Source: an uncultured Meiothermus sp.
GTDB taxonomy: Bacteria; Deinococcota; Deinococci; Deinococcales; Thermaceae
Assembly: GCF_937863175.1 (NCBI RefSeq)
Contig: NZ_CALMCQ010000343.1
Span: 1 to 41,953 of the forward strand
Direction of reading: 5' to 3'
DNA length: 41,953 nucleotides
The number at the start of each line of letters is the position of its first letter. Position 1 is the stretch's first letter. Both the position numbers and the translations under genes were made by a program. Below the pieces are notes generated by a model that was not told the DNA's origin, did no database searches, and worked only from the letters and a program-made list of their open reading frames with translations. Of this stretch, positions 1-41,953 are shown piece by piece.

Positions 1-1330
1 CGGAGAAGGTATAACCGCCCCCTGGCTCAAAGCTGAAGACAAAACGCCCGTTGCGCTGGGCCTGGCGGTAGAGGGTCTCGCGCACCATGCGGGCCTCGAG
101 CTTGAGGCTTTCGGGCTGGGGCCAGTAGGGTGCCAGGCGCTCGAGGGCCACACCCCACAGGGCGTTGTCGTAGGTCAGGTAGGGCTCTTTGACCGGGTCG
201 TCGGTGGGGGAGAGGAAGGTGCGGTAGAGCGAGAGCGAAGGGTGTTTTTCCTCGGCAACCCGGGCAAACACCTCCTCCAGCAGATCGCGCAGCTCGGCCA
301 CTAGCTCGGGGTTGGGGCCGGTGGCCTCCAGATAACGGGCCAGGGCCAGCGGATAGGCGGCGGCCTGATCGAGCTCGAAGCCTGGATACAGGGGTGGCCC
401 ATTCAGGTACTGAGCGTGTTCCCCCGGCCAGCGGGCATGGCGGTGGAACACGGCCTTGAGCACTGCTTTGGCCCGCCTGTGGTCGGCTTTAAGCAGGGCC
501 GGGAAAAACCACAAAAGCGCGTCGCGCGCCCAGTAGGCCCCCGAGACATAATAGTGCGGGCTGCGTGAGGTAAGCAGCACCGGTGGGCCTTCGAGGGTAT
601 CGGCCTGGGCGTAGAAGTAGCTGAAAATCAGGTGTCGCCGATAAACCTCGTAGAGCGGGCCAGTATAGTTGGTGGCAAGCAGGGCCAGCTTGTGCAACGT
701 TTTTCGCAGCAGGTTTTCCCAACCCACCCGCCGCAGATGCAGGGCAGTAGTACGGGCGCCATCGCCTTCGGGGGCTAGCCCCAGGTACAGCGTGACTGGG
801 CCAGCCGCCCACTCCAGCACAAACTGCTGGCCCCAGTCTATGCGGGTGGGTGGGGGGTCGGCCTGCCAGCCCAGGGCCAGCAGGGTGCGTTCGGCGCGGG
901 CCTCGAGCACGTAGCTGCCAGTCCAGGCATCGTGGGCGGTGCGAAAACTGGCCTCGAGCCTCTCTTCCTTAAAACGCCGCAGGCCCAGGTATTCCAGATT
1001 GCCTGCTACTTGAATTGGCCCGGGTGCGCGGGGCTCGAGGCGCAGGGCCAGCCCCCGTTCACCGTAGGGGGCCAGCAGCGTGACCGTGAGGCGGTCGTTC
1101 TCCCAGACCGGAATCCAGTCCGAGAGGCGTGAAACCTTCCAGCCCTGGCCCGACACCTCCAGCAGCGGCTCACCCACCCAGTCCAGCAACCCATTCAGGG
1201 TAAGAGAGGCTACCCCAATACGTGAGATCGAGGGGGCCCTGGGGCTGGTTTCCACGTGAATATCGAGGTTCCCGGTGGGCAGGTGTTCTGGTGGGGAGTC
1301 CAGGATGGGGGCGGGGGTCATGAGTTCCAT
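1..1330 (-). CDS. Six-hairpin glycosidase-like protein, 3' end outside window
   Basis: The frame is open for 443 codons and runs off the left edge, so the C-terminus is missing. The N-terminal ~200 residues look like a beta-sandwich. From about residue 225 the protein resembles the (alpha/alpha)6 toroid of GH15/GH63/GH125-like enzymes: aromatic and acidic motifs such as AYWARDALLWF, ELDQAAAYPLALARY and PYLTYDNALW sit where such enzymes line the active-site funnel. It probably acts on an alpha-linked sugar or glycogen-like substrate; this is inference from fold-level similarity, and the exact family is not recognised. No signal peptide is seen, so it is probably cytoplasmic. The ATG at 1330 is the most upstream in-frame start; a second ATG lies three codons later at 1321. 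Neither has a good Shine-Dalgarno. It follows tsaE and a small membrane protein gene on the same strand with short gaps. Confidence 0.6.
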   Translation of the reverse strand, partial: MELMTPAPILDSPPEHLPTGNLDIHVETSPRAPSISRIGVASLTLNGLLDWVGEPLLEVSGQGWKVSRLSDWIPVWENDRLTVTLLAPYGERGLALRLEPRAPGPIQVAGNLEYLGLRRFKEERLEASFRTAHDAWTGSYVLEARAERTLLALGWQADPPPTRIDWGQQFVLEWAAGPVTLYLGLAPEGDGARTTALHLRRVGWENLLRKTLHKLALLATNYTGPLYEVYRRHLIFSYFYAQADTLEGPPVLLTSRSPHYYVSGAYWARDALLWFFPALLKADHRRAKAVLKAVFHRHARWPGEHAQYLNGPPLYPGFELDQAAAYPLALARYLEATGPNPELVAELRDLLEEVFARVAEEKHPSLSLYRTFLSPTDDPVKEPYLTYDNALWGVALERLAPYWPQPESLKLEARMVRETLYRQAQRNGRFVFSFEPGGGYTFS

Positions 1331-1366
1331 AATCGTGAGGTGAAAGAGGAAGCAAAGAGCCTGCTG

Positions 1367-1558
1367 CTACTGTTTCTTGAGGTTATCGAAGGAAATCCAG
1401 ATGAAGTACATCGCAAATACCACCCCGGCAACCCCCAGTAGCGTTACCATACTCCGCAGCCAGTGGGCAAACATCACCCCCACCACGACCCCGGCGAAAA
1501 ACCAGACCAAATGCCAGCGGTACTGCCGCCACACCAGGCTGCCCATGGTTTTGTTCAC
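1367..1558 (-). CDS. Small two-helix membrane protein
   Basis: This is a 63-residue protein starting at GTG 1558, or at an in-frame ATG at 1546. A basic N-terminus (K3, R11, R14) is followed by two hydrophobic stretches at about residues 16-32 and 36-55, separated by a short HWLRSM loop, and then a charged tail ending in KKQ. That pattern predicts a two-pass inner-membrane protein with a cytoplasmic C-terminus. No family is recognised. It lies 66 nt downstream of tsaE and 36 nt upstream of the glycosidase-like gene, so it is probably cotranscribed with both. The support is the composition, the membrane topology and the packing between neighbours; function is unknown. Confidence 0.55.
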   Translation of the reverse strand: MNKTMGSLVWRQYRWHLVWFFAGVVVGVMFAHWLRSMVTLLGVAGVVFAMYFIWISFDNLKKQ

Positions 1559-1624
1559 CAGGACAGCGTACCGCCTTTCTGGTTTTTAACCCAGTAAGCC
1601 CAGGGTTTTGTCCTTCCGATTCCA

Positions 1625-2059
1625 TCAGTCCCGGTCCCGGTCGTTTAGAGGGGCGATACTGCGGTGGGGAATCATCTCCACGACGCGCCCTCGCTCGCTC
1701 GGGGTGAGGCGGATCTCCAGGCTATCGGGAAAAACTGCCGGCTGGCCCCACTCAATCAGCACCAGCCGGGCCTCGGGCAGGTAGTCTTCCAGGCCCAGGT
1801 GGTATAGCTCCTCCTGGTCGGCCATCCGGTAGGCATCAATGTGCACGATCAGGCCCTGCTCGGTAGGGTACTCGTGGATCAGGGTATAGGTGGGGCTGGT
1901 CACTTCACCGGCAAATCCCAGCGCCCCGACCAGGAACTTCACCAGGGTGGTTTTGCCCGCGCCCATCGGCCCGGTGAGCAGAACCAGGCTGCCCTGGGGG
2001 AGCGTCTGGGCTAGTTTTTGGGCGAAGCGACGGGTGGCCTCGAGGTCGGGTAGCAGCAC
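1625..2059 (-). CDS. tsaE: TsaE, ATPase of tRNA t6A synthesis
   Basis: TsaE is the small P-loop ATPase that works with TsaB and TsaD to place N6-threonylcarbamoyl on A37 of tRNAs that read ANN codons. The 144-residue length is usual for the family. Seen here are the Walker A motif GPMGAGKTT at residues 30-38, the switch-like TSPTYTLIHEY segment at about 54-64, HIDAYR at about 73-78 and the late VLIEWGQ motif at about 100-106, in the expected order. The start is GTG 2059, because the upstream ATG at 2070 is out of frame and no other start fits. TATGCT lies 6 nt upstream, suggesting a leaderless message. It is divergent from the MFS gene and first in a run of three minus-strand genes. The C-terminal tail is short and charged. 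Confidence 0.93.
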   Translation of the reverse strand: MLLPDLEATRRFAQKLAQTLPQGSLVLLTGPMGAGKTTLVKFLVGALGFAGEVTSPTYTLIHEYPTEQGLIVHIDAYRMADQEELYHLGLEDYLPEARLVLIEWGQPAVFPDSLEIRLTPSERGRVVEMIPHRSIAPLNDRDRD

Positions 2060-2065
2060 GGATAT

Positions 2066-2071
2066 AGCATA
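2066..2071 (-). promoter_or_regulatory. -10 element of tsaE, leaderless
   Basis: TATGCT on the minus strand is 6 nt from the GTG start and there is no Shine-Dalgarno between. This spacing puts the transcription start at or beside the start codon. No clear -35 is visible. Confidence 0.45.
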
Positions 2072-2124
2072 CCGATCCCGAAAACCGCCCCCTCGAGGTT
2101 GCTTTTGCTTCGGGCGTATAGTGT

Positions 2125-2130
2125 CATAAT
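2125..2130 (+). promoter_or_regulatory. -10 element of the MFS gene, leaderless
   Basis: CATAAT lies 9 nt upstream of the ATG at 2140, with GGCGCGGTT between and no Shine-Dalgarno. Transcription is expected to begin within 2-3 nt of the ATG. Two TTGCTT boxes lie at 2099-2104 and 2105-2110, but neither has 17-nt spacing. Confidence 0.45.
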
Positions 2131-2139
2131 GGCGCGGTT

Positions 2140-3366
2140 ATGGCCTCTGCCAGAACTGCTTCCCTGGCTTTCATCCTGATCTCGGTGCTGATCAACGTGA
2201 TGGGTCTGGGACTGATAATTCCGGTGCTGCCCAAACTGATCGCAACCCTGGCGGGAAGCGTGGAAGCCGGGGCCCAGATCAACGGCATCTTCTTTGCGGT
2301 CTATGCGCTGATGCAGTTTGTGTTTGGCCCCATTCTGGGCCTGCTCTCCGACCGCTACGGGCGTCGCCCGGTTCTGCTGGCCTCGAGCCTGGGAACCGCC
2401 CTTGATTATCTGATTGCGGCCCTGACGCAGTCCATCTGGATTTTGTTTCTGGCTCGAGTGGTCGCCGGAGCGCTGGGAGCCAGCCTTTCCACCGCCAATG
2501 CCTACATTGCCGATATCTCTAAACCCAACGAACGCGCCCGCAACTTTGGCCTGATCGGGGCCACCTTCGGGATGGGCTTCGTGCTGGGGCCAGTGGTGGG
2601 AGGGGTGCTGGGCAACATAGATCTGCGCCTACCCTTCTTTTTTGCGGCGGGACTGGCTTTTCTCAACTTTCTATACGGCTACTTTGTGTTGCCCGAGTCG
2701 CTCAGACCAGAAAACCGCAACCACAATGCCAGGTCGCTCAATCCCTTTACCGCCCTCAAAATTCTGGGCCAGACCCCCCTTCTGCGTGGACTGACCTCGA
2801 GCCTGGCCTTGATTTTTCTGGCCTTCGGGGTTTTGCAGAGCGTCTGGGTCTTGTATACCGCCTACAAGTTTGACTGGAAACCGCTCGAGGTCGGCTTTTC
2901 GCTATTCCTGGTGGGGCTCGGTGGGGTGGTGGTGCAGGCCGTGCTGATCCGACCGGTGGTAGCAGGCCTGGGCGAGCGTAGGGCCCTGATTCTGGGACAG
3001 AGTGTATCCATTTTCTCCTTCACCCTTTATGGGCTGGCCACCCAGGGCTGGATGATGTACGCCATCATTGTTCTGGCGGCCTTTAGCAACCTGGGCCAAC
3101 CCCTGATTCAATCGTTTTTAACCCGCGAGGTCTCGCCCCAGGAACAAGGTGCTTTGCAGGGCGCCCTGGCAGGGGCCCAGAGTCTCACGGTAGCTGCGGG
3201 GGGCTTGCTGGGTGGCTTCATTTTTGCGATGGTGGTTGGGCTGGAACATGCCGAGTGGCTGGTGGGACTTCCCTTTTTTGTGGGGGCCTTGATGTATCTG
3301 CTGGCCGCCATCAATACCACCCGGCTGTTCCGTCGGACAGCCGAAGCCACGACGCGACCCAGCTGA
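2140..3366 (+). CDS. MFS drug:H+ antiporter, TetA/DHA1-like
   Basis: This is a 408-residue, twelve-helix major facilitator protein. The first helix carries the MGLGLIIPVLPKL signature of the TetA/TCR group, and the loop between helices 2 and 3 has MFS motif A (GLLSDRYGRRPV, about residues 67-78). A motif-C-like glycine-rich stretch, GMGFVLGPVVGG, follows at about 147-158, typical of antiporters. It likely exports a hydrophobic drug or metabolite in exchange for protons at the inner membrane; the substrate cannot be told from sequence. It is transcribed alone, divergent from tsaE and convergent with the C45 gene. The call to family is firm; tetracycline transport itself is not implied. Confidence 0.85.
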   Translation: MASARTASLAFILISVLINVMGLGLIIPVLPKLIATLAGSVEAGAQINGIFFAVYALMQFVFGPILGLLSDRYGRRPVLLASSLGTALDYLIAALTQSIWILFLARVVAGALGASLSTANAYIADISKPNERARNFGLIGATFGMGFVLGPVVGGVLGNIDLRLPFFFAAGLAFLNFLYGYFVLPESLRPENRNHNARSLNPFTALKILGQTPLLRGLTSSLALIFLAFGVLQSVWVLYTAYKFDWKPLEVGFSLFLVGLGGVVVQAVLIRPVVAGLGERRALILGQSVSIFSFTLYGLATQGWMMYAIIVLAAFSNLGQPLIQSFLTREVSPQEQGALQGALAGAQSLTVAAGGLLGGFIFAMVVGLEHAEWLVGLPFFVGALMYLLAAINTTRLFRRTAEATTRPS

Positions 3367-3417
3367 AACGTGGAGACCCACGGCCGGTGCAGTGGCGGTA
3401 TGCCCATCAAAAACCAC

Positions 3418-3554
3418 GTTAATACCGGATTCAAAAAGATCATCCTCCAACCCGGAGACCCCGAGGCTCTCTTTTTGAATCCGGGAGCATACCCCTCCCG
3501 GACGGTCGGCGAAAAAAGCGTCTCCCTTCGGTCGGGTTCCGAGTCTGGTATAAC
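3418..3554. repeat. Palindromic intergenic element with nested inverted repeats
   Basis: Between the convergent MFS and C45 genes are nested inverted repeats. The clearest is a perfect 15-bp pair at 3425-3439 and 3470-3484 (CCGGATTCAAAAAGA and its complement) with a 30-nt spacer. It is followed by a GC hairpin at 3481-3501 (CCGGGAG / CTCCCGG), a GGAGAC/GTCTCC pair at 3454-3459 and 3520-3525, and imperfect outer arms at 3418-3432 and 3541-3554. The nested layout suggests a MITE-like or REP-like repeat. It could also act as a bidirectional terminator for the two converging genes, although no clean T-tract follows a GC stem. Confidence 0.6.
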
Positions 3555-3577
3555 CGGCCCAGGCTCGAGGTCAACCT

Positions 3578-4672
3578 TCATAACGGGTAGTGCGCATAAG
3601 GGTTCTGGTGGGGTGGGCCGTCGGAAACCCACAGTTCTAGCGTCCCCAAGTTCATAATTACCGAGGCCAGGGTGCGGTAGGGTTCGCCCAGTTCGTACTC
3701 TTCCTGGCTGGCGGTGCGGCAGACCGCATAGGGCGCACCCTCCCGGTCGGAGAGGGCGGCTTTCAGGTCTTCCAGGCCGGGTTTTTCTACTGCGCCCAGC
3801 CGGAGACTGAGGCGTCTGGCCCGGTGGTGGGAGCGATCCAGCCATTCGATGGGCGGAACCTCGATTCCAAAGCGCTCGGGTGCGATGTAGTGGTTGGCAT
3901 GCACCAGCAGACGCGGGTCTTCCCAGACTCCAATTCCAGCAGGCGAGACCTCCAGATCCACCGCCTGCTCCCCCTGCCCAATCAGGAAGTTGCCCGAGGC
4001 GGTGCGCGGGCTTTCGACAATGGCTGCCCGGGCCTCCGGCAGGGTTTTCTGCCGCAGGGCTTCGTAGGTACGCAGATGGAAAGGTTTGCCCAGGCCCGCC
4101 CAGTCGTCGCCGACCGAGACCAGCCCGTTGATGCAGAGTCCCAGTCCGTGGGAGTTGAGGCCCATCTTCCCGCCGAAGATGCCGGCCTCGGTAAAGGCCA
4201 GCACCCGGGTTCCGTCGGGTTCGGTGATGTGTTGCAAAGCTCCCTGCACCCCTTCCATCCAGTCCCAGTTCTGGCCCATCCAGAGGTGGCCGTCGGAGCT
4301 ATGGCCTGGCAACAGCGCAAAAGCTGTGCAGCCGTTGGGGGCCTCGCGGGCCAGATAAACCGGGGCGGTGTCCTGGGCGAACTGGTAGTAGACGATTTCG
4401 TAGCGCACGTTGAGGGTGGCGATGTCCACCAGGGGTTGCCCCGACCCTGCCGCGATGCCCTCGATCCCCAGAGCATAGGCTGGATTTTGTTGCTGGATGG
4501 CCCCAAAATACCGCTCGCCCCGGCTGCGGGCCTCGGCTGGGGACAGTTTGCACTCGACCTCGAAGCGATGGAAATAGACCTCGAGGTTATGGGCAATGCG
4601 GTCAGCCAGGGCGACTCCTTGCTCGAGGCCCTGGTCAAAGGGAGAACCCGAAAGTTGCAGGTAGGGCAGCAT
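3578..4672 (-). CDS. C45-family Ntn-hydrolase / acyltransferase
   Basis: This 364-residue protein matches the acyl-CoA:6-aminopenicillanate acyltransferase-like (peptidase C45) group. These are N-terminal-nucleophile enzymes that cut themselves to expose a cysteine and then hydrolyse or transfer amide-bound acyl groups. The expected self-cleavage site is Gly114-Cys115 in PNGCTAF. Downstream come the family motifs GQNWDW (about 133-138), GKMGLNSHGLGLCING (about 168-183) and the HANHY segment (about 258-262). The residues before Cys115 would form the small alpha chain. No signal peptide is seen. It is monocistronic, convergent with the MFS gene and preceded by a leaderless-type -10. The natural substrate is unknown; N-acyl amino acids or peptides are likely. 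Confidence 0.82.
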   Translation of the reverse strand: MLPYLQLSGSPFDQGLEQGVALADRIAHNLEVYFHRFEVECKLSPAEARSRGERYFGAIQQQNPAYALGIEGIAAGSGQPLVDIATLNVRYEIVYYQFAQDTAPVYLAREAPNGCTAFALLPGHSSDGHLWMGQNWDWMEGVQGALQHITEPDGTRVLAFTEAGIFGGKMGLNSHGLGLCINGLVSVGDDWAGLGKPFHLRTYEALRQKTLPEARAAIVESPRTASGNFLIGQGEQAVDLEVSPAGIGVWEDPRLLVHANHYIAPERFGIEVPPIEWLDRSHHRARRLSLRLGAVEKPGLEDLKAALSDREGAPYAVCRTASQEEYELGEPYRTLASVIMNLGTLELWVSDGPPHQNPYAHYPL

Positions 4673-4680
4673 GTCTGCCC

Positions 4681-4686
4681 ATTATG
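4681..4686 (-). promoter_or_regulatory. -10 element of the C45 gene, leaderless
   Basis: CATAAT on the minus strand ends exactly 8 nt before the ATG at 4672, and the gap GGGCAGAC is not a Shine-Dalgarno. No -35 hexamer is convincing. Confidence 0.5.
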
Positions 4687-5169
4687 GCCTATGGCCGGAG
4701 CCTCTTCTACGGTCTCGCACCAGGACTGGCCCCTATCGTGAAATCGGAAAATGCGCGGCGCCACCTCGAACCCTTCGACTAAGCTCGGGGCAAGACTCAG
4801 GGCAGACTCAACAACGCTGAAAGTTTGAAGCGCCGTACTACGCCGAATTCGACGAACCGGAGCGCAGCCGTTGCTTCGCCTGGCGGCCTCAGCATGACCT
4901 TCGATAATTTTTGTACGGCCCCAGAGGCCAGCTCCACTTTTGTGATAAGAGCCAGCACCAGGATCTCGAAGCTGCAAACGGCGGGTCGAGCCCTTAATAC
5001 AAGCCTGTATTTTGCTTAACAGCCATAACGGTAGCCGCAGAAATTGCGTCCAGGCGCCACATTCTACTTATGGCGTTACGGGCAGTTCTACGTAACGGTT
5101 CTATTCGCACTTGACGTGGGCGTTTTTGCCTAGGCTGGGAGTCGGCAGGAACACTACGGAGCATCCCAT
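4687..5169. other. Intergenic region with repeat fragments and an inverted repeat
   Basis: No gene is supported here. At about 4769-4905 the text (CCTTCGACTAAGCTCGGGGC and later GCGGCCTCAGCATGACC) resembles decayed copies of GC-rich intergenic repeats common in bacterial genomes. A 7-bp inverted repeat, CGTTACG at 5074-5080 and CGTAACG at 5091-5097 with 10 nt between, lies about 75 nt before the protease start and could be an operator. A TTGACG at 5113-5118 lacks a properly spaced -10. Confidence 0.4.
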
Positions 5170-7056
5170 ATGCCCAAAAAACGCCATTCCATTCCCATCT
5201 GGCTTCACCGAATCGTCGCATTGTCCATCGTTGTTTTGTTGGTGGCCTGCGGTGGCGTGAACAGGCCCGCCACCCTCCCGCCGAGCGACCAGGGCTACCT
5301 GCTCACGGTTCCCCTGACTTCCAGCGATACCCAGGAAAGCCTGGCCCAGCGATACGGCGGTGAGGTGATTGCCTGGCTGGACGGCCAGGCCATCCTGAAG
5401 TTGAGCAGCCAGGCGGCTGCGGCCTTGCAGGGCCGGGGGGTCTCGCTGCAAAACACTACCCTGGAGCCCAACTCCACTGTGCGTAGCCCGGCCATGGCCC
5501 TGAGCTTCCACACCTGGGCTGGGGGCTTCGGCTCCTGGGCAGGCGGCTGGAGTCACTGGGTAGGTGGTACCAGTACCATCCCAACCCTCCCCAGCGAGAA
5601 CCGCTTCCAGTTTATGCTCACCAGAGTTCCGCAGGCCCAGGCCCTCAGCCGTAACTTTGGGCAGGGCATCAAGGTGGCGGTAATTGATACTGGCATTGAC
5701 CTCAATCACCCCCAGTTCACCAACCGCCTGGCCCCTGCTGGTGAGCACTTTGACTTTGTGGGCATGGATGCCATTCCTCAGGAGGTAGCCGGCAGCATGT
5801 ATGGGCACGGCACCGGGGTGGCCAGCCTGATCCTGCAAGTAGCCCCTCGGGCCACCATCCTGCCGATCCGGGTCTTGAACGGGGATGGGGCTGGTACGGT
5901 AGCCGACGTGGTCTCGGCCATCCAATGGGCCATGAACATGAATGCCCAGATTATCAACCTCTCGCTGGGCACCACCGTCAGCGATACGGCCCTACGAACC
6001 ATCATCAATAGCGCGACCAACCAGGGCCGCTACATCGTCGCCTCAGCGGGCAACACCGGCAATGGCAACATCACCTTCCCGGCAGCCTGGGCCAACAACA
6101 CCGTCAGCAATCACCAGTTCCTCATCAGCGTGGGCAGCGTCAGCAGTGCCCTGGCCCTATCAACCTTCTCCAGCAGGGGTACCGCGCTAGAATATGTGGC
6201 CCCCGGGGCCTCGATTGCGGGGGCCTATCCCGATCTTCGTTTCGCTTTCTACACCGGGACCTCCTTCGCGGCTCCACAGCTTGCGGGGGCGGTGGCCCTG
6301 GCGTTGGCCGATACGGAGAATGAAGGCAGCATCGGCGAGTACCTCAAGCTCTCTGCCATCAACCTGGGCATCTCGGGGGTGGAGTGGGGCCTGCTCAACG
6401 TGGCCGGCATGCTGCAACAGCCGGGAGATTTCCAGCGTAAGAGAGCCCTGCTGGTTGCTCGCTTAACTGGTGGTGTGCTGTCTAGCGCAGACAGTGTCCT
6501 CAGAACCCGTCTGGAAAGCCTGGGCTACACCGTGACCGTCCGGGGGGATGCAGCCAGCACAAGCTCCGATGCAAACCATCAGGATGTGGTGGTGATTTCG
6601 GGTAGCATCAGCCCCAGCAGCGTAAACACCAAGTTTAACAGCGTAGCCGTGCCGGTGGTGGTGATGCACTGGGATCTGTTCGACGAGATGCGGATGACGG
6701 GTGGTAGCTCGGGAAATCGCAGTGTGCAGACCAGCCAGACCCAGGTCAGGGTGCTGAACAACACCCATCCCCTGGCCGGTGGCCTGCCCGCCTTCCTCAA
6801 CACCACGGTCTATAGCAGTTCGGACTCGCTCAACTGGGGCAGGGTGGGCTCGGGGGCAGTCAGTGTGGCCAGCCTGACTTCCGACACTGCCCGCTCTACC
6901 TTATTTGGCTACAACACTGGGGCCGCATTGCAGAGCGGGACCGCCCCCGCCCGCCGGGTAGGCTTCTTCCCGAATAGTTCGGGTACTGCCCGCCTTACTG
7001 CCAGTGGAATGCATTTGCTCGAGGCCGCCATCACCTGGGCTGCATCAGGAAACTAA
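5170..7056 (+). CDS. Subtilisin-like (S8) lipoprotein protease
   Basis: This 628-residue protein is exported. A basic N-terminus and hydrophobic stretch end in the lipobox LVAC, so Cys27 should be lipidated and the enzyme tethered at the cell surface. Residues ~40-110 look like an I9-type propeptide. The catalytic domain has the full triad: Asp173 (VIDTG), His213 (GHGTGVAS) and Ser365 (GTSFAAP), with oxyanion Asn295 (SAGNTG). From about residue 425 there is a second alpha/beta domain, starting ALLVARLTGG, which resembles the amidotransferase-like or ThuA-like modules at the ends of some secreted proteins; that assignment is tentative. A Gly/Trp-rich linker (WAGGFGSWAGGWSHW) separates propeptide and protease. 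The ATG at 5170 has GGAG 10 nt upstream. The next gene starts 12 nt after the stop. Confidence 0.9.
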   Translation: MPKKRHSIPIWLHRIVALSIVVLLVACGGVNRPATLPPSDQGYLLTVPLTSSDTQESLAQRYGGEVIAWLDGQAILKLSSQAAAALQGRGVSLQNTTLEPNSTVRSPAMALSFHTWAGGFGSWAGGWSHWVGGTSTIPTLPSENRFQFMLTRVPQAQALSRNFGQGIKVAVIDTGIDLNHPQFTNRLAPAGEHFDFVGMDAIPQEVAGSMYGHGTGVASLILQVAPRATILPIRVLNGDGAGTVADVVSAIQWAMNMNAQIINLSLGTTVSDTALRTIINSATNQGRYIVASAGNTGNGNITFPAAWANNTVSNHQFLISVGSVSSALALSTFSSRGTALEYVAPGASIAGAYPDLRFAFYTGTSFAAPQLAGAVALALADTENEGSIGEYLKLSAINLGISGVEWGLLNVAGMLQQPGDFQRKRALLVARLTGGVLSSADSVLRTRLESLGYTVTVRGDAASTSSDANHQDVVVISGSISPSSVNTKFNSVAVPVVVMHWDLFDEMRMTGGSSGNRSVQTSQTQVRVLNNTHPLAGGLPAFLNTTVYSSSDSLNWGRVGSGAVSVASLTSDTARSTLFGYNTGAALQSGTAPARRVGFFPNSSGTARLTASGMHLLEAAITWAASGN

Positions 7057-7068
7057 GGAGCTGCCAAG

Positions 7069-7437
7069 ATGGTTGAACCCAAGAAACCCAACCTCCAGGC
7101 CATCCTGGTCATGGACTCCCGCAAGACCTCGCTGGCAGTACGGCAGCAGAACTTCACCGGAGCCTGGTCGCAGCTCTACAAAGCCGGGGATTTCTATCTC
7201 GACCTGAGCCTGAAACCCGACACCCACAAAGCCTACCTGCAAGGCTATATCGTGGCCGATCCCAGTCTGCTTTCCTCAATCCAGGGCACCACTTTGCTGC
7301 ACAACGACCAGACCCAATTGAGCACCCCGATTGGACGGATCGGTTCTTTCCGGCTGGAAGTGCCCGCCACCGGGGCCTACCGGCTGGAGATTGCCCTGCC
7401 AGATCAGGTCATTCGGCTGGATAGCATCGAAATCTAG
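7069..7437 (+). CDS. Small beta-rich protein cotranscribed with the protease
   Basis: This 122-residue protein has no signal peptide or membrane segment and is not recognised. Alternating hydrophobic/polar strands, with the ending RIGSFRLEVPATGAYRLEIALPDQVIRLDSIEI broken into short strands, suggest a compact beta-sandwich similar in style to carboxypeptidase-regulatory or fibronectin-like modules. AAGGAG sits 9 nt before the ATG. It follows the S8 lipoprotein by 12 nt and is followed by a strong hairpin, so the two genes form a closed operon. A role as partner, inhibitor or substrate of the protease is possible but is only suggested by position. Confidence 0.65.
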   Translation: MVEPKKPNLQAILVMDSRKTSLAVRQQNFTGAWSQLYKAGDFYLDLSLKPDTHKAYLQGYIVADPSLLSSIQGTTLLHNDQTQLSTPIGRIGSFRLEVPATGAYRLEIALPDQVIRLDSIEI

Positions 7438-7458
7438 CCCGGTTCCACCCAAGCCAAA

Positions 7459-7484
7459 CCCCCAGGAATTTACCTGGGGGCTTT
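7459..7484 (+). terminator. Rho-independent terminator of the protease operon
   Basis: A perfect 8-bp GC-rich stem (CCCCCAGG at 7459-7466 and CCTGGGGG at 7473-7480) with loop AATTTA is followed by CTTT. The T-tract is short, but the stem and its position 22 nt after the stop codon fit termination. Confidence 0.65.
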
Positions 7485-7659
7485 GGGGTCATGTGGCTTA
7501 CCAGGGAAAACGCACGATGCTTGCCCGAGAATGGCCCCACTCGTCCTTTGGGAATACCTTTGTGCGGTTTTGCCAAGCCTGACAGAAGGAGCAGTGCTAG
7601 GCACCGACGCGTTTTCCAAGTCTGCCCTCGAGCCCAACCGTAACTTATACAAAATTGTA

Positions 7660-8451
7660 CTACTGGCCTTCAGACAGACCAAACACAAACCCCGGCCCCC
7701 CGTTCCACAGGCAGTGATCCACGTTGAAGCAGAGGCCATCGTTATATTCCAGCGGGTAGAGCACCATCTGGGGTGCGTAGCCAATCAGGCTGTAGATGGG
7801 GGTGTGACCGTGCACCAAACGATTGGCCCCCAACTGTCGTAAAAATTCTTCGGTCAGGCCAGTGCCCCCATTGAGGAAAGAAAACCGGCTAGCGAATTGC
7901 TCGGCCAGTCCATCCCAGGATTCGACGTGGTCCGAGCGCAGGATATCGCGCAGGTTGTGGTTGATTTGCTCGAGGCCGTCACCCCATTCCAGGTAGAACA
8001 AACTATCGGCATGCATCAACAGGGTGCCTTCGACCAGGGCCAGGGCGGGGCGGTTTTGCAGCCAGCGAACGTGCGCATCGTTCAAGCGCTCAAAGTCGTG
8101 TTCTTTTCCTCCCACCCGCTGCCAGATTTCGTAGAAGGTCACGCTTTGCCCCTGGCGTTTAAAGCTGGGGATTTCTATATCGGTAAAACGATGCGCGGCC
8201 AGCAACATGGTGTCGTGGTTGCCCAGGAGCGCATGCACGGCGCCACCGGCAGCCTGTGCCGCGTGCTCGAGGCGCATCAAAAGCTCAATCACCCCAATGC
8301 CATTGGGGCCCCGGTCGGTATAGTCGCCCAGAAACCAGAGCTGGGCCTGTCCTCCTGTCCACTCGAGTCTATCGCCCACAAAACCCTCGCGCTGCAAGAG
8401 CCGGATGAGGGATTGAAGACAGCCGTGGGTATCACCGATGGCGTAATGCAC
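7660..8451 (-). CDS. Calcineurin-like phosphoesterase (ApaH/PrpE-like)
   Basis: This is a 263-residue metallophosphatase with the PPP-family motif series. From GTG 8451 the protein begins MHYAIGDTHG, giving the GDxHG metal motif at residues 6-10. GDYTDRG follows at about 38-44, GNHD at about 76-79 and VHGHTP near residue 210. These residues bind two metal ions and hydrolyse phosphoesters. Close relatives are diadenosine tetraphosphatases and Ser/Thr protein phosphatases; which substrate applies is not clear. The GTG is chosen over the ATG at 8469 because TACACT ends 8 nt upstream of it and the conserved domain begins immediately. It shares a very compact divergent promoter with the chromate transporter pair. 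Confidence 0.85.
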   Translation of the reverse strand: MHYAIGDTHGCLQSLIRLLQREGFVGDRLEWTGGQAQLWFLGDYTDRGPNGIGVIELLMRLEHAAQAAGGAVHALLGNHDTMLLAAHRFTDIEIPSFKRQGQSVTFYEIWQRVGGKEHDFERLNDAHVRWLQNRPALALVEGTLLMHADSLFYLEWGDGLEQINHNLRDILRSDHVESWDGLAEQFASRFSFLNGGTGLTEEFLRQLGANRLVHGHTPIYSLIGYAPQMVLYPLEYNDGLCFNVDHCLWNGGPGFVFGLSEGQ

Positions 8452-8459
8452 CGCCGGAC

Positions 8460-8469
8460 AGTGTATCAT
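8460..8469. promoter_or_regulatory. Overlapping divergent -10 elements
   Basis: The ten bases AGTGTATCAT contain TATCAT on the plus strand (8464-8469), 7 nt before GTG 8477, and TACACT on the minus strand (8465-8460), 8 nt before GTG 8451. The two hexamers share bases 8464-8465. Neither gene has a Shine-Dalgarno, so both messages should be leaderless. Confidence 0.5.
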
Positions 8470-8476
8470 CCAGAAC

Positions 8477-9082
8477 GTGAAAGTACCGCTTGGCAAGCTG
8501 TTTTCGGCCTTCGTTCACATCGGGTTGGTGGCTTTTGGCGGGGGCGGCAGTGCCCAGCTCTACCAGGCCATTGTGCTGAAGCGGCGCTGGATGGAGGAGC
8601 GGGAGTTTCTGGAAACCACCGCGCTGTGCCGTATCTTGCCGGGGCCAGTGTTTGCCAACACCGCAGCCCACATCGGGATGCGGCTGGGTGGGGTCGCGGG
8701 TGGGGCTCTGGCCCTGCTGGGGGTTTTGACCCCTGGGGCCATCCTGATGTTGTTGTTGAGCTTTGCGTATGTTCGCTTCGGAGCGGTTCCCGGCTCACTG
8801 GCCGAGAGTGCACTGAACGGCGTTGCGGCAGCCGCCATCGGGTTAATACTGGCCACCATGCTTCGCCAGGCTCCCATTGCGCTGGACTCGCTCAAGGCGG
8901 TGGGCCTGGCCCTGGTGGTGTTTGTGACCTATGGCCTGCTGCACTGGCAGTTGTTGCTGGTACTGCTGCTCTCGGTTCCGGTGGGGATGGGTCTGTACTG
9001 GCAGGAGGCGGCAATAATGCCCGCCGGAGAACCGACAAGTAGCCCGTCAGGCCAGGGGATGGAGGCCGTTGGTCGTGGGTGA
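8477..9082 (+). CDS. chrA: Chromate transporter, N-terminal half subunit
   Basis: This 201-residue membrane protein is one CHR domain. It has the family motifs FGGGGSAQLY (about residues 20-29, usual form FGGP), an LPGP motif in ILPGPVFANTAAHIG (about 53-67) and several hydrophobic helices. Full-length ChrA proteins carry two such domains in one chain; here each domain is a separate gene, as in known short-chain CHR pairs. The pair probably forms a heterodimer exporting chromate or a related oxyanion across the inner membrane. The C-terminal 20 residues after the last helix are polar and low-complexity. GTG 8477 is chosen from the leaderless -10. The 3' end overlaps the start of the second subunit. 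Confidence 0.85.
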   Translation: MKVPLGKLFSAFVHIGLVAFGGGGSAQLYQAIVLKRRWMEEREFLETTALCRILPGPVFANTAAHIGMRLGGVAGGALALLGVLTPGAILMLLLSFAYVRFGAVPGSLAESALNGVAAAAIGLILATMLRQAPIALDSLKAVGLALVVFVTYGLLHWQLLLVLLLSVPVGMGLYWQEAAIMPAGEPTSSPSGQGMEAVGRG

Positions 9083-9596
9083 AACCCTCGAGGTCTTCCT
9101 GGCCTTTTTGCGCTTTGGGGTACTCAGCTTTGGTGGGGGTATGGCCAACCTGCCCGAGATGGCCCGGGTGATCATCGGCAACGGCTGGGTCACCCGCCAG
9201 GAGTTTGCCGATGGGTTTGCGCTGGGGCAGTTTGTACCGGGACCAAACATGCTGGCGGTACTGTTCTACGGACTCGGCGCCGCCGGTCTGCCGGGGGCTT
9301 TGGCGGCCATGCTGGGCATGTTTTTGCCGGGTGCGGTAGGGGCCATGCTGCTGGTGCGGGGCTGGGAATGGATGGCAAAAGCCCAGTGGAGCCGGGCCCT
9401 GCGCAAGGCGCTGGTGCCCATCAGCATGGGCCTGAGCGCCAGCATGGTGCTGGTTTTGATACAACTGAGCGTGGACTCGCTCTTTTGGGGCGGGGTGCTG
9501 GTACTGGCCGGTCTGCTGATTTATCGCGGTGCGAGCGTGGTACTGGTGATTGCCGGTGGGGCCTTGCTGGGGCTCTTGATCGCTTTGGGTTCCTGA
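9075..9596 (+). CDS. chrA: Chromate transporter, C-terminal half subunit
   Basis: This is the second CHR domain, 173 residues, with FGGGMANLPEMAR at about residues 17-29, a QFVPGPNMLAV motif at about 54-64 and four or five hydrophobic helices. It partners with the preceding gene, and the two halves would insert in opposite orientations. The start is GTG 9075, 9 nt after GGAGG (9061-9065); a TTG at 9069 lies only 3 nt from that Shine-Dalgarno and is less likely. It overlaps the upstream coding sequence by 8 nt, so translational coupling is likely. The gene ends 29 nt before the convergent M50-like gene. Chromate is the family substrate; other anions are possible. Confidence 0.83.
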   Translation: MGETLEVFLAFLRFGVLSFGGGMANLPEMARVIIGNGWVTRQEFADGFALGQFVPGPNMLAVLFYGLGAAGLPGALAAMLGMFLPGAVGAMLLVRGWEWMAKAQWSRALRKALVPISMGLSASMVLVLIQLSVDSLFWGGVLVLAGLLIYRGASVVLVIAGGALLGLLIALGS

Positions 9597-9625
9597 GCAA
9601 CTTATTGCCATGCCTAAAGCAGTAT

Positions 9626-10153
9626 TCAGGCCATTAGCCACAGCACCAGGGCAGCGCGGGGCGCCAACAGCACCAGTACCAGGAGAGCCGTCGGCAGCTT
9701 GGTAAGAAACCACATCCCAGAGAAATCTCCCCAGGCGTGACCCGTCCTCAGGGCCATGACCATATCCACCAGCAAATAGGAGGCATCCATTACCAGAGAC
9801 AGGCTTAGAACTGCGAGGGCAAGTCCAGTCCAACCAAGCTGCACCAACGATACCGCTACTATGATGGTGAAAACTGTTTCCAGGAGTAGCCCACCGGCCA
9901 CGAAAAGGTACACCCGCCGGGTAGTAGTCAGGTGCTTCCACACCGTCTCGGCATAGGGGTCATAATCGGTTGGGGAAACCCAGCGATCACCATACCGTAG
10001 CGCAACGTGCTGGGGAAAGGTAAACAAGCGAATCTGCATCTGATGCGCAGGAATTCCCAGTGCCAAACCTGCTAAATAGTGGCCAGACTCGTGTACAGCA
10101 ATGAGCACGAAGATACACACGGCGTAGAAAAGAAAAGTGGCCAGGAACTCCAT
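9626..10153 (-). CDS. M50-like membrane metallopeptidase
   Basis: This 175-residue integral membrane protein has the zinc motif HESGH (His21, Glu22, His25) in the first helix, as in site-2-protease-like M50 enzymes. Hydrophobic segments lie at about 5-20, 80-100, 105-128 and 150-173. A possible third metal ligand is the Asp in VMDASYLLVDM (about 123-133). It is short for the family and lacks a PDZ domain, so it may be a minimal intramembrane protease or an inactive relative. AAGGAG lies 10 nt before the ATG. It is the last gene of the RIO/methyltransferase/GNAT run, 54 nt after the preceding gene, and converges with chrA. The substrate is unknown. Confidence 0.7.
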   Translation of the reverse strand: MEFLATFLFYAVCIFVLIAVHESGHYLAGLALGIPAHQMQIRLFTFPQHVALRYGDRWVSPTDYDPYAETVWKHLTTTRRVYLFVAGGLLLETVFTIIVAVSLVQLGWTGLALAVLSLSLVMDASYLLVDMVMALRTGHAWGDFSGMWFLTKLPTALLVLVLLAPRAALVLWLMA

Positions 10154-10207
10154 TATTAGAACGCTCCTTGCGACCCAGAATACCAGAGCGCCGCGTCGCT
10201 CCCGGGC

Positions 10208-11173
10208 TCATCCTCCGGCCCTGAGGACTTTTGCCAGGTCAATCCAGGCCGGCATCTTCTCGAAGCCGAGGGCCTCGTTGATGGCCAGCATCGAGCGGTT
10301 GACCTGGGCGTTCTCGGTACGCACTGCTGTCTTGCCCAGTTGCCTGGCGTGGGTGAGGGCGGTCACTTTGAGCGCCAGCGCCAGGCCCCGGTGGCGGTGT
10401 TCGCGCCGCACGGTAGTAAAGCCGGTGTTGAGGTCGTTGTCGGCGGGCCGCTTGAAGAGCATCGAGACCCCTGCATACTCACCGTCCTTGACTGCCAGAA
10501 ACCACAGCGCAGGGTCGAAGTCGGGGTTGGAGCGGGTGTTCTCCCAGTAGCGTTCCTGGGTAGGAAAGGTAAACTGCTCTCCCGGCGGCAGCGGTACGTC
10601 GTGGCTGCCCGCGTGGTCAAGCTCATACATTTTGCGCTCGTAGTCGGGGTCGTCCAGCAAATCTGCCAGACTTTGGATCTGGTAGCCCAGATCCCGCACC
10701 TTTTGCAGATCACTGGCCCAGCGCACGGGCTCGAACCGGCTCAGTTCAACCCTGGACTCCCAGACCCGAAACTCCTCGTGATAGCCGCGTTTCTCGGCAA
10801 AGCGCAGCGCCTCTGGCTTGTCGGCACGGGTCGAGGCCAGCAGCTTGATGGGGTTGTGGGAGTGTAGCTCGATCATCATGTGCTCATACAGGGCCGCGCC
10901 GATTCCCTGTCTCTGGTGCTCGGGATGAACGGTCAGGCCCACCCAGAACTTCTGCGGGTGATAGAGCCACTCCATCTGAGAAAACAGCGCGTTTCCCAGC
11001 ATCTCGCCGTTCTGCTCGGCCACCAGCCGGCGCAAGACCAGCCCAGGCTTGAGGCGCCGGTCACCCGCCTCGAGGGTCTCGGGCAGCACGGGGTTGTCGG
11101 GCCAGACGGCGTTGCGAACTCGAGCCAGCTCGGGATAATCGGCAGGGGTAAAGGCTCGAATGGTAAAACTCAT
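10208..11173 (-). CDS. Two-domain GNAT N-acetyltransferase, paralogue 1
   Basis: This 321-residue protein is made of two GNAT folds in tandem, like MshD-type enzymes. The N-domain acetyl-CoA loop is QRQGIGA (residues 87-93) and the C-domain loop is RHRGLALAL (about 260-268), followed by a TENAQVNRSMLAINEALGF ending typical of this group. Both domains look able to bind acetyl-CoA. The ATG at 11173 has GGGAGGAATC in front and overlaps the upstream paralogue's stop by 4 nt (ATGA), so the two are translationally coupled. The frame is open far upstream, but that extension lies inside the neighbour. The substrate amine is unknown: it could be a small molecule, thiol cofactor or antibiotic. Confidence 0.85.
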   Translation of the reverse strand: MSFTIRAFTPADYPELARVRNAVWPDNPVLPETLEAGDRRLKPGLVLRRLVAEQNGEMLGNALFSQMEWLYHPQKFWVGLTVHPEHQRQGIGAALYEHMMIELHSHNPIKLLASTRADKPEALRFAEKRGYHEEFRVWESRVELSRFEPVRWASDLQKVRDLGYQIQSLADLLDDPDYERKMYELDHAGSHDVPLPPGEQFTFPTQERYWENTRSNPDFDPALWFLAVKDGEYAGVSMLFKRPADNDLNTGFTTVRREHRHRGLALALKVTALTHARQLGKTAVRTENAQVNRSMLAINEALGFEKMPAWIDLAKVLRAGG

Positions 11174-12177
11174 GATTCCTCCCGTGCAGTAGCAAGTGTT
11201 GCTGCGGGCATCGCAGCTTCCTCCTTGATAGTCAGCACATAGTCGGCCCAGATGGGCTGCTTCACAAAACCCATGGCCTCGTTGATGGAAAGCATGGCCC
11301 GGTTGTTGGACTCGTTGCCGGTGCGAATTTCCTTGACCCCGCGTTCCCTGGCAAAGCGTATGCCCTTGAGTTTGAGGGCCAGGGCCAGGCCCAGGCGGCG
11401 GTAGGCCCGGCGGGTGCCGGTCAGACCGGTGCCCAGGTAGTCGCCATCGCTCTTCCAGAGGGTGCTCATGGCCACGTACTGGCCGGTCTTGGTGTCTACC
11501 GCAACAAAGTATGCTTCCGGCAGGTAGTAACTGCTGCCAAACACCCATTTGCAGTAGTCTTCGAAGCCAACCTCGCTAATGGCGTCGGGGCGGGGCACGT
11601 CCAGCCGGGCCTCGAGCCAGAGGTCGTAGGATTTCTGCTGGTACTCGGGGTCGCTTTCCAGTTCCTTCAGGCACTTAAGCTCGAAACCCGCCGCCTCCGC
11701 CGCCTCGATTTTTCCGGCATAGGGGGCAAAATCAAAAGCCTGCACATCCAGGCGCGACTCCCAGTATTTCATCTTCTCGAGGTAGCCGAGCTTGTGCAGC
11801 CAGGCGATAGCCGCAGTCTGATCCTCACGGGTGCTGCTCAAAATCGAAATAGGGTCGTGGGGTTCAAGGGCCGCCACCACCTGCCGGTAGAGCGCCTTGC
11901 CAATCCCCTGGCTGCGGAACTCCGGCCTCACCGTCACCCAGGCTGCAAACCTTTGGGGGTGATACATGCCCTCAAACTGGGTGTACTCGCCCACCCCCAC
12001 GATCCGGTGGTCAATTTCAGCCACAAAGCGCCCCCACTTGATCTGGGGGGCATGATCGTCGTCTTCACGCAGGGCGGTTTCGGTATGCGCCTGGTCGGGC
12101 CAGGCGGCGTTGAACACCTCGGCAATTGCGGCATAGTCACGTTCTTCAAATGGGCGAACTACAAGGTTGATGGTCAT
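11170..12177 (-). CDS. Two-domain GNAT N-acetyltransferase, paralogue 2
   Basis: This 335-residue paralogue of its two neighbours has both acetyl-CoA loops: RSQGIGKAL in the N-domain (about residues 88-96) and RRLGLALAL in the C-domain (about 256-264). The ending TGNESNNRAMLSINEAMGF is nearly the same as in the other two copies. GGGAGG lies 5-6 nt before the ATG at 12177. The gene is 33 nt downstream of paralogue 3 and overlaps paralogue 1 by 4 nt. The C-terminal tail is longer than in the sisters and Ala-rich. Tandem duplication is the simplest origin. Function beyond acetyl transfer cannot be given. Confidence 0.85.
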   Translation of the reverse strand: MTINLVVRPFEERDYAAIAEVFNAAWPDQAHTETALREDDDHAPQIKWGRFVAEIDHRIVGVGEYTQFEGMYHPQRFAAWVTVRPEFRSQGIGKALYRQVVAALEPHDPISILSSTREDQTAAIAWLHKLGYLEKMKYWESRLDVQAFDFAPYAGKIEAAEAAGFELKCLKELESDPEYQQKSYDLWLEARLDVPRPDAISEVGFEDYCKWVFGSSYYLPEAYFVAVDTKTGQYVAMSTLWKSDGDYLGTGLTGTRRAYRRLGLALALKLKGIRFARERGVKEIRTGNESNNRAMLSINEAMGFVKQPIWADYVLTIKEEAAMPAATLATAREES

Positions 12178-12210
12178 AGGCTCCTCCCGAACGTTTGAGG
12201 GATACTGGAC

Positions 12211-13146
12211 TTAGCACATAAACTCCCTGCGCAAGAATACGGTGGCGGCTTCTCTGACAAAGCCCAGTGATTCGTTGATGGAAAGCATGGGCCGGTTGAT
12301 CTGGTGGTTGCTGGTACGGATGTAGCGGGCCCCATAGGCCCTGGCAAATTTCGCGGCTCGCAACTTGAGCGCCAGCGCAATTCCCTGGCGGCGGTGGCCT
12401 GGCAGAACGCCGGTTAGCCCGGTTTGCAGGGTTTGGGGGCGGCTGGACTTGAACAGCATGGTCAGGCCCAGCATTTTTTCCCCCTCGAGCGCCATAAAGT
12501 AGCCCTCGGGCAGCAGGTTGGGGTCTTCCACATGGCGCTGCTGCCAGACCTCAAAGGCCCAGGGCACCAGGGGCTCACTAAAGGGCACATCGCGCAGCAG
12601 TTTTAGCTCGAGGTCGTACCAGGCCCGCTGAAAGATGTCCTGGGTATAGGGCAGTTCGCTCAAAGGTTTGAGCTCGATGCCCCTGGCCAGTGGGCGGCTG
12701 AGGGGAGTCGGGTCGAAGTCTGCCAGATCCAGCACCGAGTCCCACCTGCGGTCTACCTCGACAAAGCCCTGGCTCAGATAAAAGCCATACTCGGGCCAGT
12801 TCTCACGGGCCTGGGTCTGCAATTCTTTGGGTTTTAGCCGGGACACTTGTTCCATCAACAAGGCCCAGAGCGCCGGAACCATACCCTCGAGGCCGGGTTG
12901 CACACCGTAGCGCACTTCGTAGGCATGGGCCTTGGGAGCGTTGCGCGGGCTTTCATACTCCGCCACCCCCACTGCCTGCCCCTCCAGTTCAACCATGAAC
13001 CTTCCCAGCACTTCGTCCCTGGCCCGGGTCTTGTCCAGGTGCTGCACCTCGCCTACCGACCGCAAAACCTCGGGATGGGTTTGGTTGAGCACCTCCACAT
13101 AAGCCTGGTAGTCGGCCTCGGAAAAGTCGAATGGGCGGAAATTCAT
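12211..13146 (-). CDS. Two-domain GNAT N-acetyltransferase, paralogue 3, degenerate N-domain
   Basis: This 311-residue paralogue keeps a good acetyl-CoA loop only in the C-domain (RRQGIALAL, about residues 239-247, then TSNHQINRPMLSINESLGF). The N-domain site reads PGLEGMVPAL instead of a Q/R-x-x-G-x-G/A loop, so that half is probably structural or substrate-binding. The ATG at 13146 has AAGGAG 6 nt upstream, inside the end of the methyltransferase gene whose stop is 2 nt away. Tight packing makes cotranslation with the methyltransferase likely. The loss of one active site while two sister genes keep theirs suggests subfunctionalisation after duplication. Confidence 0.83.
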   Translation of the reverse strand: MNFRPFDFSEADYQAYVEVLNQTHPEVLRSVGEVQHLDKTRARDEVLGRFMVELEGQAVGVAEYESPRNAPKAHAYEVRYGVQPGLEGMVPALWALLMEQVSRLKPKELQTQARENWPEYGFYLSQGFVEVDRRWDSVLDLADFDPTPLSRPLARGIELKPLSELPYTQDIFQRAWYDLELKLLRDVPFSEPLVPWAFEVWQQRHVEDPNLLPEGYFMALEGEKMLGLTMLFKSSRPQTLQTGLTGVLPGHRRQGIALALKLRAAKFARAYGARYIRTSNHQINRPMLSINESLGFVREAATVFLRREFMC

Positions 13147-13148
13147 CT

Positions 13149-13889
13149 CTACTCCTTGCGGGCTACAGCCATGTACTCGGTCTCGTCCAGCTCAATCGGG
13201 CGTTTACCCCAGTTGCCCGCCGTGCCGCCCCAGACGTGAAGTTGTTTGAGCCCTACCTCGCGCATCAGCCACTTGAGTTCGCTGGGAAAGAGGCGGCGGT
13301 CTCTGTACTGAAGCCGCATGGTCTTGCCCCCGGCAACCTCCATCGTTTCGTCTTCTATCTCGACCATGCTTACCGGGTCAAAGCGCCCGCGGTGTATGTC
13401 GTCCTGGGTGTACTGGCGGATTTTCGAGTAGGGGTTGAGGGTGGTGAGCACCAACAGCGCACCCGGCTTTAGCGCGGCACTCACGTTGGCAAGGATGGCG
13501 CGGCTGTGTTCCTCGGGGTCGTCGCCCAGGTTGAACAGACCCAAAGCACCTTCGCACAAGCAGATTGCCGCGTCGAAGGTTTTATTGGCTCTGAACAGCG
13601 TTGCATCGCTATGCACCCACTCAACTTCTACACCTGCCGCCTTGGCGTTTTTGCGGGCCTGGGCCAACATTCCCGACGAAATATCCACGCCGGTCACCTG
13701 GTGGCCGCGCCTGGCGAGTTCAATCGCATGCCGCCCGACGCCGCAGCCAGTGTCGAGGATGGTAGAAGCTGGAGGGAGCTGGAACAGCTCGAGTAAAAAA
13801 TCTACTTCTGCCACGGTGTTCCGGGTAAAACCGTTGTTCAGGTATTCGGGTGCGTGTTGGTCGAAGAATTCCTGCCAGATGTGACTCAT
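13149..13889 (-). CDS. Class I SAM-dependent methyltransferase
   Basis: This 246-residue protein has the Rossmann SAM site ILDTGCGVGRH (motif I, about residues 44-54), the acidic motif II end GVDIS (about 68-72), the D-A motif WVHSDATLF (about 91-99) and a LKPGALLVLTTLNPYS post-motif at about 138-153. It transfers methyl from SAM; the acceptor is not evident, and small-molecule or cofactor methylation is more likely than nucleic acid, since no RNA-binding domain is present. The ATG at 13889 overlaps the stop of the RIO kinase gene by 4 nt. The order kinase, methyltransferase, three acetyltransferases suggests that all act on a common target or stress. Confidence 0.85.
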   Translation of the reverse strand: MSHIWQEFFDQHAPEYLNNGFTRNTVAEVDFLLELFQLPPASTILDTGCGVGRHAIELARRGHQVTGVDISSGMLAQARKNAKAAGVEVEWVHSDATLFRANKTFDAAICLCEGALGLFNLGDDPEEHSRAILANVSAALKPGALLVLTTLNPYSKIRQYTQDDIHRGRFDPVSMVEIEDETMEVAGGKTMRLQYRDRRLFPSELKWLMREVGLKQLHVWGGTAGNWGKRPIELDETEYMAVARKE

Positions 13890-15061
13890 AACAACTCTCC
13901 CATGGGGGTGAACGGGGTAGCGTTTTCGCGGGCAGTCTGCCAGACCCTGCGCAGTACCTCAGAGCCTTTAGGGTGTAAGCCCAGGTGACCAAAGGTGCGG
14001 CAGAGGCCGTTCACATCGCGCTCCAGAATCTCCTTGGCGCGGGGGTTCTTATCCCATTCCACCACCTGCGGGAAGTCAATCACAACTGCCTTGCCTTCCC
14101 ACCACAACAGGTTGAAGGTGGAGTAGTCGCCATGCACTTTGCCGTGGGCCAGCATTAAGCCCAGGTTGTGGATGGCCTGCTCCAGTGCATCCTGGGCCTC
14201 TTCTTTGTTCAGCCCAGCTTCACTCAGGCGGGGTGCAGGGCCTTCATCATCGCCAATAAACTCCATCAAGATCACGTTGCCAGCATGGGCGATGGGTCTG
14301 GGCACGGCCATGCCAGCCTGGTGCAGGGCGTGCAGTTGGCGGTATTCCTCCTCTACCCACAGGATGTTCTGCGCACTGACGCCGAACTGGCTGCGCTGGT
14401 CAATGGCCTTCTCGACGCGCTTGTCGCTGATGTAGCGGCCCTGGCGGTAAAGGGCGTCGTTTTTGAAGCTGCGAACGCGGCTATCCACGTAGAGCTTGGC
14501 CGCCAACAGGGGAAAACCCTCAACCACCCCCTCTCCCTTTTGGGGGAGGGGGCCGGGGGGTAGGGGAAGACTCTCAGCCGCTCGCCCCTCCCCTGGCGGG
14601 AGATGGCAGTAGTTGGAGGGGCGGGGGCGAACCAGAGGAGCTGTCTTGGCCGAGGCCCGCACTACGTACAGGGTGGCTTCCTTCCCGCTGCGCAGTTGCC
14701 ACAGCAACTCGCTAAAGTACTCCTTCTCGTACAGCTCTTGCAGGCCGGGGTCGCCAAAGGCGCGGCCCTGTTCCTGGCCGGACTCGAGCAGTTTCTTAAC
14801 CGACTGGCGGCGCGGGGGCTTGCGGGCCTTGCGGTGGGCGCGGTCGGCGAAATACTCGTGGTTATCGGCTTCATTCGAAAGCCAGTCGAAGCTGGAAGCT
14901 CTCAGCTCCTCGTCGAACCAGGTTGCGGCCTCGGAATCGGAAGGGGGTGCCTGGAGAGGGTGCAGACGGGGATTGTTGATAGACATTGGAACCTCAGAAA
15001 TACCAGTAAAGGGGGGCCTGGGATCGGAAGCATGGTTGGTTGAGTTCTGGGCAATTCCCAT
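13886..15061 (-). CDS. RIO1-type atypical protein kinase with repeat insertion
   Basis: This 391-residue protein has a RIO kinase domain: GKEATLYVVRA (glycine-loop region, residues 126-136), catalytic Lys189 in AAKLY, the hinge VILMEFIGD (about 263-271), catalytic Asp312 and Asn317 in HGDYSTFN, and metal Asp329 in VIDFPQ. RIO enzymes phosphorylate themselves or act as ATPases in ribosome biogenesis; bacterial roles are poorly defined. A block of about 49 residues (138-186), encoded by a palindromic GC-rich repeat, separates the glycine loop from Lys189. The N-terminal 80 residues are polar and probably disordered. ATG 15061 has AAAGGAG 6 nt upstream; a second ATG at 14983 would remove 26 residues. 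It heads the operon and lies downstream of a leader ORF and two hairpins. Confidence 0.85.
   Translation of the reverse strand: MGIAQNSTNHASDPRPPFTGISEVPMSINNPRLHPLQAPPSDSEAATWFDEELRASSFDWLSNEADNHEYFADRAHRKARKPPRRQSVKKLLESGQEQGRAFGDPGLQELYEKEYFSELLWQLRSGKEATLYVVRASAKTAPLVRPRPSNYCHLPPGEGRAAESLPLPPGPLPQKGEGVVEGFPLLAAKLYVDSRVRSFKNDALYRQGRYISDKRVEKAIDQRSQFGVSAQNILWVEEEYRQLHALHQAGMAVPRPIAHAGNVILMEFIGDDEGPAPRLSEAGLNKEEAQDALEQAIHNLGLMLAHGKVHGDYSTFNLLWWEGKAVVIDFPQVVEWDKNPRAKEILERDVNGLCRTFGHLGLHPKGSEVLRRVWQTARENATPFTPMGELL
14504..14650 (-). repeat. Palindromic repeat inserted in frame in the kinase gene
   Basis: Bases 14504-14650 encode a proline/glycine-rich stretch (including PLPPGPLPQKGEG) that RIO kinases do not have. 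The DNA is strongly palindromic: CGCCCCTCC at 14583-14591 pairs with GGAGGGGCG at 14615-14623, and CCCCCTC near 14527 pairs with GAGGGGG near 14545. The text resembles dispersed GC-rich intergenic repeats. The reading frame is kept on both sides. The exact borders are estimated from where kinase similarity stops. Confidence 0.7.
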
Positions 15062-15082
15062 TGCAGACTCCTTTCGGAAGCC

Positions 15083-15118
15083 AACCAGAAAGCCGGGGGC
15101 TTTTTGGTTGCCCCCAGC
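15083..15118 (-). promoter_or_regulatory. Mutually exclusive hairpins, attenuator-like
   Basis: In the transcript a GC stem (15118-15110 with 15100-15092, nine pairs including one G-U) is followed by UUUCU, like a weak terminator. A competing stem pairs 15109-15098 (AACCAAAAAGCC) with 15094-15083 (GGCTTTCTGGTT) with one mismatch and would prevent the first. Both lie between the leader ORF stop and the kinase Shine-Dalgarno. Attenuation is inferred from this arrangement. Confidence 0.5.
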
Positions 15119-15137
15119 TCGGATATACGTCGGCGCT

Positions 15138-15215
15138 TTATGGCATTAACGTAACCGTATGGCGGCAAACCACCGATGCGACTCCAAGGGCGGGCAGAAA
15201 GTGGGAGATCATCAT
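15138..15215 (-). CDS. 25-residue leader peptide upstream of the kinase operon
   Basis: A short frame reads MMISHFLPALGVASVVCRHT followed by five more residues and TAA. It is preceded by AAAGGAGGTG (15230-15221), an almost perfect complement of the 16S rRNA 3' end, 5 nt from the ATG at 15215. This is the strongest Shine-Dalgarno noticed in the window. Two in-frame ATGs stand side by side. The stop is 19 nt before the first hairpin arm and 76 nt before the kinase ATG, which fits a regulatory leader peptide. The peptide has no run of one amino acid, so amino-acid starvation sensing is not obvious; a ribosome-stalling drug sensor is an alternative. No family is recognised. Confidence 0.5.
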   Translation of the reverse strand: MMISHFLPALGVASVVCRHTVTLMP

Positions 15216-15253
15216 GGGTTCACCTCCTTTACGGCGGACACTTCAACTGGAGG

Positions 15254-15283
15254 AGTCTAGCATATCCGGGGTCGGCCCCGCAA
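15254..15283 (-). promoter_or_regulatory. Promoter of the leader/kinase operon
   Basis: On the minus strand TTGCGG (15283-15278) is followed after 18 nt by TAGACT (15259-15254). Transcription would start near 15247, about 30 nt before the leader ORF. An overlapping TATGCT could serve instead but has poor spacing. Confidence 0.45.
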
Positions 15284-15415
15284 GAAGGGTCGCGTTTCTA
15301 AAGGCCGATCGCGATCTGGTCTAAAACAGCGACCGGGCGTACCCTGCAGGCCGGACGACTAGAAGGGCAAAAACCATACTGGTCGACGCATTACGCCCCA
15401 CACGGCTTTTTGCGC

Positions 15416-15421
15416 TATGAT
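15416..15421 (+). promoter_or_regulatory. -10 element of the SDR-like gene, leaderless
   Basis: TATGAT ends 8 nt before the ATG at 15430, with GGGATTCA between and no Shine-Dalgarno. This is the best -10 match to TATAAT in the leaderless set of this window. The -35 region is weak. Confidence 0.55.
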
Positions 15422-15429
15422 GGGATTCA

Positions 15430-16149
15430 ATGGTCGATTTTTCACGAGATTTGCTGGGCCTGGAGCAGCGCATCGTCATGGTAACGGGGGCCGGACGGGG
15501 GTTTGGGCGTTCGATGGCCCGCTCCTACGCCCGCAATGGGGCCACCGTCATCACCGTAGACCCCGATGTGGAAATGGCCACCGCGATTGCCTCCGAGGTC
15601 GAACAACTGGGGGCCACCGCCATCCCCATCCGGGGCGACATGTCGGTGGTGCTGGACGTGATGAACACCTTCGAGAAGATCGAAGAGTTGTTTGGGATGC
15701 TCGACGGGATTGTGCATGTCACCAGTGCCGAGAGCAAGACCCCCTTTGTTGAGTTGCTCGAGGGGGAGTGGTACGACCTGCTCAACGCCGATGTGAAGTC
15801 CAGCCTGTACGTGTTGCAGCAGGGCCTGCGCTACCTGAGCGGGGGCGGCTTCGTGACCCTGGTGTTGCCGCCCTTGCAGCGCGACCAGCCCCATGTGGCC
15901 TCCGTACGTGGAGCGGTGGCGGGTCTGATAGAGGGCGCGACCCGTATCTTCCCCACCAATGTGCGCGTCAATGGGGTTATCCCCAGCCGTGATCCGACGA
16001 GCGAGGAGCACGACCGGCCTCTGGTGCGGGTAGCGGTAGCCCTGGGTTCGATGGTCTCGGAGGGTGTGCGGGGACAGTTGCTCGAGGTTCTGCTCCCCGA
16101 GCCACCGAACCAACCGGAAATCTACGACTTGCTGAGGGAGTTACCATGA
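15430..16149 (+). CDS. Degenerate short-chain dehydrogenase/reductase-like protein
   Basis: This 239-residue protein has an SDR Rossmann fold with an intact cofactor loop TGAGRGFG (residues 19-26) and an acidic VDPD after strand 2, which would favour NAD. The catalytic tetrad is lost: the NNAG site reads VHVTSA (about 95-100), the Ser site reads TLVLPP (about 143-148), and the YxxxK motif reads VASVR (156-160). The downstream RVNGVIPS segment is kept. It may bind a nucleotide without oxidoreductase activity, or use other residues. It lies directly upstream of nrdR, with a 4-nt overlap to a small ORF in between. The leaderless -10 supports the ATG at 15430. Confidence 0.8.
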   Translation: MVDFSRDLLGLEQRIVMVTGAGRGFGRSMARSYARNGATVITVDPDVEMATAIASEVEQLGATAIPIRGDMSVVLDVMNTFEKIEELFGMLDGIVHVTSAESKTPFVELLEGEWYDLLNADVKSSLYVLQQGLRYLSGGGFVTLVLPPLQRDQPHVASVRGAVAGLIEGATRIFPTNVRVNGVIPSRDPTSEEHDRPLVRVAVALGSMVSEGVRGQLLEVLLPEPPNQPEIYDLLRELP

Positions 16150-16202
16150 AAGGAGCGTCTAAGGTCGAAAGAGATCTCCAGGCCCTCGGCCTTCTTCCTT
16201 AG
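16146..16202 (+). CDS. Possible 18-residue coupled ORF before nrdR
   Basis: The SDR-like gene ends in ATGA, and the ATG opens an 18-codon frame, MKGASKVERDLQALGLLP, ending in TAG 16 nt before nrdR. The frame lies over an inverted repeat (GTCTAAGG at 16157-16164 with CCTTAGAC at 16197-16204, and an inner AGGCC/GGCCT pair). It may couple translation into nrdR, which lacks a Shine-Dalgarno, or be a chance frame. Length is too short for coding statistics. Confidence 0.25.
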   Translation: MKGASKVERDLQALGLLP

Positions 16203-16217
16203 ACCTTCGACCAAATT

Positions 16218-16742
16218 ATGAACTGCCCCTTCTGCGGAAACCCCGACAGCCGTGTGCTGGATTCTCGCCCTTCGGACGAGGGCTCGGTGATTCGCCGTCG
16301 TCGGGAGTGCCCAGGCTGCAAGCGTCGTTTTACCACCTACGAGCGGGCCCAGGTGGAGCCCTTGCTGGTGGTCAAGCGCTCGGGGCGCAAGGAGACTTTC
16401 GATCCCAACAAGCTGTTGCGCGGTCTCAGCCTGGCAGCCCAGAAGCGCCCGATAGACCCCGAAGAGTTGCAGGATTTTGCTTTTGGCTTCGAGGACACCG
16501 TCAAGGAAATGGAGATCACCTCCGAGGAAATTGGCTTACGCTCGCTGGCTTTCCTGAAGAACCTCGACCCGGTGGCCTATATCCGCTTTGCCTCGGTCTA
16601 CCGCGAGTTCGACAGCCTGGAAAACTTTATCGAGGAAGTGCGCAAGCTTGACCGCAAACCCGGCAAGGGCAGAAGAGCCCCAAAGGCGGAGGAAGAGGAC
16701 GAGCTCAGTCTGGCCGACGAAGCTCGCCTGGGCACGGTTTGA
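16218..16742 (+). CDS. nrdR: NrdR, repressor of ribonucleotide reductase genes
   Basis: NrdR is the nucleotide-sensing repressor that binds NrdR boxes before ribonucleotide reductase operons. Seen here are the N-terminal zinc ribbon with Cys3, Cys6, Cys31 and Cys34, the RRRECPGCKRRFTTYER core, and the ATP-cone from about residue 49 (VVKRSGRKETFDPNKL) to about 140, ending in FASVYREFDSLENFIEEV. At 174 residues it is about 20 longer than usual because of a charged C-terminal tail (KGRRAPKAEEEDEL) with no known role. No Shine-Dalgarno precedes the ATG at 16218. It follows the SDR-like gene on the same strand. No nrd structural gene is in the window. Confidence 0.95.
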   Translation: MNCPFCGNPDSRVLDSRPSDEGSVIRRRRECPGCKRRFTTYERAQVEPLLVVKRSGRKETFDPNKLLRGLSLAAQKRPIDPEELQDFAFGFEDTVKEMEITSEEIGLRSLAFLKNLDPVAYIRFASVYREFDSLENFIEEVRKLDRKPGKGRRAPKAEEEDELSLADEARLGTV

Positions 16743-16944
16743 GCAGTGGACACCCGGCAGGAAGAAAGCCTGGCCGGCATGTTCTCGTCCCCGACCTTCC
16801 CAGGCTGGTTTGGCCATTACAGCCACAGAAGTAAAAACCTCCCGATAGGTACGCTCATCCCTCCGGTCATGGGATATGATTTGCGCTGTCTGTGCGCGGC
16901 TGACCCGCGACCGTATTCCCAAAACAGGCTGGAGGATGTTGAAA

Positions 16945-18309
16945 ATGGCAAACCAGTTTGACACAAACCGCCCCCTGCGGGTAGCAGTCATCGGCTCGGG
17001 GCCTTCAGGCATCTATGCTGCCGAAGCCCTGATCAAACAGAGTGCGACCGTGGTCTCGGTGGATGTGTTTGACCGGCTGCCCACCCCCTATGGGCTGGTG
17101 CGCTATGGGGTGGCGCCCGATCACCAGACCATCAAGTCGGTCACTAAGGTCATGCAGAAGGTGTTGCAAGACCCACGGGTGCGGTTTCTGGGCAGCGTCG
17201 AGTATGGCCGTGACCTGACCCGCGCCGACCTGCGATACCACTATGATGCCGTGGTCTACGCGGTGGGGGCTTCCAGCGACCGCAACCTGGGCATCCCTGG
17301 CGAAGACCTGCCCGGTAGCCTCTCGGCCACCGAGTTTGTGGCCTGGTACAATGGCCACCCCGATTACGAAACCCACCAGATGAACCTCGATATGCGCGGG
17401 GTAGCGGTGGTGGGGGTGGGCAACGTGGCGGTGGATGTGACCCGGGTTCTGGCCAAATCGGTAGAGGAGATGACCCAGACCGATATTGCCGATCACGCGC
17501 TGCCGGTGCTGGCCCAGAGCCAGGTGACCGATGTGTACATGCTGGGCCGCCGGGGCCCGGCCCAGGCCAAGTTCACCACCAAGGAACTGCGCGAACTGGG
17601 CGAGTTGCACAATGCCGATATTGTGGTCAGGCCGGAGGAACTCGAGCTCGACGAGAAGAGTGCAGCTTCGATTGCCGACCAGCCGGCCATGCTCAAAAAC
17701 CTGGAAATTCTGCGGGGGTTTGCTGCCAAACCCCTGGAGGGCAAACCGCGCCGGGTGCATCTTCGCTTCCTGGTCTCGCCGGTGGCGATTCTGGGCGAGG
17801 GCCGGGTACAGAAGATTCGCCTCGAGCGCAATCGCCTTGACGAAAACCTGAACGCGGTGGGCACCGGCGAGTTCGAAGAATTGGAAGTGGGCCTGGTGCT
17901 GCGCTCGGTGGGTTACAAGGGCCTGCCTTTGCCCGAGGTGCCCTTCGATGGCCGCAAAAGCGTAATTCCCAACCAGGGCGGGCGGGTGATGCGGGACGGT
18001 CAGATAGCGCCCGGCGAGTATACCGCTGGCTGGATCAAGCGCGGCCCCAGCGGGGTGATCGGCACCAACAAGGCCGATGCTGTCGAGACCATCAAGCTGC
18101 TCTTGGAGGACGCGCCCAGTTTACCTCTCGCGGCTGAACCGGATTCGCAAGCCGTAATGCGGCTGCTGCAAGAGCGGGGTGCAAAGGTGGTGGGCTTCGA
18201 CCACTGGCTCAAGCTCGATGCACTCGAGACCGAGCAAGGCCAGGCCCAGGGCCGCCCACGGGTTAAGGTCACCAGCGTGAAAAAGATGCTCGAGCTGAGC
18301 AGGGATTGA
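16945..18309 (+). CDS. Ferredoxin/adrenodoxin-NADP+ reductase, FprA-type
   Basis: This 454-residue flavoprotein resembles mycobacterial FprA and mitochondrial adrenodoxin reductase, which move electrons between NADPH and ferredoxin. It has the FAD site GSGPSG (residues 17-22), the family signature PTPYGLVRYGVAPDH shortly after (about 48-62), the NADP-site segment GVGNVAVDVTRVL (about 157-169), the GRRGPAQAKF motif, and the C-terminal FAD segment GWIKRGPSGVIGTNKADA. The ATG at 16945 is chosen because GGAGG (16931-16935) sits 9 nt upstream; upstream in-frame starts would add a non-conserved N-terminus. The 202 nt between nrdR and this gene hold no other gene; a TATGAT at about 16873-16878 may be a -10. 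It converges with the peptidase gene. Confidence 0.9.
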   Translation: MANQFDTNRPLRVAVIGSGPSGIYAAEALIKQSATVVSVDVFDRLPTPYGLVRYGVAPDHQTIKSVTKVMQKVLQDPRVRFLGSVEYGRDLTRADLRYHYDAVVYAVGASSDRNLGIPGEDLPGSLSATEFVAWYNGHPDYETHQMNLDMRGVAVVGVGNVAVDVTRVLAKSVEEMTQTDIADHALPVLAQSQVTDVYMLGRRGPAQAKFTTKELRELGELHNADIVVRPEELELDEKSAASIADQPAMLKNLEILRGFAAKPLEGKPRRVHLRFLVSPVAILGEGRVQKIRLERNRLDENLNAVGTGEFEELEVGLVLRSVGYKGLPLPEVPFDGRKSVIPNQGGRVMRDGQIAPGEYTAGWIKRGPSGVIGTNKADAVETIKLLLEDAPSLPLAAEPDSQAVMRLLQERGAKVVGFDHWLKLDALETEQGQAQGRPRVKVTSVKKMLELSRD

Positions 18310-18337
18310 GCAGGAGGCAGGGGAGACAAGCGGTCGG

Positions 18338-19033
18338 TCATGGTCTTGAACCCTCCACCTCCGACCCCCGGTTACTTGTTTGCAGGCGCCCTACCCACAA
18401 AAAAGCGGTTGCCATTGCCCGGTTCAAGGTCTCTTGATTGGGTGGGTTTGTCAGCAAACGTTCTAACTCGGCCTCGCTGATGTTTTCCAACGGCCTTGCG
18501 CTGGGTTGGTCGCCGGCAAAGCGCATGGCCATTCCTTCGGCTTTCCAGCGTGGCCAGCCCTCGGGCTGGGCCAGATGGAATAACTCGTGGCGCAGGGTGC
18601 GCTCGAGGCTTTTCCGCTCGAGGAGAACGCGTAAACGCTGGCTGTCAATCTGGTTTTTAATTCGGTTGGCAGCAGATAGGACGAACCAGGGCAGCCGGGT
18701 TGCGGTGGTATAGGACTTTAGGTTGGGATGAACAACCACCCGCACCAAAGCAGGTGGGTGGTAGCCCGCTACGATCAAATCTCGGCGGGTCCTTTGAAGA
18801 ATTCCAAAGACTTCAGACAGGTGTCGGGCGTCCTCTGCCGAGGCGGTCTGTAGGACGAAGCCCGGCGCACGGGTGGTCTGCCAGCTCTGGGCAAGGGCAG
18901 TGGTTAGGAAGGCCAGCAGAACTATGGCGAGTAGGGCAGGGCAGCAGGGTTTGGGAGAGAAAGGCCGACCGGCTTCTGAAGTTGCCCCCCTGCCCCCTAG
19001 CCCGAAGGGCGATGCACCCCTGCCCCCCCTCAC
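18338..19033 (-). CDS. Exported HExxH metallopeptidase-like protein
   Basis: This 231-residue protein has a HELFH zinc motif (His149, Glu150, His153) followed by PRWKAEGMAM, in which Glu166 can be the third ligand, as in peptidase-MA-like gluzincins. A signal-type hydrophobic stretch at about residues 31-48 ends in ALA-QS. The first 28 residues are Gly/Arg-rich and are encoded by a GC-rich repeat, which is unusual before a signal peptide. GTG 19033 has GGAG 6 nt upstream and lies only 3 nt after the macroglobulin stop, so it is translationally coupled to it. It probably acts outside the membrane. Its pairing with a protease-trapping macroglobulin suggests a linked role, but the substrate is unknown. 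Confidence 0.7.
   Translation of the reverse strand: MRGGRGASPFGLGGRGATSEAGRPFSPKPCCPALLAIVLLAFLTTALAQSWQTTRAPGFVLQTASAEDARHLSEVFGILQRTRRDLIVAGYHPPALVRVVVHPNLKSYTTATRLPWFVLSAANRIKNQIDSQRLRVLLERKSLERTLRHELFHLAQPEGWPRWKAEGMAMRFAGDQPSARPLENISEAELERLLTNPPNQETLNRAMATAFLWVGRLQTSNRGSEVEGSRP
18980..19033. repeat. GC-rich repeat at the 5' end of the peptidase gene
   Basis: Direct copies of a C-rich unit (GCCCCCCTGCCCCC at about 18984 and CACCCCTGCCCCCC at about 19015) flank a perfect small palindrome, GCCCGAAGGGC at 19000-19010. The unit translates as GGRGASPFGLGGRGA before the signal peptide. It looks like an intergenic repeat that has become part of the reading frame. Confidence 0.55.
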
Positions 19034-19036
19034 GCC

Positions 19037-22000
19037 TTACTCCGTCACCCGCACCGTCCGCACCGTTCCGACCCCGCGCACTTCCGGCTCATACATCATC
19101 CAGGCCAGGGTGGGCAGCGCGGTGAAGTTACCCGGGGTCTCGGCCCGCAGCACGTAGGTGAAGGTTACGGGGCCACTCAGGTAGCTGAAAAAGAACTCTA
19201 CCTGCCGATCCCGGATTTCGCGCCCGTCGAACCAGTAGTTCCAGCCGTAGTAGTCGTCACCGAACCGGGAGCGCACTCCAGCAATGCGGAACGAGTCGTC
19301 GTTCTCCACCACACTCAGGCCAGCCGGAGTGGGTTCCTCCACCACCACATACCGCATAGCGCCCTGCTCGGGGCGCAGGGTGAGGGTCACGACCACCAAC
19401 TCCCCCATTTTCAGTGAGCCAGTGAGGGGGCTACGGTCGTAGACAAAACGCTCGGCCCTGGCATCGTAGCGGGGTGTGAGCTTCTCGTAGGTGCGGGCCA
19501 CCCGCAGGCCGCTGGACTCCGGGCGCAGATACTCCCGCTCCTCGAAATAGCCTACGCTGCCGCCGGCATACACCCGATGGTTGCTGGTGAACTGCACTAC
19601 GTTCTCGCCTGGCTTCAAACCCTCCAGGGCCAGCTCGCCACCCCAGGCCGGAACCCGCAGGGTCTGCTCCTGCCCATTTACCCTGACCTGCACTTCCTGT
19701 TCGCCGGGTTGCTCGCCAGTAGCCCCGGCCAGGGCCAGCGCCGCTACCACCACTGCGGCGGTGTCCTTGGTGGAAGTCCAGCGCGCCCCTCTGCGTTCCT
19801 GCATCAGCCAGTTCACGATTTTGGGAATGACCGGGTGGGCTGGGTGCAGCCGGGCCAGGGCTTCCAGACCCCGCGCGGTGGCTTCAATGCGGTCGTCGTT
19901 CCAGGCCCAGCGGGGAGCCCGCACCTCCCAGTAGGCGCTGCGCTCGCGCTCGGTCAGCTTCTGTAGCAGGCCATCCAGCGCCCGCTCGGCCTGTGCCCGA
20001 TCCCCGTTTTGCTGGAAGGCCAGCACAATCAAGGCATGACCGTAGGGGGTGAGGTCGGGCCGGGTCAGGTAGTCTTGCAGGTAGCCAAAATTCAGAGGTT
20101 GAGATGGTTGGAGAGCGGTGCGGTTCAGCAGGGGAGGGCCTGCATGCAGTACGCCGGGCTGCCAGCCCTGGGGCACGTATTTTGGCCCGGCCAGGGCAAA
20201 GGCATAGGCGGCGTAGGCCACCGCATCGGCGGCATAGGTGTTGGCGTCGGGCCGGTTCAGGGTCTTGAGCAGATACGCCACACCCCGTTTGAGTACGTCC
20301 TCGCGCACGGTGTAACCCGCCTCCTGGGCCTGCAACAGTCCGGTCAATACATACGAGGAGATGTAGACCGAAGAGGCGTCGTTTTGCCAGAAGCCCCAGC
20401 CGCCGTCCTCGAGCTGGAAGTCGTAGAGGCGGCGCAGCCCTACAGCCACAAAATCGTCGAGGTTGGCCGAAAGGTTCTCGGGCAACCGGACAAAGCCACC
20501 GGCTTGCCTGGCCAGCACACTGGGCAGGAAGCGGCTCATGGTCTGCTCGGAACAGCCATAGGGATAGCCTGCCAGATAACCCAGGGCGGGGGTGACGGCA
20601 GCGGCCAGCGAGGGGGTGAGGTAGAGCTTGCCTCGGGTCTGCGAGAGGTCGGTGTTTGGGGGTAGGTCAAACCGCCAAATATCGCCAGACTGTCCGGCCC
20701 AGCCCAGTTCTCCCTTCAAGCCCTTGGGCAGAATCGGCAGGCGGATCCGCAGGGCATCCGAAGCGGCGGGTGTGAGGGCCGAGGCCTCCAGAGTGGCGGT
20801 GCCGCTCTGGTCGGCCCGCACCCGGTAACGGGTCGAGGTACGGCCCCCTGCCGGGAACTGGGCCAGGGTGGTGGGCGGCGCGAGCAGGTTGAGGCCGGTG
20901 GGCTCGAGCCTCAGTTGACCCTGCCGGTTTTCGCCCAGGTTGTTCTGCCCGATTACCCGCAGGACTGCCTCGTCGCCCCGAATCAGGAAGCGCGGGGTGC
21001 TAAGGCGGGCAATCACCGGCAGGGTGGTGGTGACGGTCTGGGTAGCCTGCCCCACGGTATCCGAGAGCGAGATGGCCCTGGCCGTCAGGCGCCACTGGGT
21101 CAGGTTGTCGGGGAAGGCGGCCTCTACGCTGGTCTCGCCCAACTCGTTGGTCTCGACCGTAGGGAGCCAGAGGAGGGTATCGCGGAAATCCTGGCGCACC
21201 TGAGGGTCGGCCAGCTTGGATTCTTTGGCCTGCCCAAAGACGGCTTTGTCCAGGGGCGCCCGGGCCGCTATGCTGGGTGCGGGTGCCACATTGCCGAAGT
21301 AGTAGCCTCCGGCGGTCTGGGTGCCCACCACGTTGCTCCGGAAGGCCCAGAAGAAGCCGCGAATGTCCGTGGCTTTCTCGGGGCGTACCAGATAGATGGC
21401 CTCGTCCACCAGTCCGAGCGTGACCTGGCTGCGCACTGGACGCCCATTCGCGTCGGTCACTTTCAGGCGATAGGTAGCGGTCTCGCCTGGTTTGTAGGTG
21501 GTTTTGTCGGAGGCCACGGCCACGTTCAGGAATTTCTCTACTGGCGGCAGCAAAAAGCCCGCCACGTCGGAGTAATATTCGCCGCCTCCCAGCACCGTAA
21601 CCGACAGGTAGCCATTGGGGGCCATCTCGGACGTAAGTTTGAGGTCGTAGGTGAAGGTGGAACCCTGGAAGCGCACAATTTCTGGTTTGGAAATGGTCTG
21701 ACCCTCCAGATTGACCAGCGCCCAGCCATCGGCGATCGGCGACTGCACCACGAACCGGGCGGTCTCGCCAGCCCTGTACTCGGGTTTGTCCACGGTAATC
21801 TTCAGGCTCTTGTAGTCCCAGAACCAGTACGAACCATCCGAGACCCAGACCCAGTCCTCGGCGCGGGTGGCCCGCCCGGCTCCATCGCGGGCCTGCACGA
21901 CCAGGGCATAGGAGCCTTGTTGGGGTAGTCGCAGGCGGACGCTGGCCTGGCCTCTGGCGTCGGTGCGACCCTGCAGGCTGACCCCGCGCTCGCGCTGTTC

Positions 22001-23485
22001 GCCCCTGCCGCGCAGCCAGTACGAGCGCTGGGCTACCACCGTAAAGGGTACTGAGACCGGGTTGCCCTCCAGGTCCTGCGCCCGCACCGTAGCGGTGATG
22101 GCGTCGCTGGTCTGATAGGCGTAGCCCTCGGTGCGGATGTCCAGCACAATCCCGGAGCGATACGCGGTAATAAATTCACTGCTGCTGACTTCGCGCCCCG
22201 CTTCGTCGGTCACGCCGGCCTCGAGGGTCAGCCGGTAGTCCTGCGGGTCGGCCTTGAGCGGCGCTTCCACCACCAGCTCGCCTTTGTCGTTCAGCCGCCC
22301 CTCGCCGCGCTGGATGATCCTGCCCTCGTAGCTATCCTCAAACTCGTAGTTCTGGTAGAAGCCGTAGCTCGAGACATACGCAAAGCGATGGTAGGGTCGC
22401 TGGATAATTGAGTAATTCACTTTTCCGCCCGAGACCGGCCCGCCAAACAGGTACTCGCCCTTCACCACAAAACGGGCCCGCTCCCCCTGCACGGCTACTT
22501 TTTTCTCTGCCGTGACGCTGACGCGGTACTCGGGCTTAACAAACTCCTGCACTTCAAACTCGCCCGAATGAGCCTCGCCCTGTAAACGCGCCACGACCGT
22601 ATAACCCCCCAGCCGGGCATCCAATCCGACACGAAACTGCCCCCCAAAGCTGCCGTAGGCATCGCTGGTGAGGCGGGCGGAGAAAACCTCGGAGTCGTCA
22701 AGGTCGCGCACCACCACCTCGACCGGTTGATGGGCTACCGGGCGCAGACCCAGTGCGGTGCGGGCGGTGCCCTTGAAAAACACCGTATGGCCGGGGCGAT
22801 AGACCGGGCGATCGGTGACCAGATAGACCCGGTTTTTCTCCAGGTTCCAGCTTTCCCAGTAGGCGTTGCTAAAAGCCCAGGAAGTGCCTGAGCGGGCAGC
22901 CATAAAGAGGTTGTCGGTGTTGTGCAAATTGCTGCGAAACTGGGCCAGCCCGCCTTCGGCCCGTAGCTGCTGTACCACCCGCATGTCCTTGGACACAAAA
23001 ATTTGGGCGGTTCGGGGCTGCCCGTTGCTCAGGCTGGCGGTATAGGCCAGTATTCTTTGCGGGTCGGACTTGACCACCAGCCCCAGGCTGGTCACCAGGA
23101 TCAGCGTGGCCGAGGTCGGACGAGGGGTGCCAATCTGGGCCAGATACAGGCCTTCAGGCAAGCGCCCAAGGCTCACGTTGCCATAGGGGTTGTTGCGCAG
23201 CCGAAAAACCGGCACCGTACGCACTGGAGATAAATCCAGCTCTCGGGTGCGCTGAAATTCGCGCGGGCCACCGAGTTCAACCACCTTTTCGGGGTTGCGA
23301 ATGCGCAGGATGCGGATCTGGCTGCTGCCACCCCCTGGCAGGTAGTACTCCAGCCGCACCTGCTGGGCGGGGCTGTAAGTTCCGCCACCGTACAACTGGG
23401 GTTCCTGGCGCTGGGCCGAGCCCGGTATCAACCCAATCAAGAAAAGTCCCAGTAAACCAGTCCCTGTTCTCCAAAAACGCTTCAT
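19037..23485 (-). CDS. yfaS: Bacterial alpha-2-macroglobulin, YfaS-like
   Basis: This 1482-residue secreted protein belongs to the bacterial alpha-2-macroglobulins, which trap proteases by a bait region and a reactive thioester. An N-terminal signal peptide (RFWRTGTGLLGLFLIGLIPG, cleavage likely after GSA) has no lipobox Cys, so it is probably periplasmic rather than a lipoprotein. Many MG beta-sandwich domains follow, with typical text such as NRVYLVTDRPVYRPGHTV and KPEYRAGETARFVVQSP. The thioester motif GCSEQ gives Cys978 and Gln981, followed by the helical TED domain (VGLRRLYDFQLEDGGWGFW) and a receptor-like C-terminus. ATG 23485 is chosen because GGGAGG ends 8 nt upstream; ATG 23491 would leave 2 nt. 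DUF1175 lies upstream and a peptidase downstream. Confidence 0.93.
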   Translation of the reverse strand: MKRFWRTGTGLLGLFLIGLIPGSAQRQEPQLYGGGTYSPAQQVRLEYYLPGGGSSQIRILRIRNPEKVVELGGPREFQRTRELDLSPVRTVPVFRLRNNPYGNVSLGRLPEGLYLAQIGTPRPTSATLILVTSLGLVVKSDPQRILAYTASLSNGQPRTAQIFVSKDMRVVQQLRAEGGLAQFRSNLHNTDNLFMAARSGTSWAFSNAYWESWNLEKNRVYLVTDRPVYRPGHTVFFKGTARTALGLRPVAHQPVEVVVRDLDDSEVFSARLTSDAYGSFGGQFRVGLDARLGGYTVVARLQGEAHSGEFEVQEFVKPEYRVSVTAEKKVAVQGERARFVVKGEYLFGGPVSGGKVNYSIIQRPYHRFAYVSSYGFYQNYEFEDSYEGRIIQRGEGRLNDKGELVVEAPLKADPQDYRLTLEAGVTDEAGREVSSSEFITAYRSGIVLDIRTEGYAYQTSDAITATVRAQDLEGNPVSVPFTVVAQRSYWLRGRGEQRERGVSLQGRTDARGQASVRLRLPQQGSYALVVQARDGAGRATRAEDWVWVSDGSYWFWDYKSLKITVDKPEYRAGETARFVVQSPIADGWALVNLEGQTISKPEIVRFQGSTFTYDLKLTSEMAPNGYLSVTVLGGGEYYSDVAGFLLPPVEKFLNVAVASDKTTYKPGETATYRLKVTDANGRPVRSQVTLGLVDEAIYLVRPEKATDIRGFFWAFRSNVVGTQTAGGYYFGNVAPAPSIAARAPLDKAVFGQAKESKLADPQVRQDFRDTLLWLPTVETNELGETSVEAAFPDNLTQWRLTARAISLSDTVGQATQTVTTTLPVIARLSTPRFLIRGDEAVLRVIGQNNLGENRQGQLRLEPTGLNLLAPPTTLAQFPAGGRTSTRYRVRADQSGTATLEASALTPAASDALRIRLPILPKGLKGELGWAGQSGDIWRFDLPPNTDLSQTRGKLYLTPSLAAAVTPALGYLAGYPYGCSEQTMSRFLPSVLARQAGGFVRLPENLSANLDDFVAVGLRRLYDFQLEDGGWGFWQNDASSVYISSYVLTGLLQAQEAGYTVREDVLKRGVAYLLKTLNRPDANTYAADAVAYAAYAFALAGPKYVPQGWQPGVLHAGPPLLNRTALQPSQPLNFGYLQDYLTRPDLTPYGHALIVLAFQQNGDRAQAERALDGLLQKLTERERSAYWEVRAPRWAWNDDRIEATARGLEALARLHPAHPVIPKIVNWLMQERRGARWTSTKDTAAVVVAALALAGATGEQPGEQEVQVRVNGQEQTLRVPAWGGELALEGLKPGENVVQFTSNHRVYAGGSVGYFEEREYLRPESSGLRVARTYEKLTPRYDARAERFVYDRSPLTGSLKMGELVVVTLTLRPEQGAMRYVVVEEPTPAGLSVVENDDSFRIAGVRSRFGDDYYGWNYWFDGREIRDRQVEFFFSYLSGPVTFTYVLRAETPGNFTALPTLAWMMYEPEVRGVGTVRTVRVTE

Positions 23486-23507
23486 ATACATAGCCTCCCG
23501 ACAGTAT

Positions 23508-24275
23508 TCAAGGAGCACGCAGGCTCTGGTTGCTAACGATTTTCCAGCGATAGAATCCCAAAAAATAGGGGTTATCGGGCCGGGGATGCCAGTATTTCTG
23601 GGGGTGTTTATTCAGGGTTTGCAGGGTTACCAACCGCACCTCGCCGCCTTCCTGGGGCGCATAGCCGGTGTGGTAGACCACCCGCCCACTGCCCAGATAC
23701 ACCATGCTGTGATAGGCCGAACCCCGGGCCAGCGGGTGAATAAAAAACAGCAGGTCGCCCCGCCGGGCCCGGTCTTCGGTGCGACCCAGGAATTCGCTCG
23801 AGTACCGCATCAGATACATCGCGCTGGTGCGCCCTACCAGGCGGCCCTCCTGCACGTCGTCGGGCCGATAGGCCCCTGGGGCCACCCGGAAGACCGAACG
23901 ACCGATCCGGGGTAGGGGGTAGGCGCTCTGTGGCGGAGTGTTGATTGCCGGCAGATAGGCGAACTGTTTGAACCAGGCCTGGGTCTTGGGTTTGAGGGCT
24001 TGCACAAAAGCGAACCGCAGTAGCCCGGCGCAGTCCTGGTCTGCGGGCTTCCAGGTGGACGAGAGGGCGGTGAACTGGGCCTCGGCAACGGCGGCAAACC
24101 AGTGCAAAAAAGCCTCGCGCTGGGCTGCGCTATGGAACTCGGCTATATCTGGATAGCCGTCCAGGTCATGGTCAATCCAGTTTCTGGGTTCCTGGGCCAG
24201 GGCCGCATGTACGCTGCCCAGAATCAAAAAACCCAGGACTCCCCCTACCAGCAAACCTCTTACCCAGGGTTTCAT
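23508..24275 (-). CDS. yfaT: DUF1175 (YfaT-like) NlpC/P60-type protein
   Basis: This 255-residue exported protein has a signal peptide ending AALA-Q (about residue 27). The core has DCAGLLRF with Cys82, and HSMVYLG with His189, the Cys/His layout of NlpC/P60-like cysteine peptidases or amidases. DUF1175 proteins are encoded next to alpha-2-macroglobulins, as yfaT is next to yfaS in Escherichia coli. It may cut cell-wall peptides or serve macroglobulin maturation; neither is shown. ATG 24275 begins the signal peptide; a TTG two codons upstream is possible. TACAAT lies 11 nt before the ATG, so the message has a very short leader. The macroglobulin starts 22 nt after the stop. Confidence 0.85.
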   Translation of the reverse strand: MKPWVRGLLVGGVLGFLILGSVHAALAQEPRNWIDHDLDGYPDIAEFHSAAQREAFLHWFAAVAEAQFTALSSTWKPADQDCAGLLRFAFVQALKPKTQAWFKQFAYLPAINTPPQSAYPLPRIGRSVFRVAPGAYRPDDVQEGRLVGRTSAMYLMRYSSEFLGRTEDRARRGDLLFFIHPLARGSAYHSMVYLGSGRVVYHTGYAPQEGGEVRLVTLQTLNKHPQKYWHPRPDNPYFLGFYRWKIVSNQSLRAP

Positions 24276-24286
24276 GCTCAAGTCCG

Positions 24287-24311
24287 ATTGTAGCGCGAGC
24301 TAAGGTACACT
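24287..24311. promoter_or_regulatory. Divergent -10 elements of yfaT and the YhhN gene
   Basis: TACAAT on the minus strand (24292-24287) faces yfaT, and TACACT on the plus strand (24306-24311) faces the YhhN-family gene. They are 13 nt apart and point away from each other. No -35 boxes with standard spacing are visible. Confidence 0.4.
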
Positions 24312-24339
24312 AGGGTCGTCTAAAGGCTGGCTCAAGGCT

Positions 24340-24963
24340 GTGTGGAACGCCATGAACGATTGGAACGGGTGGGTGCTCGGACTGGGTGGTCTCAGCCTGC
24401 TGGGGTTGTTGTGGGCCGAGGGGCAGAGCCGGCGGGGGGCTCGAGCGGTGTTCAAGACGCTCTGCTCGCTGGGGTTCTTGCTCTTCGCGCTCGGTCTGGG
24501 CCTGGATAGCTTATTTGCACAGCTCATCTTTGCTGGGCTGCTGCTATCGGCGCTGGGCGATGTGTTGCTGCTGTTCAGCTCAAGCCGGGCCTTTCTGGCC
24601 GGGTTGGTGGCCTTTTTGCTGGCCCACCTGGCTTATCTGGGGGCCTTTGTCCAGATGGGTGCGCCGACCCTGTGGGGTTTGCTGCTGGTGCTGGGGGCAG
24701 GGTATTTCTGGTTTCGCTGGCTGTGGCCCCATCTGGGGAACTGGAAAGCCCCGGTGCTGGCCTACGGGGTGGTGATCAGCCTGATGCTCTGGGCTGGTCT
24801 GGGGGTGCAGCGCAGTGAAATCTGGCTGGGAGCAGTGTTGTTTTACCTCTCCGACCTGTTTGTGGCCCGCCAGCGCTTTGTGGTGCAGGCTCCGCTGAAC
24901 CCGCGGTTGGGCCTGCCGCTTTACTACGCAGCCCAGTATCTACTGGCCTGGGCAGTGCGGTGA
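24340..24963 (+). CDS. YhhN/TMEM86-family lysoplasmalogenase
   Basis: This protein of up to 207 residues is almost wholly hydrophobic, with about eight membrane helices. Family marks are [10 protein letters not shown] (about residues 70-79), [17 protein letters not shown] (about 85-101), the near-terminal [13 protein letters not shown] (about 169-181) and [12 protein letters not shown] (about 193-204). In animals TMEM86B, and in bacteria some YhhN proteins, cleave the vinyl ether bond of lysoplasmalogens. The acidic residues in GDVLL and SDLFV are the likely catalytic ones. GTG 24340 gives the longest form; ATG 24352 is equally plausible and would remove four residues. Neither has a strong Shine-Dalgarno. 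It stands alone before xylA. Confidence 0.8.
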
Positions 24964-25123
24964 AACCAGCATCTCAACGCTCAACCCTCGACCCGACGTG
25001 CGACCGGTGACCTGCGACATTCCTTACGGGTGTACGTCCATCAAAAATCCACTTGGCTTTGGAAAGTACAAAGCCCCGGCCCGTATGGGATATTCTGAGT
25101 GCCGAAAAACTCTGGAGAACCGT

Positions 25124-26290
25124 ATGAGCGCATACACCCCCCAACTCGAGCACAAGTTCACCTTCGGCCTGTGGACGGTGGGCAACATCGGGCGCGACCC
25201 CTTTGGCAACCCCACCCGCAGAACCCTCAGCCCCGAGTACATCGTGCACAAACTGGCCGAACTGGGGGCGTATGGGGTCAACCTGCATGATAACGACCTG
25301 ATTCCCCTTGATGCTACCAGGGCCCAGCGCGACAAAATCCTGAAGAGCTTTAAGAAGGCCCTGCGAGACTCGAGCCTGGTGGTGCCCATGGCGACTACCA
25401 ACCTTTTCGCCGATCCGGTGTTCAAGGATGGAGCCTTCACCAACGCCAACGCCAAAATTCGGGCCTATGCCATCCACAAGACCCTGCACGCGATGGATCT
25501 GGGTGCCGAGCTAGGCGCCAGAACCTATGTGTTCTGGGGTGGGCGCGAGGGGGCCGAGGTAGACGCCGGGATGAACACCCTGGATGCTCTGGCCTACTAC
25601 CGTGAGGCCCTCAACTTCCTGGCCGAGTACAGCGAGTCCCAGGGTTATGGCTACCAGTTTGCTTTAGAGCCCAAACCCAACGAACCCAGGGGTGATATCT
25701 ACCTGCCAGTGGTGGGGGCTGCGCTGGGCTTTATCGCCACCCTCGACAAGCCCCACCTGTTCGGCCTCAACCCCGAGGTAGCCCACGAGACCATGGCCGG
25801 ACTCAACTTCGTCCATGCGGTGGCCCAGGCCATTGACGCGGGCAAACTCTTCCACATAGACCTTAACGACCAGAAGATGGGCCGCTTCGACCAGGACTTG
25901 CGCTTTGGGGCCGAGAACCTCAAACTGGCTTTCCTGCTGGTCAAGCTCCTGGAAGACAGCCAGTACGACGGGCCCCGCCACTTCGATGCCCACGCCCTGC
26001 GTACCGAGGACGAGGCCGGGGTCTGGGAGTTTGCCAGGGGCTGCATGCGCACCTACCTGATCCTCAAGGAGAAAGCCCGGCAGTTCAACCAGGATAAGGA
26101 GATCCAGGCCCTGATTAAAGCCTACAAGGTGCAAGACACCGAGCTTTCCAGGCTGACCAGGAAGTTTAGCCAGAAAAATGCCAAAACCCTTAAGGCCAGG
26201 AAGTTTAAGCGGATAGCCCTGGCCGAGCGCGGGCCGGGGTTGGAGCGGCTCGACCAGCTTACCGTTGAGTTGTTGATGGGGGTGCGGTAA
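25124..26290 (+). CDS. xylA: Xylose isomerase, class I
   Basis: XylA interconverts D-xylose and D-xylulose, and also glucose and fructose. The 388-residue length matches the short (class I) actinobacterial/Thermus type. All key residues are seen: His55 and Asp58 (NLHDND), Glu182 and Lys184 (LEPKP), Glu218 and His221 (NPEVAHE), Asp246 (HIDLND), Asp256 and Asp258 (DQDLRF) and Asp288 (HFDAH). The ATG at 25124 has GGAG 6 nt upstream and the frame's upstream extension is not conserved text. It stands alone, converging with the GH36 gene of the solute operon. No xylulokinase is in the window. The 160 nt upstream hold a possible TATTCT -10 at 25091-25096. Confidence 0.96.
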
Positions 26291-26386
26291 GGGCGGTTAC
26301 CGTAGAAGGCGCACCCACTCATGCAGCCCGGAGGCGGTTTTCAAAACATGCCGTGTGTCCCGGCTGAATAGATAGCCCAGAGGTTT

Positions 26387-28246
26387 TTATGGAAGCTGTA
26401 CCGGGGCTTGCTGGATCGGTTTTGCATCCAGAAACACCAGAGCCCCCTGGTGCGGAGCAAGCTTAAAAGCGATCTGCTCAGCCTTTGGCAGTTCCTCTTT
26501 CTGATTCCAATGGTAGCCATAGAGGGCTGCTGGCAAGCCAAGCTCATGCAGCATATAGGTGTGCTCCACCGACTGCTCGCTCAGGTTGAGGGCAAACACG
26601 GCGGCGGGGCTCTCCCCTCTGACCTGCACCAGCAGGCGCTCGTCGTTGCCCAGCAGGGGGTAGCGGCAGGAACCCTTGGCAGAACGCAGCAGCATCCGCC
26701 ACAAAGTCAGGCGTTCGGTGGAAAGTTCATCCAGCGCGTCGCTGGTGAGCATGGCTCCACCCATCATCCCGGCAAATAACGCCAGGCTGGTCTGCTCTTC
26801 GTGGCTCAGGTGATGAAAATGCTGGCGCAAGAGCAGACAGTCGGGGTCGGCTTCCCAGAGCAGATGGTTGCCGAAGTTGCGCAGGGCTAGCCCATACAGG
26901 CGCTCGTAAGCATCGGGGAGCCAGTCGGCCCCCACGTCGCGCCCAGTGCGGATGCCGTCCACCAGACCTACCGAGGCCCACAGGGGCATCCCACAGCCCA
27001 TCCAGAGGGCATCGCCGATCTCGGCACGGATCATCTGGGCCACCTGGTGCCAGACCTCGATTCTGCTCGAGCCAGGGGTGTGGTAAGCCACGCGATCCGG
27101 GCCGTATTCCGCCCCAAAAAACATGAAATCGGTCTTGAAATACTCACAACCCCAGAGGTGTCGCCAGGTATGAAAAACGCTGCGCAGGAATTCAAATGCC
27201 TCCGGATGGGTGGCATCGAGAATGTAGTATTCCTCGCTGCGCTTGTGCCAGCGAAACTCGCCATAAAAACGCATCTGCACCAGAGGCTGGCCAGTCTGGC
27301 GTTCGTGCAGCACCCAGTCGGGGTGCTGCTGGAAGAGCTTGCTGCGGTTGCCCACCACAAAAGGGGCAATCCACAATCCGGGAATGAAGCCTGCGGCACG
27401 AATCTCGTCCAGCAGAGGCTTGATGCCTCTGGGGAACTGGGGCTTGACCCGGAGCCAGTCGCCCATCTCGGGGGTGAAGCCATCATCAAGCTGGAAGACC
27501 CGCATCGGCAGGTCATCCCGCCTCGAGACCCTCTTCACGCCATGCAGGTGCTCCAGAATGTTTTCCTCGCTGATGGCGGCGTACAGACTGTACCAGGAAC
27601 ACCAGCCGGTGATGGACTGGGCGGGAATGCGTGGGGGCTGTGGGGCGGCTTTTGCGACCTGCCGCGCCCACTCGCGCAGGGCTTCCTCGACCCCGCCGTG
27701 CTCAAAAATCAGCAGGCTTTCCGATTCGATGGGCGATGATTCTTTGCGATCCCAAAGCGTTTGAAGGGTGAGGGACGCGCCTGCAAACCCGAAGGTGTGC
27801 TGGAAGCAATGGTGGCGGTCGAAACCCAGCACCACACTGCCAGCGGCGGAGCCGGGGAGAAGCTGGGTGTGGGCCTGGCCGGTCTGGTCGGCTTCGCCCA
27901 GGGTCACATACTCGGCCCCGTCCCAACTGTGGTAGCCCTGGCGCAGATACTTTTGGGCGCCCTCAACCTGTTCAAAGCGCAGCCCGAAAGAGTCCAGCGC
28001 GAAATCGTTGGCAAGGCTATCCAGCCCAAATCGAAGCCTCCAGATAGGGCCTTCGTGCCCAGCCTTCACCCAGAAGGTGCCCAGCGCGGTGTGATAGCTT
28101 ACCCACCAGTTGTCTGGGCCGTTTTGTTCCACGGTGGCACGGTTGATCTCAACTAAACTCCCATTCACCACCGGTCGGGCCCGCAGTAGCCGGATCGAGC
28201 TTCCCAGCAGGCTCAGGGTCTGGTCGGGGTTGAGCGTAAGCTTCAC
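26387..28246 (-). CDS. GH36 alpha-galactosidase-like glycosidase
   Basis: This 619-residue cytoplasmic enzyme has the GH36/clan GH-D plan: an N-terminal beta-sandwich (1-~205), a TIM barrel starting GWCSWYSLY (214-222), QLDDG (252-256), GLWIAPF (290-296), nucleophile Asp373 in YFKTDF, and acid/base Asp437 in RTGRDVGADW, followed by a C-terminal beta domain. Retaining enzymes of this family release alpha-linked galactose or related residues. It is shorter than classic ~700-residue GH36 enzymes, as in other thermophile members. The ATG overlaps the stop of the Gfo/Idh/MocA gene by 4 nt. It is the last gene of the lacI operon. The presence with glucosylglycerate enzymes suggests a galactosyl- or glucosyl-modified solute; that is inference. 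Confidence 0.85.
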   Translation of the reverse strand: MKLTLNPDQTLSLLGSSIRLLRARPVVNGSLVEINRATVEQNGPDNWWVSYHTALGTFWVKAGHEGPIWRLRFGLDSLANDFALDSFGLRFEQVEGAQKYLRQGYHSWDGAEYVTLGEADQTGQAHTQLLPGSAAGSVVLGFDRHHCFQHTFGFAGASLTLQTLWDRKESSPIESESLLIFEHGGVEEALREWARQVAKAAPQPPRIPAQSITGWCSWYSLYAAISEENILEHLHGVKRVSRRDDLPMRVFQLDDGFTPEMGDWLRVKPQFPRGIKPLLDEIRAAGFIPGLWIAPFVVGNRSKLFQQHPDWVLHERQTGQPLVQMRFYGEFRWHKRSEEYYILDATHPEAFEFLRSVFHTWRHLWGCEYFKTDFMFFGAEYGPDRVAYHTPGSSRIEVWHQVAQMIRAEIGDALWMGCGMPLWASVGLVDGIRTGRDVGADWLPDAYERLYGLALRNFGNHLLWEADPDCLLLRQHFHHLSHEEQTSLALFAGMMGGAMLTSDALDELSTERLTLWRMLLRSAKGSCRYPLLGNDERLLVQVRGESPAAVFALNLSEQSVEHTYMLHELGLPAALYGYHWNQKEELPKAEQIAFKLAPHQGALVFLDAKPIQQAPVQLP

Positions 28247-29232
28247 GACAACCTGACCTCGGCGCCGCGTTCGGCAGACTCGCGGGCTGCCAGAACCAGT
28301 TCCAGCGACCTCGCGCCTTCGCGCAGGGGGGTGCGGGTGGGGCCATCGGTGCGGATGGCCTGGATGAGGTCTTGCATCTGGGCCAGGTAGAAGTCGCGAC
28401 TGGACTGGATGGTATGGGTGGTGAGTTCCAGCCCAGCAGTGAAGAAGAGCTGGGCCTGGTTGGTATCGCCGAATTCGGCGGTCAGGTTCTGGGCGACCAG
28501 TTTGAAATCTTTAATCCACTTGCCGGGAATGGCCCCATTGCTGGCGTAGACCACCCCGAGGCCGCCATTGGGAAAGGTGGTGATGGTGGCACTTACATCC
28601 TCGGCGGTGTAGCCGGGGGTCTCTTGGTGGAAAAGATTGGCCTGCCTGGCATAGACCGTGAGAGGCTCGCCCATCAGGTAGCGCATCAGATCGAACAGGT
28701 GAATGACCTGCTCGACCAACTGGCCCCCGGATTTTTCCTTGTCGCGCCACCAGGGGGCGTGCAGCGCGTTGCAGAAGTAGCGTGCACTAAAGAGGCCAAT
28801 GGGGCCGGTGTCCAGGGTACGCAGGTATTCGAGTGCCTCTCCAAAGCGATACATGAAGCCCACCTGGGTCTTGATGCCGGCTTTTTCGCTGGCCTCTACC
28901 ATCTGCCAGGCCCTGTCCCGGCTGAGTGCGATGGGTTTCTCCATCAGCAAGTGAATGCCGTGCCGGGCGGCTTGTTCGACTTCGTCGGTGTGGCCGTAGG
29001 GCGGCAGGCAGATGATCAAAATATCCAGGTCGGTCTCCCCCAGCATGGTGGCGTGGTCGGTGAAGACCTGGGCCTGGCCTGCGCTGTACTGGGCGGATAA
29101 TTCCTGGGCTTTCCAGGCGTTGCGGTCACAGCAGGCCACCCATTCAACCTCGCCGGGGAGTTGTTGCAGCACCTGTGCATGGCGCTTGGCGAAGCCGCCG
29201 CAGCCGAGGATGGCGGTTTTAAGGGGTTTCAT
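28243..29232 (-). CDS. Gfo/Idh/MocA-family oxidoreductase
   Basis: This 329-residue NAD(P)-dependent oxidoreductase has an N-terminal Rossmann site GCGGFAKRH (about residues 10-18), the EKPIALSRD motif (about 98-106) that places the catalytic Lys99, and the GGQLVEQVIHLFDLMRYL helix (about 168-185) whose Asp/His residues complete the site. Members oxidise sugar or inositol hydroxyls, or hydrolyse glycosides through a 3-keto step. It overlaps both neighbours by 4 nt, the MDR dehydrogenase upstream and GH36 downstream, so all three are translationally coupled and likely serve one pathway. Its substrate is unknown; a sugar released by the GH36 enzyme or the solute itself are candidates. Confidence 0.87.
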   Translation of the reverse strand: MKPLKTAILGCGGFAKRHAQVLQQLPGEVEWVACCDRNAWKAQELSAQYSAGQAQVFTDHATMLGETDLDILIICLPPYGHTDEVEQAARHGIHLLMEKPIALSRDRAWQMVEASEKAGIKTQVGFMYRFGEALEYLRTLDTGPIGLFSARYFCNALHAPWWRDKEKSGGQLVEQVIHLFDLMRYLMGEPLTVYARQANLFHQETPGYTAEDVSATITTFPNGGLGVVYASNGAIPGKWIKDFKLVAQNLTAEFGDTNQAQLFFTAGLELTTHTIQSSRDFYLAQMQDLIQAIRTDGPTRTPLREGARSLELVLAARESAERGAEVRLS

Positions 29233-30266
29233 GGGAACTCCAGAATCACCTGCACGGCCTCGCTGGCCTGTTGATCCAGCAGCTTGAAGGCCGCCTCGAC
29301 TTCGGCAAACGGGAAGGCATGGGTGATGAGGGGAAGCAGTTGCAGCCGTCCTTGGGCTGCCAGTCGTACGATGGTTTGTTCCTGCCGCAGCCGATCCCAG
29401 CGGTGGGACAGGCGAGGGCCAATGCCCTGGGTCTGGGAGGAGACCAGCTCGATACGGTTGTGGTGGAACTCCTCTCCCAGCCGCAGACCCACCCCTTCCC
29501 CTTGCAAGAAGCCCGCCACCACCACCCTCGAGTTGTACGCGGTGGCCCGAATAGCCTCGTGCAGCGCAGCATACGAGCCGCTCAGCTCCAAACTGACATC
29601 GGCCCCACGCCCCTGGGTCAGGGCTTTAATGGTCTCGCCAGGGTTGGCCCGATGAAAGTCCACGGTGTGTTCCGCACCGAGCTGGCGGGCCAGCTCGAGT
29701 CTTTTCGCAATTCCGTCCACTGCGATCACCGTTGCCCCACTCAGCCGGGCCAGTTGCAGGGCAATTAGCCCCAGTACACCCAGGCCGAAGACCGCCACGG
29801 TCTCGCCCAGGTGAGTCCCGGCATCGTGCACGGGGCCCAGCGCGATGGCCCCGATGCGGGCAAACACCCCCAGGCGGGGGTCGGCTCCCTCGGGCATGAC
29901 CCTGGGTGCGGCTATGGATTCTGCCAGAACCACATGGCTGCGGTGGCCCCAGGAGCCCCAAATCTTTTGTCCGATCTGAAGGTTCGTGACCTCCGGGCCA
30001 ACCTCCACCACCTCGCCCATCTGTTCGTAGCCCACGCCCTTGAGCGGGTAGGCCAGCCCTGGCCGATCCGCTACAAACAGCCGCCGCAGGGAGTCGAAGC
30101 GCTGGTGCAAATAGGGGTTGCTGCCCCGGTACTGGGTCAGCTCGGTGCCCGCCGAAATGCCCGAGAACATGGTGCGAACGCGCACCTCGCTGGGTTTCAA
30201 GGGCAGGTCGGGGGTGTCCTCGAGGGTAACTTGTCGCGGCGCAGGAAAGACGATTTGTGTTCCCAT
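29229..30266 (-). CDS. MDR-family dehydrogenase lacking catalytic zinc ligands
   Basis: This 345-residue protein has the medium-chain dehydrogenase fold with a Rossmann site VFGLGVLGLIALQLA (about residues 165-179) and an acidic VDGIAKRLELA after strand 2. The usual zinc ligand Cys of GICGTD is replaced (SGISAGTEL, about 35-43) and the GHE His is Tyr (GVGYEQMGEVVEVG), and the four-Cys structural zinc lobe is absent. This pattern resembles the BchC-like subgroup. It may therefore be zinc-independent or act by another mechanism. ATG 30266 is preceded by AGAAGGA 4 nt away; longer starts add a Cys-rich non-conserved peptide. It lies 10 nt after the phosphorylase gene and overlaps the Gfo gene by 4 nt. 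Confidence 0.83.
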   Translation of the reverse strand: MGTQIVFPAPRQVTLEDTPDLPLKPSEVRVRTMFSGISAGTELTQYRGSNPYLHQRFDSLRRLFVADRPGLAYPLKGVGYEQMGEVVEVGPEVTNLQIGQKIWGSWGHRSHVVLAESIAAPRVMPEGADPRLGVFARIGAIALGPVHDAGTHLGETVAVFGLGVLGLIALQLARLSGATVIAVDGIAKRLELARQLGAEHTVDFHRANPGETIKALTQGRGADVSLELSGSYAALHEAIRATAYNSRVVVAGFLQGEGVGLRLGEEFHHNRIELVSSQTQGIGPRLSHRWDRLRQEQTIVRLAAQGRLQLLPLITHAFPFAEVEAAFKLLDQQASEAVQVILEFP

Positions 30267-30276
30267 GGAATCCTTC

Positions 30277-31947
30277 TCACACCAGCCACAACACCCCATA
30301 GGGCGGAAGACTGCCGGAAAAATATTTCCCGCTAATCAGGTCGCGCCCCACCCGGTTGATGGGCTGGGGTTGAGGGGTCACATTGATGTAGCAGCCCACC
30401 TGCCGATCCCGGTAGCCTCGGAGGATGCGCAACACCTCCCTGGACTCCATCACGAGCTGGGGTGCATTGGGATGAAAGGCCGGGTAAGAGGCCCGTACTT
30501 TGAGGAGGTGAGCATAACGCGCTAGCACTTTGTGGGCGCGGGAACTTGGGCTCCCCAGCAGTCCTTCCAGCTCAGGCCCGGTGAACTTGTGCCGATTAAG
30601 GCGGCGGTTAATCCCGCTTTCTTGCAGGCCCGCATGGTCGGAGGGGGAACCCAAGATGCTGTGGATGTAGACGCCCGGCACCCCTTGCAGGCTCAGCAGA
30701 ATAGCGTTGGCCGCCATAAAGCGGGCAACCTTGAGGTCTTCGCCCTCGTCGCCGTGGGGATGGCTCAGGGCGTCGAACAGCGTCAGGCACAGCTCATAGG
30801 GCACCGGGCCTTCCGGGGTGTCTTTGTAGTTGACCCGGCCGCCGTGGTCCAGGGCTTGCTGCACGATGGCGGCAATTTCTGCAGGTTCCAGAATGCCACT
30901 GGCGGGCACCACCCCCAGCCCATCGTGGGAGGCCAGGAAGTTGAAGAAGGTGGTCTGTTTGGTGGGGGGTTGCAGGCCCGCAGCCCAGGCAGCAATTTTG
31001 CGGGCATCGCCGGTGCGGAAGGTGTGCAGTACCAGAGGGGGCAGCGGGAACTGGTAGACCATCTGGGCCTCATCGCTCCCGTTGCCAAAATAAGCGATGT
31101 TGTCCTGATGGGGTACGTTGGTCTCGGTGATCAGAATGACCTGGGGGGCTACGGCATCCAGGGCCAGCCGCATCAGCTTGATGATGCGGTGGGCGCCTTC
31201 AAGGTGTATGCACGGGGTTCCGATCACCTTCCAGATGAAGCCCACTGCATCGAGGCGAATCAGTTGCGCCCCGTTTTGCACGTAGAACAAAAGGGCATCC
31301 AGCACTTCCAGCAGCACCTGGGGGTGGGCGAAATTGAGGTCAATCTGGTCGGTAGAGAAGGTGGTCCAGACCAGCTTCTCGCCACCGGGCGTCTGGAAGG
31401 GGGTGAGCACGGGCAGGGCCCGGGGCCGGAAGACCCCCTCGAGGTCGGTGCCCGGCTCCACCACGCTAAAATAGTTCTGGTACGGGGGCTCGTCGCGCAG
31501 GAAAGCCTGGAACCACGGCGACGAGGCCGAGACGTGGTTGCAGACCAGATCGGCCATCAGGCGGAAGTCCTGGGCGATGGCCTGGATGTGCTGCCAGCGG
31601 CCCCATTCCGGCTTGACCTGCTTGAAGTCCACCACGCTAAAACCATCGTCTGAGGTATAGGGATAGAAGGGCAGAATATGCACCCCGGAGAACACCCCTT
31701 GCAGGTGCTGGCGCAGAAAGCGGTGCAGGGTTTGCAGCGGGGCTTCACCGGCCTGGGTAATCTGATCGCCATAGGTAATGAGGATGGCGTCTTTTTCACT
31801 CCAGCCGGGCTGGGGTCTGGTGGGGGCGAGGTTTGGGTAGCGGGCCAGCAGGGCCTCGAGCTCCAGCCAGACTTCCATAGCCCGGCCCGGGTAGAGGAAC
31901 TCGAGGTGCTCGCACATCTTTTGCTGTAGGTCGGCAGTAAGGGTCAT
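30277..31947 (-). CDS. Glucosylglycerate phosphorylase, GH13_18
   Basis: This 556-residue enzyme belongs to the sucrose phosphorylase subfamily GH13_18. It has the barrel motifs ADLVCNHVS (132-140), RLDAVGF with nucleophile Asp233, ITETNVPH with acid/base Glu275, and LASHDGLG with Asp342. Glucosylglycerate phosphorylase (EC 2.4.1.352) was described from Meiothermus silvanus; it converts glucosylglycerate and phosphate to glucose-1-phosphate and glycerate, saving one ATP over hydrolysis. The overall text and the neighbouring GH63 gene favour that activity over sucrose phosphorylase, although specificity residues were not tested. The ATG at 31947 has no Shine-Dalgarno although it is 40 nt inside the operon, so translation may depend on coupling. 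No glycerate kinase is in the window. Confidence 0.85.
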   Translation of the reverse strand: MTLTADLQQKMCEHLEFLYPGRAMEVWLELEALLARYPNLAPTRPQPGWSEKDAILITYGDQITQAGEAPLQTLHRFLRQHLQGVFSGVHILPFYPYTSDDGFSVVDFKQVKPEWGRWQHIQAIAQDFRLMADLVCNHVSASSPWFQAFLRDEPPYQNYFSVVEPGTDLEGVFRPRALPVLTPFQTPGGEKLVWTTFSTDQIDLNFAHPQVLLEVLDALLFYVQNGAQLIRLDAVGFIWKVIGTPCIHLEGAHRIIKLMRLALDAVAPQVILITETNVPHQDNIAYFGNGSDEAQMVYQFPLPPLVLHTFRTGDARKIAAWAAGLQPPTKQTTFFNFLASHDGLGVVPASGILEPAEIAAIVQQALDHGGRVNYKDTPEGPVPYELCLTLFDALSHPHGDEGEDLKVARFMAANAILLSLQGVPGVYIHSILGSPSDHAGLQESGINRRLNRHKFTGPELEGLLGSPSSRAHKVLARYAHLLKVRASYPAFHPNAPQLVMESREVLRILRGYRDRQVGCYINVTPQPQPINRVGRDLISGKYFSGSLPPYGVLWLV

Positions 31948-31987
31948 GGTGATAGAGGAGGCAAGGGATCTGGCCCCAGGGCCTGTG

Positions 31988-33274
31988 TTAGCGCATTATG
32001 GCAGAAGTCTGACCCCAGGCCAGGTAGATGGCAGCCGACCAGGAGAACGCACCGCCGCCCAACCCCTGGCCGGTCAGGGGATGGAAGTACTCGCTAAAAC
32101 CGGTGCCTTCGGCTAGCTCGAGGGTATCCTGACGGATGCGCCTGGCCATCTCGGCGTAGCCATACTCGCTGAAGCCCAGAGCGATTAGATAGTTGACCAC
32201 CGCCCACACCGGGCCCCGCCAGTAGCGCTGCGGCTCAAACCGAGGGCTGCTGGGGTCGGTGCTGGGTATCAGGTAGCGCACCTGGCGGGCCCAGCCCTCG
32301 AGGGTGCCCAGCAAGCGCTTGGCCCTGGCCGGGCTGGCCGTTCCAGCGTACAGAGGCATAAACGAGGCCGAGACCCCCACCTGAATGGGAGCACCTTTGA
32401 TGAGGTCGCGGTTGAAATACAGACCGGCTTCCTCGTCCCACAGGCTTTCGATACCGTGCTGGCTGGCCTCGAGCCACCCCGCGATCTCGGCCTCGTCCCC
32501 AAACCCAAACCGTTCGGAAAGCCAGAGCAGATCGCGGTTGGCCCGGTGCAGCACACCATCAATCAGCAGGCTGACCACCCGGAAAGGGCATTCTTGCAGC
32601 AGGCGAAGCTGATCGAAGCCAGCCCGTTTGTAGACCTCGAGCAGGGTCAGGAAGCGATCGTACTCGGCCTGGTGGGGGCGCTGGCTGGGGTCTACGTGGG
32701 AGGTATCGCGGCGGGTATAGGGGGGCAGACCGGGGTCTACCTCCACCCGCGCGAGGGCCTCGTCCCAGGCCGGGCTGTTGTCGGCCCCGCTTTCCCACGG
32801 ATGAAACGAAGTGATTAAGCCGGTGTGGTGGGGGTCGCGCTCGCGCTTGAACCAGCGGTGGTAGGCCAGTATTTTGGGGTAAAGGCTTCGGGCCTTGGCC
32901 TCGGCCAGGGCCTGATCCTGGGCCTGCTCGAGCATCCAGCGCACAAAACTGGCCACCACCGGCGGCTGGGAGATGGCGGAAGTAGGTGGGGTGCGGGCCA
33001 CCCCCCAGCGCTCGGGGCCGGGGAAGTAGGTGGGCTCGGGTTTGTGGAAGATGATGTGCGGCAGCATGCCACTGGGCCACTGCCCCTGAAAGAGCAATTC
33101 AAACTCCTGCCAGGCCCGCTTTTCGTCGAACCGCATCCAGCCCAGTGCGGTAAAACCTGCATCCCATAGCCACTGAAATGGATAGAGACCGGCTGTTGGA
33201 ATGGTGAAGCCCCCCCGGTCGTTGGCTTGCAGGATGCGGCGGGCTTCTTGTGCGAGGGATTCCTGGATCTGCAT
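31988..33274 (-). CDS. GH63 mannosylglycerate/glucosylglycerate hydrolase
   Basis: This 428-residue enzyme matches the GH63 glycosylglycerate hydrolases of Thermus (mannosylglycerate hydrolase) and mycobacteria (glucosylglycerate hydrolase). Shared motifs are YPFQWLWDAGF (31-41), QWPSGMLPHIIF (65-76), PWESGADNSPAWD with catalytic acid Asp165 (equivalent to Asp182 of the mycobacterial enzyme), DPSQRPHQAEYDR, PQRYWRGPVW and FSEYF with catalytic base Glu395 (equivalent to Glu419). It is cytoplasmic. GAGGT lies shortly before the ATG at 33274, which is 2 nt after the ATPase gene. Preference for the glucosyl or mannosyl form cannot be read here; the neighbouring phosphorylase favours the glucosyl form. 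Confidence 0.9.
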   Translation of the reverse strand: MQIQESLAQEARRILQANDRGGFTIPTAGLYPFQWLWDAGFTALGWMRFDEKRAWQEFELLFQGQWPSGMLPHIIFHKPEPTYFPGPERWGVARTPPTSAISQPPVVASFVRWMLEQAQDQALAEAKARSLYPKILAYHRWFKRERDPHHTGLITSFHPWESGADNSPAWDEALARVEVDPGLPPYTRRDTSHVDPSQRPHQAEYDRFLTLLEVYKRAGFDQLRLLQECPFRVVSLLIDGVLHRANRDLLWLSERFGFGDEAEIAGWLEASQHGIESLWDEEAGLYFNRDLIKGAPIQVGVSASFMPLYAGTASPARAKRLLGTLEGWARQVRYLIPSTDPSSPRFEPQRYWRGPVWAVVNYLIALGFSEYGYAEMARRIRQDTLELAEGTGFSEYFHPLTGQGLGGGAFSWSAAIYLAWGQTSAIMR

Positions 33275-33276
33275 AC

Positions 33277-34338
33277 CTACCTCATAGGGATGGCCTGACC
33301 GTTGCTGGGGTCAAGCCAGCGCAGGCGATCGGGCTGGGGTCTGAGCCAGAGGGTTTGCCCCGCTCTGACATCGAAGTCGGGTGGTACGGTGGCTTTGATG
33401 TGCTGTTTCCCAAAGCTTAAGGTCAGCAGGAGATGGGGCCCCAGGGGTTCCACCACCAGCACCTCGGCGGGGAAGCTTTGCGGTTGCTGCTGGGTATGGG
33501 CTTCCAGGTCTTCGGGCCGCACCCCCAGCAAGACTTCCTGGCTGGATACGCCGGTGGGCAGATCCAGGGCCAGCGACTGAATTCTTGCCTGCCTGCCTTC
33601 GACCGGGAGCCTCAAGAAATTCATGGGTGGGCTGCCAATAAAGCCGCCTACAAAAGTATTGGCTGGCTCCTGATAGACCTTCATCGGTTCGTCGAATTGC
33701 ACCAGGTATCCGGTGTTCATCACCGCGATACGGTCGGCCAGGCTCATCGCTTCCACCTGGTCGTGGGTTACGTACAGGGTAGTGGTTCGGCTCTCGATCA
33801 GAAGGCGCTTGAGTTCGGCCCGCATCTCCAGGCGCAACAGGGCATCCAGGTTGGACAGGGGTTCGTCCATCAGCAGCACCTCGGGTTCTACCGCCAGGGC
33901 CCGGGCTACTGCCACCCGTTGGCGCTGCCCGCCAGAAAGTTGGGCCGGATAGCGCTCGAGCAGGTTCTCGATGTGCATCAGGGTAGCGGCCCGTTCCACG
34001 CCGGCCCCCAGTTTTTCGGCGGAGACTTTCTGCATCCTCAGGCCAAAAGCGATATTCTCAAAAACCGTGAGGTGCGGAAAAACCGCATAGTTCTGGAACA
34101 CCATGGCAATCTTGCGCGCACGCGGCGGGAGCTGGGTTACGTCCCGATCCCCAATCCAGACCCGCCCCCTTTCGGCATATTCGAGGCCCGCAATGATCCG
34201 CAGCAGGGTGGTCTTGCCACAGCCCGAGGGCCCCAGCAACACCACAAATTCCTGGTCACGCACTTCCAGCGAAACCCCACTCAAAGCCTTGAACTTACCA
34301 AAAGTCTTCTCGATGCTCTCAACGCGGATTCCAGCCAT
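33277..34338 (-). CDS. ABC sugar importer ATPase, MalK/UgpC-type
   Basis: This 353-residue ATPase powers the importer encoded upstream. It has Walker A GPSGCGKTT (36-44), the Q-loop FQNYAVFPH (81-89), signature LSGGQRQR (134-141), Walker B VLLMDEP (154-160) and the H-loop VTHDQVEAMS (about 189-198). The C-terminal ~120 residues form a TOBE/OB regulatory domain typical of MalK-type subunits. ATG 34338 has AGGAGG 3 nt upstream. The 159 nt between the second permease and this gene hold no other gene; the gap is the longest but one inside the operon and may contain an internal promoter, though none is clear. Confidence 0.93.
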   Translation of the reverse strand: MAGIRVESIEKTFGKFKALSGVSLEVRDQEFVVLLGPSGCGKTTLLRIIAGLEYAERGRVWIGDRDVTQLPPRARKIAMVFQNYAVFPHLTVFENIAFGLRMQKVSAEKLGAGVERAATLMHIENLLERYPAQLSGGQRQRVAVARALAVEPEVLLMDEPLSNLDALLRLEMRAELKRLLIESRTTTLYVTHDQVEAMSLADRIAVMNTGYLVQFDEPMKVYQEPANTFVGGFIGSPPMNFLRLPVEGRQARIQSLALDLPTGVSSQEVLLGVRPEDLEAHTQQQPQSFPAEVLVVEPLGPHLLLTLSFGKQHIKATVPPDFDVRAGQTLWLRPQPDRLRWLDPSNGQAIPMR

Positions 34339-34497
34339 AAACCTCCTGAAGGGCCCAAAGCGGATTGCCTGATGCCAAAAGCTGGGGGAGTTTAAGCACA
34401 GTGGGTTTGCAAAACCGAGTACCGGGCGCCGTTCCTGCGTTCCCCTCAACCCCGCCGAACGCCAATTCCCAACGTCAAACTACCTCTCTGGGCTGTC

Positions 34498-35298
34498 TCA
34501 CCGGTTAGCGATGCCCCACAAGGTAAACAGATAGCGCCGGATGATGAAGATGAAGATCAGGGCTGGCACGATCAGGAAGAAGCCACCAGCAAAGCGAAAA
34601 GGCAAGGGGGAGTCGTTGAGCGAGGTTAGCAAAAAAGCTGGCAGGGTGCGCTCGCGCAGGGTAAGCAGGGTGGCTGCAAACACCTCGTTCCACGAGATCA
34701 CAAAAGCAAAAATAGCCGTGGCCGCAAGCCCCGGAATAGCCAACGGGAGTACCACCCGTAAAAAGGCCTGGATGCGGTTGCAGCCCAGGGTCCAGGCAGC
34801 TTCTTCCAGCTCTTTGGGGATGCCCAGAAACAGGCTGCTGGTCACCAGAACCGCAAAAGGCAGGGCCAGCGCGGTGTGTACCAGCGCAACCCCAAAGGGG
34901 GTATCGTAGATGCCCAGGTTGATGAACTGAACCGCCAGCGGGATGGCCAGAATCGCCAGGGGAAAGGCCCGTGTGAGCAGGATCAGCACCCGGTAAGAGT
35001 CCGCTCCGGCAAAACGGTAACGGGCCAGGGCGTAACCAGCGGGCGCACCCAGCAAAATTGAAAATGCCAGGGTCATGGCGGCCACGACCAGGCTATTACG
35101 GATAGCCTTCCAGACCCCCTCCACACCAAAGAAGAAGGTGATGGTCTCCAACGAAAACTGCTGGGGCAGGAACCCCTTGGGCCAGGCAAATACCGAGGCG
35201 CGATCACTGAAGGCCAGGGTGGTAATCAGGAAGATGGGAGTCAGCACCCACAAGACCAGCACGACTGCCAAAAGCAGATAAAGCAGACGCAGATTCAT
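34498..35298 (-). CDS. ABC sugar importer permease, MalG-type
   Basis: This 266-residue inner-membrane subunit has six hydrophobic helices. The EAA loop that docks on the ATPase reads EEAAWTLGCNRIQAFLRVVLP (about residues 159-179), the form used by the carbohydrate uptake transporter-1 family. The N-terminus LLYLLLAVVLVLWVLTPIFL is a signal-anchor helix. It overlaps the first permease gene by 4 nt (ATGA), so equal amounts are made. With the partner permease it forms the translocation channel for the solute bound by the periplasmic protein. Substrate identity comes from the operon context, not from this sequence. Confidence 0.92.
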   Translation of the reverse strand: MNLRLLYLLLAVVLVLWVLTPIFLITTLAFSDRASVFAWPKGFLPQQFSLETITFFFGVEGVWKAIRNSLVVAAMTLAFSILLGAPAGYALARYRFAGADSYRVLILLTRAFPLAILAIPLAVQFINLGIYDTPFGVALVHTALALPFAVLVTSSLFLGIPKELEEAAWTLGCNRIQAFLRVVLPLAIPGLAATAIFAFVISWNEVFAATLLTLRERTLPAFLLTSLNDSPLPFRFAGGFFLIVPALIFIFIIRRYLFTLWGIANR

Positions 35299-36146
35299 GC
35301 CACACCATCCTGCCTTGAGCGCAACAGCCGCAAATAGAGCAACGTGGCAACCACCGAGATACCCAGAATAATGACCGCGTACGCGGCGGCCACCCCCGGA
35401 TTTTGATAGGTGTTGTACCAGAAATAGGCTTCGCCGGCCAGCACCGGCAGGTTGCGTCCACCCAGCACGACCACCACCGCAAACACCTCGAGGGCCAGAA
35501 TGGTTCGCAGGATCAGGGCCACTTGCAGGCTGGGCATAAGCAGGGGCAGGGTGACTTTTCGGAAGCGTTGCCAGGGCGTGGCCCCAAACACCTCGGCGGC
35601 CTCGCTGTATTCTTTGGGAATAAGCTGTAATCCAGCAACCAGAATCACAAACACGATGGCGGTAGCCCGCCAGACTTCAGCGGCCACCACGGCCACGAAA
35701 ATCATCATGGGGGTCTCGTAGCTAAGCCACAACTGCGGCTGCTGAATCACCCCAATGCCCTGCAAGAAGCTGTTGAGATAACCCCGCTCGGTAAAAATTG
35801 CCAGCCACACGATGCCTGCGGCCAGATCGGAAATTCCCAGCGGGATGGTCCAGACATACAAGAACAGATCACGGCCCTTGGAAATGCTTCCCAGCAACAG
35901 GGCCATCCCTAAGGCCATCACCACCTGTAAAGGAACAATCACCACGGTCAGCAGCAGGGTGTACTTGAGGGCATCCCTGAAGTAGAGGTCGGCGGCCATC
36001 CGTTGGAAATTCTCGAGTGTCCACCCCCCCCCGCTTCCCCGCACCGACAGCAGCAGGGCCTCTACCAGCGGCCAGGCGAACAGGAGCAACAAAAACAGCA
36101 CGCTCGGCAAGATGAGCACGTAGGGGATATACCGTTCACTACGCAT
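35295..36146 (-). CDS. ABC sugar importer permease, MalF-type
   Basis: This 283-residue permease has six membrane helices and an EAA loop SEAAEVFGATPWQRFRKVTLP (about residues 194-214). The first helix begins YIPYVLILPSVLFLLLLFAWPL. The ATG at 36146 is chosen because GGAAGGG precedes it by a few bases and the protein then begins with the usual short basic N-terminus RSERY; the frame is open further upstream but that text is not membrane-protein-like. The 183 nt between the binding-protein gene and this one contain no gene. It overlaps the second permease by 4 nt and acts with it in the inner membrane. Confidence 0.9.
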   Translation of the reverse strand: MRSERYIPYVLILPSVLFLLLLFAWPLVEALLLSVRGSGGGWTLENFQRMAADLYFRDALKYTLLLTVVIVPLQVVMALGMALLLGSISKGRDLFLYVWTIPLGISDLAAGIVWLAIFTERGYLNSFLQGIGVIQQPQLWLSYETPMMIFVAVVAAEVWRATAIVFVILVAGLQLIPKEYSEAAEVFGATPWQRFRKVTLPLLMPSLQVALILRTILALEVFAVVVVLGGRNLPVLAGEAYFWYNTYQNPGVAAAYAVIILGISVVATLLYLRLLRSRQDGVA

Positions 36147-36329
36147 CTGACCCTTCCACTTTCCTCCCAAATGGGGTGAGTTTTCCTGGATGGAAAGAGG
36201 CCGGTGATCCAACCGCCGACCCCTTTCGCCAGGTTCAGTTGCACCGATGGCTATTGCGGTTTGCCAGCACACAACCCGTGTCGAGGTCCAACGTCAAAGG
36301 TCGGTGCCTTTAGCTTTCAGCCTTCCGCT

Positions 36330-37619
36330 TTAGTTCACCGGGCAGGGCCCGCTGCTAGCAGGGTCGGGCGACCAGCAAGGGGCTCTGGTTTCGTTCATGA
36401 TGCGGCGCAGATTGCCGGCCTCGCTATCGAGCACCCGGCGAACATCTTCGTTGCGAAGGATGATCCGCGCAAAGGTATCCTGGAAGACCTTGTTGTACTC
36501 ACCGCCCCTGGCACCCAGACCCACCGGCAGCAGGCTGGGCAGGGCCACGTTGCTCTGGGCCTGCCGCGCGATGGCATCGGCGCCCATGCGAATGCCCTGG
36601 GGCAGGTTCTCAGGCAACCGAACCTGGATGACCGGGAAGAAGCCGTTTTGTACCAGGGTGGCAATCTGCACGTCGGGTCGGGTCAGGTACTCGATGGCGG
36701 CTACCGCAGCGGCCCGGTTGGGGCTGCCTTTGGGGATGGCCAGGCCGGCCAGCACCGGCATGAAGCCACGGCCATACGGCCCGATGGGTGCAGGGAAAGC
36801 CACAAAGTCGTTGGGGCGCTGGTTAAGCGCATCGCGCAAACGGGCGATGTGATCCCAGGCGATCCAGACCTCACCGGACAGCAAGGGCTCTTGCATAAAA
36901 TCGTAGCTGGTAGACTGGGGGTTCACGTGCTGCCAGAGGCTCCTGAACTCGAGCCACATGCTCTCGGCCTCGTCGCTTCTAAACCGGGTGACCGCGCTCT
37001 TGGTGTACGAGGGATACAAGTAACCCTGGGTGAAGCGGTGCATCAAGCCCCTGGGACCAGCAGGGAAACCCAGCATCCGCCGACCGGTGGCCCGCTGGAT
37101 GCTGGCAGCCCACTCTCTGAGCTGCGAGTAGGTGAGGGTGTTAACGCTGGCTCCTGCCGGTAGATACTGCAAGGCCTGTCGGCTGGCCACCATGATGTAG
37201 GTGGCTTGCATCCAGGGGATGTAGAGCTGGTTGGCCGTGCCCATCCTGCCCAGGTTCACAAAGGTCTGGGAGAACCGGCGATCCCTGAGCTGGGCCAGCA
37301 CATCGTCTACATTGTCCAGCGCACCCGCTGCGATCAGCGGAGGGAAGTCGCCGTGCAGGCCCCCGGCCAGGCCCACGTTCACCCGGCCTGCCCGGACCTC
37401 GGAGAGAATACGGTTGGTGAAGGGGGCGTTGTCCTCGGGGATGAACTCCACCCGCCCCTGGAAGTCTTTCAGGATCACCTGCCGCATCCGCTGGGCTTCC
37501 TCGATGGGGGTGAACTGGGTGGAGACAAACAGCAGCGATGCGGTCTGTTGCGCTAGCACCCCCGACAGCACCAGCAAGGTGCTCAAGAGACCCAACCACA
37601 ACCACTTGCTCTTCTTCAT
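36330..37619 (-). CDS. ABC importer solute-binding protein
   Basis: This 429-residue exported protein has a signal peptide (MKKSKWLWLGLLSTLLVLSG, cleavage likely after VLA at about 23) without a lipobox Cys, so it should be periplasmic and soluble. The body fits the family-1 extracellular binding fold: an early FVSTQFTPIEEAQRMRQVILKDF segment, then LYIPWMQATYIMVASRQAL and VLAGLAIPKGSPNRAAAVAAIEYL. The C-terminal tail has two cysteines (APCWSPDPASSGPCPVN) that could form a disulfide. AAGGAGG lies 5-6 nt before the ATG. It is 12 nt after lacI. It would deliver glucosylglycerate-like solutes to the permease pair; the ligand is inferred from the operon. Confidence 0.9.
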   Translation of the reverse strand: MKKSKWLWLGLLSTLLVLSGVLAQQTASLLFVSTQFTPIEEAQRMRQVILKDFQGRVEFIPEDNAPFTNRILSEVRAGRVNVGLAGGLHGDFPPLIAAGALDNVDDVLAQLRDRRFSQTFVNLGRMGTANQLYIPWMQATYIMVASRQALQYLPAGASVNTLTYSQLREWAASIQRATGRRMLGFPAGPRGLMHRFTQGYLYPSYTKSAVTRFRSDEAESMWLEFRSLWQHVNPQSTSYDFMQEPLLSGEVWIAWDHIARLRDALNQRPNDFVAFPAPIGPYGRGFMPVLAGLAIPKGSPNRAAAVAAIEYLTRPDVQIATLVQNGFFPVIQVRLPENLPQGIRMGADAIARQAQSNVALPSLLPVGLGARGGEYNKVFQDTFARIILRNEDVRRVLDSEAGNLRRIMNETRAPCWSPDPASSGPCPVN

Positions 37620-37631
37620 GCCTTCCTCCTT

Positions 37632-38678
37632 TTACGTTTGCGGTGGGCCATCCGACCCCCGCAGAACCAACTCGGGAACCCAGACCTCCTGTAACCGTGA
37701 AACCGCCACCCCCCCCAGCCGCGCCAGCAACATCTCCACCAGCCGCTTACCGGTATCGCGAAAAGGCTGGTGTACGGTGGAGAGGGGTGGGTCGGTGTAC
37801 TGTGCCTGGGGGATATCGTCGTAGCCAATAACCGAGACCTCCTGGCCCCCTTTGAGCCCTCGCTCCCGCAAAGCCCGCAGAACCCCCAGGGCCATCAGGT
37901 CGTTGGCGCACAAAATGGCGCTGGGAAACTCGGGCGGTTCCAGCAAAACCTGGGACAACTGGTAACCGCTTTTCTCACTGAGATCACCCTCCAGCAACCA
38001 CTCGGGTCGGATGGGGATTCTGGCTTCACTCATGGCCTGCCGATAGCCTGCCAGGCGGTGAGCAGCGAAGTTGAGTTCGTGCGGAGCCCCAATAAAGGCG
38101 ATATCGCGGTGGCCCAGATGGAGCAGATGCTGCGTGGCTATATAGAAGCCCTGTTGTCCGTCCACATCCAGATAGGGATAGGGGGTGGTGATGAGGTCGC
38201 AGCGCCCATGCGACACGAATGGAATGTTTTGCTCGAGCAGATAGGTGATGCGCTCGTCCTGGCGGCGGGTGCGGGCCACGACCAGGCCCTCCACCCGTCT
38301 GCCCTCCACCAGACGCCGGTAACAGGCCAGCTCTTCCGAGCCGGGCGGGCAGGTGGCCACCAGCAAATCCAGTCCGGCATCCGATAGCCCCTCGCCCAAC
38401 CCGGCCAGCAGCTCCAGAAAAAACGAGTCGGCAAAACGCCCCGGCGGAGAGGGAATGACCAGGCCGATGGTCTCGGCGCGGCCCTTGCGCAGGCGCTTTC
38501 CATTCGGGTTGGGACGGTATCCCAGGCGGGTAGCAGTCTCGAGCACCCGCTCGCGGGTTTGGGGGCTGACCCGATCGGGGTTGTTGAGCACCCTCGAGAC
38601 CGTCGCGATAGATACCTCAGCCTCCGCTGCCACGCGGCGGATATCAACTGCCAGGGAGGAGGGTTTGATGCCAGACAT
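37632..38678 (-). CDS. LacI/GalR-family regulator of the solute operon
   Basis: This 348-residue repressor has an N-terminal helix-turn-helix and hinge (DIRRVAAEAEVSIATVSRVL, about residues 12-31, then LGYRPNPNGKRL) and a periplasmic-binding-like ligand domain with the usual AILCANDLMALGVLRAL and VSVIGYDDIPQAQYTDPPLSTVHQP motifs. It should bind an operator and release it, or bind it, when a sugar from the pathway is present. ATG 38678 is chosen because the DNA-binding domain begins there, although the frame is open for about 1.2 kb upstream through the antisense of the aldo/keto reductase. TACAAC lies 10 nt before the ATG. As first gene of the operon it is probably autoregulated. Confidence 0.93.
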   Translation of the reverse strand: MSGIKPSSLAVDIRRVAAEAEVSIATVSRVLNNPDRVSPQTRERVLETATRLGYRPNPNGKRLRKGRAETIGLVIPSPPGRFADSFFLELLAGLGEGLSDAGLDLLVATCPPGSEELACYRRLVEGRRVEGLVVARTRRQDERITYLLEQNIPFVSHGRCDLITTPYPYLDVDGQQGFYIATQHLLHLGHRDIAFIGAPHELNFAAHRLAGYRQAMSEARIPIRPEWLLEGDLSEKSGYQLSQVLLEPPEFPSAILCANDLMALGVLRALRERGLKGGQEVSVIGYDDIPQAQYTDPPLSTVHQPFRDTGKRLVEMLLARLGGVAVSRLQEVWVPELVLRGSDGPPQT

Positions 38679-38716
38679 AGGAAAACTTGTTGTAGCAAGA
38701 GCTACTCCAGCACACG

Positions 38717-38732
38717 ATGTAAACGTTTTCCA
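38717..38732. promoter_or_regulatory. LacI-family operator
   Basis: ATGTAAACGTTTTCCA contains the AAACGTTT core typical of LacI-family operators. The half-sites share G-x-AAAC around the central CpG, with some mismatches further out. It lies 39 nt upstream of lacI and 168 nt upstream of the aldo/keto reductase start, in the divergent promoter region. A TACAAT at 38806-38811 may be the reductase -10. Confidence 0.6.
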
Positions 38733-38900
38733 TAAACTATCACCGCCGCACGATTTGCGCAAGCCCCCCGGCCTAAAGGCCGAGACAGGGAAGTGGGCCC
38801 TGCGATACAATCGCCTGGCAGGGGTGCGAAAAAACGGATGACCCAGTACGTTGAGGCATCGAGGCGATGCGTCCATTGCGGATGAGGGAGAGGGGAGAAG

Positions 38901-39926
38901 ATGCGCTACAAACTTCTGGGGAGGAGTGGACTGCGGGTATCTGAACTGGCCCTGGGCACCATGACCTTTGGCGAGGACTGGGGCTGGGGGGCCAGCAAGG
39001 AAGAAAGCCAAAAAATATTCGAAGCTTACGCTGAGGCGGGCGGCAACTTTATTGACACTGCCTGCAACTACACCAACGGAACCAGCGAGAGGTTTGTAGG
39101 GGAGTTTGTGGCAGCCGACCGGGATCGCTTTGTGGTGGCGACCAAGTTTACCCTTTCGGAACGGCAGGCTGACCTGAACTTTGGCGGCAACCACCGCAAG
39201 AACCTGATGCGTACCCTGGAATCCAGCCTGCAAAAGCTGAATACCGACTACATTGACCTGCTCTGGCTGCATGTTTGGGACTTCACCGCCCCGGTGGAAG
39301 AAGTGATGCGGGCCCTGGACGATGCGGTGCGCAGTGGGCGGGTGCACTATGTAGGCATTTCCGACTCGCCCGCCTGGATAGTGGCCCAGGCCAACACCCT
39401 GGCCGATTTGCGCGGCTGGAGCCCCTTTGTGGCCTTGCAGGTGCCCTACAGCATTGCCTCGAGGGACATAGAGCGCGACCTGCTGCCGATGGCCCGTGCT
39501 TTTGGCCTGGCAGTCACGCCCTGGGCGGTCATGGGTGGCGGGGTGCTGAGCGGAAAGTACACTCGCGAACCCGACCAACCCACCCGGCAAAGACGAGAGA
39601 ATATCGCTCCGGAGCGGCTGCAACTGGCCGAATCCGTTGCTTCCATCGCCCACGAATTGGGGCGAAGCCCAGCCCAGGTAGCGATCAACTGGGTGCGCCA
39701 GCAACAGCATCGCGCCCAGATTATTCCCATTCTGGGAGCCCGCACGGAGGCCCAGATCCGGGACAACCTGGACTGCCTCGAGTTCACCCTGGGTGAGGCC
39801 CATCTTGTACGGCTGGAAGAAGCCAGTCCCATCAAACTGGGTTTCCCCCACGAGTTCTTCGGTAGCGAAAACGTTCAGAGTCTAATCTTTGGAACCAGGC
39901 GGGATCTGCTCGACCGCCGGAGGTGA
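38901..39926 (+). CDS. Aldo/keto reductase
   Basis: This 341-residue NADPH-dependent reductase has the AKR tetrad: Asp52, Tyr57 (DTACNYTNG), Lys82 (ATKFT) and His124 (LLWLHVWD), in the usual (beta/alpha)8 order. Its text is closest to the YajO/Gpr-like group (LGRSGLRVSELALGTMTFG start; IIPILGARTEAQIRDNL near the end binds the NADP phosphate). It reduces aldehydes or ketones of broad type. GGGGAG precedes the ATG at 38901. It is divergent from lacI and shares the operator region, so it may belong to the same regulon. The next gene starts 2 nt after its stop. Confidence 0.92.
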   Translation: MRYKLLGRSGLRVSELALGTMTFGEDWGWGASKEESQKIFEAYAEAGGNFIDTACNYTNGTSERFVGEFVAADRDRFVVATKFTLSERQADLNFGGNHRKNLMRTLESSLQKLNTDYIDLLWLHVWDFTAPVEEVMRALDDAVRSGRVHYVGISDSPAWIVAQANTLADLRGWSPFVALQVPYSIASRDIERDLLPMARAFGLAVTPWAVMGGGVLSGKYTREPDQPTRQRRENIAPERLQLAESVASIAHELGRSPAQVAINWVRQQQHRAQIIPILGARTEAQIRDNLDCLEFTLGEAHLVRLEEASPIKLGFPHEFFGSENVQSLIFGTRRDLLDRRR

Positions 39927-39928
39927 CG

Positions 39929-40240
39929 ATGGCCTACTACCTGGTGAGCGCCAGAGCCAAAAAAAGCAAGCTCGAGGAACTCAAAACCCGCCTTCTGTCC
40001 GGTGAAATCCGGGCCATGCGTCCCTTTGGTACCGCGCTGGATTCCTCATTGCGGGGGGCCAGGGTGCGGGAGGATGGGCTGCTGTTATGGGAGGAGCAAG
40101 ACTACTGCGTACCTCCCCTGGCTATGGAGCGTACCGCTGTACTGGACGATTATTTCCATGAAATTGCAGTCGAGCCAGTGCAGAAAGGCCAGGGCTGGAA
40201 ACGAATCGCCAAACTGCCGCATTTGTGGCCGTTGTCTTAG
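39929..40240 (+). CDS. Uncharacterised 103-residue protein
   Basis: The protein begins MAYYLVSARAKKSKLEELKT and has no signal peptide, membrane helix or motif that I recognise. It is mixed alpha/beta in pattern, with a central LLLWEEQDYCVPPLAMER segment and one Cys. The start at ATG 39929 is supported by GGAGGTGA spanning the aldo/keto reductase stop, 2 nt away; an in-frame GTG at 39923 lies inside that site and is rejected. The close coupling suggests cotranslation with the reductase. The text YYLVSARAKKSKLEEL resembles proteins that form small ferredoxin-like folds, but this is a weak impression. Function unknown. Confidence 0.65.
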   Translation: MAYYLVSARAKKSKLEELKTRLLSGEIRAMRPFGTALDSSLRGARVREDGLLLWEEQDYCVPPLAMERTAVLDDYFHEIAVEPVQKGQGWKRIAKLPHLWPLS

Positions 40241-40295
40241 CGGGGGCATTTGCGCTTTACTTTTTGCTGCCCCCACCCCAAGATGAGAAAACCGG

Positions 40296-40994
40296 ATGAA
40301 TACCATGTCCTCCACACCCGTAGTCGAACGCATGCAAGACCACATTCGCCGGTGGGAGCAGACCGGTGACCGCCGCGCGGTGTTTCTGAGTTGTTATTCG
40401 ATGATGACCCAGAATATGCTGGCAGCAATTGCCAGGGACGAGTTTCAAGACCCGGTGTGGGTGGATCACCTTCTGCACCACTTTGCCGACTACTACTTTG
40501 TGGCTCTAGAGGCCTACGAACAAAACCCGGCTACCGCTCCTGCGGTATGGCAGATTGCCCACGGCTGCTGTCGCAGCCCCCACCTGAAAGCCTTACAAAA
40601 CCTGCTGTTGGGGGTTAATGCCCACATCAACTACGACCTGGTGCTGGCAGTGTGCGATGTGTTGCAAAACGAGTGGGAAGCCCTGAGCCCCCAGCAGCGC
40701 GAGATGCGCTATGCTGATCACTGCAAGGTGAACGTGATTATTGCTCAGACCGTGGATCGCGTGCAGGATCAGGTGATCGAACGCTACAACCCCGAAATGG
40801 ATCTGGTGGACAGGCTGATGGGTTCGCTAGACGAGTGGCTGATTTCACGCCTCATTGCCAGTTGGCGTGATCAGGTCTGGCGAAACGCAATTGACCGGGT
40901 TATGGCCCCTCAGGCCGAACGCGGGCTGCTAACCCAGAAGGTCGAAAAGGCCTGCCTGGAGATTGCCGAATCCATCTTGCTCAAACGCCCATAA
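40296..40994 (+). CDS. DUF5995 family protein
   Basis: This 232-residue soluble, mostly helical protein matches the DUF5995 group, recognised by an N-terminal VVERMQDHIRRWE, a LHHFADYYFVALEAY helix (about residues 64-78), PAVWQIAH (about 83-90) and the highly conserved LLLGVNAHINYDLVLAV (about 103-119). The His and Asp of NAHINYDL could bind a metal. The function of the family is unknown. ATG 40296 or ATG 40305 could serve as start; no strong Shine-Dalgarno distinguishes them. It is 55 nt after the preceding gene and is followed by hairpins and a T-tract. Confidence 0.8.
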   Translation: MNTMSSTPVVERMQDHIRRWEQTGDRRAVFLSCYSMMTQNMLAAIARDEFQDPVWVDHLLHHFADYYFVALEAYEQNPATAPAVWQIAHGCCRSPHLKALQNLLLGVNAHINYDLVLAVCDVLQNEWEALSPQQREMRYADHCKVNVIIAQTVDRVQDQVIERYNPEMDLVDRLMGSLDEWLISRLIASWRDQVWRNAIDRVMAPQAERGLLTQKVEKACLEIAESILLKRP

Positions 40995-41002
40995 ACCTCG
41001 CT

Positions 41003-41047
41003 GCAATTTCACCCGCAATTTCACCTGCTCCGGTGGCGAAAATTGCG
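41003..41047. repeat. Direct repeat and stem-loop after the DUF5995 gene
   Basis: GCAATTTCACC occurs twice, at 41003-41013 and 41015-41025. The second copy forms a stem with AAATTGCG (CGCAATTT at 41014-41021 pairs with 41040-41047), and an inner CACC/GGTG pair stacks within. It may protect the 3' end or be part of the terminator region. Confidence 0.45.
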
Positions 41048-41088
41048 CTCTACACTCTAGAGCTCGAGAAGAGTGCAGGCTTTTTTTT
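41044..41088 (+). terminator. Terminator of the aldo/keto reductase-DUF5995 genes
   Basis: CACTCT at 41053-41058 pairs with AGAGTG at 41070-41075, extendable to about 10 pairs with one mismatch, and eight T residues follow at 41081-41088. It is the longest T-run after a stem noticed in the window. Confidence 0.65.
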
Positions 41089-41227
41089 GGAGAACCGCTC
41101 TAAGCGCGCCCACCATAGCAATCTCGGTTATGGCGTATTTACGAGGTGCAATTTTGGGGTTGCTTCGGCCCGGCCTCTGTGCGTATCGCAAATTCCCGAC
41201 CTGGAGATCCTTAGTCAAGCAGGGGTA

Positions 41228-41503
41228 CTACCCTGCAAACTTACGCAGCATCGCGGCAATTTGGGCGGGTTTTTGACTGTTGCCCTTTGCGATATCGCTG
41301 GCGCAGATGGTCAGAAATTCCTGAAGAATCAGGGTAGAGGCCGACTCCATGGCTTTCTTGGTGGCGGTCATCTGGGTGAGTACCTCCTCGCAGGGGCGAC
41401 CCTCCTCGACCATTTTTTGCAAACCCCGCACCTGCCCCTCGATACGGCGCAGGCGCTTGAGGATGCCATCCAGGGTTTCCCCACTGAGATCGGTGGTGTT
41501 CAT
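41228..41503 (-). CDS. CsoR/FrmR-family repressor with Cys-Phe-Cys site
   Basis: This 91-residue all-helical protein belongs to the CsoR/RcnR/FrmR (DUF156) repressors, seen in ILKRLRRIEGQVRGLQKMVEEGRPCEEVL (residues ~14-42 in pieces). The copper-sensing set in CsoR is Cys-His-Cys. Here the first Cys is Cys38, the His position is Phe63 and the second Cys is Cys67. The absence of the His fits persulfide sensors of the CstR type better than copper or nickel sensors, but that is inference. The ATG at 41503 has TAGACT 8 nt upstream and is leaderless. A hairpin, GCAGGG/CCCTGC at 41219-41236, spans its stop codon. No obvious target gene such as a copper ATPase or rhodanese is adjacent. Confidence 0.85.
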   Translation of the reverse strand: MNTTDLSGETLDGILKRLRRIEGQVRGLQKMVEEGRPCEEVLTQMTATKKAMESASTLILQEFLTICASDIAKGNSQKPAQIAAMLRKFAG

Positions 41504-41511
41504 AGGGCCAT

Positions 41512-41526
41512 AGTCTATACCAGTAT
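41512..41526 (-). promoter_or_regulatory. -10 element and palindrome before the CsoR-family gene
   Basis: TAGACT (41517-41512, minus strand) lies 8 nt from the ATG. Immediately upstream is the near-palindrome ATACCAGTAT (41517-41526) with ATAC/GTAT arms, which could be part of a self-operator, since CsoR-type repressors often bind their own promoters at AT-flanked inverted sites. Confidence 0.4.
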
Positions 41527-41589
41527 TTTCTGGGCGTGGGCAGTCCGGTGTTCTTCAGAGGAGGCCTCGAGACCCATCTTTCGGGAACG

Positions 41590-41953
41590 TCACTCCGACT
41601 CTCCCTCCGTTTCGGGGGAAGGCGCCTCGAGGGGGGCTTCGCGTGAGGCATCGGGATAGAATTTGCGCAGTCTTCCGCCAAATACCTTGACCAGTTGTTG
41701 AAAACGCGGGTCTTCCAGCAGGCTGGCCTCGAAGGCAGGCCTGGCCTCGGGTTCATCCGAGGCCAGATCGGGTGGGTTCGGGTCAAAAAGCGAGACTTCA
41801 GGGTTCCAGGGCTCCGGTTCGGGGGGCCCAGCAGCAGGGGGGTGTAACAGCGATAAATTGGGTTCTTCCCAGGGGGTGTCGGCAGGGGCAGGCTCGACAG
41901 GAGCAGCGCTGCTCGGTGAGAGAAGCGGCAGACTTTCCGGGGGCGGCGGCTGT
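41590..41953 (-). CDS. C-terminus of a proline/acid-rich protein, 5' end outside window
   Basis: The last 121 codons of a minus-strand gene enter from the right edge. The first ~75 residues are rich in Pro, Glu, Ser and Ala (for example PPPPESLPLLSPSSAAPVEP), probably a disordered linker. Then comes a short ordered-looking segment, EDPRFQQLVKVFGGRLRKFYPD, and an acidic tail ending EGESE. A linker followed by a LVxxFGGR segment resembles the C-terminus of DNA polymerase III tau/gamma (DnaX), but the match is short and the assignment is uncertain. The stop is 87 nt before the CsoR-family start. Confidence 0.5.
   Translation of the reverse strand, partial: QPPPPESLPLLSPSSAAPVEPAPADTPWEEPNLSLLHPPAAGPPEPEPWNPEVSLFDPNPPDLASDEPEARPAFEASLLEDPRFQQLVKVFGGRLRKFYPDASREAPLEAPSPETEGESE

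Follow-up and report, generated by a model that had tools for sequence, protein, structure and literature searches.

Macroglobulins of the A2M family are conformational traps in which cleavage of a bait region fires a thioester, and the usual view is that those of bacteria await a foreign protease to make the cut. An A2M gene followed at once by a gene for an exported metallopeptidase raises the question of whether the cell keeps a dedicated partner for its own trap, and what that partner would do. Such a locus is found in a 41,953-nucleotide stretch of DNA (the window) from an uncultured Meiothermus sp., a hot-spring bacterium. The minus strand carries, in order, genes for an exported DUF1175/MagC-family protein of NlpC/P60-like type (23508..24281, start ATG at 24275), the A2M (19037..23518, with a likelier start at ATG 23491 or 23485, after GGGAGG) and an exported minimal gluzincin metallopeptidase, here called MA (18338..19033), whose GTG start lies 3 nt past the TAA stop of the A2M gene. 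The original prediction had placed DUF1175, macroglobulin and an HExxH peptidase in one unit, with this same 3-nt spacing, and had likened the first two genes to E. coli yfaT/yfaS; the layout is as described, and the DUF1175-A2M order is common to both organisms. By eye, the proteins carry Sec-type signals, and their placement at the surface is uncertain. The flanking open reading frames searched encode YhhN, an FAD/NAD reductase, a TIM barrel, NrdR and a RIO kinase, and PADLOC returned no match. An apparent DNA repeat in the signal-peptide region of MA was rejected, as the stretch is present once in the genome.

By motif and predicted fold, MA is a clan-MA gluzincin metallopeptidase, an assignment made because its active-site residues are conserved in relatives and because of the fold of its model; the earlier description of the third protein as metallopeptidase-like is thereby borne out. 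The zinc-binding motif HELFH (18575..18589, minus strand) falls within model helix 94-106, and a Glu that is the candidate third zinc ligand (HExxH-x12-E, in WKAEG; 18536..18538, minus strand) falls within helix 113-124. H100, E101, H104 and E117 are invariant in 24/24 aligned rows, and in 28/28 once Deinococcus sequences are added. The AlphaFold2 model (pLDDT 94.2, pTM 0.88) is one minimal domain, some 165 residues long, that resembles the catalytic domains of collagenases and aminopeptidases, the best Foldseek match being collagenase H (7zoc, E 2e-4), while comparison with 7wss_A gave a VIA Z of 11.4 (rmsd 3.5, 166 aligned); with roughly 8-15% identity to the matched enzymes, the relation to the M9 and M1 families is one of fold similarity only. 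At E <= 1 the MA of the window had no match among Pfam and NCBIfam models, and profile matches of DUF1570 and DUF5700 to the MA side were sub-threshold (for DUF1570, 19.6 bits against a cut-off of 22, in the best of seven relatives scanned). One single-pattern scan of genome contigs yielded 12 loci with MA relatives, all Deinococcota by title, and none were found in viral contigs. We found no published work on this peptidase, as judged by titles and abstract openings in a coverage that takes in few subscription journals.

The Pfam domains of the A2M are MG2, A2M_BRD (the bait-region domain), A2M, TED_complement and bMG10, and it has the thioester motif CSEQ (in YPYGCSEQ; 20543..20554, minus strand). 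The CxEQ form of this motif is present in every MA-paired A2M whose TED is covered, and is missing from both enteric YfaS proteins examined. The bait region, residues 745-774 (21197..21286, minus strand), lies between A2M_BRD, which ends at 710, and A2M, which begins at 781, and its counterpart in an alignment with E. coli ECAM is the bait of that protein, which is disordered.

The product of the first gene of the set matches PF06672 (E 1.4e-48, 165.8 bits against a cut-off of 27) and NLPC_P60 (5.3e-5), its profile matches the P. aeruginosa MagC structure 7bk8 (E 1.1e-29), and its model, of modest quality at pLDDT 65, gave a Foldseek hit at 3e-12. C84, H191 and H204 are identical in 26/26 full rows, E. 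coli YfaT included. An unlikely alternative is suggested by the fold matches to MagC and MepS-like NlpC/P60 proteins, by a review that refers to DUF1175 as an inactive protein that binds peptidoglycan, and by an anhydro-MurNAc kinase gene that adjoins DUF1175 on two Deinococcus plasmids: MA may act on the cell wall or on other envelope proteins, as part of a set for envelope repair, with A2M as the guard against proteases and peptidoglycan maintenance as the task of DUF1175 and MA. The resemblance of a yfaQ deletion to deletions of mepK and mepS, and the retention of MA without an intact A2M in two genomes (G003 and G023, the latter with only a C-terminal A2M stub upstream of MA), also favor such a role. 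However, the nearest folds to MA are protein peptidases, MA stays with A2M and not with DUF1175 where the set is split, and the presence of a particular bait motif, described below, goes with MA.

To what extent the three genes belong together can be read from a survey of 111 Deinococcota genomes. MA is encoded in 24 of these, and in 22 of the 24 an A2M gene lies directly upstream of it; DUF1175 is present in 21 genomes, all 21 of which also have MA, and a bait-domain A2M in 40, including 22 with MA. Beyond these genomes, MA matches 5/72,556 plasmid records, A2M is covered to at least 80% in the same five, and the two genes are always adjacent. Four Deinococcus plasmids thereby add to the genomic cases, and on two of the four (D7000 and AJ005) DUF1175 has moved elsewhere on the replicon while A2M and MA are still neighbors. 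The genes outside the A2M-MA unit differ between loci. Because the three-gene arrangement recurs across Deinococcota, we consider that it is not due to chance, and the three-part module that had been proposed is conserved in this phylum. The pairing is not universal, though: the survey of relatives for macroglobulins lacking this neighbor turned up in-clade A2Ms without MA in G005, G006 and G008, which have no DUF1175 either, and as a second copy in G007 (the second A2M of G005 lies outside this comparison). The original prediction had named such cases as its refutation, and they count against it in part. Since A2Ms exist without it, not every A2M requires MA, and, given these same-clade exceptions, it accompanies one A2M subtype as a partner and is not needed in general. 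In Deinococcus sp. NW-56, the hypothetical protein encoded after A2M was a suspected further HExxH protein and proved not to be one. That the three genes are simply co-inherited through co-regulation, with MA working on unrelated substrates, would fit the ability of MA to outlive A2M, but we regard this as improbable in the face of adjacency repeated in differing neighborhoods, joint absence and an MA-specific bait motif.

This motif is a pentapeptide, F-x-Q-x-K, in a bait region that should drift freely. In the window it reads FGQAK (F761-x-Q763-x-K765; 21224..21238, minus strand). It is found in the bait of 26/26 MA-paired A2Ms as opposed to 0/14 Deinococcota A2Ms without MA (0/8 aligned and 0/6 further sequences), a contrast that depends on few independent losses. 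In the A2M alignment, which left out four sequences under 1000 residues (L078, L081, L087 and L089), 187 columns are invariant among MA-paired proteins, and only 7 of these are shared by none of the four in-clade A2Ms that have no MA; F761, Q763 and K765 make up 3 of the 7. A control split gave 2/163 columns, none in the bait. Conservation of the bait as a whole, considered as an MA-linked signal, was set aside: the ratio of bait to overall identity is 0.91 in 60 closer MA-paired pairs, but 0.67 and 0.70 in distant MA-paired groups and 0.64 in 3 pairs without MA, so that only the pentapeptide stands out.

The position of the motif lends itself to another explanation. F761 aligns with Phe947 of ECAM, the first residue of a stretch (947-963) that becomes ordered on the C-terminal MG (CTMG) domain after cleavage, and the motif may therefore be structural. 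It would then be a switch within A2M, brought onto the C-terminal MG domain by cleavage of the bait, with MA acting downstream to degrade trapped proteases or spent A2M, a task compatible with its small size and lack of a pro-domain. We think this somewhat unlikely, as neither Q763 nor K765 is matched by an identical residue in ECAM, and in-clade A2Ms of the same architecture that have no MA do not carry the motif.

The reading we favor, if tentatively and at rather less than even confidence, is that MA is the dedicated exported zinc peptidase of A2M within a three-part envelope module, and that it probably cuts the bait. What it draws on is the content and order of the genes, their co-occurrence, the catalytic residues and predicted fold of MA, and the MA-linked bait motif; the activity of MA, the choice of A2M as substrate and the site of the cut are inferred from these. 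The DUF1175/MagC-like protein would be a peptidoglycan-binding partner, by extension from P. aeruginosa MagC, and A2M the conformational trap whose thioester is fired on bait cleavage; MA would cut or trim the bait within or close to the conserved F-[GAS]-Q-x-K, so that the trap could be primed, fired or retired under the cell's control and not only upon arrival of a foreign protease. The original prediction, which offered processing of the bait by the peptidase, retention of the peptidase by the macroglobulin or digestion of trapped proteases as possible roles, is partly supported: the co-occurrence of the motif with MA is indirect, alignment-based support for such processing, while the cleavage itself is our inference. 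The dedicated pairing and adjacency could also reflect a latent peptidase carried by A2M as a bound passenger, in an inhibitor-chaperone relation, and released or activated when the trap fires; no sequence feature separates this from bait cleavage by MA, and we judge it very improbable.

A related question is whether enteric and pseudomonad systems contain an equivalent peptidase. The product of yfaQ, the next gene after yfaS in the enteric yfa operon, ends in a conserved HExxH, and alignment of MA with this C-terminal domain (DUF2300) by hhalign scored 29.4 with a probability of 39% (15% in another comparison). None of 200 full shuffles and 8/200 HExxH-keeping shuffles reached 29.4, most of the signal being the HExxH block itself. 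A search with the MA profile scored YfaQ at 2.0 or less, and the DUF2300 model PF10062 at E <= 10 picked up no MA locus in the 111 genomes. YfaQ relatives were found in no viral contigs and, on plasmids, only in E. coli and Citrobacter, apart from one weak partial match in Tsukamurella, and the YfaQ side of the comparison accordingly consists of two diverged sequences. These alignments suggest homology of MA to the YfaQ C-terminus, but the link is weak. A precedent for the reading favored here comes from P. aeruginosa, where cleavage of MagD in vivo yields a 100-kDa form and where the amount and processing of MagD are disturbed without MagE, encoded by the gene after magD, the position that yfaQ occupies in enteric bacteria; Zouhir et al. 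took the magE effect to be one of signal-peptide cleavage, observed no stable complex of MagD with MagE and considered MagE to be cytoplasmic. A conceivable, if doubtful, generalization is a complement-like pair, in which a zinc peptidase encoded with the macroglobulin has a private recognition site in the bait, the trap (or covalent tag) is fired by the cell's own action and the peptidoglycan-binding partner places the macroglobulin; in enterobacteria and pseudomonads the HExxH at the C-terminus of YfaQ/MagE would do the same and would be the protease behind the in vivo cleavage of MagD. The MA pairing, together with the conserved pentapeptide, allows firing by a dedicated partner to be tested, and the overlooked HExxH at the end of YfaQ (by gene order possibly of MagE too) is directly mutable in laboratory strains.

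How, then, does this locus compare with known systems? Complement C3-like thioester proteins have dedicated convertases, and a thioester protein encoded together with a partner protease would follow a similar logic, by analogy only and with no homology seen between the proteases. With clan-MA gluzincins (the M9 collagenase catalytic domain, M1 aminopeptidases, DUF1570 and DUF5700) MA shares the fold and the HExxH with its downstream Glu, although, unlike the named families, it is a lone minimal domain outside Pfam. The A2M resembles Type I proteins (E. coli YfhM/ECAM, found with PbpC) in thioester motif, domain order and bait position; it differs in being shorter, in having no lipobox Cys in a signal peptide inspected by eye and in its partners, which are DUF1175 and a peptidase; the flanking genes searched include none of the pbpC type. 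Unlike the Type II systems, the Mag operon of P. aeruginosa and yfaA-yfaT-yfaS-yfaQ-yfaP of E. coli, it has a CxEQ thioester (missing in the two YfaS proteins examined), DUF2138 and above-cut-off DUF2300 are each found in 0/111 genomes, and MA is a stand-alone peptidase without transpeptidase-like and SpoIID parts. Its gene order is nonetheless that of Type II loci, with DUF1175 (MagC/YfaT) directly upstream of A2M and, as in enteric Yfa, where the motif is C-terminal in YfaQ, an HExxH encoded by the gene downstream.

The original prediction of a DUF1175 gene, a macroglobulin gene and a third gene in a row was borne out: the three are consecutive minus-strand genes of the window, in the order DUF1175 (23508-24281; PF06672, 1.4e-48), alpha-2-macroglobulin (A2M; 19037-23518; MG2, bait-region, A2M, TED and bMG10 domains) and the gene for an exported HExxH protein, here called MA (18338-19033). 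The GTG start of MA, 3 nt past the A2M stop, is the sole in-frame ATG, GTG or TTG upstream of its signal peptide, and neither Pfam nor NCBIfam yielded a model matching the protein at E <= 1. Genes for YhhN, an FAD/NAD reductase, NrdR and a TIM-barrel protein flank the operon in this draft genome of 488 contigs. Elsewhere in the window, a RIO-domain kinase gene (13886-15061) contains an in-frame proline/glycine-rich stretch, PLPLPPGPLPQKGEG, which precedes the RIO domain and resembles an inserted repeat.

We conclude that MA is a minimal exported gluzincin, with putative catalytic activity, because invariant residues, a structural model, fold matches and sub-threshold family matches all point this way. 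H100, E101, H104 and E117 are invariant in an alignment of 24 relatives and kept in 28/28 once four Deinococcus proteins are added, and the AlphaFold2 model (pLDDT 94.2) places the HExxH within helix 94-106 and the Glu within helix 113-124. Foldseek ranked clostridial collagenase catalytic domains first (2e-4) and aminopeptidase-type gluzincins next, while a second aligner gave Z 11.4 and rmsd 3.5 over 166 residues for the Grimontia collagenase, with values close to these for M1 aminopeptidases. Sequence matches below threshold were to DUF5700 (2 of 24 MA members, best 2.5e-4) and DUF1570 (best 0.0012).

Among 111 Deinococcota genomes (order-level and phylum-level searches yield the identical set), MA occurs in 24 and DUF1175 in 21, all of which also have MA, while 40 encode the bait-region domain. 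Five genomes from the same genus as the window have none of DUF1175, A2M and MA. For 22 of the 24 MA genes an A2M lies directly upstream on the same strand. MA occurs without DUF1175 in three genomes, G003, G023 and G072 (the last 67% complete). In G003 it is preceded by a GGDEF-type gene, and in G023 the A2M is reduced to a C-terminal stub behind an acetate-kinase-like gene (both genes named from translation). The G023 locus (L081:11490-12559) has thus lost DUF1175 and most of A2M with the MA gene intact, and in G099 (L092:6853-7624) DUF1175 is split into two adjacent ORFs by a frameshift or sequencing error, A2M and MA being intact.

A search of 72,556 plasmid records matched MA in five, Meiothermus taiwanensis and four Deinococcus, which are also the only five with a full-length A2M relative (at least 80% of the query); the M. 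taiwanensis copy and genome G043 are the same species and were counted once. A2M adjoins MA in all five. The bond between A2M and MA is tighter than that to DUF1175, because DUF1175 lies apart, ~100 kb or more away, next to an anhydro-MurNAc kinase gene, in the Deinococcus plasmid sources D7000 and AJ005 and on a separate contig in G007, while A2M and MA stay paired. Neighbours beyond the operon unit vary from one of these records to another. The alternative that MA, A2M and DUF1175 are merely linked ranks behind cutting of the A2M bait by MA. The replicons that carry the five plasmid copies (L104, L105, L106, L107, L110) are all large and were typed as non-mobilizable plasmids. On two Deinococcus plasmids (L108:6532-8642, L109:6575-8666) DUF1175 directly follows an anhydro-N-acetylmuramic acid kinase gene, which hints at a link to wall recycling.

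The original prediction of a three-part module is qualified by close relatives whose macroglobulin lacks an MA neighbour. In the A2M tree, the clade holding every MA-paired A2M also takes in those of G008, G005, G006 and the second copy of G007, the last three forming a trio. The search of 111 genomes found neither MA nor DUF1175 in G005, G006 and G008, and the stretches scanned near these four A2Ms contain no HExxH ORF. A2M can therefore do without MA; MA accompanies one A2M subtype. In Deinococcus sp. NW-56 (L137:4109-10234) a different A2M is immediately preceded by a gene for a C39-family peptidase, a further papain-like fold, and the gene that follows this A2M does not encode an HExxH protein.

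Overall bait conservation was uninformative, and it is a short motif that sets the MA-paired A2Ms apart. F761-x-Q763-x-K765, between the bait-region and A2M domains, is present in 26/26 (in G034, G072 and G002 the motif part and MA are on separate contigs), in a loop that otherwise varies in length and sequence. None of the 8 aligned Deinococcota A2Ms lacking MA has it, nor do 6 more from MA-less genomes (0/14, leaving out two loci that duplicate genomes already counted), nor does Citrobacter YfaS; G007, which has both kinds, carries it in the MA-adjacent copy and not in the other. The MA-paired A2Ms have 187 invariant columns, of which the four in-clade A2Ms that lack MA all retain 141 and all miss just seven (Y331, G702, F761, Q763, K765, P786 and Q824), counts that a second alignment reproduced. 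The stretch 745-774 has just three invariant columns, all among these seven, for which a hand calculation, 7x6x5/(187x186x185), gives a chance of ~3e-5, a figure computed after the pattern was seen that takes columns as independent and ignores relatedness, there being perhaps no more than two loss events. A control split of the A2Ms gave 2/163 columns, with 0 in the bait. Cutting of the bait by MA is a tentative reading, to which we give somewhat less than an even chance. Its strongest rival is that the motif is a structural element of A2M itself, a structural switch: F761 aligns with Phe947 of ECAM, the E. coli Type I A2M, and in the available text of PMC4498604 Phe947 opens the stretch 947-963, which gains order on the C-terminal MG domain once ECAM has been cleaved. 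The alignment pairs neither Q763 nor K765 with an identical ECAM residue.

By sequence profile the DUF1175 family is MagC, matching structure 7bk8 at 1.1e-29. The Cys and two His that are catalytic in NlpC/P60 enzymes are invariant in 26/26 sequences. The portion of a review consulted nevertheless describes DUF1175 as inactive and peptidoglycan-binding (PMC10318531). In the mechanism we favour, DUF1175 would probably bind the wall, the thioester A2M would probably serve as trap, and MA would probably be a private peptidase with the A2M bait as its most likely substrate; action of MA on the cell wall ranks behind bait cutting.

The enteric yfa operon offers a parallel. E. coli K-12 has yfaA (DUF2138), yfaT (DUF1175), yfaS (A2M, a pseudogene), yfaQ (DUF2300) and yfaP (DUF2135), and Citrobacter has the same order with genes intact. 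YfaQ (within L102:5368-14645 for E. coli and L103:2028-11363 for Citrobacter) has near its C-terminus, in the region covered by Pfam DUF2300, an HExxH that is not annotated, THEYLHLAF.GYP.GLDE; SxxK- and KTW-like motifs, reminiscent of penicillin-binding proteins, occur in its N-terminal part. The C-termini read THEYLHLAFDGYPTGLDENYIE in E. coli and THEYLHLAFEGYPSGLDETYIE in Citrobacter, each with a short tail; overall identity between the two proteins is 50%, yet they have an identical 16-residue run, LQDRLDLTHEYLHLAF. An HExxH is therefore encoded just after A2M in both systems. Alignment of MA with the C-terminal part of YfaQ by hhalign scored 29.4 (probability 39%), reached by 8/200 HExxH-keeping shuffles and 0/200 full shuffles; whole YfaQ gave 14.6%, and a DUF1175 control fell far below. 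The part of PMC12282094 (2025, mSystems) available to us assigns YfaQ transpeptidase-like and SpoIID-like parts and links yfaQ deletion with mepK and mepS, and its text has no word beginning metallo, HExxH, zinc or peptidase.

For P. aeruginosa, the available text of PMC5764988 reports in vivo cleavage of MagD to a 100-kDa form by a protease left unnamed; its authors found no stable MagD-MagE complex, considered MagE cytoplasmic and suggested that it may aid signal-peptide cleavage, and the account of MagD and MagE is at odds with itself on one point. Judged by gene order, MagE would be the DUF2300 protein. The operon is real, conserved and explained just in part by known operons, and offers a testable hint of a dedicated trigger protease for some macroglobulins. 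We regard it as a new variant within the Mag/Yfa type. The thioester is found in all MA-paired A2Ms with a covered thioester domain, whereas both YfaS examined lack it, and the operon therefore joins Type II gene order, as in Mag and Yfa, to the Type I thioester chemistry of ECAM.
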